The position numbers were made by a program, and so were the translations under genes. Under the pieces are notes generated by a model. That model was not told the origin of the DNA. It saw only the letters and a program-made list of their open reading frames with translations, and ran no database searches. A stretch of DNA of 64,000 bases from Methanobrevibacter sp. TLL-48-HuF1 (GTDB taxonomy: Archaea > Methanobacteriota > Methanobacteria > Methanobacteriales > Methanobacteriaceae), in NCBI RefSeq assembly GCF_023617305.1, contig NZ_CP081485.1, positions 1,664,501 through 1,728,500 of the forward strand, read 5' to 3'. Below are positions 1 through 64,000 of the stretch, piece after piece. Each line of letters begins with the position of its first letter. Positions within the stretch are counted from its first letter, which is position 1.

Positions 1-1
1 T

Positions 2-3000
2 TCTAAATTTATAAATAATGTTGTTAATGGTTATGGGGGCGCTATTGATGATAGTAGTAGCCATATTAATTATAAAAATTTAGAATTTGTAGGAAATGTT
101 GCCTATTGGGGTGGTGCTGTTTATTCATCGGGTAATGGTAATATTTTCAATGAATCTAAGTTTATAAATAATATAGCTAAAAATGATGATTATTCTAATG
201 GTGGTGCAATATTTAGCCAAGGTTCCGATTGTGAGTATCTTTCTTGCGTATTTTTGAATAATTCTGCAAATTTAAATGGTGGAGCAATTTATAGTGCTGG
301 AAACAATATTTATTGTGTTAATTCATTTTTTAATAATAATCATGCATTTAAAGGAGGAGCAATTTGGTTATCTGGAAGTGGAGGCAAAATTCAAAATAAT
401 ACATTTAATTCAAATGGTGCGATATATGGGGGAGCAATTTATACTATCACTAATGAGTTGATTGTTGATTATAATCTATTTAAACAAGACAATGCTAATA
501 TTTCTGGAGGAGCTATTTATAATGGGGGTATTAATTTAACATTATATTCAAATAGTATGCTTGATTGTGTTGCTAGATTAAATGGTTATGGTTATGGCCA
601 TTATATATTCACAACATCTACTATTTCCTATTTGGTTGTTTCATTTTTAAATGATACTTTTGTTTCTTCAGATAGTAATAAATTCTATGTTAATGTAACA
701 GACAATTTTGGAAACCCTATTACTGGCGGAAATGTCACTTTTGTTTTATATAATGAGTTATCTGGTGAAACAATTGATTTAGGAATTGGTGAAGTTATTG
801 AGGGTTTTGCTTCAGTTGATTATTCTAAAAAATTAGATTATGGGGAATATTATTTAATGGGTAGTTATTCTTATGCAGCAAATCCTATTCTATTAAATAA
901 AGGAAATTTATTATCTGTAAAATTATCTAAATTAAATATTTATTATTATAATAATCCAAATAATTTTAGTTTAGGCAATAATTTTACATTTTATTTAACT
1001 TTGGTGGATTTAAATGGTGATTTTATTCCAAATGCAGAAATTAAGGTTTATGAAAATGGAGTTTATTCTCATTCTTTAATCACGGATAATTCTGGTTTTG
1101 TTAATTCATCATTTGATAATTTAAACACTTTAGGCACTCATTATTTTAATTTTGTTTATAATGGTGATTTAATTCATTCCCGTACATTTAATAATTTAAG
1201 TATTACAATTTATCCGGATGATAATGACAAATTTAAAGATGTTATTTTCTTTTCTTATTATCCTATTGTTATTGCATCTGTTGGTGATCAGATTCCGTTT
1301 GAGTTTTTCATAGGGGTTGATGGAAATAAACCATTATTTAATATATCTACTTTAAGATACTTTTCAGTATATAAAAACGGTGAATTAATAAAATGTGAAA
1401 ATTATAGGGATTATTTGGGAAAATGTGTTAGTTCTGGTAAATTGTATAATTATAAATCAGTTAATAATTTAACATTTATTGATTTTTTAGTTTCTGATTA
1501 CGGTGAATTTTGTATGCCGATTATTGAAAATGAATCTGGTGTTTTTGTTTATACTATTTTATTCAATGGGGGATTAATAAAACAATATAATGCTTCTAAA
1601 GAATATTTGCCTCTTGTTAATGATGAAGATTATTATTATAATTCTGCTAATGTTTCTGTGATTGTTATTATAAATCAAAAAGGAGTTAATTTAAATACTA
1701 AAATCACTACTGGAAGTTCAATTACTATTAATGAAGTTCAGAACCTTAATTTTACATCTAATTTATCTTATCTTAATGGGACTGGTTTGGATAATAAAAA
1801 AATTTTAGTTTATAATAATGGAAATTTTGTAGGTTCATTTGTAACTGATAATTTGGGTGTTGGATCATTTAAGCTTGATGATACATTGAATAAAGGAGAA
1901 CATATATTTGAATTAGTTTTTGCAGGCGATAGCGAGAATTCTAGTTGTTATACTTTTTTGACAGTGAATGTTGTTGATAATCCTGATAAAATCGATACTT
2001 TTATATATTCTAATGAATCCGTGAATAATACGGGTAGATTTATTAATATTTCTGGTAGTTTGGCTGATAAAAATGGTAATGGGTTAGTTAATGAGTCTTT
2101 AATTATTAATATTTATTCAGATAATATTCTAATTAAAAATTTCACAATTAAAACTAATAATAATGGTTTGTTTTCTTTTAATTGGAATTTTGGGGCGGGA
2201 AATTTTATTATAAATTATTTATATAATGGTAATAAACTTTTCAGTGCTTCAAAATTTAGTTCTAATATTATTATAAATAAAATAGAAACTCTTTTAATTG
2301 GTGTTTCTTCATTGGATGTTGTAGGTAATGAAAGTTATTTAACTTGGGTTTTAGTTGATAATAATTATAATATTTTAACTAATTCTAAAATTAACATTAA
2401 TTTTTATTCTAAAGATTATAATGTTTCATATGTTATTTTTACAAATGAAAGTGGTGTAGCATCTTTGAAATTAGATTTGCCGGTGGGTTATTATCAAGTT
2501 TTATCTAAATTTGAAGGCGATAAATGGTATGGTGGTGGTGCTGTTTTGACAGAAGTATCAATTCATGGTGATAAATCCGTATTAAAAACTAATCCTAATC
2601 TTATTTTAAAAGAAAAAGGTAATTTTTATGTTGTTCACTTAACTGATTCTGTAGGGAATCCTTTAGTTGGTGAAACAGTTATAATATCTATTAATGGTGT
2701 AAACTATACTAAAATAACTGATAATATGGGGAGGGCCTTTTTAAAAATTAGTTTAAATTATGGAAAATATATGGTTTATTCTTATTTTAAAGGAAATCTT
2801 AAATATTCTAGCAGTTTTATTTCATCTAATTTGTTAGTTGTAAATAAAGATTATAAAATTCCTTCAGTTTTAATTACTAATAATTCATTTACATTTAAAG
2901 GACATGGTATGTATAATGTTGTTTTAAGAGATATGCTAAATAATCCGTTATCTAATGAAAATATTATTATAACTGTTAATGGTAAAGTTTATAATAAAGT

Positions 3001-4471
3001 TACTAATGATGAGGGTTGTGTAAGTTTAGATATTGGATTAGCTACTGGACATTATATTATTAAATCTATTTTTAATGGAAATAATGAGTATCATGGAACT
3101 GAATGTGTTTCAGATTTGGTCATTGTTGATAAAAATGCTATCAATACTATTTTAAATTCCTCTGATTATCTTGTTTTTAGAGGTAAAGGCAATTTATTTA
3201 ATGTAACGTTACTTGATGAAAATAACAATCCATTAATTAATCAAAAGATTAGTTTCACTGTTAATGGAGTTACATATAACAGAATAACTAATAATCAAGG
3301 TGTTGCTAGTTTAACCATCAATTTAAATTCAGGATCTTATGATGTGTATTGTAAATATTTAGGTTCTGAAGGTTATTTTACAAGCGAATTTAAATCAAAA
3401 TTAGTTGTTATTAATTATATGGGAATTACTACATTATTAAAATATTCTAATTCTTCATTTATTGGAAAAGGACAATATAAAGTTTGTTTACTTGATGAAA
3501 ATAATAATCCTTTAATGTCTAAAAATATTTTGTTCACGATTAATGGTGTTGTTTATACTAGAAGTACTGATGAAAATGGTGTTGCTACTATCAATATCAA
3601 TTTACGGGAAGGTATTTATTCTATTTATTGTGTTTTTTCATCTGATGGAGCATATAAAAGATCAAATTCCTTAATAGATAATATAACAGTTTATTCAACA
3701 ATACTTGCAAATAATTTAATTAAGTATTATTGTAATGATAGTCAATTTTATGCACATTTAGTTGATGTGGGAGGTAATCCATTAAAAGGTGTTAATGTAT
3801 CTATGAATATTAATGGTGTATTTTATGTTCGTTGCACTGATGAAAATGGTGTAGTTAAACTTAATATTAATCTTAATCCGGGATTTTATATTTTGACAGT
3901 TTATGACCCTTATTTAAAACAAATGGCAAGTTCATATAATATAACAGTTTTATCTACATTGTTATTATTTAATACAACAATGATGGAAGGGGAAAATACT
4001 GGTTACGATATTTATTTGTTTAATGGTAAAGGTGAGGCAATGTCTAATTCCAGTGTTATTATTAATATTAATGGTGTTTTTTATACTAAAACAACTGATA
4101 ATCAAGGATTTGTACGGTTAAATATTAATTTAAATGCGGGTAATTATATTGCAACTGTTGTTGATACAGTTACAAAACTTGAAATGTCTACTTATATTAA
4201 TATTTTAAAGTCTCAGCCAGTATTATCTGTTCCTTCAAAAATTTTGTTTGAGGGTAAAGGAAATTATTTCAAAGCAAAATTAACAGATTATGATGGAGTT
4301 AAATTAATTGGTGAAATAATAACAATATCTGTTAACAATGTTTCATATGTTCGTATGGTTGATAGTGAAGGGTTTGCTAGCTTAAAAATTTGTTTAATGT
4401 CTGGGGAGTATATTGTTACATGTAATGCTTTAAATGGTCTAAAAAGTGAAACAATTCTTGAAGTTAAATGA
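2..4471 (+). CDS. Adhesin-like surface protein, 5' partial
   Basis: The reading frame is open from base 2, so the true start lies upstream; the TTG at 254 is internal. The visible 1489 codons begin with beta-helix repeats rich in GGAI/GGAIY and NN turns (to about base 560), as in polymorphic outer-membrane-protein-like repeats. Several Ig-like or transthyretin-like domains follow. From about 2577 to the stop there are seven repeats of roughly 90 residues, each with the pattern D..GNPL...(I/V)NGV.Y.(K/R).TD..G.A.L.I.L..G.Y. There is no C-terminal membrane segment or sortase-like motif, so anchoring is unexplained. Asn, Ser and Tyr are abundant. Methanobrevibacter genomes encode many such proteins, thought to bind host or bacterial surfaces. 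That is family knowledge; the ligand here is unknown. Confidence 0.9.
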   Translation, partial: SKFINNVVNGYGGAIDDSSSHINYKNLEFVGNVAYWGGAVYSSGNGNIFNESKFINNIAKNDDYSNGGAIFSQGSDCEYLSCVFLNNSANLNGGAIYSAGNNIYCVNSFFNNNHAFKGGAIWLSGSGGKIQNNTFNSNGAIYGGAIYTITNELIVDYNLFKQDNANISGGAIYNGGINLTLYSNSMLDCVARLNGYGYGHYIFTTSTISYLVVSFLNDTFVSSDSNKFYVNVTDNFGNPITGGNVTFVLYNELSGETIDLGIGEVIEGFASVDYSKKLDYGEYYLMGSYSYAANPILLNKGNLLSVKLSKLNIYYYNNPNNFSLGNNFTFYLTLVDLNGDFIPNAEIKVYENGVYSHSLITDNSGFVNSSFDNLNTLGTHYFNFVYNGDLIHSRTFNNLSITIYPDDNDKFKDVIFFSYYPIVIASVGDQIPFEFFIGVDGNKPLFNISTLRYFSVYKNGELIKCENYRDYLGKCVSSGKLYNYKSVNNLTFIDFLVSDYGEFCMPIIENESGVFVYTILFNGGLIKQYNASKEYLPLVNDEDYYYNSANVSVIVIINQKGVNLNTKITTGSSITINEVQNLNFTSNLSYLNGTGLDNKKILVYNNGNFVGSFVTDNLGVGSFKLDDTLNKGEHIFELVFAGDSENSSCYTFLTVNVVDNPDKIDTFIYSNESVNNTGRFINISGSLADKNGNGLVNESLIINIYSDNILIKNFTIKTNNNGLFSFNWNFGAGNFIINYLYNGNKLFSASKFSSNIIINKIETLLIGVSSLDVVGNESYLTWVLVDNNYNILTNSKININFYSKDYNVSYVIFTNESGVASLKLDLPVGYYQVLSKFEGDKWYGGGAVLTEVSIHGDKSVLKTNPNLILKEKGNFYVVHLTDSVGNPLVGETVIISINGVNYTKITDNMGRAFLKISLNYGKYMVYSYFKGNLKYSSSFISSNLLVVNKDYKIPSVLITNNSFTFKGHGMYNVVLRDMLNNPLSNENIIITVNGKVYNKVTNDEGCVSLDIGLATGHYIIKSIFNGNNEYHGTECVSDLVIVDKNAINTILNSSDYLVFRGKGNLFNVTLLDENNNPLINQKISFTVNGVTYNRITNNQGVASLTINLNSGSYDVYCKYLGSEGYFTSEFKSKLVVINYMGITTLLKYSNSSFIGKGQYKVCLLDENNNPLMSKNILFTINGVVYTRSTDENGVATININLREGIYSIYCVFSSDGAYKRSNSLIDNITVYSTILANNLIKYYCNDSQFYAHLVDVGGNPLKGVNVSMNINGVFYVRCTDENGVVKLNINLNPGFYILTVYDPYLKQMASSYNITVLSTLLLFNTTMMEGENTGYDIYLFNGKGEAMSNSSVIININGVFYTKTTDNQGFVRLNINLNAGNYIATVVDTVTKLEMSTYINILKSQPVLSVPSKILFEGKGNYFKAKLTDYDGVKLIGEIITISVNNVSYVRMVDSEGFASLKICLMSGEYIVTCNALNGLKSETILEVK

Positions 4472-4532
4472 TTTATTTTTTGCTAATGATAAAAAAATAT
4501 TTTTTTTTGAAGCTTGGATTTTTAAATTAAAT

Positions 4533-7500
4533 TTGATAGTAATTCAATTTATTTGGGGTGAAAATATTTTTAAAAAGAAATGTGTGGCAGTATTATCATT
4601 ATTAATTGTATTTTTTATTTGTTTAAGTTCTGTTAATGCAATGGATTTAAATGATACTTTTGCTAATTGTAATAATGCCAATTTTAATCATGAAAAGAGT
4701 ATGTTATCTGATGTTTCAGATGATGTTCTTTTAGATGATTCTACAAATGATGTTGAAATTTATGTTAATAATAGTGTGGATATTTCGGGAGATGGTTCTA
4801 AAAATAATCCATATAAAACTATTAATGAAGCGGTAAATGTAGTTACTGAAAATCATACAACAGTTATTCATATAGCTTCTGGAATGTATAATATTACAGA
4901 TAATGGTAATATGACTATTAATTTTAATCATAAGAATAATAATAGTTTATCATTCAGTGGTTATGGTGATACTCAGCCTATTATAAATGGTTATGGGATG
5001 AGTAGTATTTTTTTAAATGTAAATAAAGAAGCTAATATTTTTCTAAAAAATTTAGTTTTTATGAATCTTTATGGCGCGGATAATTTGATTGTTAATAATG
5101 GAAATATGTTTATTATTAATTGTGATTTTAAAAATAATAAATTTACAAATTTTGGAAGTTTAATTAAAAATTATAATAATCTTGAAATTTTAAATTCAAA
5201 TATTGTGAATAATATTGTGAATAATACTGGGAATAGTTTAATTGTGTCACATTCAATTAGCAATAATGGAAAAGTTTATTTAGATATAATTAATTCTACA
5301 TTTAAATCAAACAATGGAAATTCCATTAGGTTAAGTAATTATTATAATTCTATATTAAATGTTAATGACACATTATTTGAATATAATAATGGTAAGTGTA
5401 TTGATACACAGAGGGGTAAATCTTTTATTTATAATTCCAGATTTGTCAATAATGTTGGAAATAGGGGTGTTGCATTGATGTTAGATAATGAACATTGTAC
5501 AGATATTAGAAATTGTTTATTTGAGAATAATACTGCTAATGATAAAGGAACAATATATGTATATACTAGGTGCAGTCTTTATTTGATGAATAATACAATA
5601 AAAAATTGTTCTTCCCCGAAAGATAATGGGATATATTTTGTAGCAGGTAACAGTATGAGTGATTGTTTACTAAGCCCTCATTACCTTACAATTTTAGATA
5701 ATTCTTCAGTAAGAATTAATTCATCCAATATTTATTTAAAAGCTACTTTAACTGATGATAATGGTAATGGAATAACTGTAGGTAGAGACTGGGGAGATAT
5801 GCCTATTAGATTTTATATTGATGGTATATATGTTGGTTCTTCTGATGTTATTAATGGAACTTTAAATTTAAATACTAAAGTTATATTGGATGGTGCCTGC
5901 ACAGTTTCAGCTACATTTACTAAGTACACTTTAGTTAAAAATGCAACTCTTTTAGTTTCACTAAAGAAAAATGAGAAAATTTACATAGCTGAAGATGGGG
6001 ATGATGTTTTAGGCGATGGTTCAGAAGATAATCCTTATAAAACAATTGAAAAAGGTTTTGAAGTTGCATCTTCTACATATGATAGTACAATTTATATAAA
6101 ATGTGGGGATTATCTTATGTCAAATCCTATTGATTGTACTATTTCCGGTCTTTCTTTGACTATTATTGGTTATGATGGGCAAGTTACTATAAATATGGAT
6201 AATAAAAATATTTTCACAAATATTGGGGCTAATTGTAATCTAAAATTGTATAATTTATCTTTTGTAAATGGTAAAGGTAAATATGGATCTTCTAGTGTAA
6301 TTAATGTTCTTAAGGATGGTTCTTTAATTGTAGATAATTGTACTTTTAAAGATAATCAAGGATATTATGCGGGAGCAATACACAGTGTTTACAAGAATAT
6401 TCAGATTAATAATTCCATATTTATTAATAATGGTGGAAATTCTGCTAATTCAATTTATGCTTCTGGTTTTTCTGTTATTTCAAATTCTATATTTTATGGT
6501 GTAGAAAATGGAAAGCCTTCAGTTTATAGTATGGGTAATATAAGTAACTGTACATTCATTAAAGGCTGTGCAATTAAAGGTTCTGGTTTTTCTGTGGATA
6601 ACTCTACATTTATTAATTGTTCATCAGATTTAGGTGGAAGTATTCATATTGATAATAATGTTGTTAATTTAAATAATAATCGTTTTATTAATAGTTCTGC
6701 AACTAGTAAGGGCGCAGCAATTTATATGAATTCTGGTGAGTTATATTTAACTAATAATACAGTAATTAATTGTGTTTCTCCTAAAGATAATTATGTCTAT
6801 GTTAATGGTGGAGTAGTTAATAATGCTATTGTTAGTGTTTTAGATAATAAAACTGTTGATATTGAAAGTTTTGGTGTTACTTTAAAAGCTAAAATACTTG
6901 ATGATAATGGAAATGTAATAACTGTAGATTATTTATCTTTTTATTTAAATGATGAATTAATCGAAGAAGATTATAATTTAGCAAATGGTGAATATGTATT
7001 AAATTATAAAAAATTATTAAATGGCACATATTTAGTTTCTGCAGGTTCAGATAATCTTAAAAATTACACAGTTAAAACTGCTACTTTGAAAATCACTCCT
7101 TTAATGAATCGTGAAATTTATGTAGCTATTGATGGTAATGATGAGATGGGGGATGGTTCTAAAGATAAACCTTATAAAACTATTGAAAAAGGCATAAGTG
7201 AAGCCAATGCTTATAATAATATTATTTATATTGGTGAAGGAATGTTTAATTTATCTACTGCTTTAGAAATAAATGCAGGTGAAGGTAATTTTACTATGGC
7301 TGGTTGTGGTGATAAAACTATAATTAATTTAAATAAAAATGGAAGATTTATTGATGATATATTCGAAGAATCACATGTTAATTTAATGGATTTATGTATT
7401 ATTAATACTTATAAGAGCAATTCTGCAGGTGGTGCAATTGTCAATAATGGTAATTTAATTATTGATAATGTTTCTTTTATTAATGCTACTGCTGCTGGAA

Positions 7501-10500
7501 CTAGGGCTACTGTTCGTGGAGGAGCTATTTATAATACTGGATATTTATATATTATAAATTCTAAATTTGTGAACACTACTGCCAAACAGGGTGGTGTTAT
7601 TTATAATACTAATTATTTATATTTAAAAAATAATACTATGATTAATCCTACTGCATCTGTTGGTAAGTATGTATTAACTACAGGTGTTGTTGATAATGTG
7701 ATTTTAAACATTAATAATAATTGCACTTCTAATATTTCAGAAAATTCATTTACTGTTAATGCTACTGTAACTGATGATATGAATCATCCAATTACTGCAA
7801 CTGCACAAAATAATAATGTAATGGTTAAATTTTTATTAAATGGAAATTCCATAAGCACTGCTTATTTAAAAGATGGGATAGTTACTTCAACAATCAATAT
7901 GAAATTAAATGGTAATTTTATTCTTAATGGTACTTTTGGAACATCTAATAATGTTATTGTTAAAACTGCTGTTTTAAACTTTAATAATTCTCAAGTTTTA
8001 AATGATGTGTGGGTATCTGTTAATGGGGATGATATTAATGGTAATGGTTCTAAAGATAATCCTGTTGCAACATTAAGTAAAGCATTAACATTATCTTCTT
8101 TTGTTGGTGCAACTATTCATATTGTAGATGGTGTTTATAATACAAGTTTTATTAACATTAACCATTATGGATTATCAATCATTGGTGAAGGAAACAATGT
8201 TCAATTTAATTCTCCATCTTCATTTTTCAGATTTTATCATGATGCCCATATTATTAATTTAAATTTTATTAATTTGGACATGTCCAAAAATTTTATTTTC
8301 GATGCATATGGAGATACTTTAACTATTGATAATTGTAAATTTATTAATATTACCTGTGGATATGATTATGGAATAATTAAATCAGAGGCTGCTTTTGCAG
8401 GTATTAATATTTTAAATTGTACTTTTGAAAACATTAGTGGAACTTATAAAATTGGACAAAAAGGATTTTTAATTTATTCAGATGGGGGAGATTTAAACAT
8501 TGTTGATTCTAAATTTAATAATATTACTTACAATTTATTAGATAGCAATATGCCTATTTGTAGTTTAATTTCTATATCTAATGAGGTTAGATGGATTCCT
8601 CCAACTTATTATCAAGCTATTACTACAGCATGTGGAAAATTTATTAATTGTGAATTTAGCAACATTTATGGAATAGATATTTTAAGTATTAATTCTGCCA
8701 ATGCAGATATTGATAATTGTAATTTTGTGAATATTTCTGGAAATAAGGTAATTTCATTAAGTTTCTCTGTACTTGATAAATATGATGATTATAATGTAAC
8801 TATTGCAAATTCTGTTTTTGAATTAATTAATTCTACAGATAGTTGTGTTTATAAAGGAATTAGATCATTAGGAGGTCAAACTGGATCTATGTCTGTTATG
8901 ATGATAAATAATACCTTTAAAAATAATTTTGCATCAAAGTATATTGTTTCTGTTAGGGGATATGAAGGTGCAGCTGAAATATATCTTGGTAAATTTTTAA
9001 TTAATGATTCTATTTTCATAAATAATGTTGTTAATTCAAGTGAAGGTGCACTTATTAGTGTAAACTCAAATTGTGTTGTGGATGTTTATAATTCAGTAGT
9101 TATTAATAATTTAAATTTATTTACAAATAATCAGTCATTTGTTTATCTTCATGGTTCTGGTAAAATTATAGTGGATAATAATTGGTGGGGTAATAATACA
9201 AGTTTTGAAGAAATTATTTCACAAATAAATGGTTCTGGATATGTATTAACCAATTGGGTTGTAGCTGAATTATTTGCTAATGTTAGTGACATTCATGTTG
9301 GTGATGTTGTTGAATTAACAATTACTTTTAAATCGAGTAATGGTTCTACATTAGCTAATTTTGTTCCTACAAGATTGGCTGAGTTTTTAGGAAATGTTAC
9401 TTTTAATGGTTTGAATAATATTACTGTGAAGTTTGTTAATAATTTTGCTCATGTTGTGGGTATTGCTGCTACTGAAGGTAAAGTAACTGCAATTGTTGAT
9501 AAACAGGTTTTATCTTTAAATATTACTAAATCTAATACTTCTTTAGTAGCTAATAACTTAACTGTTGGTTATGGAAATATGATTTTATATAATGTTTCTA
9601 TCAGTGATGTTAATCAAAATCCTATTAAAGGAGCCACTATTACTATTGATATTGATGGTCAAAAATATAGTGCCATATCTAATGATGAAGGGGTAGCTAT
9701 ATTTAATTTAGGTAAACTAAATGTTGGTAAGTATAATATTAAAATTAGTTTCAGTGAAAATAATCAATACTTTGGATCAAGTAGTTCTAATGTTGTTATT
9801 GTAAATCAAACTAAAACTATAATTATTGTCCGTGGGGAAGATATTAATGTTGGTGAAAATGCACTTATTAGTGCAGTTATAACTGATGGTGTTACTGGAG
9901 ACATTGTCTTTAAGTTAGGTAATATTACTAAAACAGCCACTATTATGGATGGTAACGCTAATGTAACATTTGATAATTTAGATTATGGTGATTATACAGT
10001 ATCTGCAAAATATGGTGGAAATGCTAATTATTTGCCATGTGTAAACTCAACTATATTTAGTGTATCAAAAATGGATTCATCAATTAAATTAGATAATATT
10101 AAAGATATATTGGTTGGTGAAACTGTTGTTATTCGTGCTGTTGTGACCTCTGGTGTAACTGGTAATGTTACTTTTGTTGTGGGTAATAAGCAATATATTG
10201 AAAATATCACTGATGGGGGGGTTACTTTAACTATAAATGATTTATTAAGTGGAAATTACTCTGTAAAAGTATCATATAATGGAGATAATAAATATTTATC
10301 AAGTGAAGACACAACTGAGTTTATAGTTTCTAAAGTATCAGATTATAAAATTAATGTTAATGTCTCTACATTAATTGCTGGTGAAAGTGCTACACTTGAA
10401 GTATTTTTACCAAATGATGCACATGATAATGTAACTATTGTAATTAATAATAAACATTACACAGCTACAGTATTAAATGGTAGTGCAAAAGTTGTCATTG

Positions 10501-11633
10501 CACCATTGAATGCAGGTAAATACAATGTAACTGTAATTTACAGTGGGGATGAAAAATATGTTCAATCATCTATCAAATTTAATGTAACTGTGAATATTAA
10601 CAAGAAAGTTAATTTAAACATTTCTGATATTGTGATGATTTATAAGGATGGTACTAGGATGGTTGCTGTTTTAACTGATTATAAAGGTAATCCTATTGTT
10701 AATGCTACTGTTTACTTTAGTATTAATGGTGTAACTTATGTTAGATTTACTGATGCTAATGGTTCTGCTTCTATAGGGTTAAACTTAGGTTCTGGTGTAT
10801 ATGGTGCTTCTGTTTATTATAATGGTTCTGATATGTATGATAAAGTAAGTAAAAATATTACCGTTACTATTAATCCTACTATTGTAGCTGATGATTTAGT
10901 TAAAATGTATCAAAATGATACCAGATTCTATGCTAAGTTTACTGACAGCACTGGAAAAGCACTGGCCAACACAGAAATCAAATTTAACATCCATGGGGTT
11001 TTCTATACTAAAAAGACAGATAAAGATGGTGTAGCTGACATGAGTATCATGTTAAGACCTGGATCTTACATTTTAACTGCTTACAACCCTGTAACTGGTG
11101 AAGAAAAAGGATTTAACATAACCGTAAAATCATTAATCATGCAAAACGATTTAACCAAATATTACTTAAATTCTTCTAAGTTCCAAGCAACTATCTACAA
11201 CAAAGACGGATCTTTAGCAGTAAACAAAGAAGTAACATTTAACATCAACGGTGTGTTCTATCACAAAAAAACAGATGAAAATGGTGTTGCAAGCTTAGGA
11301 ATAGCTTTAAGACCAGGAAACTATACCATTACAACAATGTATGACGGTTTGGATATTGGAAACAAAGTCAGCGTCATACCAACATTAGTAACTAAAGATT
11401 TAAATATGAAATACTTAGACGGCAGTAATTTTACTGCTTTAACTTTAGATGGTCAAGGTAAGCCATTAGCTAATCAAAATGTATCATTTAACGTAAATGG
11501 TGTATTCTATCACAAAGTTACTAATAAAGATGGTATTGCAAGCTTAGGAATCAGATTAATGGCTGGTGAATACATTATAACTTCCTATTGGAATGACTTC
11601 CAAACAGGAAACACAATAAAAATCAATCCTTAA
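4533..11633 (+). CDS. Giant adhesin-like surface protein
   Basis: About 2350 residues. A signal peptide is clear: basic FKKK, a hydrophobic core (VAVLSLLIVFFICL) and SVNA as likely cleavage site. Four beta-helix modules each open with a (I/V)(Y/W)V...GDGS(K/E)(D/N)(N/K)P.(K/A)T(I/L) motif, near bases 4756, 5980, 7120 and 8010, resembling pectate-lyase-like DUF1565 segments. Three Ig-like repeats follow (about 9810-10600) and then four ING(V/x)FY.K.T(D/N).(D/N)G.A repeats to the stop. The start is uncertain. No ATG precedes the signal peptide; TTG at 4533 is used here, but the only good ribosome site (GGGGTGA, 4555-4561) points to an ATT codon at 4566. It sits 61 bases behind a sister adhesin gene on the same strand. 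Role in attachment is inferred from the family. Confidence 0.88.
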   Translation: MIVIQFIWGENIFKKKCVAVLSLLIVFFICLSSVNAMDLNDTFANCNNANFNHEKSMLSDVSDDVLLDDSTNDVEIYVNNSVDISGDGSKNNPYKTINEAVNVVTENHTTVIHIASGMYNITDNGNMTINFNHKNNNSLSFSGYGDTQPIINGYGMSSIFLNVNKEANIFLKNLVFMNLYGADNLIVNNGNMFIINCDFKNNKFTNFGSLIKNYNNLEILNSNIVNNIVNNTGNSLIVSHSISNNGKVYLDIINSTFKSNNGNSIRLSNYYNSILNVNDTLFEYNNGKCIDTQRGKSFIYNSRFVNNVGNRGVALMLDNEHCTDIRNCLFENNTANDKGTIYVYTRCSLYLMNNTIKNCSSPKDNGIYFVAGNSMSDCLLSPHYLTILDNSSVRINSSNIYLKATLTDDNGNGITVGRDWGDMPIRFYIDGIYVGSSDVINGTLNLNTKVILDGACTVSATFTKYTLVKNATLLVSLKKNEKIYIAEDGDDVLGDGSEDNPYKTIEKGFEVASSTYDSTIYIKCGDYLMSNPIDCTISGLSLTIIGYDGQVTINMDNKNIFTNIGANCNLKLYNLSFVNGKGKYGSSSVINVLKDGSLIVDNCTFKDNQGYYAGAIHSVYKNIQINNSIFINNGGNSANSIYASGFSVISNSIFYGVENGKPSVYSMGNISNCTFIKGCAIKGSGFSVDNSTFINCSSDLGGSIHIDNNVVNLNNNRFINSSATSKGAAIYMNSGELYLTNNTVINCVSPKDNYVYVNGGVVNNAIVSVLDNKTVDIESFGVTLKAKILDDNGNVITVDYLSFYLNDELIEEDYNLANGEYVLNYKKLLNGTYLVSAGSDNLKNYTVKTATLKITPLMNREIYVAIDGNDEMGDGSKDKPYKTIEKGISEANAYNNIIYIGEGMFNLSTALEINAGEGNFTMAGCGDKTIINLNKNGRFIDDIFEESHVNLMDLCIINTYKSNSAGGAIVNNGNLIIDNVSFINATAAGTRATVRGGAIYNTGYLYIINSKFVNTTAKQGGVIYNTNYLYLKNNTMINPTASVGKYVLTTGVVDNVILNINNNCTSNISENSFTVNATVTDDMNHPITATAQNNNVMVKFLLNGNSISTAYLKDGIVTSTINMKLNGNFILNGTFGTSNNVIVKTAVLNFNNSQVLNDVWVSVNGDDINGNGSKDNPVATLSKALTLSSFVGATIHIVDGVYNTSFININHYGLSIIGEGNNVQFNSPSSFFRFYHDAHIINLNFINLDMSKNFIFDAYGDTLTIDNCKFINITCGYDYGIIKSEAAFAGINILNCTFENISGTYKIGQKGFLIYSDGGDLNIVDSKFNNITYNLLDSNMPICSLISISNEVRWIPPTYYQAITTACGKFINCEFSNIYGIDILSINSANADIDNCNFVNISGNKVISLSFSVLDKYDDYNVTIANSVFELINSTDSCVYKGIRSLGGQTGSMSVMMINNTFKNNFASKYIVSVRGYEGAAEIYLGKFLINDSIFINNVVNSSEGALISVNSNCVVDVYNSVVINNLNLFTNNQSFVYLHGSGKIIVDNNWWGNNTSFEEIISQINGSGYVLTNWVVAELFANVSDIHVGDVVELTITFKSSNGSTLANFVPTRLAEFLGNVTFNGLNNITVKFVNNFAHVVGIAATEGKVTAIVDKQVLSLNITKSNTSLVANNLTVGYGNMILYNVSISDVNQNPIKGATITIDIDGQKYSAISNDEGVAIFNLGKLNVGKYNIKISFSENNQYFGSSSSNVVIVNQTKTIIIVRGEDINVGENALISAVITDGVTGDIVFKLGNITKTATIMDGNANVTFDNLDYGDYTVSAKYGGNANYLPCVNSTIFSVSKMDSSIKLDNIKDILVGETVVIRAVVTSGVTGNVTFVVGNKQYIENITDGGVTLTINDLLSGNYSVKVSYNGDNKYLSSEDTTEFIVSKVSDYKINVNVSTLIAGESATLEVFLPNDAHDNVTIVINNKHYTATVLNGSAKVVIAPLNAGKYNVTVIYSGDEKYVQSSIKFNVTVNINKKVNLNISDIVMIYKDGTRMVAVLTDYKGNPIVNATVYFSINGVTYVRFTDANGSASIGLNLGSGVYGASVYYNGSDMYDKVSKNITVTINPTIVADDLVKMYQNDTRFYAKFTDSTGKALANTEIKFNIHGVFYTKKTDKDGVADMSIMLRPGSYILTAYNPVTGEEKGFNITVKSLIMQNDLTKYYLNSSKFQATIYNKDGSLAVNKEVTFNINGVFYHKKTDENGVASLGIALRPGNYTITTMYDGLDIGNKVSVIPTLVTKDLNMKYLDGSNFTALTLDGQGKPLANQNVSFNVNGVFYHKVTNKDGIASLGIRLMAGEYIITSYWNDFQTGNTIKINP

Positions 11634-11670
11634 AGAGAATTTTAAATAATTCTCTTACTTTCTTTTTTTA
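11634..11670 (+). terminator. Hairpin terminator after the adhesin gene
   Basis: Arms AGAGAATT (11634-11641) and AATTCTCT (11648-11655) form a perfect 8-bp stem with a 6-base loop, starting one base after the stop codon. A T-rich run (TTTCTTTTTTT) follows. It should end transcription from the adhesin pair. Confidence 0.65.
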
Positions 11671-11676
11671 TATATT

Positions 11677-11727
11677 GGGTGTCCGCCAAAATTGATTTTT
11701 TGAGGATTTATTGATTTTTTTTAAAAT
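11677..11727. repeat. Solitary IS end (remnant)
   Basis: Starts with GGGTGTCCGCCAAAATTGA, identical to the terminal repeat of the element at 13688-15475. Similarity continues through TTGATTTTTTTTAAAATAT, as in 13688-13738, up to the last codons of that transposase. The rest of the element is missing: the sequence passes straight into the inverted repeat of a different IS at 11728. It looks like the transposase-3' end of a related copy, cut away when or after the neighbouring element inserted. Confidence 0.75.
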
Positions 11728-13586
11728 ATGAGTGTTGGCAGAAATTATTAGCATTTGATTAATGTTTAATTTAATATTAATTTTTACCTTATTTTTTTTA
11801 AAAATGTTCAATTAATATATTGAACTATTTTTTTTATAGAATATACTTTATTTTTTACATTTGACTATGAAATTTTTATTGATTTTTGCTAAATCTAATG
11901 TATTTTTAGTAATAATTAATAATTAGATTATATGTAATGTTATTCTTAATAAAAGTAATTAAAATCTATTTATATTAGAAAATATAAATATATAATTAAT
12001 TATAATTAATTTTATAATTATTTAATGGAGTATTTGGAGTTTTGATATATATGATTTTGAATAGATATATTTTGAATGATTTTAGTGGAGAAATTGAAAA
12101 AATGGAGGAAGAATTTCAACTCATGTATCTTGCTTCAGAAAATCATTGATGGTACTTTTAATTTCTTTAAAATTGAACGTGACACATCAGGTCCCGGAAA
12201 GCCACCTTTTAATCTGAAGGATATAATTAAACTTATTTTTTATGGGTATATTAATAAAATAACAAGTTCTATAGTGTTGGCTTATAATGCTAAGCATAAT
12301 TATTTGTATAATATTATTTCACATGGTATAGAACCGAGTGATAGGACAATAAGAGATTATTGTGTTTATTTTCAACCGATCTATCGATTGGTAATGAGTT
12401 TTATATTAATTGTGGCAAATAGGATGGTTTTGACTGATTTTGAACATGTTTCAATTGATGGTACTATTAAAGAAGCTTATAACTCTCCTTTCAATATAAT
12501 CAAAGAAAAAGACATTAGTTTGTTAATAAGGCATTATGTGATTCAAGAATTAACAAAGGATGAGATTAAAAAGCTTAGAAGGACTGCAAGGAAATTTTTA
12601 AATGACAAATCAAAATCTGATGAAGAAAAAGTTGATATTCTTTTTTATTGGTGGCATTTGCTCGATTATTCAGGTCAGGTGTCGCTTGCTTTGAATGATT
12701 ATGATGCTAGATTAATGAAAACTAAAGATAAAGGACAGAAGTATCTTAAATATTTCATTTAACATTCAATTGGGAACTGATACAGAATCTAAGTTAATTT
12801 GTGGAGTTAATGCAGTTCAAAATCCCACGGATCATTATCAAATTCCTGCATTAATGAATCAAATCCTCGTTAATTTACAAATCAAACCCCAAAAAATTAG
12901 CGCAGATACAATTTATTCAACACTAGCGAATTTGCGATATTTAGATAACTTGGGTATAACTGCCTTAATTCCAACATTACAGCAAAATAGAGAGAATTCA
13001 GGTAAACAACCTGACAATCCATTTGCTATTGATTACTTTGTTTTTGATGAATATAAAAATGTTTTCATTTGTCCCAATAATAAAGAATTAACTCTTGATG
13101 GAGCATATCCGGCCCCACAAGAAAAAGAAAGGGGAAATAAAATCAAATTAGTCTATTCCAACTACTTTGCATGTAAAAACTGTGAATACAAAGGAATATG
13201 TTACAATAAGAACCATAGAACAATAACAAGATATGTACATGAAGTTTCATATAAAACTGAGAGATTAATGTCCACAGAAGAAGGAATAAAAGAATATAAA
13301 AAACATTCCAAGACTGTTGAAGCACACAATGGAACTTTCAAAAATGTTTATCACTATGACAAGCTCCCCATAACTGGATTAAAAAGAGTTCAAAACTTAA
13401 TGTACACAATTGTGGCAGCCTATAATTTAATACGGTTATTCAACCTCATAAAAGAACATAATTTAGACTTACATTCAGTTATCAGTTCAATAAGATTCGT
13501 ATCAACGAGTTAAAAAACATATTAAAATATCGAGGATGGTGAAATGAAAAAATGTTCAAATCTTAATAATTTCTGCCAACACTCAT
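11728..13586 (+). mobile_element. IS1182-like insertion sequence, inactive
   Basis: Bounded by inverted repeats beginning ATGAGTGTTGGCAGAAATTA (11728-11750) with the exact reverse complement at 13564-13586, giving an element of 1859 bp. It carries one transposase gene broken by a frameshift. About 325 bases of AT-rich leader precede the gene. No convincing target duplication is visible; the flanks are too AT-rich to judge. It abuts the solitary IS end at 11677-11727. Confidence 0.8.
12076..13513 (+). pseudogene. IS1182-like transposase, frameshifted
   Basis: Two pieces in different frames (12076-12762, then a frame open through 12770-13513) together match the full-length transposase at 13732-15228. 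The N-terminal piece has the DUF772-type region and the first catalytic Asp in SIDGTIKEAYNS. The second piece has ISADTIYS with the second Asp, a Cys-rich segment (CPNN...CKNCEYKGIC) and TVEAHNGTFKNVYHY with the catalytic Glu. The shift lies around 12750-12763, where KYF continues as NIQLGTDTESK only after a +1 change. A canonical -1 slippery site is not seen, so I read it as a dead gene rather than programmed frameshifting. Confidence 0.82.
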
Positions 13587-13687
13587 TTATATATTTGTCT
13601 TATTTATTTGTGTGTTTTTTAGATTTTTTTCTTATTAAATTGGGTGTTTTTTTGTTTAAATGGTGGTTGTTTCTTTTTTTCTTATTG

Positions 13688-15475
13688 GGGTGTCCGCCAA
13701 AATTGAATTTTGGCTGACTTGTTGATTTTTTTTAAAATATTGTTACATCAAGTTTTAATTGGTTTTTAATGGATGTGCTTTCGCAGAAATCTTCTAAATC
13801 TTCTGTTGTGTTTTTTATTTCTTGTTTTATGTTGTGTAGTCGTATTAAATTATATGCTAATGCATCTAAGTTTATTCTTTCTTCTGTTTTTACCATTCCG
13901 ATGACTACTTCTTTTTCTATTTGGAATTGTTCTTTGAATATTCCAAATGGTCCTTCAACGCTTGATCTTTTGCTATATTCGTCTTTATATTCCTGTTTTT
14001 CCATTTTTTCGTTCATTGCTTTTTGCATTTCTGATCCGTATTCTGTGATGGTTTTGTGTGTTTGTTTGCCTGTTAAGCATTTGTTTCGTGCTTTGCAGTT
14101 TTTACAGGCTTCATAATTGTTGTAGAGTCTTTTTATTTTGTCTGGTTTTTCTGGATCTTTGTGTGGTTCGATGTATTTTGCGAAAAAGTGCATATATTGA
14201 TTTTTTGGGCATTTGAATGCATCTAATTCATAATCATATTCAAAATGGTCTTTATGGTATGGATTTGGATTTAATTTTCCTATTTTTTCTTTACTTTGCT
14301 TTCTATTTGGTATTAAACCATCTATTTTTTTATCTGCTAAGTATGATAGTGATATTTGGTTTAAGTATATTGTATCGGCACTTATATACTTTGGTGTGGT
14401 GTTAATGTTTCTTATTGCTCTTTCTGCGATTATTGGTAGTTCGTAGTGGTCTGTCGGGTTTTGTGTGACGTTTATTGCACAGATTAATTTGGTATCATAA
14501 TCGACTGCAGATTGGATATTATAAGCAACCATGAAGTTTCCTTTCTTTCCTTTCATAAATCTTGCTTCTATATCATTTACTGGAATTTTATCCTGTCCTG
14601 TGAATGTAAATTGTGTTTTTATTCCATATAATAGTTCTAATTTATCTTCATCATCTATGTCTTTCTTTTCCAATAATCTTTGAGCAGGTTTGTGAAGTTT
14701 TTCAAGACATTCAGGGTCAATAGGTCGTCCTTCGTAGTAATCGATCAATATTTGAGTTTCTTTTTTTGTAATGGTGTTGTTGTTGGAATTGTATGCTTTT
14801 TTGATGGTTCCATCAATGGCAACGTGATTAAATTCAGTGAATCCTTCATCAAAGGCCTTTTTTAATGTCATTTGCAGCAATACTTCAAAATAATGGCCAT
14901 ATTCTCTTCGATATCTTTGGATTGATCTTTCAGAAGGTCTAATATCATCGCACACGTATTTAAATATATCATGGTATCGCGCCATATCTGCAATTATTGA
15001 TGTTCTATCAATATGTTGGATTTTGGCATAAATAAGCAATTTTAACATGGAATCCACTGGAAGGGAGTCTCTTCCTTTCTTTTTCTTGGGTTCTTTGATA
15101 TTTAAAAGTGGAAAAACTTCTTCAACAAATTCAACAACAAAACGAGAAATATGATTCTCCGGAACATTCCAATCAAGAGTATTAATGCCCAATTTTGCCT
15201 GATTCCTATCAAACTTTCTTTTAACCATAAATAACAACACCAAAACAACTTATATCTAATATAAAATATGTACAACAAAGTATATAAACTTAACTGTCTT
15301 AAAACCATTAAAAATCAAAAATAAGAATAAAATAAAACTAAACAATAATTTAAAAAATAATTAAACCAAATAAAATAAAATAAACAAAAATTAATTGAAA
15401 TATATTAAAAATAATAAAAATTAAGCCCAAAAATTTTTTTGACGAAAAATCAAAAATCAATTTTGGCGGACACCC
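13688..15475 (-). mobile_element. IS1182-like insertion sequence, intact
   Basis: 1788 bp, ending in perfect 19-bp inverted repeats GGGTGTCCGCCAAAATTGA (13688-13706) and its reverse complement (15457-15475). The bases just outside both ends are ATTG (13684-13687 and 15476-15479), a likely 4-bp target duplication. The single transposase gene has no visible defect, so this copy may still be mobile. A related end lies alone at 11677. Confidence 0.85.
13732..15228 (-). CDS. IS1182-like DDE transposase
   Basis: 498 residues from the ATG at 15228, which has GGTG about 8 bases upstream; a longer frame from 15243 has no better site. The order of parts is an N-terminal DUF772-like region (DSMLKLLIYAKIQ), first Asp in AIDGTIKKAYNS, NIQSAVDYDTKLI, second Asp in ISADTIYL, a Cys cluster (CPKN...CKNCKARNKC) and the Glu in SVEGPFGIFKEQF. 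These are the DDE residues of the IS1182/IS4-type RNase H fold. The gene fills the element, leaving about 45 bases to one end and 230 to the other. No frameshift or stop interrupts it, unlike the relative at 12076-13513. Confidence 0.88.
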   Translation of the reverse strand: MVKRKFDRNQAKLGINTLDWNVPENHISRFVVEFVEEVFPLLNIKEPKKKKGRDSLPVDSMLKLLIYAKIQHIDRTSIIADMARYHDIFKYVCDDIRPSERSIQRYRREYGHYFEVLLQMTLKKAFDEGFTEFNHVAIDGTIKKAYNSNNNTITKKETQILIDYYEGRPIDPECLEKLHKPAQRLLEKKDIDDEDKLELLYGIKTQFTFTGQDKIPVNDIEARFMKGKKGNFMVAYNIQSAVDYDTKLICAINVTQNPTDHYELPIIAERAIRNINTTPKYISADTIYLNQISLSYLADKKIDGLIPNRKQSKEKIGKLNPNPYHKDHFEYDYELDAFKCPKNQYMHFFAKYIEPHKDPEKPDKIKRLYNNYEACKNCKARNKCLTGKQTHKTITEYGSEMQKAMNEKMEKQEYKDEYSKRSSVEGPFGIFKEQFQIEKEVVIGMVKTEERINLDALAYNLIRLHNIKQEIKNTTEDLEDFCESTSIKNQLKLDVTIF

Positions 15476-16085
15476 ATTGTTTTTATTGTTTGGTGTGGGT
15501 TTTTTTATATTTTTTTTTGTGTTTGTAAAATCAGAAATTAAAATTAATAGTTTTATATTATTGGAGATGCTTAATTATTATTATGTATGAGCTTAAAAAA
15601 ACATCTCCAATTAATAATATGAAATCTATTCAATATATATTTTGTGTTGAATGTGAAGATACTGTTGAACGTGAATCTGTGTCTGAAATGGAAGATAATA
15701 GTGTTCAATTAGAGTTAATGAATCCTTTTTATGAAGTTAAATGTGAAAAACCAAGTGATGTGTCTTTTGATATGGATGAAAAGGGTGTGTTTTCTTATTC
15801 GGATCCTTTTTGTAAACATTGTTATTCTCATAAAGTTACAAAACATGGTTATAATGTTAGGGATTTGATAACTGAGGATGGTGAGCATTATACTGCTAAA
15901 GTTCAGAGGTATTATTGTCCAGTTTGTGGTAAGTATTCTCAAACTGAATTTACAGATCAGTATGAAAATTATTGTAATTTTTCTAATGAAACTAAAGCAC
16001 AATCAATTAGTGTTCGTGAAATAAGCGGATATCCGTTTCGTAAAATGAAAGATTTGTATCAAATTTTTTCTGGTGTTGCGATTTC

Positions 16086-17274
16086 GACTCTGTTGAAATC
16101 CTATAATTTTTTACAGTTGAAGTTGCACATCGACTATGATTTTTTGAAGAATTTTTAGTTATTTTAATTATATCTTGTTATTTATTTGTTAAATTTGGTA
16201 TAATTTTAAATTAATCAGTGATATTTAAAAATAGTTTTTAATAAGTTTTATATACTTGAATGGAGAATATTTATATATATGAATAACGAAAATAAACATT
16301 CTCCAATCATTAATTAGTTGTTTAAAGTATAAAACTCTTTTGGATTTTGGGTTCAAAAAGCAGTCCACGAAAATTTTTCAAAAAAATTAAAAATAAGAGT
16401 AAAAACTGTTATAAGACCAATGAATTGATTAAATTAATTGAATACACCTACAGTTTATGCTAAATTATCTTTAAATAAGTATTCCAGTCGTTATTCTAAG
16501 CAATTATATTCTCAACCTGCACTTTTGACTATTTTGGTGTTAAAAATTTATTTAAAATTAACTTATCGTCAAATAAGTGAATATTTGGAGTTTTCAGATA
16601 GATTAAGGAGTTATTTAAGTATTAAAAATGCTCCGGATCCATCAACATTGCAGAAATTCTTTAAAAGAATGCCTACAAACATGTTTGAAAAAATAACAAC
16701 ATTAATACTTAATAATTTGGAAATTAAAGTTAAATATGTGGCTCTTGATGGTACTGGATTCACTAGCGACAATGCAGACAAATTATTACGCAAAAATACG
16801 CAATAACGAACGAAAACACTTAAACCAAATCACACATTGCAATCAATGTTGATTCAAGATTAATATTGTATTCACAAGCAGCAAGAGGACCTAAACACGA
16901 TACAATCTTTGCAATAGTGTCCATTAGAAGTTTAAAAAAACATAAACTAGAATATGTAATAGCAGGCAAAGCATATGACACAGAAAAAATAAGGGAATGC
17001 ATAAACAAAGAAATAAAAGCATCCGACCAAATACTACTTAAATCCAACTTCAGACACGGTTGGTACAGACGATTAAGCCAAAAAACATTCAACAAAGAAA
17101 TATACTCACTAAGAAAACAATGCAGAAAGCGTATTTAGTGTTATAAAAAGAAAATTAAACGGAAACAACAAAAGTAAAAGTACAAGACTACAAAACAAGG
17201 AAACAAGACTCAAAACAACATTTTACAATATTCTTCAATCAATCAAAATAGAAAAATAGGATTTCAACAGAGTC
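16086..17274 (+). mobile_element. IS5-like element inside the ISM1-like transposase
   Basis: 1189 bp with 19-bp perfect inverted repeats GACTCTGTTGAAATCCTAT (16086-16104) and its reverse complement (17256-17274). The flanking 8 bases are identical, GCGATTTC at 16078-16085 and 17275-17282, a clean target duplication. An 8-bp duplication is known for the ISH1 subgroup of IS5. The transposase inside is broken. About 350 bases (16086-16437) before the gene hold only AT-rich leader with a TATA-like stretch (TTTATATATATG, near 16270). Confidence 0.88.
16438..17259 (+). pseudogene. IS5-like transposase, frameshifted
   Basis: Three fragments in changing frames rebuild one DDE transposase. The first (to 16806) carries YRQISEYLEFSDRLRSYL and the first Asp in VALDGTGF. 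The second (about 16863-17138) carries GPKHDTIFAIVSI and the second Asp within AGKAYDTEKI. The third (to the stop at 17257-17259) carries the Glu in AESVFSVIKRK. Breaks fall near 16806-16866 and near 17130. The order and spacing fit IS5/ISH1-like transposases of about 270 residues. It cannot make a full protein as it stands. Confidence 0.75.
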
Positions 17275-18133
17275 GCGATTTCTCATGAAACAGTCCGTAA
17301 AGCTCAAATAATAACTGATGACTTATTTTATTTAAATAAAGAAATAATACCTTCTGGTTTTTATGGTTATGATGTTCAATGGGAACCATTGGATGATGGT
17401 TTCCATTATAGGCATTTATTATTTGATTTAGTTAATAATGCACCAGTTGCAGAGTTATTAAGTCCTAATGAAGACCTTAAAACATCATATGATTTCATCA
17501 ACAAATCACTAAAACCAAAGGAACGAAAAGCCATTGTAACTGATTTAAAACCAGGATACGATAGTATCATGATGAAACTAGGATTTAAACACCAACATTG
17601 CATATATCACCTAAGATTAGCCATTAATGAACGAATTAAAAAATATTTAAAACAAAAAGACATTGAATTTAGAATTCAATTCCAAAATAAAAATAAAAAA
17701 ATCTCACAATACCAATTAAATAAATTAGTTAAAAAAGAACTTAACACATTAAAAGATGAAATAAACATTTATAAACAATTATTTTTCGAATTATTTGAAC
17801 AACAAACATATAATAAAGCAATAAATTACATTAACTTATTAAAAAATGAAATAAATAATTTTCCAGAAGTTTTAAAAAATTACCTAATAAAAAAATTTTT
17901 CCCAGAATATAAAAAATTCTTATGGTTCCTTAAAAAAGAATTTAAAGGAAAATTAACCCGAACTGACAATTGTTCTGAAATGTACTTCCATGCAACACTA
18001 CCCAAAGCTGAGAAAAAACGATACAAAACAATGAACGGAATATTCAACCAAATATGCAACAGAAAAAATGGATGGATGAAAAAAATAAAATTCCAACTAA
18101 CAAAATGACAAACCTGTTATTGTAGATAATTTT

Positions 18134-19521
18134 GAGTCTGTAAAATTTTATAGGCTTATTTGATTTTAATGTGTTTTTCAGTCCAATTTTGCATTTGATA
18201 GTCTAAAAATGTCAGGATTCCATTTTTGGTTTTGTATATTTTCTTTATTTTTTTAGGATTGGTTTGTCTGTAGTAATTTTCGACTTTATTGGATGTTTTT
18301 TCTATATTTTCATCATCAAGATATTCTATGTATCTGTGGGAGTGATTTATGATGTGTTTTCTTATGAAATCTTTTAAAACAACTGGTATGGTCGTATATT
18401 TTTGTAAAATATTGTTTAAATTGTTCTATTGCTTCTTTTTTTGATTTTTGTCTGAAACAGTTTTTTAATTCTTGTGCATTTTCGTAAATATGGTCTCTTT
18501 GTTTTCCATTAATCTTGTTTCTTCTACAATATACTTTTAATTTTATGGTTTATTGTTTGAAACAAATGAAATATGCACAATTGATGTTTTACTCCTATTT
18601 CATCTGCTACATTACGATACAGTGGGAATAAATCGGTTGTTAGGCAAATGAATGGTTTATTTTCTGTTGATTCTAAGATAAATTTTTTCGTGTTTTTTGG
18701 TATTCTGCGACGTACTATTCGTTCTGTGACTGGAATATTGAGTATTGCATCAAATAAAGTTAATCTGTAGTGTCTAGTTCCATTAAGTCTTAAAAATTGC
18801 TCATCATATAAATAATAGCCAGAATATTCAAATTTTTCATTGCTGATGCTTTCTTCGTGATTTTTGTCAGACCAGTTCTTGATTGTTTGATGAGATATTC
18901 TGATTCCAAGGAATATTATGAAAGTATTTACTTATTTTTATGAAGTGATTGGTACCCTATTTTCATTATTCCTGGAATTTTATCCATTATTTCTTGTAAA
19001 AATTGTTTATTTTCACCAATTAATGGATTATTGTATATTTTAGAATTTTTTTCCACATTTTTTGCATTGATATTGCTGTTCTTTGAATTCTGTTGTTTTT
19101 CCATTAGTATTTTGTTTGTTTTTCTTTATTGTGCCTTTTTTGATTATTTTGTGGCTTCCACAAACTGGACAAATGGGATTATCATATTTAAAAGTATTAT
19201 TTTCATCTAAAAATAGTTTATGATTAGTATTTTCAAAATTAAGTGTTTTATTCAATCTTTTCTGAAATGATTTTTTCTTGATCAATTTTTTCATCAAAAA
19301 AATCATAAAGTTTAAGTTGTATGAAGTCTATATTACTATTGAGGGCAGATTTGTTTTGTTTGCTCATAAAACATTATTTGTCCTCACTTATTAAAGTAAT
19401 TTACTATTTTTAAATCATTTATATTAAAATTAAAGAAAAATTAGAATGAAATTTCATCAAAATGAAAGTTCAACTGTAAAAAAATTCAAAAACAAATAAG
19501 CCTATAAAATTTTACAGACTC
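18134..19521 (-). mobile_element. ISM1-like element, decayed, 8-bp duplication
   Basis: 1388 bp bounded by 28-bp perfect inverted repeats that begin GAGTCTGTAAAATTTTATAG (18134-18161 and, reversed, 19494-19521). Both flanks carry ATAATTTT (18126-18133 and 19522-19529), an 8-bp target duplication. It landed 25 bases after the end of a related transposase gene. Its own transposase gene is riddled with frameshifts while the ends remain perfect, so it might still be moved by a transposase supplied elsewhere. Confidence 0.87.
18156..19367 (-). pseudogene. ISM1-like transposase, multiply frameshifted
   Basis: Starts at an ATG at 19367 (MSKQNKSALNS), shifts frame within about 100 bases, then shows a zinc ribbon (CPVCGSHKIIKKG...QQYQCKKCGKKF, about 19050-19170). 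Around 18700-18900 the reverse strand reads ISHQTIKNWSDKNHEE, then GYYLYDEQFLRLNGTRHYRLTLFDA, parallel to the intact-frame relative at 17283-18108. The last codons (NWTEKHIKIK) end at a TAA inside the terminal inverted repeat. Several frame changes prevent a full product. Confidence 0.78.
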
Positions 19522-19545
19522 ATAATTTTGAGTATTTATAGTAGT

Positions 19546-19605
19546 TTTTATATAAATATTTAATAATAAATAGTGAAACTAAAATTGTGGGAAGGTATTA
19601 GTTTC
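19546..19605 (+). promoter_or_regulatory. Promoter and leader hairpin before ppx
   Basis: A TATA-like TTTTTATATAAATATT lies near 19546-19560. The expected transcript then contains arms GAAACTAA (19575-19582) and TTAGTTTC (19598-19605), an 8-bp stem whose 15-base loop holds the purine-rich GGGAAGGT. The loop resembles a ribosome site but is about 25 bases from the ATG. Function is not known. Confidence 0.4.
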
Positions 19606-19621
19606 AAATAAATAAATTTGA

Positions 19622-20536
19622 ATGATAAAAATGTTATATGGAATTGTAGATATTGGCTCAAATACTATCAGATTAAAAATATATGAATATAAAAATAACA
19701 AAATTAAATCCGTTTTTTCTAAAAAGAAAACAGCAGGCCTTATTGCTTATCGTGATGATGGCAAATTAAATGATGAAGGAATAAATATTTTATCATCTAT
19801 ATTAAATAAATTTAATAAAATTATGGATTTATTAAATGTAAGTAAGAGATATTTCTTTGCAACAGCCAGTTTAAGAAATATTTCAAATACTTATGAAATA
19901 ATTGGTTTCATAAAAGAAAAATTGGGTATAAAGATTCATATTCTTGATGATGAAACCGAAGCACAGTTAAGTTTCAATTCAGTTAAAGACATAGGATTGG
20001 GAAGTGATGAGGGGATTCTTATTGATGTTGGTGGAGGCAGCTGTGAAATAATTATCTTTGAAAATAAAACACCGATTGGTAAAGGAAGTTTACCTATCGG
20101 ATCACTGTCATGTTATGAAGATTATGTTGGAGTTATGTTTCCAAATAAAAAGGAATCTGAAAATATTGAAAAAAGAGTTATTAAAGAAATTGAAGATTTG
20201 GATTTTGTTAAAACTCATAAAAAATATTTATTTGGTGTAGGTGGAACTGTTAGAAATCTTAAAAAATTACTGGTTCATCTTAATTTTATCAATGAAAAAG
20301 AAGATACAATTCCGGTTTATTTGCTGGATGATGTATTGGATGAACTTAAATATAATAATAAGGAAAATTTTAATAAAATACTGAAAGTTAAAGCTGAAAG
20401 AATTCACACACTTGTGCCGGGAATTATAATTATTAAAACAATTGCAAAATATTTCCATATAGAGAAAATATGTGTTTGTAAAAATTCCATAAGGGAAGGA
20501 GTTTTATACTCACTTTTGGATGCTGAGGGATTATAA
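19622..20536 (+). CDS. ppx: Exopolyphosphatase, Ppx/GppA family
   Basis: 304 residues, typical of the short single-core Ppx/GppA form. The actin-like ATPase fold shows phosphate loop 1 at VDIGSNTIRLKIY, the ATASLRN segment, the TEAQLSF region with catalytic Glu, and phosphate loop 2 at LIDVGGGSCEIIIF, followed by SLPIGSL and FGVGGTVRNL. Such enzymes remove terminal phosphate from polyphosphate or pppGpp; polyphosphate is more likely in an archaeon. The stop overlaps the start of ppk1 by one base (TAATG), so the two are probably translated together. An in-frame ATG at 19631 is an alternative start. The gene lies just past the IS island. Confidence 0.9.
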   Translation: MIKMLYGIVDIGSNTIRLKIYEYKNNKIKSVFSKKKTAGLIAYRDDGKLNDEGINILSSILNKFNKIMDLLNVSKRYFFATASLRNISNTYEIIGFIKEKLGIKIHILDDETEAQLSFNSVKDIGLGSDEGILIDVGGGSCEIIIFENKTPIGKGSLPIGSLSCYEDYVGVMFPNKKESENIEKRVIKEIEDLDFVKTHKKYLFGVGGTVRNLKKLLVHLNFINEKEDTIPVYLLDDVLDELKYNNKENFNKILKVKAERIHTLVPGIIIIKTIAKYFHIEKICVCKNSIREGVLYSLLDAEGL

Positions 20537-22677
20537 TGAAAAAGAGAGATTATTCATATACTCAAAATAGGGAGCTGTCTTGGCTTAAATTTGATGACAG
20601 GGTTTTAAAAGAGGCAAAAGACAATACTGTTCCGTTGTTGGAAAGACTAAATTTCATATCTATTTTCACAAGCAATTTAGATGAATTTTATATGATTAGA
20701 TGTGGCAGTCTTTTTGATTTGACTCTTATTGATGAAGATGACTGGGATAATAAAACTGGCTGGAGCCCTCAGGAACAACTGGATGCCATATTTAAAGCTA
20801 CTAAACCGTTATATGAAGAAAGGGATTTGATTTTTGATGAAATAGCTAAAGATTTAAGAAAATATGGTATTGTTAAACATAATTTTGATGAGTTAAACAG
20901 TAAGTTTAGACAATATGCAACTCAGTATTTCTATGAAAATATAGCTCCGTTATTATCTCCTCAAATAATTGACTCCTATCATCCGTTTCCTCACCTGGCA
21001 AATAAAAAGTTATATATTTATTGTATCTTGGAAAGAGATGAAAAAAAGAAGAAAAATTCAAAGGAATACATTGGATTAATTCCGATTCCATATTCTTTAC
21101 CTAATTATATTAAATTTCCGGATACAAATGAATTTATTTTAATGGAAGATTTGGTTTATGCATTTGTCGAAGGTATTTTTACAAATTACAGGGTTAAATA
21201 TAAAACTGTAGCTGCAGTAACAAGAAATGCAGATATTAACCTTCAGGAAACTCCTATTGATGAAGATGAAGATTACAGACATTTTATGAAAAACATTCTT
21301 AAAAAAAGAAAAAGATTGTCACCAATAAGATTGGAGTTTTACAAAAGCAATGATCATAACTACACTAAATATCTTAGAAAAGAGTTGGGATTACATAAAA
21401 ACCAGGTTTTTCTTATGCAGTCTCCAATAAATCTTGATTTTATCCATGATTTCATAAAAGAAATACCTGATGATGTAACTGAGGATTTAACTTTTCCGGA
21501 GTTTATTCCTCAAAGAACAAGTCAGATTGATCCAAACAAATCATTGTTTAAACAGTTGGATAAGAAAGATATTTTATTATTTTATCCATATCAGACAATG
21601 AACCATTTTCTTGATTTTTTAAAAGAGGCAGCTAATGATCCTGAAGTTTTATCAATTAAAATAACTTTATATCGTGTGGCAAGAACATCTTCTGTTATTA
21701 AATATTTGCTTGAAGCTTTAGATAATGATAAAGAGGTGACAGTTTTAATTGAGCTTCGTGCAAGATTTGATGAGAAAAATAACATTCACTATGCAGAATT
21801 ACTCGAAGAAGCAGGCTGTCAAATATTGTATGGATTTTTAGATTATAAAGTGCACTCTAAAATATGTACTGTAACTAAAAAACATAAGGGAACTATAAAG
21901 CAGTACACACAAATTGGTACTGGTAATTATAATGAAAAAACTGCAAAATTATATGTTGATTACTGTTATTTAACATCTAATCAGGAAATTGGGGATGATG
22001 CTACTGAATTCTTTAAAAATTTGGCATTAGCTAATTTGCAGGGTCATTATAATAAGTTTCTTGTAGCTCCTAATTCTTTAAGATCAGGAATCATGAATCT
22101 GATTGATAAGGAAATAGCTAAAGCTAAAAATAATCAGCCTGCTGAAATTTTAATGAAAATGAATTCATTTACAGACAGACGAATCATTGATAGGATAGCT
22201 AAAGCTTCAGAAGCAGGAGTTAAAATAAAAATGATTATTCGCGGAATCTGCTGTATTATTCCAGGTCTTAAAGACAAAACAGATAATGTTGAAGTTCGTG
22301 GAATTGTTGGCAGGTATTTGGAACATTCAAGAGTCTATGCTTTTGGTGTTGGTGAAGATAGAATTTTATATATTTCAAGTGCAGATATGATGACAAGAAA
22401 TACTGCAAAAAGGGTTGAAATTGCATGTCCTATTGAGGATGAAGCTATAAAGGCAAGAATTCTTGAAGATTTGGATATCATGTTAAAAGATGACATCAAA
22501 GGCCGTAGAATAAATTCCGAAGGGGATTATGAATGTATACAGCAGGCACGTCATATCAATTCACAGGAATTTTTTCAGCAAAGAGCTATTGATGAAATGA
22601 AGGATGTTAAAGTTAAAAAAGAAGATCCTAATTTTATAAAGTCAATTGTTGATAAAATTAGCAGTATTTTTGATTAA
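20536..22677 (+). CDS. ppk1: Polyphosphate kinase 1
   Basis: 713 residues, the normal size for PPK1, which reversibly transfers the ATP gamma-phosphate onto polyphosphate. Domains appear in order: N domain (NRELSWLKFDDRVLKEA), head domain (FPHLANKKLYIY), and two phospholipase-D-like catalytic domains. The phosphorylated His is in YKVHSKICTVTKK, and the second conserved His is in LEHSRVYAFG. Arg/Lys contacts appear in SIKITLYRVARTS and ELRARFDEKNN. The protein ends in a short charged tail. Pairing with an exopolyphosphatase gives a two-gene synthesis and degradation unit. PPK1 is scattered among archaea, so acquisition from bacteria is possible but untested. Confidence 0.95.
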   Translation: MKKRDYSYTQNRELSWLKFDDRVLKEAKDNTVPLLERLNFISIFTSNLDEFYMIRCGSLFDLTLIDEDDWDNKTGWSPQEQLDAIFKATKPLYEERDLIFDEIAKDLRKYGIVKHNFDELNSKFRQYATQYFYENIAPLLSPQIIDSYHPFPHLANKKLYIYCILERDEKKKKNSKEYIGLIPIPYSLPNYIKFPDTNEFILMEDLVYAFVEGIFTNYRVKYKTVAAVTRNADINLQETPIDEDEDYRHFMKNILKKRKRLSPIRLEFYKSNDHNYTKYLRKELGLHKNQVFLMQSPINLDFIHDFIKEIPDDVTEDLTFPEFIPQRTSQIDPNKSLFKQLDKKDILLFYPYQTMNHFLDFLKEAANDPEVLSIKITLYRVARTSSVIKYLLEALDNDKEVTVLIELRARFDEKNNIHYAELLEEAGCQILYGFLDYKVHSKICTVTKKHKGTIKQYTQIGTGNYNEKTAKLYVDYCYLTSNQEIGDDATEFFKNLALANLQGHYNKFLVAPNSLRSGIMNLIDKEIAKAKNNQPAEILMKMNSFTDRRIIDRIAKASEAGVKIKMIIRGICCIIPGLKDKTDNVEVRGIVGRYLEHSRVYAFGVGEDRILYISSADMMTRNTAKRVEIACPIEDEAIKARILEDLDIMLKDDIKGRRINSEGDYECIQQARHINSQEFFQQRAIDEMKDVKVKKEDPNFIKSIVDKISSIFD

Positions 22678-22689
22678 ATAGTTTTCATC

Positions 22690-22729
22690 GAAATTCTTAA
22701 TAGGAATTTCATTCTGATTCTATTTTTTT
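22690..22729 (+). terminator. Terminator after ppk1
   Basis: Arms GAAATTC (22690-22696) and GAATTTC (22704-22710) form a 7-bp stem 12 bases after the ppk1 stop. A T-run (CTATTTTTTT) follows within 20 bases. Confidence 0.55.
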
Positions 22730-22865
22730 AACAACTTTTAAATTTTAGAAGTTAAATATTGTTATATTGGCCTTATTTTTGATTGAAAAAATCAATACCT
22801 TTATATAGGTAGAGAATTAAATATATTGTTATCATGTTAATTAGTGTTTAATATGATAGGCTAAG

Positions 22866-22880
22866 TATTTTTATTATACT
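22866..22880 (+). promoter_or_regulatory. TATA box for tRNA-Ser
   Basis: TTTTTATTATACTT lies about 27-30 bases before the first base of the tRNA, the usual distance for an archaeal TATA box. Confidence 0.45.
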
Positions 22881-22902
22881 TGGAGCTATTTTAAGCAATA
22901 AT

Positions 22903-22987
22903 GCCGAGATAGTCTAGCCTGGTAAGGCGCGAGACTGGAAATCTCGTGGGAGCTTTTCCCTCCTGGGTTCAAATCCCAGTCTCGGCG
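22903..22987 (+). tRNA. tRNA-Ser (anticodon GGA)
   Basis: A complete class II tRNA. The acceptor stem pairs GCCGAGA (22903-22909) with TCTCGGC (22980-22986), followed by discriminator G. The anticodon stem CGAGA/TCTCG (22930-22934, 22942-22946) encloses CTGGAAA with GGA at 22937-22939, reading UCC and UCU. A long variable arm (GGGAG...CTCC) marks it as serine, and the T arm has GGTTCAAATCC. CCA is not encoded. No intron is seen. Confidence 0.96.
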
Positions 22988-23127
22988 TTTATTAGTTTTT
23001 AACATACGATTTTTTAATTATTTTTTTCACGATTATTAAATTATTTGTTAAACTGATATTTTGCACTCTTAGTTGTAACACTAAGTTTTAAATTGTTGAA
23101 AGAACTGTGTTTTGAAATCAAAACATT

Positions 23128-23159
23128 CGAATCTATTACTTTTGCGTCTCGTAGATTCG
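23128..23159 (+). promoter_or_regulatory. Leader hairpin before rps13
   Basis: Perfect arms CGAATCTA (23128-23135) and TAGATTCG (23152-23159) with a 16-base loop end 10 bases before the ribosome site GGAGGT (23169-23174). It sits in the presumed leader of the ribosomal operon. It may be an autoregulatory site or a terminator-like structure; no T-run follows, which argues against a terminator. Confidence 0.4.
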
Positions 23160-23181
23160 CTCTATAAATGGAGGTTATTTA

Positions 23182-23625
23182 ATGGAAGACGACTTTAAGC
23201 ACTTGGTGCGTATTTCTAGAAAGGATGTAGATGGTAATAAAACCATTGAACAAGCTTTAACCGAAATCAAAGGTGTTGGAATATCTTTATCCACAACTAT
23301 GTGCCGTACTTTAGATTTAGATTCTGAAGCTCAAATCGGTTATATCGCTGATGAAGATGTTTTAAAAATTGAAGAAATTTTAGAAAACCCACAAAAATTT
23401 AATATTCCTGATTGGATGTTAAACCGTAGGGAAGACTATGAAACTGGTAAAAATATTCATTTAATTGAATCAGATCTTGACATGACTTTAAGAGATGATT
23501 TAAACAGAATGAAGAAAACCAGAAGTTACAAAGGTAGAAGACACGAAGCAGGTTTACCTGTTAGAGGTCAAAGAACTAAATCTACTTTCAGGAACAGTTC
23601 TTCAGTTGGTGTAAAACGTTCATAA
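23182..23625 (+). CDS. rps13: 30S ribosomal protein S13
   Basis: 147 residues, normal for archaeal uS13, which sits in the small-subunit head and contacts tRNA and the large subunit. The N-terminal segment [27 protein letters not shown] and the basic tail [19 protein letters not shown] are diagnostic. The start is fixed by GGAGGT eight bases upstream. It opens the block rps13-rps4-rps11-rpoD, the conserved archaeal alpha-operon order. A 92-base gap separates it from rps4, long compared with the others. Confidence 0.97.
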
Positions 23626-23717
23626 GCATGAGAACTTTTTTTATAATTAATATTACTCAATAATTTTTTTTACAATGATGGTATTAATTTAATTATTTTT
23701 ATAAAGGAGATGTTTTA

Positions 23718-24254
23718 ATGGGACAACCTAGAAAATCAAGGAAAAAGTATAATACACCGCCACATCCTTGGAATGCAGAAAGAATCAAAAATGAAAATAA
23801 ATTAATGACTAAATACGGCTTAAAAAACAAAAAAGAAATTTGGAAAGCTGATACTTTAGTTAGAAGATACAGTAGGGAAGCAAGATACCTACTCGGGTTC
23901 GATACGAACCAAATGCAAGATGAAAAATTAGAATTATTAGGACACTTAGCTAGAACCGGTGTTTTGCCTGAAGGTGCAGCACTTGAAGAAGTCTTAAACT
24001 TAACTGTTGAAGATATCTTAAGAAGAAGATTACAAACTATTGTTTACAAAAAAGGTTTAGCTCGTACTCCTAAAGAAGCTAGAATGTTTGTTGTACACGG
24101 TCACATAACTTTAAATGGTAAAAAAATCAATTCACCAAGTTATGTTGTATTAAAAGGCCAAGAAGATGAAATTGGATTTTATCCATCATCACCTGTAGCT
24201 AAACAGATTGAAGAGTACAATAAAAACAAAAATGAAAAAGCTACTGAGGAATAA
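23718..24254 (+). CDS. rps4: 30S ribosomal protein S4
   Basis: 178 residues, the archaeal uS4 size. It nucleates small-subunit assembly on 16S rRNA. The N-terminal [19 protein letters not shown] is typical of archaea, and an S4 RNA-binding domain covers about residues 100-165 ([25 protein letters not shown] cut by [12 protein letters not shown]). A strong ribosome site AAAGGAGAT precedes the ATG. The tail is rich in Lys and Glu. Rps11 follows 11 bases later. Confidence 0.97.
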
Positions 24255-24265
24255 AGGGTGTAATT

Positions 24266-24658
24266 ATGGCAAAAGATGAAAAATGGGGTATAGCTAATAT
24301 TTACTCATCATACAATAACACTATTATTACTGTAACAGATATTACTGGTGCTGAAACCATTTCCCAATGGTCTGGTGGTAAAGTTGTTCGTGCAGATAGG
24401 CAACAAGCTTCACCTTTCGCAGCTATGGCTGCAGCAACCAGAATAGCTGATGATGCTAAAGAAAAAGGATTTGTTGGCTTACATATTAGAGTAAGAGCTC
24501 CTGGTGGAAATGGACACAGAAGTCCGGGACCTGGTGCACAAGCTACTATTCGTGCTTTAGCAAGAGCTGGAATTAAAATTGGTAAAATAGAAGATATCAC
24601 TCCTATTCCTCACGATGGTACTGGAAGACCTGGTGGTAAAAGAGGAAGAAGAGTCTAA
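24266..24658 (+). CDS. rps11: 30S ribosomal protein S11
   Basis: 130 residues, normal for archaeal uS11 of the small-subunit platform. Signature parts are [19 protein letters not shown], the Gly/Pro-rich [18 protein letters not shown] and the C-terminal [20 protein letters not shown]. Its ribosome site is GGGTG before the ATG. It lies between rps4 and rpoD with gaps of 11 and 12 bases, clearly one transcript. Confidence 0.97.
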
Positions 24659-24670
24659 GAAGGGTTTAAT

Positions 24671-25495
24671 ATGGAGATAGAAGTTAAAAGTCAAACAGAT
24701 GATGAAATTGTTTTCATTGTCCGTGATGTAGAAGTACCTTTTATTAATGCTATTAGAAGGTGTGCAATGGTAAATGTACCTAAAATAGCTATTGAAGATG
24801 TAAATATCATGAGAAATGATTCAGCTATGTTTAATGAGGTACTTGCTCATAGGCTTGGTTTAACTCCTTTAGTTTCTGACATGGACGCAATTGAAGGTTT
24901 ACCTTTACCTGGTGATGATGATTATGAAGATGACCATAGCGTCATGTTTTCTTTAAAAGAAGAAGGACCTAAAGTTGTTTATTCTAAGGATTTAATATCT
25001 TCAGACTCAAAAATTAAACCAGTATATGATACCATTCCTTTAGTAAAACTTAAAGAAGGAGAAAAACTAAACATTGAAGCAGTTGCAAAAGTTGGATATG
25101 GAAAAGAACATGCTAAATGGATGCCAACTACTGTATGTGTTTATAAACAATATCCCGAAATCACTTTTAATGAGAATACGGAAATTGATTATGAATGTGC
25201 TAATGCATGCCCAAGAGGTGTTTTGAAATCTGATAAAAGATCTAAAGAGATTAAGATTTTAGACATTGAAAATTGCAGTATGTGTAAAAGCTGTGTAAGA
25301 GCTTCAATTAGAAATGCACAATCTGAAGGAAAAGACGAAAGCTACATCAATGTAGGGTATCATGAAAATGATTTTATATTTAGAATAGAAACTGATGGAT
25401 CAATGCCTCCTAAAGAAGTTTTATTGCAAGCTTGCGATGAATTAGGTGAAAAAGCAGATAAGTTTATCAGATTTAGTGAAGGAGGAAGTAAATAA
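24671..25495 (+). CDS. rpoD: RNA polymerase subunit D (Rpo3)
   Basis: 274 residues. This alpha-like subunit dimerises with RpoL and seeds polymerase assembly. The dimerisation part has VPFINAIRRCAMVNVPKIAIEDV and LAHRLGLTPLV. An inserted ferredoxin-like domain follows: YECANACPRG and ENCSMCKSCVRAS. The second motif lacks the fourth Cys before Pro, so the residues can ligate only one [4Fe-4S] cluster: three Cys from the second motif plus the Cys-Pro of the first. Methanogen RpoD proteins are known to vary between one and two clusters. The stop overlaps the rpl18e start by one base (TAATG). Confidence 0.96.
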   Translation: MEIEVKSQTDDEIVFIVRDVEVPFINAIRRCAMVNVPKIAIEDVNIMRNDSAMFNEVLAHRLGLTPLVSDMDAIEGLPLPGDDDYEDDHSVMFSLKEEGPKVVYSKDLISSDSKIKPVYDTIPLVKLKEGEKLNIEAVAKVGYGKEHAKWMPTTVCVYKQYPEITFNENTEIDYECANACPRGVLKSDKRSKEIKILDIENCSMCKSCVRASIRNAQSEGKDESYINVGYHENDFIFRIETDGSMPPKEVLLQACDELGEKADKFIRFSEGGSK

Positions 25496-25860
25496 TGGTT
25501 AAGAAAATTATCAAAACAAATCCTAACCTTATTGAACTTATTAATAAACTTAATAAAAAATCAAAAACAGAAAATGCAGCTATTTGGAAAGATGTTGCTA
25601 ATAGACTTGGAAGGTCTAACAGAAGAACTGCAGAAGTTAATTTATCAGATATTGCAAGGTATGCAAATGCTGATGAAACTGTTTTAGTACCTGGAAAAGT
25701 ATTATCTAATGGTGATTTAACAGAAAAAGTAAATGTTGCAGCATTTAAATTCTCACAAAAAGCACAGGAAAAAATTGAAAGTGCTGGTGGAGAATGCGTC
25801 TCAATTGATGATATAATGGAATCTAATCCAAAAGGAAGCAACATTAGAATCATGGAATAA
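25495..25860 (+). CDS. rpl18e: 50S ribosomal protein L18e
   Basis: 121 residues, as expected for archaeal eL18. The sequence IIKTNPNLIELINKLNKKSK, then AAIWKDVANRLGRSNRRTAEVNLS and VLVPGKVLSNGDL, identifies the family. It is translationally coupled to rpoD by a one-base overlap and followed 18 bases later by rpl13, the usual archaeal order. Confidence 0.95.
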   Translation: MVKKIIKTNPNLIELINKLNKKSKTENAAIWKDVANRLGRSNRRTAEVNLSDIARYANADETVLVPGKVLSNGDLTEKVNVAAFKFSQKAQEKIESAGGECVSIDDIMESNPKGSNIRIME

Positions 25861-25878
25861 GATGGATGTGTTGTTATT

Positions 25879-26301
25879 ATGATTATTGACGGAGAAGGAT
25901 GCGTTTTAGGAAGATTAGCTAGTGTAACTAGTAAAAATCTCTTAGAAGGCGAAGAAGTAGTAATTCTTAATGCTGAAAAGATTATGATTACTGGTAATAA
26001 GGATTGGGCTTATGCAAAATACAAACAAAGAGTAGACAGAGCAAGTATCTCTAACCCTCGTGATTTAGGTCCTAAATATCCTAGAAGGCCAGATGATATA
26101 TTCAGAAGAACTGTAAGAGGAATGTTACCTTATAAAAAATCTAAAGGTAGAGTTGCTTTCAAAGGTTTAAAAGCATATGTAGGTGTACCTGAAGAATATG
26201 CTGATGCTGATCTTGTTGCAGTTCCTGAAGCAGAATACAACAACCTTAAAAAAGGTATTGAATTAGGTGAAGTTTCTAAACTTTTAGGAGCTACCTTTTA
26301 G
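25879..26301 (+). CDS. rpl13: 50S ribosomal protein L13
   Basis: 140 residues, typical of archaeal uL13. Recognised by [43 protein letters not shown] in part, and the [16 protein letters not shown] motif. The ribosome site is a weak GGATGTG. Rps9 follows; in archaea and bacteria the L13-S9 pair is conserved. Confidence 0.96.
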
Positions 26302-26319
26302 ATAAATGGATGTGTGATT

Positions 26320-26721
26320 ATGGTTAAAGTTATTCATACAAGTGGAAAACGTAAAACAGCTATCGCAAGAGGTACTGTTCAAGAAGGTACTGGTAAAGTA
26401 AGAATTAACAGAGTTCCTTTAGAACTTTACTCACCAGAACTCGCTAACTTAAAATTACAAGAACCATTAACCTTAGCTGGAGATTTAGCTAATGAAGTGG
26501 ATATTAACATCCATGTTGTTGGTGGAGGAGTAATGGGTCAGGCTGAAGCTGCACGTATGGTAATTGCTAAAGGACTTGTCCAATGGTCTCAAGATATGAA
26601 TTTAAAAGATAAATTCATACACTACGACAGAACCATGTTAGTAGGTGACCCAAGACGTTCAGAACCTAAAAAATATGGTGGTCCTGGAGCAAGAGCACGT
26701 AAACAAAAAAGTTACAGATAA
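26320..26721 (+). CDS. rps9: 30S ribosomal protein S9
   Basis: 133 residues from the ATG at 26320. A GTG at 26314 is in frame, but it overlaps the likely ribosome site GGATGTGTGAT, so ATG is preferred. The family is clear from [15 protein letters not shown] and the C-terminal tail [24 protein letters not shown], whose last residues reach the P-site tRNA in the ribosome. It lies 18 bases after rpl13 and is followed by two small polymerase subunit genes. Confidence 0.96.
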
Positions 26722-26772
26722 TTTTTCTGTAATTTTATAATTTTTATTTAAAAAATTAAAAAGATGATATAA

Positions 26773-26943
26773 ATGATTCCTATAAGATGCTTAAGTTGTG
26801 GAAAACCGGTATCAGCTTACTTTGATGAATATAATAAAAGATTAGCTGCCGGTGAAAAATCAAAAGATATTTTAGATGACTTAGGCTTAAACAGATATTG
26901 TTGTAGAAGAATGTTAATTTCTCATGTTGAAACATGGGAATAG
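26773..26943 (+). CDS. rpoN: RNA polymerase subunit N (Rpo10)
   Basis: 56 residues, small but diagnostic. It begins MIPIRCLSCGKPVSAYFDEY and contains LDDLGLNRYCCRRMLISHV. The zinc site is formed by CLSCGK and the CC pair in YCCRRM, as in eukaryotic RPB10, which supports the D/L assembly platform. GATGAT lies a few bases before the ATG. Its place between rps9 and rpoK is the standard archaeal order. Confidence 0.97.
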   Translation: MIPIRCLSCGKPVSAYFDEYNKRLAAGEKSKDILDDLGLNRYCCRRMLISHVETWE

Positions 26944-27027
26944 GTTTTTACAAGTTGTAGGGATATATTTTTACTTATAAAATTAATCTTGGTAAACGGT
27001 AATACCTAAAAAATGGAAGTAATATTC

Positions 27028-27210
27028 ATGACTACAGAAAATTTAACAAGGTTTGAAAGAGCTAGACTTCTTGGAGCTAGAGCAATTCAGATTTCAATGG
27101 GTGCTAAACCTTTAGTGGAAATTGGTGACTCATTAGATCCAATTGATATAGCTTACGAAGAACTCAAAGCTGGAGTTTTACCATTAGATGTAATAAGATA
27201 TGATGAATAA
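27028..27210 (+). CDS. rpoK: RNA polymerase subunit K (Rpo6)
   Basis: 60 residues from ATG 27028 ([19 protein letters not shown]), which fits the archaeal N-terminus; an in-frame ATG at 27013 would add five residues but has no ribosome site. The core [19 protein letters not shown] and the end [10 protein letters not shown] are those of RPB6/omega-type subunits, which clamp the largest polymerase subunit. The 84-base gap from rpoN contains no gene I can see. Enolase follows after 139 bases. Confidence 0.94.
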
Positions 27211-27349
27211 ATAGTTTATTCTATTTATTTCATTATTAAATTATTTAAAAAAAATAAAAAATACCAACATAACTCTATAAAGAAATTTACTAATTTTTTA
27301 TGAGTATAGATTATATGGTAATAAATTAATTGACACTGAGGTGTTTTTT

Positions 27350-28594
27350 TTGGATAGTATAATAGAAGATGTCCAGGTTCGTAAAATTTTGGACAGCAGA
27401 GGAAACCCAACTGTTGAAGTAGATGTAATTACTTGGAATGGGTTCGGCAGAGCTGCTGCACCAAGTGGGGCAAGTACTGGTTCAAGAGAAGTAGTATCAT
27501 TCCCTGAAGGTGGAGTAGACGTAATTGTAAGTGAAATTGAAGATATTATTGCTTCTGAACTTATTGGAATGGATGCTGAAGATATAGCTACTATTGATGA
27601 AGTTTTAAGAGAAGTTGACGGAACTGACAATCTTTCAGCTATTGGTGGTAATACTACTGTAGCTGTTTCCATGGCTGTAGCTAAAGCTGCTGCTGCATCA
27701 TATAATATGCCATTATATAAATTTTTAGGAGGAAATTTAGTAAATGAATTGCCTTTCCCTCTTGGAAATATGATGAATGGTGGAGCACATGCAGGAGTTA
27801 ATGCACCGGATATTCAAGAATTTTTAGTAGTTCCTGTCGGTGCAAAAAATATGGTTGAAGCTGTATTTGCAAATTCAAGCATTCACAAAAAATTAAAAGA
27901 ATTAATCCAAACTAAAGACTCCAATTTCACTGGTGGAAAAGGAGATGAAGGTGGATGGGTGCCTAACATTACTAATGATGCTGCTTTAGAAATTCAAGCT
28001 CAGGCATGTGAAGAAGTTGGTGATGAACTTGGTATTGAAATCAGACCTTCTTTAGATATGGCTGCTTCTGAATTATGGAATGCAGATGAGCAAAAATATA
28101 TTTATGCTCAAGACGGTATCAAAAGAGATACTGGAGATCAAATTGACTTTGTAAAAGACATTATTGACACTTATAATATGTTTTATGTAGAAGATCCATT
28201 TGATGAATCTGATTTTGATGGATTTGCTCAGTTAACTTCCAAAGTTGGAGATAAATGCCTTATTTGTGGTGATGATTTATTTGTAACTAACAAAGAAATT
28301 TTAGCTAAAGGTATTGAAATGAATGCAGCTAATGCAATCATTATTAAACCAAATCAAATCGGTTCTTTATCTGAAACTTATGCTACTGTTAAATTAGCTA
28401 AAGAAAATGATATTGTACCTGTTGTTTCTCACAGGTCTGGTGAAACTACTGATGCAACTATTGCTCACTTAGCTGTTGGTTTTGGTTCTCCTATGATTAA
28501 AACCGGAGCTATAGGTGGAGAAAGAATAGCTAAATTAAACGAACTCATTCGTATTGAAGAAGAACTTCCTAATCCAAAAATGGGTGAATTTTAA
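27350..28594 (+). CDS. eno: Enolase
   Basis: 414 residues from TTG 27350, chosen because GAGGTG (27338-27343) lies just upstream and [20 protein letters not shown] matches archaeal enolases; GTG at 27341 falls inside the ribosome site. Enolase interconverts 2-phosphoglycerate and phosphoenolpyruvate, here mainly in gluconeogenesis. Catalytic and metal parts: [25 protein letters not shown] (proton relay Glu), [10 protein letters not shown] and CGDDL (Mg2+ Asp/Glu), [11 protein letters not shown] (base Lys), and the end motif [19 protein letters not shown]. It shares the ribosomal gene block, as in other Methanobacteriales. Confidence 0.97.
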
Positions 28595-28616
28595 ATAACT
28601 TATTGGAGATTTAAAT

Positions 28617-28811
28617 ATGCCTATTGTAACTATTAATTATGATAAGTGTAAAGGTATTGATTGTGCAGAATGTGTTGACGTTTGCCCAATGGAAGTTTTA
28701 GTTCTTGAAGGAGACAAAGTTGAAATTGTAGATCCTGAAGACTGCAGTTTCTGTGAAGTTTGTATGGATGTCTGTCCTGAAGAATGTGTCAATGTTGAAG
28801 ATGATGATTAA
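28617..28811 (+). CDS. Two-cluster ferredoxin
   Basis: 64 residues and strongly acidic. It contains CKGIDCAECVDVCP (CX4CX2CX3CP) and CSFCEVCMDVCP (CX2CX2CX3CP), enough for two [4Fe-4S] clusters. The first motif has two extra residues between Cys 1 and 2, an unusual but known variant. A soluble electron carrier is likely; the partner is not shown by context. It follows eno by 22 bases with a GGAG ribosome site. Confidence 0.92.
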   Translation: MPIVTINYDKCKGIDCAECVDVCPMEVLVLEGDKVEIVDPEDCSFCEVCMDVCPEECVNVEDDD

Positions 28812-28864
28812 ATTTATTTAAAAAAATTATTAAAATATATTATTAAAAATTAAGGTGAATAATT

Positions 28865-29461
28865 ATGTCCGAACTTTTAATTGAATTAGATAACTACTTA
28901 GCAGCAGGTTTACATATCGGAACCCAACAAAAAACTAGCGATATGGAAAAATACATATTCAGAGTAAGATCTGATGGTTTATACGTATTAGATATTCAAA
29001 AAACTGATGAAAGAATTAGACAAATAGCTAAATTATTAGCAAAATACGACCCAGAAGATATTTTAGTAGTAGCTACCAGACAATACGGTCAAGCTCCTGT
29101 TAAAAAATTCGGTGAAATTACTGGTGCAAAAACCATTCCTGGCAGATTCATTCCTGGAACCTTAACTAATCCAACTTATGCAAAATTCATTGAACCAAAA
29201 ATTATTGTAGTAACTGACCCAAGATCAGATGCACAAGCAGTTCTTGAATCTAAACAAAACGGAATTCCTGTAGTTGCATTATGTGATACTGAAAACTTAC
29301 TTAGTTTTGTTGACATTGCTATTCCTGTAAACAACAAAGGTAGGAAAGCTATTGCTTTAGTTTACTGGTTACTTGCTAGACAAATATTAAGAGAAAGAGG
29401 TACCATTCCTGAAGATGGTGACTTAGATATTGAAGCTACTGACTTTGAACTTAAATTTTAA
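28865..29461 (+). CDS. rps2: 30S ribosomal protein S2
   Basis: 198 residues, typical of archaeal uS2, shorter than bacterial forms. Recognised by [48 protein letters not shown] and [21 protein letters not shown]. An AAGGTGAAT ribosome site precedes the ATG. It directly adjoins the MEMO-family gene, and the enolase-S2-MEMO-mevalonate kinase order is conserved in related methanogens. Confidence 0.97.
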
Positions 29462-29470
29462 GTGAGTTTT

Positions 29471-30319
29471 ATGTTAAGAAAACCTGCAGTTGCTGGAATG
29501 TTTTATCCAGATGATCCTGATGAGCTTGTAAAAACTGTTGAAGGCTGTTTTTTACACTCTTTTGGTCCTGGTAAAATTCCAGACATTAAATCTTTTGAGG
29601 GTAATGATTATCCAGTTAATGTTATGGTTCCACATGCAGGTTTTCAATATTCTGGAACAATAGCTGCTCACAGCTATTGTGAATTAGCTAAAAATGGTTT
29701 TCCTGAAGTTTTTATAATAATTGGTCCAAATCATACTGGTTTAGGCAGTGAAGTTTCAGTTTTCAACAAAGGAGAATGGATAACTCCACTTGGAAATATT
29801 CAGGTTGATGATGAATTTGCAGATACTTTAATTTCTTTTTCAGATTTTGCATCAGCTGATTTTACTGCCCATATAAAAGAACACAGTATAGAGGTTCAAC
29901 TTCCATTTTTACAATATTTTTCCAATGACTTTAAAGTAGTGCCTGTTGTATTAGGTTCACAAACACTTTCAACAGCAAATGATTTGGCAACAGCTATTTT
30001 TAAAGCTGGTGAAAAATTAGGCAAATCTTACTGTGTTATAGCCAGTAGTGATTTATCTCATTTTAATACTCAAGAGAGAGCTAATAAAGTTGACGGTTTT
30101 GTTTTAGAAGATATTGAAGATATGGATGAGTTTAAACTTTTAGAAGAAATTATTCAGTATAATATAACCATGTGTGGTTATGGTCCGGTTATGACTACAA
30201 TAATACTTTCAAAGATGTGTGGGAAAAATACATCTGAAATATTGGCTTATAAAACTAGTGGTGATATATCTGGTGATTTAAGTTCTGTTGTAGGTTATGC
30301 TTCAGGTATTTTTAAATAA
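29471..30319 (+). CDS. MEMO1 family protein
   Basis: 282 residues from ATG 29471; a GTG at 29462 directly after the rps2 stop is a less likely start. Family marks are RKPAVAGMFYPDDP, VPHAGFQYSGTIAAHSY, GPNHTGLGSEV, EHSIEVQLPFLQ and ASSDLSHF, whose His, Asp and Cys residues form a metal site as in extradiol dioxygenase-like folds. This is component B of the AmmeMemoRadiSam grouping; the AMMECR1 and radical-SAM partners are not here. Biochemical role in archaea is not established. Position next to mevalonate genes is conserved, which hints at, but does not prove, a lipid link. Confidence 0.9.
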   Translation: MLRKPAVAGMFYPDDPDELVKTVEGCFLHSFGPGKIPDIKSFEGNDYPVNVMVPHAGFQYSGTIAAHSYCELAKNGFPEVFIIIGPNHTGLGSEVSVFNKGEWITPLGNIQVDDEFADTLISFSDFASADFTAHIKEHSIEVQLPFLQYFSNDFKVVPVVLGSQTLSTANDLATAIFKAGEKLGKSYCVIASSDLSHFNTQERANKVDGFVLEDIEDMDEFKLLEEIIQYNITMCGYGPVMTTIILSKMCGKNTSEILAYKTSGDISGDLSSVVGYASGIFK

Positions 30320-30330
30320 GGTGTGTTTAT

Positions 30331-31293
30331 ATGAGGGCTTTAGCTTCTGCTCCAGCAAAAACTATTTTGTTTGGTGAACATTCTGTTGTTTATGATGAAC
30401 CTGCGATTGCAGGAGCAGTTAATAAAAGAGCATATGTTGAAATTACTGAATCAAAGACAGATAAATCTATTTTGAAGTCTCATGATTTGAATTTTGAAGC
30501 TGAGTTAGATACTAAACATAAGAAATATAATTTAAAAAGAGGAAAGCCGGGTATTATTCGATATATTTTAGAAGCTCTTAATAAAGTTCACGATCATAGT
30601 CCAATTGTGATGAAATTATCTTCAAATATTCCTATTGGTTCCGGACTTGGTTCTTCTGCTGCAGTTACAGTAGCTACACTAGCTGCATTATATAGGTTTC
30701 ATAATATAAGATTTAACAAGAAATCTTTAGCTCATGATGCCCATATGGTTGAACAGGCAGTTCAGGGAATAGCCAGTCCATTAGATACATTAGTTTCTAC
30801 TTATGGTGGCCTTGTTTATTTATCTAGAAATAAAAAAGTGGAACATTTCAAAGTTAACTTCAATGCGCCTTTTGTTGTAGGTTACACAAATAAACATGGT
30901 AATACAGGCAAAATGGTTAAGGATGTAAGACTCCTGAAAAATAGAAATCCAAAAATTATCAACCCTGTTATTAGTGCAATGGGGCAGTTGACTAACTATG
31001 CTAAACAGGCTATATTAAAACGTGATTTCAATAAAATTGGTGAGTTAATGAATATAAATCATGGATTTTTGGATGTTTTAGGAGTAAATACTATGGAATT
31101 GTCCCGTATGGTTTATACTGCTAGAGAATATGGTGCTATTGGTTCTAAAATCACTGGAGCTGGTGGTGGAGGAAGTATTATAGCACTTTGTCCAAACAGA
31201 GTAGATGAAGTTGCCCGTGGAATTGCTGCTGAAGATAATGTTTTAAAAATAAGATTTACTAGAAAAGGGGTTTCTTCAAGGGTTTACAAGTGA
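30331..31293 (+). CDS. mvk: Mevalonate kinase
   Basis: 320 residues, a GHMP-family kinase that phosphorylates mevalonate using ATP. Motif 1 is APAKTILFGEHSVVYDEPAIAG, motif 2 the phosphate loop PIGSGLGSSAAVTVATLAAL, motif 3 ITGAGGGGSIIAL near the C-terminus. The catalytic Asp lies in SPLDTLVSTYGG. It starts the isoprenoid run mvk-ipk-fni-(RNase J)-idsA. Its stop codon is followed within six bases by the ipk start, so translation is probably coupled. Confidence 0.96.
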   Translation: MRALASAPAKTILFGEHSVVYDEPAIAGAVNKRAYVEITESKTDKSILKSHDLNFEAELDTKHKKYNLKRGKPGIIRYILEALNKVHDHSPIVMKLSSNIPIGSGLGSSAAVTVATLAALYRFHNIRFNKKSLAHDAHMVEQAVQGIASPLDTLVSTYGGLVYLSRNKKVEHFKVNFNAPFVVGYTNKHGNTGKMVKDVRLLKNRNPKIINPVISAMGQLTNYAKQAILKRDFNKIGELMNINHGFLDVLGVNTMELSRMVYTAREYGAIGSKITGAGGGGSIIALCPNRVDEVARGIAAEDNVLKIRFTRKGVSSRVYK

Positions 31294-31298
31294 TTTAT

Positions 31299-32096
31299 AT
31301 GATTATTTTAAAAATTGGAGGGAGCATCTTAACAAATAAAGATGCAACTAAAAGCGAAATTGATGAGAAAAACTTATCAAGGATTGCAAATGAAATTAAA
31401 TCTTCACTTGACAATGAGTCTAAAGAGATAATAATTGTTCATGGTGCAGGTTCATTTGGCCATCCTCCAGCTAAAGAATATAAAATCGGAGAACCTTTTA
31501 ACAAAGAAGAATATCCTCAAAAAAGAATAGGATTTTCTAAAACACAAAATGCAGTTAAAAGATTAAACATGCTTATTTGTGATGAATTTATAAAAGAAGA
31601 TTTGCCTGTTGTAGCTATTCCAGCTTCAAGTTTTATGGTAGCTACTAATAAAAGAATAACTGAAGGTAATTTAGATAGCTTTAAGAGATATTTAAATAAA
31701 GGATTTATTCCAGTTATTTATGGGGATGTTGTTTTAGATAAAGATTTGGAAATCTGTGTTATTTCTGGTGATCAGATTATTCAATATTTAGCTAAAAATC
31801 TTAATCCTGATAAAGTTATTTTAGGAACTGATGTTGATGGTGTTTATAATAAAAATCCTAAAATACACGATGATGCAGTTTTCTTTGATAAATTTTCTTC
31901 ACTTGAAGATTTAGATACTTTAGAAGGAACTACTAATGTTGATGTCACAGGCGGAATGGTTGGTAAAATTAAAGAGCTTTTATATTTAGCAGATTTGGGA
32001 ATAGAATCTAAAATAATAAATGCTGAAATTGAAAACAATATTTTCAAAGCTTTAAACAATGATCAAGTAAAGGGAACTGTTATTTCAAGGGGATAA
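31299..32096 (+). CDS. ipk: Isopentenyl phosphate kinase
   Basis: 265 residues from ATG 31299, preceded by GTGAT that overlaps the mvk stop. An amino-acid-kinase fold is shown by [31 protein letters not shown] with the substrate-phosphate His, and [13 protein letters not shown]. It makes isopentenyl diphosphate from isopentenyl phosphate, the last step of the alternative archaeal mevalonate route. Neighbouring mvk and fni support the assignment over generic acetylglutamate or aspartate kinases of the same fold. Confidence 0.94.
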
Positions 32097-32103
32097 TAAA
32101 AAC

Positions 32104-33150
32104 ATGATTTCAGATAGAAAATTAGAGCATTTATTAATTTGTAAAAATTATGATGTTGAATTTAAAAATAAAAAAACTGGTTTCGAAGATGTTGAATTAA
32201 TCCACAAAGCACTTCCGGAAATTGATAAAAACGACATTGATTTATCAACTTCTGTTTTTGGTAAAAAATTAGATTCTCCTTTATTTATAACTGCTATTAC
32301 TGGAGGTCATCCTTCTGCAAAAGCTATTAATAAACAATTAGCTATTGCTGCAGAAAGTAAAAATATAGCTTTAGGTGTTGGCAGTCAAAGAGCTGCTATT
32401 GAACATCCTGAACTTGCAGATACATATACTGTTGTTAGAAAAAATGCTCCTGATTGTTTGCTTGTTGGTAATATTGGAGCACCTCAATTGGAATTGGCTG
32501 ATAAGGCTGTTGAAATTTTAGATGCAGATATTTTAGCTATTCATTTAAATCCTCTTCAGGAATCAATACAGCCTGAAGGAGATTTGGATGCAAGAGGTTT
32601 TCTTGATTCAATAAATCAAATAACTAAAAGAGTTGATATTCCTGTTATGGCTAAAGAAACGGGCTGTGGAATATCTGCTGAAGTAGCAAAGCAGTTAGTT
32701 GGTGCTGGTGTTAGCTATATTGATATTGAAGGTGCAGGAGGAACAAGCTGGGCTGCTGTTGAGACTTACAGAGCTGAAGACAGATATTTAGGTGAAACAT
32801 TTTGGGATTGGGGAATTCCAACAGCTATCAGTACAGTAGAGGTTACTGATGCTGTAGATGTTCCAGTTGTTTCATCAGGTGGTATCAGATCAGGACTTGA
32901 AGCAGCAAAAGCTATTGCTCTTGGAGCAGATAGTGTAGGTATGGCATTACCATTTTTAAAACACTCTGTTTCTGAAGAACAATTAACCACATTCATTGAC
33001 AGATTCAATGATTCTCTAAGAATAGCTATGTTTTTAGTTGGCGCAAATAATATCGAAGAACTCAAAAATTCAAACTTAATTATAAGTGGAAAAACAAGAG
33101 AATGGCTTAATGAAAGAGGAATTAACACAAAGAAATATTCAAGGAGATAA
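32104..33150 (+). CDS. fni: Type 2 isopentenyl-diphosphate isomerase
   Basis: 348 residues, FMN- and NADPH-dependent in this family, interconverting isopentenyl and dimethylallyl diphosphates. Marks are [39 protein letters not shown]...[35 protein letters not shown] and [20 protein letters not shown], the last being the flavin-phosphate loop of the TIM barrel. Eight bases after ipk and seven before the RNase J gene, so within the same transcript. Confidence 0.96.
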
Positions 33151-33156
33151 AAACAT

Positions 33157-34521
33157 ATGAGTGTTGAAGTAATCGCAATTGGCGGATATGAAGAAGTCGG
33201 GAAGAACATGACTGCTGTCAAGATTGGCGAAGATGTTATCATTTTTGATATGGGAATACATTTAGACAGAATCAATATTCACGAAGATACTGATATTGAT
33301 AGAATGCATAGTCTAGATTTGATTGAAAGGGGAATTATTCCAGATGACACTTTAATGAAAGATGTTGACGGTAAAGTAAAAGGAATAATCTTCTCTCACG
33401 GTCACTTGGACCATATTGGTGCAGTAGCTAAATTAGCTCACAGATATGATGCTCCATTAATTGGAACTCCATATACAACTGCACTTGTTGAAAAACAAAT
33501 TAAAGGGGAACGTAAATTTAAAGTGAATAATCCAATTAGGCCTTTAAACCCTGGAAGTAAAATGAAATTGTCTAAAAATATTACTTTGGAATTTGTTCAG
33601 TCAACACACAGTATTCCACAAGCAGTTTTTCCGGTTTTACATACTCCTGAAGGAATTATTGTTTATGCACTTGATTTTAAATTTGATAATCATCAAAAAG
33701 TATCTCCACCACCTGATTATAAAAGATTAAGAGAATTAGGTAGGAAAGGAGTTCTTACTCTTATTGTAGAGACTACTAATGCAAAAAACACAGATGAAGT
33801 TAAAACTTATTCTGAAAGAATTGCAAGAAACATTTTGGAAGATGTAATGCACGGACCATTATATGAGAAAAAAGGTATGATTGTTACTACTTTCGCTTCT
33901 CATATTGAGAGAGTTCAGGCTATTGCTGATATTGCTAAAAAAAGCCACAGGGAAATTTATTTCCTTGGAAGATCTATGGAAAGGTTCTGTGGTATTGCAC
34001 AAAAACAGGGTATTTTAAAATTACCTAAAAATGCAAGTATTTATGGAAGCCCGAAAGCAGTTAACAAAGCTTTAATGAGAGCTGATGAAGACAGGGAAAA
34101 ATATTTGCTTGTAACTACTGGACACCAAGGAGAACCAGATGCATTACTTCCTAGAATAGCCAGTAACAGAACTCCATTCAATATTAAAGAAGGAGATAAT
34201 GTTATTATTTCTGCACCGATTATTCCAAATCCGACTAATGCAGCTAACAGGCATATTATGGAAAGTAAATTAAGAGCAAAAGGTGCAAGAATTTATTCAA
34301 ATGCTCACGTTTCAGGACATGCTGGAAGGGAAGACCACAGAGAATTCTTACGTATGTTAAAACCACAGCATATTATTCCGGCTCATGGAGATTTATCAAT
34401 GCTTGCAGCTTATGGGGAATTAGCTGAAGAGGAAGGTTATAGAATTGGTTATAATGTTCATATATTAAGAAATTCACAAGCACAAGTTTTTGAAAATGAA
34501 CGTGCACATGGAGGAAATTAG
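33157..34521 (+). CDS. RNase J family beta-CASP ribonuclease
   Basis: 454 residues. A metallo-beta-lactamase core shows SHGHLDHIGAVA, with metal ligands His and Asp, then TTFASHIERVQAIADIA and the beta-CASP part FLGRSMERF, followed by TTGHQGEPDALLPRIA, ANRHIMESKLRAKGA, HVSGHAG and HIIPAHGD. Archaeal RNase J proteins are 5'-to-3' exonucleases in RNA turnover. It lies between fni and idsA, a placement shared by Methanobacteriales, with only seven and one base separating them. No dockerin or KH domain is present, so it is not the aCPSF1 type. Confidence 0.93.
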   Translation: MSVEVIAIGGYEEVGKNMTAVKIGEDVIIFDMGIHLDRINIHEDTDIDRMHSLDLIERGIIPDDTLMKDVDGKVKGIIFSHGHLDHIGAVAKLAHRYDAPLIGTPYTTALVEKQIKGERKFKVNNPIRPLNPGSKMKLSKNITLEFVQSTHSIPQAVFPVLHTPEGIIVYALDFKFDNHQKVSPPPDYKRLRELGRKGVLTLIVETTNAKNTDEVKTYSERIARNILEDVMHGPLYEKKGMIVTTFASHIERVQAIADIAKKSHREIYFLGRSMERFCGIAQKQGILKLPKNASIYGSPKAVNKALMRADEDREKYLLVTTGHQGEPDALLPRIASNRTPFNIKEGDNVIISAPIIPNPTNAANRHIMESKLRAKGARIYSNAHVSGHAGREDHREFLRMLKPQHIIPAHGDLSMLAAYGELAEEEGYRIGYNVHILRNSQAQVFENERAHGGN

Positions 34522-34522
34522 C

Positions 34523-35515
34523 ATGGATGTAATAGAAGAATTGGGAAATTATTCCATTGATATTAGTAAAACAATAGAAGAAGAATTATCTTGCATAGTT
34601 CCAAATAATCTTCAGGAAGCTTCAATTTATTTAACTAAAGCTGGAGGTAAAATGCTTAGACCAGCTTTAACTTTAATTACTTCTGAAGCAGTTGGAGGAT
34701 CTAGGGATAATTCATTGAAGTCTGCTGCAGCTATTGAACTTATCCATACATTTTCACTTATTCATGATGATATCATGGATGATGATGATATGAGAAGGGG
34801 AAAACCTGCTGTACATAAAGTTTGGGATGAAAATGTAGCTATTTTAGCTGGAGATACTTTATTTTCAAAAGCTTTTGAAATAATTATGAATTCAGACCCT
34901 GAAAAAAATACACCGACCCAGTTAAGCCAAACATTAGCTACTGTAGCTGATGCATGTGTTAAAATTTGTGAAGGTCAGGCTTCTGATATGAGTTTTGAAG
35001 ACAGATATGATGTATCTGAAGATGAATACTTGGACATGATCTTTAAAAAGACTGGTGCATTAATAGCCGCAGCTTCTAAAGCTGGAGCTATTATGGGTGG
35101 AGCCAATCAGGAAGTAATTGATGCAATGTATGATTACGGAAGATTAATTGGTCTTGCTTTCCAAATTCAGGATGATTATTTAGATTTAGCTAGTGATGAA
35201 GAAACATTAGGTAAACCTATTGGAAGTGACATAGCTAAAGGTAAAATGACTATTATAGCTATTAAGGCTTTAGCTGCTTGTGAAGGTGAAGACAATAAAA
35301 AATTATTAGAAATCTTAAAAGATGATAATAATTCACAAGAAGATATAGATATGGCTCTTGATTTATTTAATAAATATGGCGCTATTGAATATGCTAAAAA
35401 TGTTGCGTTAGAAAATGTAGCTTCTGCTAAAAAAGTACTCGAAATATTGCCTGATTCTGAAAGTAAACAGATGCTTTTTGATCTTGCAGATTTTGTACTT
35501 GAAAGACATTCTTAA
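34523..35515 (+). CDS. idsA: Geranylgeranyl/farnesyl diphosphate synthase
   Basis: 330 residues from ATG 34523, one base after the RNase J stop and nine after GGAGG. Trans-prenyltransferase motifs: FARM region LIHDDIMDDDDMRRGKPAVHKVW (first DDxxD) in two parts and QDDYLDLASDEETLGKP (second DDxxD), with GGKMLRPAL binding diphosphate. Two residues before the first DDxxD are small/His, consistent with a long C15-C20 product, needed for archaeal ether lipids. It closes the operon and is followed by a terminator-like sequence. Confidence 0.94.
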   Translation: MDVIEELGNYSIDISKTIEEELSCIVPNNLQEASIYLTKAGGKMLRPALTLITSEAVGGSRDNSLKSAAAIELIHTFSLIHDDIMDDDDMRRGKPAVHKVWDENVAILAGDTLFSKAFEIIMNSDPEKNTPTQLSQTLATVADACVKICEGQASDMSFEDRYDVSEDEYLDMIFKKTGALIAAASKAGAIMGGANQEVIDAMYDYGRLIGLAFQIQDDYLDLASDEETLGKPIGSDIAKGKMTIIAIKALAACEGEDNKKLLEILKDDNNSQEDIDMALDLFNKYGAIEYAKNVALENVASAKKVLEILPDSESKQMLFDLADFVLERHS

Positions 35516-35523
35516 ATTCATTT

Positions 35524-35555
35524 GGGATTTCAAATCCTATTTTTTTCTTTTTTTG
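35524..35555 (+). terminator. Terminator after idsA
   Basis: GGATT and AATCC (within 35524-35539) form a short hairpin, followed by TATTTTTTTCTTTTTTT. It ends the long gene block begun at rps13. The T-tract is strong, the stem is short. Confidence 0.5.
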
Positions 35556-35660
35556 ATTAACCGATTTATTTTATCCATTAAAACATTTTATGATATTTTT
35601 TTAAATAAAACAATTTTAAAATAGAAATTAATTCTTTTTACATTCAATAAATAATTTTAA

Positions 35661-35702
35661 AGAGGCAGTTGTAAATTCTGATGGGAAAGTAATTATGCCT
35701 CT
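35661..35702 (+). promoter_or_regulatory. Isolated inverted repeat in intergenic space
   Basis: Arms AGAGGCA (35661-35667) and TGCCTCT (35696-35702) flank a 28-base interior containing TTCTGATGGGAAAG. GC content is clearly higher than in the surroundings. It lies about 50 bases before the TATA box of the next gene, so it is probably not in that gene's leader. It could be a small RNA part or a regulator site. No known riboswitch consensus fits. Apart from this element and the promoter, the 264-base gap holds nothing I can identify. Confidence 0.3.
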
Positions 35703-35748
35703 CTGTTGAATTTTAGTAAAGTTGGATTAATTAACATTAAACTAACAA

Positions 35749-35760
35749 TATTTATATTAT
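35749..35760 (+). promoter_or_regulatory. TATA box, probably leaderless gene
   Basis: TATTTATATTAT is centred about 26 bases before the ATG at 35780. No ribosome site precedes that ATG. This distance predicts transcription beginning at or next to the start codon. Confidence 0.5.
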
Positions 35761-35779
35761 GTCATATTAATATTAATAT

Positions 35780-37297
35780 ATGAACTTTAATTCTCCAAGA
35801 GACATTATTTCGGATTATAAACAAACTTTCGCAACCAATAAAAAATTTATTTTAATTTATTTGGTGGGGATTGTGTTTTTTGTATTTTCAATGTTTTGTT
35901 GGGATAACTTTATCTACTTTAAAGGGGAGTTAATAGGTTTAACTATTCTTTTGATTTTTGGAAGTTTTGGAGTATTGTACAGTATTAAACATAAAAAAGA
36001 ACCTCACAAAGTTGCTTTTGTAATTATTCTTCTTTTTGGGCTCTTGATGGTATTTTTTGCACCTCCACTGTCATTTCCAGATGAGGCTATTCATTTTGAA
36101 CGTGCAGAATCTATAACTGAGGGTGTTTTATATCCTGTAAAAACTCCGAATGGTTATCATGTTCATGATTATTTCTTTGAAATGAATCAGGCAAAATCAG
36201 GAACAACAATTCTTGATTATAATTTTAATAATCCTATAAATGATTCATGGGGTTATTGGCCGGCATCTACAAACACTCCATTTTATTCTTATTTGTTTTC
36301 GGCTTTGGGAATTTTAATAGCTAAATGTCTGGATTTGTCTGTTATATGGACATTATGGTTAGGAAGACTGGCTAATTTATTATTGTATGGGGGTTTTGTT
36401 TATTTTGCAATTAAAAAAGCTCCTGTTTATAAGATGCCATTGCTGTTTATGGCTTGTTTGCCGATTGCAGTTTCCCAAGCTTCATCATTTAGTTATGATG
36501 CATTTATATTTGGCTGTGCTATAGTGATGTTTGCTTATTTTGTCCATATGTATAAAAATAAGTTTGAAACTAAAGATTTGGCCATATTTTTCATAGCATG
36601 TTTGCTGATGAGTTTAATAAAGCCACCTTATGTCTTTTTAGCTTTGGGTATATTTGCTGTTCCTAAGGAGAATTTTCCATCTGCAAAACTTCAGAAATAT
36701 TCTGCAATTGTCACATTTGCAGTTTTTGTAATTGTAATATTGCATTTTGGAAATTTCTTTAATCAGTTTATTGGTGCTAGTCAACACACCACGGATTATG
36801 TATTGAATAGCCGTAATGCATCATTTACTGCTCAGATGGAATATATTATGGGTAATCCTGCAGCTATTGGTACTTTGCTGTTGTTTGCAGTCAAATCTGT
36901 ATTTGATGTATTTGTTGTCAATTCAACATTTTATCATTTTGCAGATTTTAAAGGGTTGATTTTATTTAATGCAATTTATCTGGTCTTTTTTGCTGTATTT
37001 TCTGTTGGATATCAGCATGAATTAAATCTGTCCAGAAAAAGAAGGCTAATATTAACTGCTATTGTTTTGCTTGTGTACTTTTCAATATTCGGTATTTTAT
37101 ACTGTACATGGACTCCTGTTGGTGCAAGTTACATTGTCGGAATTCAAACAAGATATTTTGTTCCAATGCTTCCTTTAATTCCTTTAATAGTAAATATAAA
37201 ACATGAGAAATTTGAAAATAGGGATGATTTATTTTTAACTTTAATAATAGTGTTTTTAGCAGGTTTATTTTTACTTACTGTTTCACATTATTATTAG
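35780..37297 (+). CDS. DUF2142-type multi-pass membrane protein
   Basis: 505 residues with about 11-13 hydrophobic segments. The loop PPLSFPDEAIHFERAESITEG after the third membrane segment is the hallmark of DUF2142, a family resembling GT-C glycosyltransferases, with acidic residues (PDE) at the usual catalytic loop position. Other loop parts include YWPASTNTPFYSY and TWTPVGASYIVGIQTRYFVPMLPL. A role in transferring lipid-linked sugars at the cell surface is plausible but unproven. Expected to be read from a leaderless mRNA. Its last 23 bases overlap, tail to tail, the regulator gene on the other strand. Confidence 0.82.
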   Translation: MNFNSPRDIISDYKQTFATNKKFILIYLVGIVFFVFSMFCWDNFIYFKGELIGLTILLIFGSFGVLYSIKHKKEPHKVAFVIILLFGLLMVFFAPPLSFPDEAIHFERAESITEGVLYPVKTPNGYHVHDYFFEMNQAKSGTTILDYNFNNPINDSWGYWPASTNTPFYSYLFSALGILIAKCLDLSVIWTLWLGRLANLLLYGGFVYFAIKKAPVYKMPLLFMACLPIAVSQASSFSYDAFIFGCAIVMFAYFVHMYKNKFETKDLAIFFIACLLMSLIKPPYVFLALGIFAVPKENFPSAKLQKYSAIVTFAVFVIVILHFGNFFNQFIGASQHTTDYVLNSRNASFTAQMEYIMGNPAAIGTLLLFAVKSVFDVFVVNSTFYHFADFKGLILFNAIYLVFFAVFSVGYQHELNLSRKRRLILTAIVLLVYFSIFGILYCTWTPVGASYIVGIQTRYFVPMLPLIPLIVNIKHEKFENRDDLFLTLIIVFLAGLFLLTVSHYY

Positions 37298-38060
37298 CTA
37301 TTTTTTTTAGCTGATTTTCAAATCGTTCATTATAGTTGTTTGCTATTTCTTCGTACTGGTTCCAGATTCCGATAGCAGTATTTGGAAGTATTTCACCATT
37401 TTCCTTTGAAAATTTTGAATATATGTGCATCATTTCTTTTGAATCAGATATTAACATCTTAACATAGGGAATATCTGTTGTATAGACATTTACATTTTTC
37501 TGATTAAATAATTTGGAAATATTAAATTCTTCATAGGATATCCGGCAGTAAGGTGAAACCATAATGTTTATTTTAACATTTTCAGATTTTAAAAGCAGTT
37601 CATAAACTAATTTTGATCCTTCGTTCTGAAGTAAAAATCCTATTTTCATGTTTATTGTTTTTTTAGACCGTCTGATGATTTCCAGTTCTTTATCGATTAT
37701 ATTGTCCAAACCGCTTATTCTCCAAATTGGAGCTTCAACTTCAGATATTTTCTTTTCATATAATGTATTCAGATTTTCGCCGGTTTTATTAATTCTTCTG
37801 ATAAATTTTTCTTTTTCCCTTTTCAATACATTAATTGGAGGATTTACATGATATGTTAAAGGGCGTCCACTTTCTATTTTGATGTAGTCTTTTGAATTTA
37901 ATCTTTTTAAGACATCATATATTTTGGATCTTGGTATATCTGATTTGTCACTTATTTCATCAGCTGTGGCATGAATTAGTGAACTTAATGTAATATATGT
38001 TTTAGCTTCGTATGTGGTTAGCCCCAATTGTTTTAATAAGTTGATGTCTTCCTGTTTCAT
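37275..38060 (-). CDS. TrmB-like transcription regulator
   Basis: 261 residues. An N-terminal winged helix is clear: LLKQLGLTTYEAKTYITLSSL, then ATADEISDKSDIPRSKIYDVLKRL and a wing SGRPLTYHVNPP. A short helical linker (about 85-115) leads to a phospholipase-D-like effector domain of the TrmB type. TrmB proteins in archaea sense sugars or redox signals and bind palindromes near promoters. It is divergent from hcp across 115 bases that contain an inverted repeat, so control of hcp and itself is the likely role, by inference. It overlaps the end of the DUF2142 gene by 23 bases. Confidence 0.85.
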   Translation of the reverse strand: MKQEDINLLKQLGLTTYEAKTYITLSSLIHATADEISDKSDIPRSKIYDVLKRLNSKDYIKIESGRPLTYHVNPPINVLKREKEKFIRRINKTGENLNTLYEKKISEVEAPIWRISGLDNIIDKELEIIRRSKKTINMKIGFLLQNEGSKLVYELLLKSENVKINIMVSPYCRISYEEFNISKLFNQKNVNVYTTDIPYVKMLISDSKEMMHIYSKFSKENGEILPNTAIGIWNQYEEIANNYNERFENQLKKIANNNVKQ

Positions 38061-38077
38061 AGTAATTATTTTGTTTT

Positions 38078-38135
38078 ATCCATTAATATAACTTACTTTT
38101 CACCCTTAACAAGTTACAAAATCTTTATAATGGAT
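38078..38135. promoter_or_regulatory. Candidate operator between trmB-like gene and hcp
   Basis: ATCCATTA (38078-38085) and TAATGGAT (38128-38135) are exact reverse complements 42 bases apart, each embedded in similar AT context (ATCCATTAATATA and TATAATGGAT). One lies near the regulator start and one overlaps the TATA region of hcp (TTTATAATGG, 38124-38133). This suits a regulator that controls both promoters. Confidence 0.4.
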
Positions 38136-38175
38136 TAAATCAACTGTTATTATAATAAATAATGAGGTGGTTATT

Positions 38176-39471
38176 ATGGTAGATATGTTTTGTTATCAAT
38201 GTTCACAAACTGCAAAAGGTACTGGATGCACTGTACGTGGAGTTTGTGGCAAAGAACCAACTGTAGCTAGATTACAGGATAATTTGATTTTTGCTTTAAA
38301 AGGAATAAGTGCATACAATTATAATGCAAACGTTTTGGGAGTTAAAGACTCTGATGTTGATGAATTTTTAACTAAAGGATTGTATTCCACATTAACTAAT
38401 GTTAATTTTGATGCTGAAGACTTGATTAATTTGGGACTGGAAGCTGGTGAAGCCAATGTTAAAGTAATGAAAATGCTTAAACAAGCACATATTGACCATT
38501 ATGGTGAACCAGAACCTGCAGAAGTAAAAGTTGGTGCACAGGAAGGGCCTGCAATAATTGTCACAGGACATGATTTGAAAGCATTAGACGAGTTATTAAA
38601 ACAGACTGAAGGAACTGATGTAAAAGTTTATACTCACTCTGAAATGCTGCCTGCTCACGGTTATCCGGAACTTAGAAAATATGAAAATTTAGCAGGTCAG
38701 CTTGGAGGAGCATGGTTTGATCAAAAAGACATATTCTCTAAATATAATGCAGCTATTGTAGCAACAAGCAACTGTGTACTGCTTCCAAAAGATGACTATG
38801 CAGACAGGATTTTCACTATGGATGTAGCTAAGTTGCCAAATACACCTGTGGTGGAAAATTATGACTTTAAACCAGTCATTGATAAAGCTATTGAATTAGG
38901 TGGTTTGGAAGCTGAAGAATTAACAACAATCACTACAGGATTTGGAGCATCTACAGTACTTTCACTTGCTGATAAAATCAAAGAATTGGTTGAAGCAGGT
39001 AAAATCAGAAGGTTCTTCTTAGTAGGAGGATGTGATGGACCGTTCCCTAAATCTAACTACTACAGAGAATTTGTACAAAACTTACCTGAAGATGTTGTTG
39101 TACTGACATTAGCCTGTGGTAAATTCAAATTCAATGATTTGGATTTGGGAGATATTGAAGGAGTGCCAAGACTTATAGATTTAGGTCAGTGTAATGATGC
39201 AATTGTTGCAGTAGATATTGCACTTGCATTATGTGACTTATTTGGTGTAGGATTAAATGAATTGCCACTTACAATTGTTTTAAGCTGGATGGAACAAAAA
39301 GCAGCAGCTATTTTATGGAGTTTATTATATCTGGGCAAAACAGATATGCTTATTGGGCCTGTTTTACCTGCCTGGGCAAATGAAGACATACTTAATTACC
39401 TAGTAAATACATATAATCTAATACCAATTGGTGATCCGATTGAAGATATTAAAAAAATAATGGGCGAATAA
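38176..39471 (+). CDS. hcp: Hybrid-cluster protein, short archaeal type
   Basis: 431 residues from ATG 38176, preceded by GAGGTGGT. The N-terminal [22 protein letters not shown] gives four Cys (CX2CX7CX5C) for the cubane cluster. Hybrid-cluster ligands appear in [50 protein letters not shown] and IDLGQCNDA, with a Glu in the final helices (SWMEQKAA). Length is below bacterial Hcp (about 550), consistent with the class lacking one helical domain. Hcp reduces nitric oxide or hydroxylamine and protects against nitrosative stress. A cupin gene follows after one base. Confidence 0.94.
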
Positions 39472-39472
39472 A

Positions 39473-39802
39473 ATGAGCGAAGATATTAAAGCTAAATCTT
39501 TAAACATTGAAAATTTGGTTGATTATCAAAAAGATACAGTAGTTAGTAGGGAAGTAATCAAAAAAGAGCTTGGAACAGTAACTTTTTTTGCATTTGACAA
39601 AGGTCAAGGCTTAAGTGAACACTCTGCACCATTTGATGCTATGGTTCAAGTAATTGATGGTGAAGCAGAAATAACTATTTCAGGTAATAAAAATATTGTA
39701 AAAAAAGGTGAAATGATTATTATGCCAGCTAATGAGCCTCATGCTCTTCAAGCTGTTAATATGCCATATAAAATGATTTTAACTATGATTAAATCTGATT
39801 AA
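39473..39802 (+). CDS. Small cupin-domain protein
   Basis: 109 residues forming one cupin barrel. The metal motifs are GLSEHSAPFDAMVQVIDGEAEI (His and Glu) and MPANEPHALQA (His). Cupins of this size bind a metal and small ligands; enzymatic role is unclear. It starts one base after the hcp stop, so both are co-expressed and it may serve the same stress response. Confidence 0.88.
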   Translation: MSEDIKAKSLNIENLVDYQKDTVVSREVIKKELGTVTFFAFDKGQGLSEHSAPFDAMVQVIDGEAEITISGNKNIVKKGEMIIMPANEPHALQAVNMPYKMILTMIKSD

Positions 39803-39851
39803 AATCATTTATTTTACTTTTTTGATTGCTGAAAAGATTTGTGTAATTAGG

Positions 39852-39881
39852 GTTATTTATAATGTGAAAATTATAAATAAC
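39852..39881. terminator. Convergent hairpin between cupin and methyltransferase genes
   Basis: Perfect 12-bp arms GTTATTTATAAT (39852-39863) and ATTATAAATAAC (39870-39881) with a GTGAAA loop. On the plus strand it is followed by CTACTTTTT. It touches the stop codon of the minus-strand gene, so it could serve both directions. Confidence 0.55.
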
Positions 39882-40699
39882 TACTTTTTCCACCAAATTA
39901 AAATCCAGTCAGCTTTATCTTTTTCATTGTATAATTTTCCTGTTTCAGGGTCTTTTTTAAGAATTTCATTAAGGTATTTTTTCAATTGTGCTTTTTCATC
40001 ATCATTAAGTAAATCCAGCCTAAATTTACCGTTGTCCATAGCTTCTTCAATGTTGCTGTATTCTCTATATGCTTTAATGTCCAGGCGTTCTATATTGGCA
40101 TAAATCCCCATATTGTAGAGTATATTAAACATATAATTATACTCTGGAAACGGCTTATTTTCTTTTCCGAGGTATTCATTGAATTCTTTTTCTATTTTCC
40201 AATTTTCAGGACCAAATAAAGTGATAAAAACATATTTGTTAGCTATTTCATTTATTGTTTTAAGAGTTTCTTCAATTGGGATTATTCCATTTAATGACCT
40301 TGAAGCAAGTACGACATCATAATCTCCAATTTCTTCATAACTAATGTCCTCTAAGGATTTTAAAATAGTGTCCACGTTTTTGATATTTTGTTCTTGAGCT
40401 CTTTGGTTTAATAGTTCCAACATTTTAGTTGATGAATCAACACCTGTTACTTTTCTAACTTGTTTAGCTATAGGTAGGGTAATTGACCCTTCACCACAGC
40501 CTAAATCTAAAAGACTGTCATTTTCATTTAAAATAATCTTTGAGAATAATAAATCATGATAATCATCTTTTTTAGCTCTTTTATGAAAATGGGGAGCTGC
40601 TTTATCCCAGTCTTTGTTTTTGTCTGTCTTTTGTTTGAGTGCTTCCTGCCAATATTCAACCCAATCAACTTCGTTCGGATTAGTTATAGTCTGTTTCAT
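39881..40699 (-). CDS. SAM-dependent methyltransferase
   Basis: 272 residues of the class I Rossmann type. Motif I is LLDLGCGEGSITLPIA, followed by VTGVDSSTKMLELL, then SLEDISYEEIGDYDVVLASRSL and a C-terminal part ending KADWILIWWKK. The N-terminus VDWVEYWQEAL...DWDKAAPHFHKRAKK is common among archaeal methyltransferases of unknown substrate. No partner gene reveals the substrate. It is the last gene of a minus-strand run but is separated by 27 bases from the TPR gene upstream. Confidence 0.85.
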   Translation of the reverse strand: MKQTITNPNEVDWVEYWQEALKQKTDKNKDWDKAAPHFHKRAKKDDYHDLLFSKIILNENDSLLDLGCGEGSITLPIAKQVRKVTGVDSSTKMLELLNQRAQEQNIKNVDTILKSLEDISYEEIGDYDVVLASRSLNGIIPIEETLKTINEIANKYVFITLFGPENWKIEKEFNEYLGKENKPFPEYNYMFNILYNMGIYANIERLDIKAYREYSNIEEAMDNGKFRLDLLNDDEKAQLKKYLNEILKKDPETGKLYNEKDKADWILIWWKK

Positions 40700-40726
40700 T
40701 GCATTTACTTCCTTTTTTTAATTTAC

Positions 40727-41806
40727 CTAAAAACGTGATTCATAAATCTGTTTAGCTAGTGAAGCTACAGCAGTAATTAAAAATATTATATTTGCAGCTA
40801 ATTTAACTGTGCCATTAACAGGCAGAAAATTAACTAAAATAGCCAGAGCTAAAAAAATATAAACTAATTTGCTTAAATTAATTGTGTGTTTGCTATATTT
40901 AAGATCAGCTATGCCCATATTAAGCAGTTCCTGCTTTTCTTTTTCACAATCTTTCAATAATTTTATTCCTTCTTCATTTAAATCGGCACGAATTTCTATA
41001 GCAAGGATTATGTCCATTGTTTTATTTAAACATTTCATTGCTTCTTCGTATTTCTGCAATTGAATTAATGATAAGGCTTTTTTGTGATACCATTCAATAC
41101 TTAGGTATTCTTTACTTCCACTTAATGATTTTATTCCAATATCGAAGCATTTAATAGCTTTTTCGTGCTGGTTTAAATTAATGTAAATGTCTCCTTTTAT
41201 AAGAATCCCTTCAATAACCCTTTCTTTTTTCAGGCATTTGTTAACTAGTTTCAAAGCTTCCTGATTTTCATTATTTTTACATAATAATTTGGCTTTTATT
41301 AGCATGGCTAAAATGCTGTCAGGATATTCGCCAAGCAGTTGATTTGCATAATTCAGAGAATCTTCGTCTGATTCCTTTTCGAAAGTGTAAATTAATTTAA
41401 GTTCGCAAAGCTTTTCTTTTGACTCACAGGTGATTAGTTCATCACTGTATGGACTTTCATGATAATTCTCAATAAGATTGTCAATAATTTGTTTGGATTC
41501 TTCTTCATTTCCTTTTGCAGATGATGCAATAGCTTTTTGAAAACGAATGGATGTTGAGTCTGGCCGTTCTTCCAAATATTTATTGAAGTATTTTTCACCG
41601 TAATCATTGTTGTCATGATATGCGTCTTCAATTAGGTGGTAATAACCTCTTAGAGGAAGTGCAGGTATGTAATTTTTTTCCAGAAGCAAATTATTGATTT
41701 CTAAAAATTCTTTCATGTTCTTTTTTTGAAATAATATAAATGAAAGCCGGTTTGCCTTTTCATATTCTTCGTTGTTTATTAGTTTAATCGCTTTTTTATT
41801 TACCAT
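40727..41806 (-). CDS. TPR protein with C-terminal membrane anchor
   Basis: 359 residues from ATG 41806, which has AGGTGA 8 bases upstream. TPR-like helices run from about residue 45 to 260 (for example ILIKGDIYINLNQHEKAIKCFDIG and LSLIQLQKYEEAMKCLNKTMD). Two hydrophobic segments near the end (LVYIFLALAILVNFLP, LAANIIFLITAVASLA) suggest a membrane hairpin. It is a paralogue of the protein at 42860-43864: both have an EKNYIPAL/EKYLPAI segment followed by H(D/x)N.DYGEKYF. Probably a scaffold for protein contacts at the membrane; partner unknown. Confidence 0.8.
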   Translation of the reverse strand: MVNKKAIKLINNEEYEKANRLSFILFQKKNMKEFLEINNLLLEKNYIPALPLRGYYHLIEDAYHDNNDYGEKYFNKYLEERPDSTSIRFQKAIASSAKGNEEESKQIIDNLIENYHESPYSDELITCESKEKLCELKLIYTFEKESDEDSLNYANQLLGEYPDSILAMLIKAKLLCKNNENQEALKLVNKCLKKERVIEGILIKGDIYINLNQHEKAIKCFDIGIKSLSGSKEYLSIEWYHKKALSLIQLQKYEEAMKCLNKTMDIILAIEIRADLNEEGIKLLKDCEKEKQELLNMGIADLKYSKHTINLSKLVYIFLALAILVNFLPVNGTVKLAANIIFLITAVASLAKQIYESRF

Positions 41807-41821
41807 ATTTAATTTCACCTA

Positions 41822-42850
41822 TCAATCTACGATGGTTTTTCCGTTTAAGATATTTTCATAATCCTGAATATTTTCTTTAAGTAATTGAGGTATATTTAAA
41901 CTGTAGGGACATTTTTTAATACATTCTCCACATTCATCACATTTTTTTGCCTGTTTCATTTTAGATTGGAAATCTTCACTTAAACTAGGCTGTGTAGGCA
42001 TTCTTCTGATCCATAAGGACATTCTGGCACATGTATTAATCTCAATATCATTTGGACAAGGCATACAATAGCCGCAGCCTCGACAGAAGTCGTCTCCCAG
42101 TTCCTGTTTGTCTTTTTTTATAGCGGTTTTTAATTTATCATCTAAAACCGGAGGATTTTCATGATATGATATAAATTCATCCAATTCTGACTCTCTTTGA
42201 ATTCCCCAGATAGGCAATACATTATCATAATTTGCCATAAATGCATATGCTGCTTTTGAGTTTGTGATTAATCCTCCACCCATAGCTTTCATGGCCAAAA
42301 ATCCGACATCTAATTTTTTACATTTTTCAACCAGATTTAGTTCCTGAACATCGGTTAAATATGAAAACGGAAATTGCAGTGTTTCATAAAGTCCACTTGA
42401 AAGAGCTTGTTTGGCTATTGTAAATTTATGTGAAGTAATTCCAATATGTTTTATTTTCCCTTCGTCTTTAGCTTCCAGCATTGCTTCATAAAGTCCTGAT
42501 CCGTCATTAGGTTTTGGACAAAATGGAAGATTGTGGAACTGGTAAATTTCCACATAATCTGTTTGAAGATTTTTAAGTGAAGTTTCTAAATCCTTCCAGA
42601 AATCCTCTGCATTTTCAGCTCCGGTTTTTGTTGCAATAATTACATTTTCCCGTACTTCATTAAGACTGGCACCTAATTTTTCCTCACTGTCTGTATAAAA
42701 ACGGGCAGTATCATAGAAATTGATTCCATTATCATATGCCTTTTGTATGATTTCGATGGAATCTTTTTTATTCCTTCTTTGTATTGGAAGTGCTCCGAAT
42801 CCATTTTTATTAACTTTATAATTTGTTTTCCCAAGTCGCATCATTTTCAT
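41822..42850 (-). CDS. Aldo/keto reductase with iron-sulfur tail
   Basis: 342 residues. The TIM barrel shows FGALPIQR, YDNGINFYDTARFYTDSEEKLG with catalytic Asp/Tyr, ATKTGA (Lys), and IYQFHNLP (His). The C-terminus carries CRGCGYCMPCPNDIEINTC and CDECGECIKKCPYSLNIPQ, enough for two [4Fe-4S] clusters. This matches the ferredoxin-type aldo/keto reductases frequent in anaerobes; substrates are not known. It lies between two paralogous TPR genes with gaps of 9 to 15 bases, so all three are likely one transcript. Confidence 0.9.
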   Translation of the reverse strand: MKMMRLGKTNYKVNKNGFGALPIQRRNKKDSIEIIQKAYDNGINFYDTARFYTDSEEKLGASLNEVRENVIIATKTGAENAEDFWKDLETSLKNLQTDYVEIYQFHNLPFCPKPNDGSGLYEAMLEAKDEGKIKHIGITSHKFTIAKQALSSGLYETLQFPFSYLTDVQELNLVEKCKKLDVGFLAMKAMGGGLITNSKAAYAFMANYDNVLPIWGIQRESELDEFISYHENPPVLDDKLKTAIKKDKQELGDDFCRGCGYCMPCPNDIEINTCARMSLWIRRMPTQPSLSEDFQSKMKQAKKCDECGECIKKCPYSLNIPQLLKENIQDYENILNGKTIVD

Positions 42851-42859
42851 TTAGTATCA

Positions 42860-43864
42860 CTAGTATCCAATAATTTTCAAGATAATATAAACTATTATAA
42901 TAATTATAAGGGCAGTTATTGATGTTTTTGTAGATAGGAATTTAAAATTACTGAATCGTTTGTCCTCCACATTATTTTTATACATTAATCTGTCTTTTTC
43001 AAAGGAACATTTTTGATAAATCTCTTCAAGGTTTTTATCTAATCTGCCATTTTCATTCAACATGTCAATGGTTTTGTTTAAATGCTTGACTGCTTCATCA
43101 TAGTTTCCAAGTTCAACATTACAAAATGCAGCTTTATAATTGAAATTAGTAACTAACTCCAAGTCATCTTTAACATCTTTTTCATGAGTAATGCATGAAT
43201 TATAGGAATCCAAAGCTTTTTTATATTCTCCTAATTCATATAATGCATTTCCTTTTGAATTTAAAGCTATTATTGTGTGGTCTTCATCTAAACTTTTATC
43301 TAGATATTCCAGTGCCTTTTCATATTCTCCGGTTTTTTCAAGAAGCTGGCCCTTGTAGAAAATTTCTTTTTTATTTTGACCGAATTTCTTTTCATATTTG
43401 TTTATTTCATTTAATGCTTTTTTATTTTGATTGTCCTGCATTAAAAGCTCAATTTTACCCATTCTAACTTCTTCATGGCTAATTCTAGGCTCTTCTTTTT
43501 GAGAATATGCATCATAATTTTTAAAAGCCTTATCCATATATTCAATAGCTTCTGTTAATTTATTTTTATTGGATAAAGACATTGCTTTATCACATAATCC
43601 GTTAATTGACTGGGGCTCTATTTCCAAGTACATATCAAAATATTTTTCACCGTAATCTCCATTGTCATGATTTGGATCGTAATATTGATGATAGTGGCCC
43701 CTTTCTTCAATTGCAGGCAAATATTTTTCTTGAATTAATAAGTCTAAAATAATCAAGTATTCATTTATTTTATCGTTTCCGTGTCTTTTTTTAGCTATAT
43801 CAAGAGCTTTTTTATATTCTTTGTTTTTTATTAACTCTTTTGCTTGTTCAAGCTTGCTGCTCAT
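42860..43864 (-). CDS. TPR protein with C-terminal membrane anchor
   Basis: 334 residues. Helical repeats are clear, e.g. KALDIAKKRHGNDKINEYL, GQLLEKTGEYEKALEYLDKSL and NALYELGEYKKALDSYNSC. A single hydrophobic segment ends the protein (SITALIIIIIVYIILKIIGY), placing the repeats in the cytoplasm if it is tail-anchored. HDNGDYGEKYFDMYLE near residue 70 is shared with the paralogue at 40727-41806. It is the first gene of the run, starting next to a TATA-like TATATAAATATT (near 43923-43936). Confidence 0.8.
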   Translation of the reverse strand: MSSKLEQAKELIKNKEYKKALDIAKKRHGNDKINEYLIILDLLIQEKYLPAIEERGHYHQYYDPNHDNGDYGEKYFDMYLEIEPQSINGLCDKAMSLSNKNKLTEAIEYMDKAFKNYDAYSQKEEPRISHEEVRMGKIELLMQDNQNKKALNEINKYEKKFGQNKKEIFYKGQLLEKTGEYEKALEYLDKSLDEDHTIIALNSKGNALYELGEYKKALDSYNSCITHEKDVKDDLELVTNFNYKAAFCNVELGNYDEAVKHLNKTIDMLNENGRLDKNLEEIYQKCSFEKDRLMYKNNVEDKRFSNFKFLSTKTSITALIIIIIVYIILKIIGY

Positions 43865-43994
43865 TATATCATACCTAAATTTTTATTCAACTCCGTAAAA
43901 ATAAATAACTACTCTTGGTGAATATTTATATATTTTCAAGTAAATAAATTATATTATTAATTACTATTTTTATATAAATTGTGATGATGATTTT

Positions 43995-45662
43995 ATGAAT
44001 GATTTAGAAGAAATTGTCTATAAACATGCTTTATTAAATGCTGCTAAGCATAAAGGAAATGCAAATCCGGGGGCAGTTATTGGTTCAATTATGAGTCAGG
44101 AACCGGATTTAAGAAGTAGAGCAAAAGAAATTGGTCCAATTGCAGGAAAAATTGTAGCTCAGGTTAACAAATTAAGTGAAGATGAACAATCAGCTCAAAT
44201 GGCTAAATATCATGTGGAAGTAAAAGAAAATAAACAGAAAAAAGAAGAAGGTCTTCAGGAGCTTCCAGGTTCTCATGATAATGTAGTAATGAGATTTGCT
44301 CCAAACCCAAGCGGACCTCTACACATTGGTCATGCCCGTGCAGCAGTTCCAAATGCAGAATATGTTAAAAGATATGGTGGTAAACTTATTTTAAGAATAG
44401 AAGATACTGACCCTAAAAGAGTTTTCGAACCTGCATATGATTTGATTCCTCAGGATTTGGAATGGCTGGGAATAAAAGCAGATGAAGTTTACTATCAAAG
44501 TGACAGATTTGAGATTTATTATGATTATGCTCGCCAATTGATAGAAAAAGGTGCTGCTTACATGTGTACATGTGACGGTGCTACATTTAAGGAGCTTAAA
44601 GATAACTGTAAACCTTGCCCATGTAGGGACAACAGTGTTGAGAAAAACCTTGAATTATGGGATAAATTTGATCAGATGCATGCTGGAGAAGCTGTTTTAA
44701 GAGTAAAAACAGATATCAATCATAAAAATCCGGCTATTCGTGACTGGGTAGCTATGCGTATTGTAGAAGAAACCCACCCACGTTTAGGAAATAAATACAG
44801 AGTTTACCCTATGATGAACTTTTCAGTAGCTGTGGACGATCATTTAATGGGTATGAGTCATGTACTTAGAGGAAAAGACCATTTGGCAAACAGTGAAAAA
44901 CAGAAATACCTTTATGACCATATGGGGTGGGATGTTCCTGAATTTATCCATTATGGTAGGTTAAAAATGGAAGACATTGCATTAAGTACTTCTAAAGCCC
45001 TGGAAGGAATCAGCTCAGGTAAATACTCAGGATGGGATGATCCGAGATTAGGTACATTAAGAGCAATAGCAAGAAGAGGAATCCAACCTCAGACAATATA
45101 TGATTTAATTACTGAAATTGGAGTTAAAATGTCTGATTCTGCCATCAGCTGGAAGAAGATTTACGGATTAAACCGTAATTTTCTGGAACCTATAGCTAAT
45201 CGTTATTTCTTTGTAGAAGATCCTGTTGAAGTATCTGTTGAAGGATATGAAGATGGTGCTGTTGATATTGAAAGACCATTACATGCAGACCATGAAGACA
45301 GAGGAAACAGAATATTGCCATTTGCAGGAAAAGCATATTTAGCTAGTGAAGATATTAAAAATGGAGTAGCCAGATTAATGGATGCAGTAAATGTTGATAT
45401 TAATGGGGATAAAATTACTTTTAATTCAACTTCTTTTGAACAAGCAAAAGATTTGAAAGCTAAAATTATCCAATGGGTTCCAATTGAAGATAATGTTAAT
45501 GTAAGTATTGTTATGGATGATGCATCTGTAAAAACAGGTCTTGGTGAAGGAGCACTAAAAGATTTAAAAGTTGGGGATGTTGTGCAATTTGAAAGAGTTG
45601 GTTTTGCACGTTTAGATGAAATTAAAGATAATGAGTTAATATTTTATTATGCTCATAAATAG
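43995..45662 (+). CDS. gltX: Glutamyl-tRNA synthetase, archaeal type
   Basis: 555 residues. Class I catalytic motifs: the HIGH equivalent in RFAPNPSGPLHIGHARAA, RIEDTDPKR, and the KMSKS-like ALSTSKALEGI. A Cys cluster CTCDG...CKPCPCR lies in the connective region, and the C-terminal beta-barrel anticodon domain resembles GlnRS, as usual in archaea. In this group the enzyme also charges tRNA-Gln with Glu, later amidated by GatDE. The ribosome site is GTGATGATGATT. The N-terminal 90 residues are the helical archaeal extension. A small gene follows 8 bases later. Confidence 0.96.
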   Translation: MNDLEEIVYKHALLNAAKHKGNANPGAVIGSIMSQEPDLRSRAKEIGPIAGKIVAQVNKLSEDEQSAQMAKYHVEVKENKQKKEEGLQELPGSHDNVVMRFAPNPSGPLHIGHARAAVPNAEYVKRYGGKLILRIEDTDPKRVFEPAYDLIPQDLEWLGIKADEVYYQSDRFEIYYDYARQLIEKGAAYMCTCDGATFKELKDNCKPCPCRDNSVEKNLELWDKFDQMHAGEAVLRVKTDINHKNPAIRDWVAMRIVEETHPRLGNKYRVYPMMNFSVAVDDHLMGMSHVLRGKDHLANSEKQKYLYDHMGWDVPEFIHYGRLKMEDIALSTSKALEGISSGKYSGWDDPRLGTLRAIARRGIQPQTIYDLITEIGVKMSDSAISWKKIYGLNRNFLEPIANRYFFVEDPVEVSVEGYEDGAVDIERPLHADHEDRGNRILPFAGKAYLASEDIKNGVARLMDAVNVDINGDKITFNSTSFEQAKDLKAKIIQWVPIEDNVNVSIVMDDASVKTGLGEGALKDLKVGDVVQFERVGFARLDEIKDNELIFYYAHK

Positions 45663-45670
45663 GAGAAACT

Positions 45671-46129
45671 ATGACATTATTTACTAATGGATATATTACT
45701 CTTCCAATTCCTGAAGGATTTCAAAGTGTAAATAATCAGGAGGAATTTGTTGAGTTATTTTTAGTTGATTCGACGAAACCTATGACTATTAAAATATCAG
45801 TTATTCCTACACTGGCTGGATTAGTGGATATTAAAGAAAGCATTGAAAGAAACTTTAAAAATGGGGAGGGAAAATTAATTTTTTCTGATTTTATCCCTAT
45901 TAATGATGATATTTATTATGCAGCTATTTCTTCTATGGATAATGGTGAAGTATCTGCCCGTTGTAATGAATTTTTATTTGTTAAAGATGATAATTTATAT
46001 TCTTTTGAATTTGCATATCCCTATGCTGATGTAGAATTAGACGACTTTTATTTAAATATAATTCGTTCATTAAAAATAGGAAAAGCAAAGTATATAGTGG
46101 AAGATGAAAGTTATAGGTTAAATGAATAA
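45671..46129 (+). CDS. Small protein of unknown function
   Basis: 152 residues, acidic and without signal peptide or membrane segment. It begins with a beta-rich pattern (NGYITLPIPEGFQSVNNQEE) and ends with hydrophobic strand FAYPYADVELDDFYLNIIRSLKIG. The shape loosely resembles DcrB/PsbP-like stress or lipoprotein folds, but I see no diagnostic motif. GGAGAAA precedes the ATG, 8 bases after gltX, so it is probably co-transcribed. Confidence 0.75.
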   Translation: MTLFTNGYITLPIPEGFQSVNNQEEFVELFLVDSTKPMTIKISVIPTLAGLVDIKESIERNFKNGEGKLIFSDFIPINDDIYYAAISSMDNGEVSARCNEFLFVKDDNLYSFEFAYPYADVELDDFYLNIIRSLKIGKAKYIVEDESYRLNE

Positions 46130-46156
46130 AAAATAAGAAAGTTTTTTTCTTATTTT
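46130..46156. terminator. Bidirectional hairpin terminator
   Basis: Arms AAAATAAGAAA (46130-46140) and TTTCTTATTTT (46146-46156) meet between two convergent genes. T-rich tracts occur on both sides. It reaches the stop codon of the minus-strand gene. Confidence 0.6.
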
Positions 46157-47879
46157 AATATATTTTTTTAATGTCTTTTGGATTAATAGTAATTTTTTTA
46201 CCTCTGTATTTTACAGATATGTCATTACCTCTAATGCCATAGACTTTACTTGAGTATGATTCACCGTCATGCTTAAAGATAATTTCAGCACCTTTGCGAA
46301 GAATTACTTCATCATTGTTTATTTTTATTTTAAGATTATTTTTTTCTGGTTTTTCTTTTATTTTAAGTGTTTGTGATGCTTTGTCTGTTTCAGAATTTTT
46401 AACCATGTTTAATACTTTACGTGTATTTTCCTGTCTTAGTAATTGTTCTTGAGTTGGTTCAGTGTAATCATAGTCACTTGGATACTCTTCATGCCTTTCA
46501 TTTATGATAGGTTCATATTCTGGAAATGCAGGTTCTTCTTCTTTGTATGTACCAACATTTCTTAAATACATTTCATCTGTAATGTGTTCTTTTTCATTTA
46601 TTTGATTTTCCGGTGCAAGTTTTTCTTTTACTTCATTGAATATTTTAGAGTTTTTAATAGTGTTTGTTATTTTAGCTAAATCTTTTCTGTAGTCTAAATC
46701 ACTTAATACATTTTCTTCTGGTTCTTCTTCATCTTTAAATAATTCAGATTCTTCTAATGGAGCTCCAAATTCATAATCCTCTTCAACAGCTGGAAGAACA
46801 CTTAATTCATCTTCTTTTGATTCGATTTTAGTTGGAGATTTTAAAGTTGGTGTTTTTATTTCTTCATCATTAGCTAAAACATCTGCAATATTTTCTTCCT
46901 CAGGTGTTTTATCTTCTGTTTCATCTTCAATTAAAATATCTTTAATATTTTCTTCTTTTGAAACATCATCAGTAATTTCTTCTTTTTTATCTTTAGCTAA
47001 AATATCTGCGATACTTTCATCTTTAGGTGTTTTTTCTTCTTTTTTACTGGATTTAATTGCATTAGCTATATCTTCAGTATCTGATTTTTCTTTAACTTTA
47101 TCTTTAGTTGTGTCATTAACAGCATCATAAAAATTAACTTCTTTTTTACTTTCAGCTGGTGTTTCAGTAATGGATTCAATTGAATCTTTTTTAATTTCAG
47201 TTATTGGAGATTCTTCTTTTTTACCTTCTTTCATTTGTTTGATACTTTTTTTAATTTCTGTCGTATCTTCTTTTTCTTTTCTGATGGTTTTAGATTCTTT
47301 TTCCCTTTCATTATCTTTTCTTTTTGATTCTTTAATCAATTCATCGATACTGAATAAATCTTTTAATTCATGTTTTGGTTTTTCTTCCAATGAAATATTA
47401 TTTTCATTTTTTTCTTTTTTCATGTTTTTATTATTTTTACTCATAATATCCATCTGGGTTTCGTTAATTGGTTCTTGGAACTTTTGAACTTTTGTTTCAT
47501 AATTAAAATTTATAGGTTTTCCTGGTTCTTCTTCTTTTGTTTCTATTTTGTTGGAAAATAGGTGTTCATTGGTTTCAGGAACAATATAGCTATTGAAGTT
47601 ATCTTCCGGTATTTGACCTTGTTTTCTTAAGGAAGTACCTTTAGGCTGATCTTGTTTAGAGAAGTATGTTGAAACAAAAGATTTAGTTGGAGCGGTTTTT
47701 GATAAATTATTTTGATTATTTTTATTGGATGGGATTAATCCATCTAAACTATCCTTAGATAATAAAGGAGAGTCGTCTTTTTCTAATTCATCTTTTCTAA
47801 AATACAATTTTACGATAATTATAGCGATTATACCAATTATCGCAATATTAATCCACACTAATATAGTAGTTTCATTCAT
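46155..47879 (-). CDS. Membrane-anchored, highly charged protein
   Basis: 574 residues. A single N-terminal membrane segment (about residues 7-26, ILVWINIAIIGIIAIIIVKL) is followed by some 480 residues rich in Glu and Lys with repeated phrases such as ENIADVLANDEE, ENIKDILIEDE and ESIADILAKDK. The last 70 residues look folded: LKIKINNDEVILRKGAEIIFKHDGES and KVYGIRGNDISVKYRGKKITINPKDIKKIY. The long middle is probably disordered. Similar N-terminal-anchor plus charged-linker designs occur in cell-envelope or division proteins, but no family is recognised. It diverges from dapL across 161 bases. Confidence 0.75.
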   Translation of the reverse strand: MNETTILVWINIAIIGIIAIIIVKLYFRKDELEKDDSPLLSKDSLDGLIPSNKNNQNNLSKTAPTKSFVSTYFSKQDQPKGTSLRKQGQIPEDNFNSYIVPETNEHLFSNKIETKEEEPGKPINFNYETKVQKFQEPINETQMDIMSKNNKNMKKEKNENNISLEEKPKHELKDLFSIDELIKESKRKDNEREKESKTIRKEKEDTTEIKKSIKQMKEGKKEESPITEIKKDSIESITETPAESKKEVNFYDAVNDTTKDKVKEKSDTEDIANAIKSSKKEEKTPKDESIADILAKDKKEEITDDVSKEENIKDILIEDETEDKTPEEENIADVLANDEEIKTPTLKSPTKIESKEDELSVLPAVEEDYEFGAPLEESELFKDEEEPEENVLSDLDYRKDLAKITNTIKNSKIFNEVKEKLAPENQINEKEHITDEMYLRNVGTYKEEEPAFPEYEPIINERHEEYPSDYDYTEPTQEQLLRQENTRKVLNMVKNSETDKASQTLKIKEKPEKNNLKIKINNDEVILRKGAEIIFKHDGESYSSKVYGIRGNDISVKYRGKKITINPKDIKKIY

Positions 47880-48040
47880 TTTTTCTCCACTTCCTTATTG
47901 AAATTTTATAACTTATAATTATATATCAGTTATTTATAATTATATAGTTTTAGATTTTTTAAAATTTTTAAAAAGCAGTTAGTTTATATATTCTGATAGC
48001 TAAAATATAAATTATATTAATAATTATATGAGGTTCAATC

Positions 48041-49276
48041 ATGGTTGTTAAAATTAATGAAAACTATCTTAAATTAAAAAGTAGTTATCTTTTTGTTGAA
48101 GTAGCAAGAAGAGAAGCTGAATTCCAAAAAAATAATCCTGATGCTGATGTTATTAAAATGGGTATCGGAGATGTTACTAAACCATTAGCTCCTAGTGTTA
48201 TTAAAGCATTTAAAGGTGCTGTTGATGAAATGGGTAAAGCAGATACATTTAGAGGTTATGGTCCTGAACAAGGATATGATTTTTTAGCTGAAGAAATTAT
48301 TAAAAATGATTTTGAACCGTTTGGAGTTTCTCTTGACACTGATGAAGTATTTATTAGTGATGGAGCTAAATGTGATACTGGTAATATTCAGGAAATTTTT
48401 GATTTAGGTAATAAAATAGCTGTTACAGATCCGGTTTACACAGTATATGTTGATACTAATGTAATGGCTGGAAGAACTGGTGAAATGAAAGATGATGGTA
48501 TGTATGAAGGACTTACATATTTAAAATGCAATGCAGAAAATGGATTTGTTCCGGAACTTCCAAAAGAAGATGTTGATATTATTTACTTATGTTATCCAAA
48601 TAACCCAACAGGTACTACTCTTACTTATGATCAGTTAAAAGTATTTGTTGATTATGCAATTGAACATAAAGCACTTATTTTATTTGATGCAGCATATGAA
48701 TGTTTCATTAGTGAAGATGATGTGCCTCATACTATTTATGAAATTGATGGGGCTAAAAATGTAGCTATTGAATTCAGAAGCTTTTCTAAAATGGCAGGTT
48801 TTACTGGTACCCGTTGTGCTTACACTGTTGTTCCTAAAGAATTAATAGGTTATGACAGCGAAGGTAATGAGGTTCAGTTAAACCAATTATGGAACAGAAG
48901 ACAAACTACAAAATTCAATGGTGTTTCTTATCCTGTTCAAGTTGCAGCTGCTGCAGTTTATTCTGATGAAGGTAAAAAAGAAATTAAAGAAACTATTGAC
49001 TATTATATGGAAAATGCAAAAGTAATCAAATCTAGCTTAGAAGAATTAGGTCTTGAAGTTTATGGTGGAGTTAATTCACCTTATATATGGGTTAAAACTC
49101 CAAATAATATGGATTCATGGGCATTCTTTGATTTATTATTAAATGAAGCTAATGTAGTTGGAACTCCAGGTTCCGGATTTGGACCAAGTGGTGAAGGTTA
49201 TTTAAGACTTACTGCATTTAATACTTTAGAAAATACTAAAGAAGCAATGAATAGAATTTCTAAATTAAATTTTTAG
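48041..49276 (+). CDS. dapL: LL-diaminopimelate aminotransferase
   Basis: 411 residues, fold-type I PLP enzyme. It converts tetrahydrodipicolinate and glutamate to LL-diaminopimelate in lysine synthesis, bypassing the succinylase or acetylase routes. Marks are [72 protein letters not shown] and the PLP-Lys segment [24 protein letters not shown] precedes the ATG. Three small acidic-protein genes follow on the same strand with tiny gaps. Confidence 0.96.
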
Positions 49277-49285
49277 GTGTTTTTT

Positions 49286-49981
49286 GTGAGAAAAATTGAA
49301 AAGCCAGTTGAAATTGAACAAGGTGATTCTTTTAAAGTTATTTTATCTAAATACGGTGCTTTAGCTTTAGATAAACAGGAAAACTTATCAGAATTAATCG
49401 GAGATTTGGAAGGTCAGTTGGATATTGAAAATGGTGTCTTAACATTTAGTGATGACATTTCTTTTGATGTTCAGATTTTAGGTTTCTTTAATGAGGAAGC
49501 TAAAAAATGGTCATGGGCATGGGATAATGAAAATGTCGGTTTTGATGAAAGTCTGATTGAAGCAGCAAATGAAATTCATGAAATTGGTTTAAAATATGAA
49601 ATTAACCAGTTTATAACTCCTGAATTTGAAACAACTTTTGATGACTGTCATATTTGGGCAATGGTAGCTACCTCTATTTTAAAAATGGACGGATATTATG
49701 GAGTTAATATGGAAGGATTGGATATCTTTGTAGCTTTTAAATCTGATTTAATAATTGAAAATAATTCAGTTCTTAAATTCAGAGATACATTCTATACTTT
49801 CCAGAAGAATTTTGAAATTTTCCCAAAAATAGCTTTTGAATCATATACAAAACTTAAAGGCTATTCTTTCAAACAGAAAGAAGAGTTTGCAGTTGCTAAA
49901 ATTGGTGAAAGCCGTATTATTGCAAGTTTCACTGAAAGAGGTAATGTAACTCATATTCAAATGCTTTTAGAAGATGAGTGA
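49286..49981 (+). CDS. Acidic protein, DUF6882-like
   Basis: 231 residues from GTG 49286, chosen because AGGTG at the dapL stop is 6 bases upstream. WSWAWDNENVGFDESLIEAANEIHE followed by a conserved-looking DDCHIWAMVATSIL is the pattern of DUF6882-like proteins, which have no known activity. No signal peptide or membrane segment. It starts ten bases past the dapL stop and precedes two more small acidic proteins. Confidence 0.75.
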   Translation: MRKIEKPVEIEQGDSFKVILSKYGALALDKQENLSELIGDLEGQLDIENGVLTFSDDISFDVQILGFFNEEAKKWSWAWDNENVGFDESLIEAANEIHEIGLKYEINQFITPEFETTFDDCHIWAMVATSILKMDGYYGVNMEGLDIFVAFKSDLIIENNSVLKFRDTFYTFQKNFEIFPKIAFESYTKLKGYSFKQKEEFAVAKIGESRIIASFTERGNVTHIQMLLEDE

Positions 49982-49987
49982 TTTTTT

Positions 49988-50572
49988 ATGAATCAGGAAT
50001 TAGTTGATGAAATAGAATATACAAAGGAATTATTAGCTAATTCTGGTTTTTTCAGCAAAGGGGATATTGTAGAAATATTGGAAGAACAGTTTATTGAAGA
50101 GGATATTGATTTTTCCAATATTGAAATATCTTTTAGTCAGGGAGATAACTCTAATTTTGAAGTATTGGAAAATGCATTTATCAAATTAGCTGGTAAAAAC
50201 ATTATAGCTATTCATAATTGCGGTTATGATATTGAAGAGGGAGTAACTGATGCCTTTGAGTTATTTGTTCATCTGAAAAACAATAAATACGACCCTGTCG
50301 GTTTTTGTTTTTATGCATTTGAAGATGTTGAAGAAGCTATTGAAGACGATAAACTGAAAATCACTTTTGGAGATTTTGAAAATAATCCTGATAAAGCTTT
50401 GGAAATCGGAAAAATTGTTGTTAATACTTTAAAAGAAGCTAATTTTAATGTCAACTGGGATGAAACAGTTAACAATCAAATTGAAATTTCTATTAAATGG
50501 GATAAAATTTTTGATGAAAATAAGGAATATGAAATGGAAGGTGCTTTTGAAGCATATATAAATAATAATTAG
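49988..50572 (+). CDS. Acidic protein of unknown function
   Basis: 194 residues, rich in Glu and Asp, soluble. The N-terminus (MNQELVDEIEYTKELLANSGFF) is helical; the centre reads NAFIKLAGKNIIAIHNCGYDIEEGVTDAFELF, with a C-terminal NVNWDETVNNQIEISIKWDK segment like an alpha/beta sandwich. It resembles bacterial DUF6891-type proteins that begin with a short helix and contain a conserved HNCG(Y/W)D phrase; this is tentative. Seven bases after the previous gene, one base before the region of the next start. Confidence 0.72.
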   Translation: MNQELVDEIEYTKELLANSGFFSKGDIVEILEEQFIEEDIDFSNIEISFSQGDNSNFEVLENAFIKLAGKNIIAIHNCGYDIEEGVTDAFELFVHLKNNKYDPVGFCFYAFEDVEEAIEDDKLKITFGDFENNPDKALEIGKIVVNTLKEANFNVNWDETVNNQIEISIKWDKIFDENKEYEMEGAFEAYINNN

Positions 50573-50581
50573 GTGTTAAAA

Positions 50582-51166
50582 ATGAATTCAAAATCATTAA
50601 ATTTAATTGAGGAAGTTGTGACTCCTTTTGGAATGTGGGATTCTTTAGAAATAGCTCAAGATTCAATATATCTGGAATTTAGTGATGTTGAGTTAGGAAA
50701 CCCTAAATATAATGATAGTTTAAATTTATCCTTCAGATTTTCAGACAAGTCATTTATTGTCTTTTTTTATAATAATATCTGGGATGCTGAGTTTTTAGCC
50801 AATTTTGATTTTAAAAACCATTTTATTAATGAAGATTTTGTTTTAAAAGTTGAAAAAATTAAATTTTTAGATTTTGAATATCTGAATACCTTTTTTTATA
50901 ATTATGCAAAGGAAAAAGTACTAACTATGGATAATGAGTTTGATATTCATAATATTAGAAATGATTTCTTTGTTTTACTTGAAACAAATGAATTAGCTAT
51001 TGTTGTTGGCGGAAATAAAATGGATTTCTTTTTTAATAATTTAAAATTAGACAGTGACAGCTTAAAAGAATTATCTAATCAGTGGGTTCTTTATTTTTTA
51101 AAATATCGTTTAAAAAGAAATATTATCATGAAAGATCCGATGTGTGAACATAACACATTAATTTAA
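50582..51166 (+). CDS. Small protein of unknown function
   Basis: 194 residues from ATG 50582, with AGGTG right after the previous stop as ribosome site. Aromatic-rich and acidic, predicted soluble, mixed alpha/beta. FGMWDSLEIAQDSIYLEFSDVELGNP and NPKYNDSLNLSFRFSDKS suggest a beta-sheet start, similar to small Imm-like or DUF proteins, but no motif is decisive. It ends the dapL run just before a strong hairpin. Confidence 0.7.
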   Translation: MNSKSLNLIEEVVTPFGMWDSLEIAQDSIYLEFSDVELGNPKYNDSLNLSFRFSDKSFIVFFYNNIWDAEFLANFDFKNHFINEDFVLKVEKIKFLDFEYLNTFFYNYAKEKVLTMDNEFDIHNIRNDFFVLLETNELAIVVGGNKMDFFFNNLKLDSDSLKELSNQWVLYFLKYRLKRNIIMKDPMCEHNTLI

Positions 51167-51176
51167 AATAAAATTA

Positions 51177-51200
51177 ATAGCTGTTAATTTAAACAGCTAT
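51177..51200. terminator. Bidirectional hairpin terminator
   Basis: Arms TAGCTGTT (51178-51185) and AACAGCTA (51192-51199) form a stem between convergent genes, 11 bases after one stop and just before the stop of the MFS gene on the other strand. The plus strand continues with ATTTTTAAAA. Confidence 0.6.
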
Positions 51201-51204
51201 ATTT

Positions 51205-52587
51205 TTAAAAATACAGTTTGTCCTTGGATTTGTAACCTATATGACAGACAATAAAACAAAGAGCACTGATTATAGTTATAATCAGTAATGTTATTTGGGA
51301 ACAGGAAATCAGCTGCGGATAGTTAGATGGCTGAATTATTACATTTCCCATCATTATTGCAAAAATCACAGTTAATATTCCAGTACTTAATGTTTGACCG
51401 AGTATTCTCATTGTAGCTACTGCACTTGATGCCATTGGAGTATCTTTTGGTGGAACACTGCTCATTATAGTGTTGATGTTTGGACTTGCGAATAATCCGT
51501 AGCCTATACCCTGCAATGCAAGTGATACAAGTACAATTGCAATTGATGTGTCTTTATCAAGAGGTACAAGCAGGATTAAACCGACAGTTACAATTATCAT
51601 TCCGATTGTTGCAATTTTTTGAGGATCAATTCTATCAGATAATTTTCCAGCTGCCGGAGCTACAATAGCCATCAATAATGGGAATGTAATTAAAATCAGT
51701 CCTGAAAGCTGTGAATCAAAACCACGAACATACTGGAAATTGTAATTGACAATTGTAGTTACTACAAAGGTAGCTATGTAACTTAATATACTGGCTATAT
51801 TGCTTGATAAAAATTTCTTATTTTTATATAATTTTATGTCATATGCAGGATATTTGGAGTTTAACTCAATTTTACCAAATAAAATCAGTAAAAGCACTCC
51901 AGCAACAGTTATTATAAATCCTATTGCTGTATTAAATATTGAAAATCCGTAAATCAATAATAAGATTCCAATTGCAAAGACTATAGAACCTTTCAAGTCG
52001 AATTTTTCATTTTGGTATTTGAACCATTCCTCTTTTATTGTAAAAAGTAATATTAGGTTTAATAATATAAATGGAATCATTACCCAGAATATGGATTCCC
52101 AGCCGAAATTATAGGTTAGACTGCCTCCAAGTACTGGTGCCAGTGCAATTCCGATATATGTGCAGCTTACAGTTATTCCCAGTGCCTGACCTCTTTTTTC
52201 AGGACTTATTGCCTCAGCAATTATTAACATTGAATCTACACAAAGGCCGGCACCTCCGATTCCCTGAATTACTCTAAATATTAATAATTCCGGAATTGTG
52301 TGTGATAATGGAGTTCCAATACTTCCGATTAACATTAAAATTACAGAGTAAATAAATGTTTTCTTAACTCCATATCTGCTGCAGAGCTTTCCTAAAGGAA
52401 TAGCCAATACTCCCATTGTTAATAAAAATATGTTTGTAACCCAATTTTGCATTATATTACTTAATCCAAAAATTTCAGCCATTTTAGGCAGTGCAACAGG
52501 CGTAACATTTCCCATGTATGCACCGTAAAATGTGGCGAGAGAGGCTACAGTTATAACAATAAAATCTCTTTTTTTATTTGCATTCAT
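51205..52587 (-). CDS. MFS exporter, DHA2-like
   Basis: 460 residues from ATG 52587, about 14 hydrophobic segments. Motif A-like loop GKLCSRYGVKKTFIYS follows the second segment, and RVIQGIGGAGLCVDSMLIIAEAI resembles motifs B/C of the drug:proton antiporter-2 group (14 helices). GQALGITVSCTYIGIALAPVLGG is typical antiporter motif C. It likely exports a small organic compound using proton motive force; substrate unknown. It is a close paralogue of the protein at 57974-59365; together they flank the flp/mvhB genes. The 200 bases upstream hold its promoter and nothing else visible. Confidence 0.88.
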   Translation of the reverse strand: MNANKKRDFIVITVASLATFYGAYMGNVTPVALPKMAEIFGLSNIMQNWVTNIFLLTMGVLAIPLGKLCSRYGVKKTFIYSVILMLIGSIGTPLSHTIPELLIFRVIQGIGGAGLCVDSMLIIAEAISPEKRGQALGITVSCTYIGIALAPVLGGSLTYNFGWESIFWVMIPFILLNLILLFTIKEEWFKYQNEKFDLKGSIVFAIGILLLIYGFSIFNTAIGFIITVAGVLLLILFGKIELNSKYPAYDIKLYKNKKFLSSNIASILSYIATFVVTTIVNYNFQYVRGFDSQLSGLILITFPLLMAIVAPAAGKLSDRIDPQKIATIGMIIVTVGLILLVPLDKDTSIAIVLVSLALQGIGYGLFASPNINTIMSSVPPKDTPMASSAVATMRILGQTLSTGILTVIFAIMMGNVIIQPSNYPQLISCSQITLLIITIISALCFIVCHIGYKSKDKLYF

Positions 52588-52764
52588 AAAAAACAACTCT
52601 CTTTTTTCTTTATTATAATGTAGTTTGTATTTTTTAAGTAATATGCAATTTTCTATTTGATTTATCTGTTATAATCATAAATTCATTAGTGGTAAAATAA
52701 AATTATTAATTGGTGGGAAGAGGTTGTTAATAATGGTAATATAATAAAATTGAATATGTTTAAA

Positions 52765-52795
52765 ATAAAAAAAGAATAGGTGTTTAACACCTATT
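52765..52795 (-). terminator. Terminator of the flp/mvhB operon
   Basis: Read on the minus strand, AATAGGTGT and ACACCTATT arms (52775-52795) form a stem followed by CTTTTTTTATTTT. The stem includes the mvhB stop codon, so the operon ends exactly here. Confidence 0.7.
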
Positions 52796-54029
52796 TGTAA
52801 CTTAAAGCTTTTTCAGGACATGTTTCGATACATTGTCCACATAATGTACAGAATCCTGCTATTGGAAGTTTAGGATTATCTGTTGTTTTTAGCATATTAT
52901 ATGGGCAACTGTTTACACAATCTCCACATTGGTCACATTTTGATGGATTATATTGTATTCTTGGTCTTTTTATAAGTGTGCCATCTTTATTTATTTCAAA
53001 TTCCGTATCTAATGTTAATGCATTATTCGGACAAGATGATGCACATGCTCCGCAGCGTATACAACTTTTAAATGAAGGATCTTCATCAGTTTTTATCTGT
53101 TCAGGAACTGACATTCCTGTTTTTGTAACCACATGAATAGCTTGTGTAGGACATTTCATTGCACATGCTCCGATATGGTCACATTTTTCTGCATCACAAA
53201 CTACTCCCTCTTCAGTACATGGTGTTGCGTCATGGAGTTTTACATTTAATGAAATTGCATTTACTGAACACATTTTTTCACATAAACCGCATGCTGCACA
53301 CATTTTTGGAAGAGTTATTGTTAGATTGTTGTCATTGAATTTAATAAAGTCTCCGGGACATATTTCAACACATGTTTTACAACCTATACATGAGGATTCA
53401 TTTAGTTTAAATTCAGTAATTTCTTTTGTTCTTTTTGTTGGAATTTTTTCAGAGATAAACACTGCATTCCATGGACAGGTTTGAGAACAAACACCGCATT
53501 TAATGCAAATTTCAGAATTAATTTCTATTGGTTCGCCAAGTTCATTTAAACTGATTGCCTGTACAGGACATTCTTCAATACAGGTTCCGCACCCAACACA
53601 GTTTTCAATATAAATCGGTCCTTCAATATTAAGTTCGCGATGATTTGGATTTTTAACGCCTTCAATGCCCACATAATCCAAAGGACATATTTCAACACAT
53701 TGCTGACACATGACACAAAATCCCTCAATAGGAATTTTAGGATTGTTGGTTAATGTTATAGTGTTTTGAGGGCATGTTTCTACACATTTTCCGCACTGAT
53801 CACATTTTAGGCCATTAAAAATTAATCTTGCTTGCTGGGCGCCACCTTCTTCAAGTGTTAAAAAGTCTACTTTTAATGCATCATTGGGACATATTTCAGC
53901 ACATTTAGGGGAATCGCCACAAGTATCACAGTGAATTATGTTATTAGGTTGTACTTTTATAGCATTTGAAGGACATATTCCTTCGCAGGCTTCACATTTA
54001 ATACAATCGTCAGTATTAAAAATAATCAT
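52791..54029 (-). CDS. mvhB: Polyferredoxin MvhB
   Basis: 412 residues, the same size as MvhB of Methanothermobacter, which it resembles along its length. I count twelve Cys motifs, for example CIKCEACEGICP, CDQCGKCVETCP, CVMCQQCVEICP, CIKCGVCSQTCP and CDQCGDCVNSCP, so about twelve [4Fe-4S] clusters in six ferredoxin repeats. Two motifs are irregular: CAACGLCEKMCS lacks the usual Pro, and CDAEKCDHIGACAMKCP has odd spacing. In relatives mvhB ends the mvhDGAB hydrogenase operon. Here mvhG and mvhA are absent and an MvhD/FlpD-type gene is directly upstream (15 bases). Confidence 0.95.
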   Translation of the reverse strand: MIIFNTDDCIKCEACEGICPSNAIKVQPNNIIHCDTCGDSPKCAEICPNDALKVDFLTLEEGGAQQARLIFNGLKCDQCGKCVETCPQNTITLTNNPKIPIEGFCVMCQQCVEICPLDYVGIEGVKNPNHRELNIEGPIYIENCVGCGTCIEECPVQAISLNELGEPIEINSEICIKCGVCSQTCPWNAVFISEKIPTKRTKEITEFKLNESSCIGCKTCVEICPGDFIKFNDNNLTITLPKMCAACGLCEKMCSVNAISLNVKLHDATPCTEEGVVCDAEKCDHIGACAMKCPTQAIHVVTKTGMSVPEQIKTDEDPSFKSCIRCGACASSCPNNALTLDTEFEINKDGTLIKRPRIQYNPSKCDQCGDCVNSCPYNMLKTTDNPKLPIAGFCTLCGQCIETCPEKALSYK

Positions 54030-54044
54030 TTCAAAACCTCTTTT

Positions 54045-54446
54045 TTATTCTAAATTCAAAGGACCTAATTTGCTGACTGTTTTTTCAAATTCTTCCATTG
54101 TTTTTTGGAATTTTTCACCTTCTGAAGCAGATACCCATTCAAATCTAAATCTTTCTTTTTCAATACCAAATTCTTCTACAATGTCTTGAACCATAAATGC
54201 TCTTCTGTTCCATTTATAATTTCCTGCATCATAGTGACAATCTCCAAGATGACATCCACCTACGAATACTCCGTCAGCACCTTCTTTAAATGCTTTAAAA
54301 ACTAAAGACGGGTTAATTCTACCAGAACACATTACTCTTATAATTCTAATGTTTGGAGGATATTGCATTCTTGCAGTTCCAGCTGTATCTGCACCACCAT
54401 AACAACACCAATTACATAATAATCCTACTATTTTAACATCACTCAT
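54045..54446 (-). CDS. flpD: MvhD/FlpD-type iron-sulfur subunit
   Basis: 133 residues from ATG 54446, with AAAGGTGAT directly upstream; a longer open frame has no support. Family marks are [39 protein letters not shown], and [17 protein letters not shown], the Cys residues that hold the [2Fe-2S] cluster in MvhD. MvhD links hydrogenase or formate dehydrogenase to heterodisulfide reductase HdrA. By gene order (E-C-B-D) it fits FlpD of the Methanothermobacter flpECBD genes; MvhD itself is the alternative. Sixteen bases separate it from flpB. Confidence 0.88.
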
Positions 54447-54462
54447 ATTATCACCTTTTATT

Positions 54463-55611
54463 TTATAAAATCTCTTTTTTTGGACTGTATAATGGAGGTT
54501 TCTCTTCGGATATTCCTGCAACATATCCAGTTCTATTTTTATATTTTCTTTGTATTTTGTCGAATAGTTTATCAACTGGTATTTCCATAGGACATACATC
54601 TCCGCACTGTCCGCAGTTTACACAACTAAATGCCATGTGGGATAATCTTACACCTTGGAATGAAATAGCACTTGGTGGACAATTTTCGTTTTCATTTTCA
54701 AAGTATGATTTTTCTAATTCACATTCATTACACCAGCAGATTGGACATATGTCTCTACATGCATAACATTGAATACATCTGTTCCATTCATCAGAGCTAA
54801 TGGAAATATCTTCGTCTAAAAGTGAGGTTTTTTCTTTTTCACCCATTTTTATCATGAGATTTTCTATTTTGCTTCTTATTCCAATAGCTTTTTCACTAGG
54901 TGTTTTACCTTCGATGTAACCTTCAGCTTTTGCCTGGTTTACTATTTTTGCTCCTTTTTCGGAATTTATTTCAATGAATGTCCAGCCGTCTTCAGCACCC
55001 CAGTTTCCACAGGCTATATCTGCATTACGTGGAACTTTAAGTTCACATCTTTGGCAGTTATGTCTTCTACCATATCCGTTTTCTTCCAGTTCATCGATAC
55101 TGACAGCTTTTTCGCTGCCGTCTTCTAGTTCAACTATGAATTTACCTTTTGCAATTTCTTCTTTAACAACAGAACTTGGATCAATGTCATAGTATAGTTT
55201 AAGCATTTCACGTGCTGTTATTGGACTTATAGTTCCCCCACAGTTTAATCCTATAGTGTAAATATTGTCAGGATTGATTCTGTGTCTTTTAATTAACTCA
55301 TTTACTGCTTTTGCATCACATGGTTTTACAACTATTCCGATTTTTTTATCAGATAAATATTTGCTGATGAGGTCTGCAGTCATTGTTGGTGCACAATGGA
55401 GTGAACCGCTTGTTTTTAATAATTCTTCACTAGTTGTTGCAATAGTTGGAATTCCATCATAGATATCATCTTCAGGTTTTAATGTTAAAACACAGTCTAT
55501 AATGTTGTTGTCTAATAAATATTGTAAAATTCCGGTTACAGCTCCTCCAACAGCAGCTTTTTTTAATATTTCTTCGTCTTTAGAACGAGCTAGAATATAA
55601 TTTGAACTCAT
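54463..55611 (-). CDS. flpB: FdhB/FrhB-like F420 oxidoreductase subunit
   Basis: 382 residues from ATG 55611, preceded by GAAGGT; an ATG two codons earlier is too close to that site. FrhB/FdhB domains read [53 protein letters not shown] and [11 protein letters not shown], the F420/FAD-binding part. Then follow [23 protein letters not shown] and two ferredoxin-like motifs, [16 protein letters not shown] and [12 protein letters not shown]. In formate dehydrogenase this subunit reduces coenzyme F420. Next to a shortened FdhA-like gene it fits FlpB. True substrate is unproven. Confidence 0.9.
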
Positions 55612-55622
55612 AAACATACCTT

Positions 55623-56732
55623 CTATAAATCAATATCTAATTTTTCGGAAATTTTCATTAAAATTTCAATTTCAGAAAGATTTTCATTTACAATGTCTGG
55701 AACAGATATTTTAAAGTTTTGATTTGTATTTACACTGTTTGTGTAAGATCCTTCTTTAAAAGCCCAAGGTTTTCCAGGAATTACATAATCGCTTTTATTT
55801 ACAATATCATTTTTAAAATAAGAAATGGTAACTATTTTTTTTATGCTGTTTAAATCATCTTCAGTTATATAATCAAGAGGATTTTCATTGACAATTAATA
55901 AAACTTCAATATTTTTCAATTCTTCTTTTAATTCATTTAAATTAATAGGATCTATTTTATTTAATGCTCCTTTACTGTTACATTTGTTGTATATAGGTAA
56001 AATTTTAGCATTGGTTTTTAATCCTATTTCAGATATTTTTTGGCAATCTTCTTCATTGTCTACCTTATTGAATATTATAATTGCATCTTCATTTAATTCA
56101 TCTAAAATTTCTTCATCTAAACTATTGAGGAATTCACTTACAGAGTCAAATTGAATATATTTATCGGAGTTTATGGAGGTAGTGTTTTTATTTTCATTAT
56201 CTGCACAAATAACTTTTGCACCATTTTCTTTAGCCATTATTACTCTTCTGGCAACTAAAGGGTTTTCATCATATAAGTCTCCGATAATCAAAATGGTTTT
56301 GGAATTGTTGATGTCATCGTAATTTGCTACTGTTTTGTCAAGGTTTACAAATCCATTTTCATATAAGAATAATTTGTTTCCATAGCTTTCGCTAAATTTT
56401 TTCATCAAATCCAATTCTTCATTTGTTGAATTTCCGGAACATAAAATCCCAAACTGTTCTGGTTCTACATTTTTTATATCTTCTATAATCTGTTCTATAA
56501 TGCTTTTAAAATCAGATTCATTTAATTTTCCGTTATTTACTATGGAAGGTTCATCGATTTTATTAAATGAATAGTTTGTAAAACAGTATCTACCATTTTT
56601 ACAGTTTTTTCCTTCATTAATTTCATGTCTTTTGTAGGGATAAGTTCCAAGTAATTCTTTATTATTTGAGATTAAAGTTATGCCGCAGCCAGTACTACAT
56701 GATGGGCATATTGTATGCTTTAAATTTAACAT
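55623..56732 (-). CDS. flpC: Shortened FdhA-like protein, no pterin active site
   Basis: 369 residues from ATG 56732 (GTGAT ribosome site); the family FdhA has about 680. The N-terminus CPSCSTGCG plus KNCKNG gives the CX2CX3CX27C [4Fe-4S] motif of molybdopterin enzymes. Then come Rossmann-like parts similar to the NuoG/FdhA middle region: IGDLYDENPLVARRVIMAKENGAKVI, KIVTISYFKNDIVNKSDYVIPGKPWAFKEGSYTN split by loops. The catalytic Cys/Sec segment and C-terminal pterin-binding domain are absent. So it can pass electrons but probably not oxidise formate. Order suggests FlpC. Confidence 0.82.
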   Translation of the reverse strand: MLNLKHTICPSCSTGCGITLISNNKELLGTYPYKRHEINEGKNCKNGRYCFTNYSFNKIDEPSIVNNGKLNESDFKSIIEQIIEDIKNVEPEQFGILCSGNSTNEELDLMKKFSESYGNKLFLYENGFVNLDKTVANYDDINNSKTILIIGDLYDENPLVARRVIMAKENGAKVICADNENKNTTSINSDKYIQFDSVSEFLNSLDEEILDELNEDAIIIFNKVDNEEDCQKISEIGLKTNAKILPIYNKCNSKGALNKIDPINLNELKEELKNIEVLLIVNENPLDYITEDDLNSIKKIVTISYFKNDIVNKSDYVIPGKPWAFKEGSYTNSVNTNQNFKISVPDIVNENLSEIEILMKISEKLDIDL

Positions 56733-56748
56733 ATATATCACTACTCTA

Positions 56749-57111
56749 TCAATTTATCAATTGATTTTCAAAAAATGCTTTTGAAAATGTTGTTTCGTTT
56801 TCGTTTTTTATTTCATAAACGTGCTGTCTTGTTAGATTAATCATTTCCATTAGAATATCACTGCTTTTTTTAACTAAAATTTGAGAAAATAGTTCTTTTT
56901 GAAATTTTTCGTATTCCTCCAGAATTATTCTACCTTCAACTTTTAATTTTATATCAAAAGAGCCATAATTTTTTAAAATGCAATCATAATTTAATACTTT
57001 TTGATCAGTGTTTTCATAGTCTACAGACCAGTCTAAGTTTAATGTTAATTGCTTATTTTTAGGGTTAGGATTTAATCTTATTAATCCAACCTTTTCTATA
57101 TGGATTTCCAT
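56749..57111 (-). CDS. flpE: Small protein heading the flp operon
   Basis: 120 residues, soluble, no Cys motif. It begins MEIHIEKVGLIRLNPNPKNKQ, has a beta-rich centre and ends in a long helix (DILMEMINLTRQHVYEIKNEN). No known domain is recognised. It heads the run and ends 17 bases before the next start, so it is read as FlpE by position only. GGTGATT lies four bases before the ATG. Confidence 0.65.
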   Translation of the reverse strand: MEIHIEKVGLIRLNPNPKNKQLTLNLDWSVDYENTDQKVLNYDCILKNYGSFDIKLKVEGRIILEEYEKFQKELFSQILVKKSSDILMEMINLTRQHVYEIKNENETTFSKAFFENQLIN

Positions 57112-57203
57112 TTAATCACCAAGCTCCAATTAATAAATTATTTTTTTAAATTATTCAATCAAATATTTTAGAAAGAATAATCTATTTAAAGTTTTTAGTA
57201 ATA

Positions 57204-57216
57204 ATTATATAAATTT
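57204..57216 (-). promoter_or_regulatory. Candidate promoter of the flp operon
   Basis: On the minus strand TTTATATAATT lies about 95 bases before the flpE start, inside a very AT-rich stretch. It is the best TATA-like match there. The rest of 57112-57763 has no gene I trust; it is AT-rich and holds the palindromes listed separately. Confidence 0.35.
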
Positions 57217-57513
57217 TATTAATTATTTTAAGAGATTATAAGATTTATTTTTCATATTTAACAGTAATGGTAGTATTTTATAGAAAATTAGTTTTAATGG
57301 AATGAGTATTGATTAATTCAATGATTTAGAACCCAGTTAATTTTTTAAGTATTATTTTAGCTTTATTTTATTTTCTTTAATTTTAGTTTAATTTTTGTTA
57401 TAATTTCTTAATATGATTTATTTTTTTATTTTTTCAATTATGATTGTTATTTTATAGTTTTTATAGTTTAATATGCTTTATAATCTTGTTTTATTGGAAA
57501 ATATTTGTTTTTT

Positions 57514-57758
57514 AAAAGTATTACTTTTTACTAAATTTTTCCTATTTTTATTAACATTTTTTTATAAAAAAGTATTACTTAAAAATTTTTTATTTATATA
57601 TGTTTTTGTTTTTTGTATTATCTGGCTAATTGCTTTTTATGGTATTATTTGTTTGTATTTTTGGGGGATTTTTAAGCTATAAAGTGCTAATTATTATTTT
57701 TTTTCATTTTTTTTCAAAAAAAGTAATACTTTTTTAGCAAAAAGTATTTATTATACTT
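57514..57758. repeat. Cluster of AAGTAwTACTT palindromes
   Basis: AAAAGTATTACTTTT (57514-57528), AAAAGTATTACTT (57568-57580) and AAAAGTAATACTTTT (57719-57733) are near-perfect palindromes of one type. A looser copy, AAAAGTATTTATTATACTT, is at 57740-57758. They lie between the flp operon and the second MFS gene. Recurrence of the same palindrome suggests binding sites for a dimeric regulator, not chance, though the region is AT-rich. Confidence 0.45.
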
Positions 57759-57763
57759 AGTTA

Positions 57764-57865
57764 CTATATATGATTGTTTGAAGATGATTCCGTAATTTCG
57801 TTAGAATCATAATTTTGCTCAGCTGTGTTATCTTGGGATTGGTTTCTATTTTCAAACAAAGTCAT
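57764..57865 (-). CDS. Possible 33-residue peptide
   Basis: A reverse-strand frame from ATG 57865 to TAG 57764 encodes a polar peptide (starting MTLFENRNQSQDNTAEQNYD). AAAAGAG lies next to the ATG as a weak ribosome site. Amino-acid make-up is not that of random AT-rich DNA. It may be the remaining N-terminus of a lost gene. No known family. Confidence 0.25.
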   Translation of the reverse strand: MTLFENRNQSQDNTAEQNYDSNEITESSSNNHI

Positions 57866-57908
57866 CTCTTTTTAAAATAGATGAACATTACAATTTTTAC
57901 AAAAAAAT

Positions 57909-57940
57909 AAGAATTAGTTTTTTAACTAATTCTTATAGCC
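57909..57940 (-). terminator. Terminator of the second MFS gene
   Basis: Arms AAGAATTAGTT (57909-57919) and AACTAATTCTT (57924-57934) form a perfect 11-bp stem with a TTTT loop. Read on the minus strand it is followed by ATTTTTTTG, and it lies about 40 bases after the MFS stop. Confidence 0.7.
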
Positions 57941-57973
57941 TTTATGTACTTATTTTTAAAATATAGTGTGAGA

Positions 57974-59365
57974 TTATCTTTGTGTGGTGTTTAGTTTATC
58001 ATTGGAGTTCATTCCCACAAGTGATGCTAAAATACTTATGAATCCAAGTATTGTAGAACATATTAAAGCTAAATGACAGCTTTCACTAAGTTGTGGATAT
58101 ACGCTAGGGGTTATAGTTACATTACCCATTACAAATGCAAAAATAACTGTTAATATACCTATACTTAATGTCTGACCGATAACTCTCATGGTAGCTACTG
58201 CAGCTGATGCCATGGTTGTTTCATTTGGCGGAACACTGCTCATCATTGTATTTGTATTTGGGCTACTGAACAGTCCATATCCTACGCCTCCAATCATCAA
58301 TGCAATAATTATGACATATATTGATGTGGTGTCATCCATTGTTGTCAGTATTAATATAGCTATTGTTGCAAGCCCCATTCCAAGTGCTGAGAGTTTTTGA
58401 GGATTTATCAAATCAGATAATTTTCCTGACTGTGGTGTTACAATTGCCTGCATTATAGGCATGCTGATTAAAATCAATCCTGTCATTTGTGCATTCCAGC
58501 CTAAAATATATTGAAAATGGTAATTGATAATTGTAGATACACTAAAAATGGAAATATAACTTATTACGCTTGCTATATTGCTTGATAAGAATTTATGGTT
58601 CTTATATAATCTTACATTAAATATTGGATATTTCTGTTTTAATTCATAGTAGATGAATATTATTAGAAATATTACTCCAACTGCTGTAATTATCTGTCCG
58701 GTTAGTGTATGCAGTTCTGTAAATCCATACATAAATGCTGAAATTCCAATTCCATAAAAAACACTTCCTTTTATATCAATAGGATCATTTGCATCTAATT
58801 TCCATTCGTCTTTAATTTTTAAATAAGTAAGAACTACTACAATAAAACTTACTGGAAGTGTTATTGCAAAGATACTTTCCCAGCCAAAGTTATATGTTAA
58901 ACTTCCTCCCAGTACTGGAGCCAGAGACAGTCCGATATAAACTGAAGCTATGTTGATTCCCAATGCACGTCCTCTTTGATTATTTGGAACAGCTTTTACA
59001 ATCATACTTACGGATGATACAAAAATTGCAGCAGACCCTATAGCCTGAATAAATCTGAACAGTAATAGCATTTCAGTATTTGCAGCCATTATTATTCCTG
59101 CAGTCCCTATGAAAAATACAAGAGCACCATAGAAGAATGATTTTTTAAGTCCTTTTTTAGCACAAATTTTCCCGAAGGGGACACTTAATACAGCCATGGT
59201 TAATAGATAAAGGTTTATTGTCCAATTTTGCAAAATATTGCTTAAGTGAAATACTCTTGCAAGTTCCGGCAGAGCCATTGTTACTGCATTTGATGTGTAT
59301 GCAGCCATAAAACTAGCTAGTGACCCTACAAGCACTACATAAAATGCGGTTGTTTTTTTAATCAT
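57974..59365 (-). CDS. MFS exporter, DHA2-like, paralogue
   Basis: 463 residues with about 14 membrane segments. Motif A-like GKICAKKGLKKSFFYG, then RFIQAIGSAAIFVSSVSMIVKAV, and the antiporter motif C segment GRALGINIASVYIGLSLAPVLGG. It shares long stretches with the protein at 51205-52587, such as LTYNFGWESIF, HKFLSSNIASV and GYGLFSSPNTNTMMSSVPP, so the two arose by duplication. Substrate unknown. It has its own promoter region of 100 bases and a strong terminator. Confidence 0.88.
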   Translation of the reverse strand: MIKKTTAFYVVLVGSLASFMAAYTSNAVTMALPELARVFHLSNILQNWTINLYLLTMAVLSVPFGKICAKKGLKKSFFYGALVFFIGTAGIIMAANTEMLLLFRFIQAIGSAAIFVSSVSMIVKAVPNNQRGRALGINIASVYIGLSLAPVLGGSLTYNFGWESIFAITLPVSFIVVVLTYLKIKDEWKLDANDPIDIKGSVFYGIGISAFMYGFTELHTLTGQIITAVGVIFLIIFIYYELKQKYPIFNVRLYKNHKFLSSNIASVISYISIFSVSTIINYHFQYILGWNAQMTGLILISMPIMQAIVTPQSGKLSDLINPQKLSALGMGLATIAILILTTMDDTTSIYVIIIALMIGGVGYGLFSSPNTNTMMSSVPPNETTMASAAVATMRVIGQTLSIGILTVIFAFVMGNVTITPSVYPQLSESCHLALICSTILGFISILASLVGMNSNDKLNTTQR

Positions 59366-59464
59366 TTGTTTTTATTTCTCCGTTTTATTGTTTTTTTAAA
59401 ATAAGAACATTAAATATATTTGTTAAGTATGTACAATAAAACTTTGCCAGCAATTATAAAAAAA

Positions 59465-60079
59465 TTAGTTTGGGAATAAATAGTTATAAATTTTATTTAT
59501 TCCAGAAAAAAATCCATTATATTCTTTATTATGTATGTTACTTATCATATCTTCGATACGGTCATCTAACTCTTTAGTATAAGTTTTGTTGTTGTAATCA
59601 TGGGTTGTGAAGTAATGAACTTCAATACTATAATTTGTATCCTCTTTTGGGAAAACATAGTTTACTCCGACATGATCCCATTGATAATCATTATCTCTTG
59701 AAGGATTTGAATAATACTGTTTGGAAACATTAATGCCTCCTAAATCAACATTTTCTTTTTTCAATACTTTAAAACCTCCAGATTCCATAGAAGCAAATTT
59801 GGCATTTGAAATGTCGGTTATACTTGATTCCGGCCAATCATCCCATACATCAATAATAGTGTAGTTGTTTGTAATTCCATTATCTGTTTTTGCTTGACCA
59901 CTAATGTTTACTTCATCTGTTGTGTTCCAAGCTTCTGGAACTACAATATTTGAATGTCCAAATTCAATGGTTTTGTCTGTATGGACACTTAAAAAATTAT
60001 TTATGGCACTCATATTAGCCACAAAAAATATTATTATAATAACAATAACAATGCTCATAAAAATATCTCTTTTTTGCAT
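59465..60079 (-). CDS. Membrane-anchored extracellular protein
   Basis: 204 residues. The N-terminus MQKRDIFMSIVIVIIIIFFVANM is a signal anchor, leaving about 175 residues outside. The outer part has two Trp-rich stretches (WDDWPESS and DYQWDHVGVNYVFP) and a likely beta fold; its shape resembles the PsbP/DcrB-like small domains of Methanobrevibacter, but no motif is firm. It begins one base before the end of the glycosyltransferase gene upstream, so it is the last gene of the signalling run and may assist or sense polymer at the surface. Confidence 0.75.
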   Translation of the reverse strand: MQKRDIFMSIVIVIIIIFFVANMSAINNFLSVHTDKTIEFGHSNIVVPEAWNTTDEVNISGQAKTDNGITNNYTIIDVWDDWPESSITDISNAKFASMESGGFKVLKKENVDLGGINVSKQYYSNPSRDNDYQWDHVGVNYVFPKEDTNYSIEVHYFTTHDYNNKTYTKELDDRIEDMISNIHNKEYNGFFSGINKIYNYLFPN

Positions 60080-60080
60080 A

Positions 60081-61851
60081 TTATTCCTCTATTCTTTTAT
60101 GTTTGGTTTTATCCCATTTTCTTTCTTTTCTAATAATCATTTTAAACATTGTTTCGAAAAATAATGGTATTAAATGGAAACAATAAATCCAATAACTGAT
60201 AATATCTTTTATAAATTTTAAAGGACCTGCTTTTTCACGTAAAAGGGCAATAGAAATTCCGGGAATAAATGCTATTGTTGAGATTATTCCTACAATAATT
60301 GGAGCATCCATTCTAATTATAGTTACTCCATGAAATATAAACCAAGAAATTGAATTTATTATACTAACAATAAATCCAAAGAATATGAATAAGTTAAATG
60401 CATAAAATGAAATATGTTCGATAATCCCGTATTTTTTTATAAGTGGTAGTGGGGATTTTAAAATTTTTGGCAAATATATGAATATGGTTTCAAAGTTACC
60501 GATAGCCCACCTTGTTCTTTGTTTAAAGAAAGACTTCCAATCAGTTACAGCTTCCTGATAAACTGCAGTTTCTCCACAATAACGTATTTGACCACCTTTA
60601 AGTAATATTTTAACGGATAGATTTAAATCTTCAGTTACTGCAAATCCATCCCATTTTTCACCATCAATAATAGCTTGTTTTTTTAACAAATTGTCCATTA
60701 CCACCTAAAAATCCACTTTTTCCTAAATTATCTTTAGCTATTAATGTATTTCCAAAACTTTCAAATTCTACATGTTGCATATTTGCAAGGAAGTTTTCAT
60801 CTTTGTTATACATTTTAACTCTAGTTTGAACACCCTGAACTTTGGGATTATTTAAATAAGGTATAACAATATTTAAGAAATCTTTTTTTACTTGGGTATC
60901 AGCATCAAAAACTCCAATTATTTCTCCTTTTGATAAATTTAGAGCATCATTCAATACAAAACCTTTTCCTTTCCCAGATTTTGGAGGTTTTCTTGTAACA
61001 ATTCTCAATATGGGAATATCTTTCTTTAATTCAGATAATTTTTCACCAGTACTGTCTGTTGAACCGTCATTTACAACAATAAGCTCAAAGTTAGGTTTTC
61101 CATTTAAAGTATAATCTATTTTGCTAATGCTGGTTACTGTTTGAGCAATAGTATACTCTTCATTATGTGCAGGAATAATAAGACTAACAAAAGGAGGTTT
61201 TTCATAAGGGATAGGTTTTTCCTGTTTTTTTGTACTGATTATAGCTAAGAAAAGCATGGTTAATGTTGGAATAAGAAGAAGCCATTGAAGCCATGTTACA
61301 TTTCTAGCTAGTATTCCGAAAATTATTAATGCACTGCAAGTCACTAGAAGAAATATTGAATTTGATTTTTCAATTAAAAGTTCTTCATTTTTTTCTTTAA
61401 TCTTATCTTTAGCATTTATTGTTTTTAGTGTGTTGATATTATGTTTTTTTACAGATACATCAATCATTCTTTCTAATTCTTCTATTTCAATAGGCTTTAT
61501 TAAATATCCGAAGGGATTTCCAGGAATTATTTCATCAATTATGTTATCAGTTATATCATCGATTATAGCTATATGGGGTATGTTTATTTTTTCAATTGAA
61601 GAAGTTATTTCACTGTAACTTGAATTATTGATTTTTGTATCTAAAAGAAGTATGTTGGGAATGTCTTTTTTTATATTTTTTACAAGTTTCTTCCCATCAC
61701 TTTCAAATCCAATTATTTTATATTTGGCATTGTTTAATGATTTATTTATAGTGGATATAAATTCATCATCATTACTTCCAATATAAACATTGGTTGTGTA
61801 ATTTTTTGTTGTTGCAATTTGTTTTATATTCTCTTTTGTTGCCGACTTCAT
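60081..61851 (-). pseudogene. Receiver-glycosyltransferase fusion, one-base frameshift
   Basis: Residues 20-125 form a response-regulator-like receiver: acidic D28/D29, phospho-acceptor D71 in ILLLDTKI, K119 in YLIKP; the usual Thr is replaced (IAIIDD). Two membrane segments follow (about 170-210), then a processive family-2 glycosyltransferase: SLIIPAHNEE, VVNDGSTDS, GVFDADTQV, GGNGQFV, TEDLNLS and QRTRW, ending in four or more membrane helices. The frame breaks at GTT followed by seven A (60678-60684 on the plus strand); six A would join GQFVKK to QAIIDGEKWDG. It could be a sequencing error, a phase-variable run or a dead gene. With an intact frame it would make a polysaccharide controlled by signalling. 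Confidence 0.85.
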
Positions 61852-61862
61852 TTTAACCCCAT

Positions 61863-62273
61863 TTATTCTGTAAACCCATATGAATCATTTATTTTCTTTG
61901 ATTCTACTTTTGATTTAGCTATTGCTATTTTTAAAGTTTTATCTAATTTATTAATGTCATATGGTTTTGAAACAAAGCCGTAAGATCCTTTTATATTTGA
62001 TTTGTTAAAAGTTTCAGTATCATTGTTTGCAGTTAAATATACAACTGCAATTCCTAATTCTGATATGACTTCACTAGCTTCAATACCACTCATACTGCCT
62101 TTTAATTTAATATCCATTAAAACAACATCAGGTAAATGTTCTGCAGCCATGTCAATTGCATCCTGACCGTTATCTGCGGTGCCGATTACTTTATAACCCA
62201 AATCTTTTAATCCGTATTGTAAATCTAGTGCAATAATTGATTCATCTTCTACAATTAATATTTTTTCTTCCAT
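61863..62273 (-). CDS. Stand-alone response regulator
   Basis: 136 residues, a CheY-like receiver with no output domain. KILIVEDESIIALDLQ gives the acidic pair, VVLMDIKLKG the phospho-acceptor Asp, VVYLTAN the Thr, and GFVSKPYD the Lys. All key residues are present. Lying between a histidine kinase (15 bases) and the receiver-glycosyltransferase fusion (12 bases), it probably relays phosphate or competes for the kinase. Such ISL-type receivers are common beside HisKA_2 kinases in methanogens. Confidence 0.93.
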   Translation of the reverse strand: MEEKILIVEDESIIALDLQYGLKDLGYKVIGTADNGQDAIDMAAEHLPDVVLMDIKLKGSMSGIEASEVISELGIAVVYLTANNDTETFNKSNIKGSYGFVSKPYDINKLDKTLKIAIAKSKVESKKINDSYGFTE

Positions 62274-62287
62274 ATTAAGTTCCTCTT

Positions 62288-64000
62288 TTATTTATATCCT
62301 ACATATTCTTGATTTATTGGAAATTTTATTTTAAATTGAGTTCCATTATTTACAGTTAATTCTAAAGTTCCGTTAATCTGTTTAATTAATGATTTAATAA
62401 TTATTGAACCTAAACTTTGCATTTTAGTATCTTTCAGCCCGATACCATTATCTTTAAATACAAATTCACAGGTTTCGTCATCAATTAATTTCATATGTTT
62501 ATATATTTGTTTATTTTTTGTATTGTCATTAAATGCATGTTTAATTGAATTAGTTGTTAATTCGTTTATTATTAATAAGAGTGGTGTAACAAGAGAAATA
62601 GGCATCCATAATTCTGAGTCAATGCATGTTATAAAATTTATGTCGTTACGTGAACTCAATAAATTATTTAATGTTTCATCTTGTTGTGTAATGGCTTCAC
62701 TTACATTTAAATTTTCAAAATCTAAACTTTCACAAGTTTGTGCATGTAAAATTGATAATGAATTTAGTCTACTTTGCATATGTTCAATGATTAATTCGGG
62801 TTCTTTTGAATATTCTCTTTTTTCCAAATTTATAAAACTATTTAATATTTGTAAGTTATTTTTTATTCTATGATGAACTTCTTTAATTATTATTTTTTGT
62901 TTTTCTATAATTTTTATATGTTCTCTTTTTTCAATATCATGTGTAATGTCAATTAAAAATCCAATAGTATGGAGTTCATTGTTCACATAAAAGTTTTCAA
63001 GTATTAATTCACAGGTTATTGGTTTTTTTGTAGTTTTATCTTTATAAAAAGTAAAAGTTTCATCAAATTTATTTATTTCCCCGGATTCCATTTTTTTTAG
63101 TTTTTCAACTACTTTTTTTTCTCCAATATGCTTATAAATATTATAATTATGAGTATATTCTTGTTTTTTTACTCCAATAATATTATAAAAGCCATCAGTA
63201 AATGAATAAGTTATGGGATTAAATGGCTCTATTAATAGTGCAAGTTTTTGAGTATGTGTAAATCCATTTAAAATATAATCAATTGGATTAAGGATATTTG
63301 AATCTAATTCTGAACTTATATCTTTAAAAAAACCATAAATTCCCATATATTCATTATTATTGTATTTTGGATATAAATTGCATTCTAAAGTTTTTATTTT
63401 CCCATTTTCAGTTTTAATCCTAATTTTTTCTTTTATTTCCATTTTTCTTGGAAGATTTTCATGCAGGGCTTTTTTAATTTTTTCTTTATCTTCTTTAAGT
63501 GCCAGATCAAAGATTATATTATAATATTTGTCAGAAGACTTTTGATGTCTTCCTAAAATATTGTATATTCCATTTGTCCAGACATATTTATTATTTGTTT
63601 TATAGTAACTGCCTGTTTGTGACATATATTCAATTAAATATAATTTATCACTTTGATTATTAATTGCAGAATTTTTAGTAATTGCTTCAGCTTCATAATT
63701 GTTAATAATGTATATTTGTCCGCTTTTTTCCATTATTATTGTAGTTACAATTAAACTTAGTATATTCTCTTCAAAATAAAGTAATCTTAATTTTTCAACT
63801 TCGCTTTTTTTATTTATAACTTTTTTAACATGTTCCTTGAATAAATTATGATAAAATGGAAGGCATTCACTAAAACGTCTTCCGAGGATATCTGTAGGGT
63901 TTATATTTAATCTTTGCAGTAATGTTTTTCCAAATCGTGTGACTATTAAATCTTCTCCATTATCAACAGGAGTGAATTGATTAACATCAGATGAAATTTG
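62288..64000 (-). CDS. PAS-domain histidine kinase, 5' partial
   Basis: 570 residues are visible and the frame is open to the window edge, so the start is outside; the ATG at 63733 is internal to a PAS-like domain. At least three PAS/PAC-like units are present, with TRFGKTLLQRLNINPTDILG, YVWTNGIYNILGRHQKS and YSFTDGFYNIIGVKKQE as similar openings. The kinase core is of HisKA_2 type, with the His in EVHHRIKNNLQ, then an ATPase domain: NELTTNSIKHAF, DNGIGL and SLGSIIIKSLIKQINGTLEL. No membrane segment is visible, so it is likely a cytoplasmic sensor. It is the first gene seen of the signalling run. Confidence 0.93.
   Translation of the reverse strand, partial: QISSDVNQFTPVDNGEDLIVTRFGKTLLQRLNINPTDILGRRFSECLPFYHNLFKEHVKKVINKKSEVEKLRLLYFEENILSLIVTTIIMEKSGQIYIINNYEAEAITKNSAINNQSDKLYLIEYMSQTGSYYKTNNKYVWTNGIYNILGRHQKSSDKYYNIIFDLALKEDKEKIKKALHENLPRKMEIKEKIRIKTENGKIKTLECNLYPKYNNNEYMGIYGFFKDISSELDSNILNPIDYILNGFTHTQKLALLIEPFNPITYSFTDGFYNIIGVKKQEYTHNYNIYKHIGEKKVVEKLKKMESGEINKFDETFTFYKDKTTKKPITCELILENFYVNNELHTIGFLIDITHDIEKREHIKIIEKQKIIIKEVHHRIKNNLQILNSFINLEKREYSKEPELIIEHMQSRLNSLSILHAQTCESLDFENLNVSEAITQQDETLNNLLSSRNDINFITCIDSELWMPISLVTPLLLIINELTTNSIKHAFNDNTKNKQIYKHMKLIDDETCEFVFKDNGIGLKDTKMQSLGSIIIKSLIKQINGTLELTVNNGTQFKIKFPINQEYVGYK

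Follow-up and report, generated by a model that had tools for sequence, protein, structure and literature searches.

A probably decayed copy, in Methanobrevibacter sp. TLL-48-HuF1, of a conserved methanogen operon with a receiver-glycosyltransferase fusion

Introduction

The cellulose synthase BcsA is controlled by c-di-GMP through PilZ. Enzymes resembling BcsA are also found fused to the receiver domains of two-component systems: in the available passages of the census of Galperin et al. 2018 (PMC5847659), one or two receivers are joined to BcsA-like family 2 glycosyltransferases (GT2; PF13641; 13 proteins), MTH_548 is cited, and the REC-BcsA and REC-REC-BcsA forms are listed from Methanobacterium, Methanobrevibacter and Methanothermobacter. 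Those passages do not treat a degenerate fused receiver, an upstream stand-alone receiver, a kinase pair, an anchored partner or a setting as the sole two-component system. Our literature searches on MTH548 and on pseudoreceivers with glycosyltransferases returned nothing past this census, and the search on exopolysaccharide in Methanobrevibacter returned nothing relevant.

We analysed a window of 64,000 nucleotides from Methanobrevibacter sp. TLL-48-HuF1 (contig NZ_CP081485.1, positions 1,664,501 to 1,728,500) and compared 25 genomes of the genus, 13 with the synthase described below and 12 without it. An earlier note on this DNA had presented the locus as its best candidate for an undescribed system; the REC-BcsA and REC-REC-BcsA proteins were published in 2018 (PMC5847659), and the architecture is therefore not new.

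Results

Gene order in the window

Adjacent coding units on the minus strand at 59465-64000 encode a kinase, a receiver, receiver-like/GT2 units and an anchored protein, the four-part cluster that the earlier note had outlined. HK2 (62288..64000, minus strand) is an intact, soluble PAS-HisKA_2-HATPase histidine kinase (Pfam HisKA_2 at 49 bits, with HATPase_c and PAS_3) that has no transmembrane (TM) helix by hydropathy; its start lies 138 bases (46 codons) beyond the end of the window, and the full-length protein in L027 has 616 aa. RR (61863..62273, minus strand) is a stand-alone canonical receiver of 136 aa with a Response_reg match of 76 bits and without an output domain. The anchored extracytoplasmic protein (59465..60079, minus strand), with one N-terminal TM helix, closes the cluster. 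The intergenic gaps are 14, 11 and 1 bases; the note had given 15, 12 and 1, of which only the last was right. In intact relatives the operon reads HK-HK-RR-(REC-TM-GT2)-anchored protein.

The synthase, which had been taken as a single intact gene, consists in the window of two overlapping open reading frames of 395 and 207 aa, parted by one extra A. The 5' part (60664..61851, minus strand) runs up to the frameshift and includes a pseudo-receiver, a long helix, a pair of TM helices and the N-terminal half of the GT2 domain, with DGSTD and DAD. The 3' part (60081..60704, minus strand), in another frame, holds TED, QRTRW and the C-terminal TM helices, matches PF13632 at 54 bits and aligns with relatives from VKK-QAIIDG onward. 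The processive-synthase motifs FDAD, TED and QRTRW and the TM helices could thus be aligned, divided between the two frames. Comparison with relatives places the frameshift in the overlap (60664..60704, minus strand), with the extra A in GTTAAAAAAACAA: the window has GTT-A7-CAA, whereas GTT-A6-CAA would keep the frame seen in relatives (e.g. L035), and the additional base terminates the first frame after ...GNGQFVKKTSYY, the remainder of the gene running on in the other frame.

Twelve other members of the genus retain the receiver-GT2 fusion, with 51-58% identity, and ten genomes carry it as a single unbroken frame of 578-589 aa, in which the receiver precedes a PF13641-type GT2 within the same chain and no such frameshift occurs. 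The fusion that the note had read from one sequence is therefore found in relatives, with its N-terminal receiver, and an AF2 model is consistent with it. In this model, which is that of the intact ortholog L047 (28 sequences; pLDDT 86.9) and not of the broken protein of the window, residues 18-115 are predicted to form a receiver fold, a single helix (120-179) runs into the membrane, and a GT-A-like domain and more TM helices complete the chain. Foldseek matches for the synthase include BcsA, hyaluronan synthase and PcManGT. An attempt to name the polymer from NCBIfam and Foldseek gave general resemblance only, to BcsA, hyaluronan synthase, PgaC and PcManGT. A search of the whole genome found no PilZ domain, in the synthase or elsewhere, as the note had said of the locus.

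The anchored protein has no Pfam or NCBIfam match. Its distribution among the 25 genus genomes matches that of the synthase exactly: it was found in all 13 synthase-bearing members and in no others. Its AF2 model (pLDDT 84.4) resembles PsbP/MOG1/DcrB-like folds, although the scores are modest (best E 3e-4; TM about 0.4-0.5).

The synthase frameshift and the broken kinase

The first kinase of the operon, HK1, lies just outside the window (L027:8687-12352) and is broken twice, by a frameshift near L027:11280 and by an insertion sequence (IS) at about L027:9222-11009. This IS encodes a 503-aa DDE transposase (DDE_Tnp_1_6, DUF772), has terminal inverted repeats GGGTGTCCGCC...GGCGGACACCC and a target duplication ATTA, and is probably IS1182-like. 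Nine identical full-length copies occur in the genome, one of them in the window (13688-15472, minus strand) and another inside HK1, which suggests recent activity.

Homopolymers are the usual place of sequencing error and slippage, and both frameshifts, in GT2 and in HK1, fall in short homopolymers. The break in GT2 might accordingly be a sequencing error, or a recoded or phase-variable site, and the system might be active in the organism; the intact state of HK2, RR and the anchored protein agrees with this. We consider it unlikely, although it deserves to be taken seriously. About 470 kb of the assembly was compared by tblastn with regions of relatives, and among the 168 gene stretches (164 kb) that could be compared the GT2 frameshift was the sole one detected; the survey missed that of HK1 because it followed the best hit per query and the relatives of HK1 match HK2 best. 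Another gene of the operon, HK1, carries a frameshift too, as well as an IS with nine identical genome copies, and the ten intact relatives have no such frameshift. A real lesion in GT2 is therefore more likely than a sequencing error. Two narrower explanations were rejected: a general assembly error does not fit 164 kb of comparable coding DNA in which no other frameshift was detected, and programmed -1 frameshifting does not fit a break that no relative shares and that would need one base to be skipped (+1), unlike the usual logic of the -1 heptamer. The lesions of GT2 and HK1 together indicate that the operon of TLL-48-HuF1 is probably inactive in its own genome, and we regard it as the probably decayed form of an operon that is conserved in methanogens.

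Active sites of the lone and fused receivers

The acidic pair of receivers is metal-binding. The lone RR of the window has the complete set expected of a phosphorylatable receiver (acidic pair E-D, Asp, Thr and Lys). In the fused receiver S-N replaces E-D and I replaces Thr, with Asp (D71) and Lys retained, so that it falls outside the receivers defined as phosphorylatable by an acidic pair, Asp, Thr/Ser and Lys; its Response_reg match (26.1 bits, E 1e-5) is also under the Pfam cut-off of 30.2. The note's reading of a pseudo-receiver that keeps D71 and Lys and lacks Thr is borne out, and the acidic pair is gone as well.

The same pattern extends to the relatives. Single fused receivers of the Methanobrevibacter type have S-S, S-N, G-S, S-A or S-Q in place of the acidic residues, replace Thr by V or I, and keep Asp in all cases and Lys in most. 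In the Methanosphaera-type branch (L065, L072, L075, L077) the fused Asp is lost, and Lys too where readable, and the operon is kept. At the single-receiver loci of both types a canonical lone RR lies upstream of the synthase. The tandem REC-REC-GT2 proteins (Methanothermobacter-like genomes, G028, G021-type Methanobrevibacter, L071, L076 and L080) have the acidic pair, Asp, Thr and Lys in every receiver with four readable sites. Two exceptions were found: L079 has a single fused receiver with a canonical site, and in L071 a lone RR adjoins the tandem protein. Because the acidic pair is gone, and because Asp is also lost in the Methanosphaera-type branch, phosphorylation of D71 in the single-receiver form appears unlikely; the lone RR upstream is more likely to be the phospho-acceptor.

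Two-component repertoire of the genus

Only two receiver domains were found in the genome, RR and the fused one, and RR alone is full-scoring. HisKA_2 is confined to the synthase operon, and two of the three HATPase_c matches are the operon kinases; the third falls in a frame of 576 aa that we take to be a putative topoisomerase VI B. Exactly two receivers are present in 10 of the 11 genus genomes with the single-receiver form (G017 has three), and the two genomes whose forms are tandem or broken have three (G011) and five (G021). Among the 12 genomes without the system, 11 have no receiver at all and G005 (a metagenome-assembled genome, MAG, 77% complete) has one. Some gut methanogens would thus have one sole two-component system, in one operon with a membrane synthase, judging from gene content. 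Two genomes, G010 and G023, have two HisKA_2 matches each and no receiver domain genome-wide, so their kinases are without a visible partner.

The note had asked whether the architecture always neighbours a HisKA_2 kinase; this holds for Methanobrevibacter-type loci but not across the order: the Methanothermobacter-like tandem genes examined adjoin PolX, and that of G028 adjoins a CobN-like gene. Beside the G021-type tandem synthase and anchored protein we observed a protein of about 206 aa (L064:3458-4075, L068:7717-8334, L069:3396-3998) that matches the kinase core only and is possibly a sensorless kinase. In the Methanothermobacter-like genome G035 the tandem gene (L046:6753-8924) is also split across several frames, which is either an error or another case of independent breakage.

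Phylogeny of receivers and synthases

In the glycosyltransferase tree all receiver-bearing synthases fall in one clade (99%), adjoining receiver-free GT2s, and in a pattern-limited scan they were restricted to Methanobacteriaceae. A bacterial origin of the fusion was rejected, the nearest bacterial GT2s (Bacillota, Armatimonadota, Cyanobacteriota) having no receivers. The operon of L066, titled a Bacillales MAG, is nearly identical to that of the uncultured Methanobacteriaceae archaeon L065, and L066 is probably misbinned.

The receiver tree unites the pseudo-receivers in one clade (99%) and places every lone RR from a single-receiver locus with receiver 1 of the tandem proteins of the gut lineage (98%); the trees leave the branching order inside the gut clade unresolved. 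The simplest reading of these trees is that a tandem protein, of the kind in which two receivers and GT2 share one chain in G021-type genomes, underwent fission and that the receiver remaining on the synthase then decayed. Since the pseudo-receiver has a long branch, its origin from receiver 2 is judged by its position in the protein. The dN/dS of the pseudo-receiver (about 0.02-0.12) indicates purifying selection and not free drift.

Discussion

A possible switch of the synthase

Given a pair of kinases, an RR that lacks an output domain and a synthase that bears the sole other receiver, a signal would most probably pass from kinase to RR, pseudo-receiver and helix. In intact relatives the two soluble PAS-HisKA_2 kinases would sense a cytoplasmic signal and pass phosphate to the stand-alone RR; phosphorylated RR would then bind the fused pseudo-receiver, in place of the receiver-receiver contact of the REC-REC-GT2 ancestor, and this contact would be relayed along the helix of 60 residues between pseudo-receiver and membrane, so that synthesis of a polysaccharide or other glycan is switched post-translationally. 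The anchored protein may work outside the membrane, on the product or on the synthase. We give this scheme of phosphorylation and docking about an even chance of being right. Several points count against it: residual phosphorylation could occur, since the pseudo-receiver of the Methanobrevibacter branch keeps Asp and mostly Lys; the proposed origin of the pseudo-receiver from receiver 2 is read from position; L071 and L079 make the receiver pattern imperfect; and RR could have a target without a receiver domain. The wider evolutionary proposal, held a little more tentatively, is that gene fission moved the phospho-accepting receiver off the synthase, that the remaining receiver became a phospho-dead docking site, and that the sole two-component system contacts one membrane enzyme and not transcription.

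Alternatively, the pseudo-receiver may be merely a structural or dimerisation module, with RR acting elsewhere and the kinases exerting no control over the synthase. Such a role would suit its sequence, which is less conserved than any other part of the protein, and the closest GT2s in bacteria function without any receiver; we nevertheless find it improbable, given the full co-occurrence and adjacency of the genes, a genome that offers RR no other receiver partner, and tandem proteins in which the enzyme and two receivers form a single chain. Also unlikely is a third possibility, that kinases or RR pass phosphate to the conserved Asp of the fused receiver and so switch the synthase directly, a control plausible for the canonical tandem relatives and in line with the Asp of all, and the Lys of most, Methanobrevibacter-type proteins, but set against the loss of acidic pair and Thr in every Methanobrevibacter-type copy and of Asp in the Methanosphaera-type branch, where the operon is kept.

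The receiver-synthase fusion, so far met in the literature found only as a census entry, gains a testable mechanism from these data, and it would be a non-PilZ route of direct control over a BcsA-like synthase. The loci offer an evolutionary series, from tandem canonical receivers through a lone RR with a pseudo-receiver that keeps Asp to a pseudo-receiver without it, and in genomes with this two-component system only, its role could be tested free of cross-talk. For gut and rumen methanogens, a surface polymer that can be switched would matter for attachment to partners and surfaces.

Comparison with known systems

By the description in the available passages of the census (PMC5847659), the protein of the window is a member of the REC-BcsA set by architecture, with the same domain order and lineage, and differs from it in being frameshifted. 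Three features appear new: a degenerate fused receiver paired with a canonical upstream RR, as against canonical tandem receivers; RR and the fused pseudo-receiver as the only receivers of a genome; and an anchored protein in exactly the synthase-bearing members of the genus.

With BcsA, which is among the top Foldseek matches, the synthase has in common the membrane GT2 fold, DxD, TED and QxxRW; for control, however, the methanogen enzyme carries a receiver-like domain, and PilZ was not found in the genome. The intact ortholog L047 scores far below the CelA equivalog cut-off (71 versus 699 bits). The best-scoring named GT2 family is PgaC/IcaA poly-beta-1,6-GlcNAc synthase (130 bits, ortholog residues 210-561), also far below its equivalog cut-off of 422 bits. 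The signalling genes recall PhyR/PhyK, in that a HisKA_2 kinase adjoins a lone receiver and that PhyK and PhyR rank among the top NCBIfam matches of kinase and receiver, but the scores are far under the cut-off, the methanogen RR has no sigma-like domain, and the output of the methanogen system is probably an enzyme.
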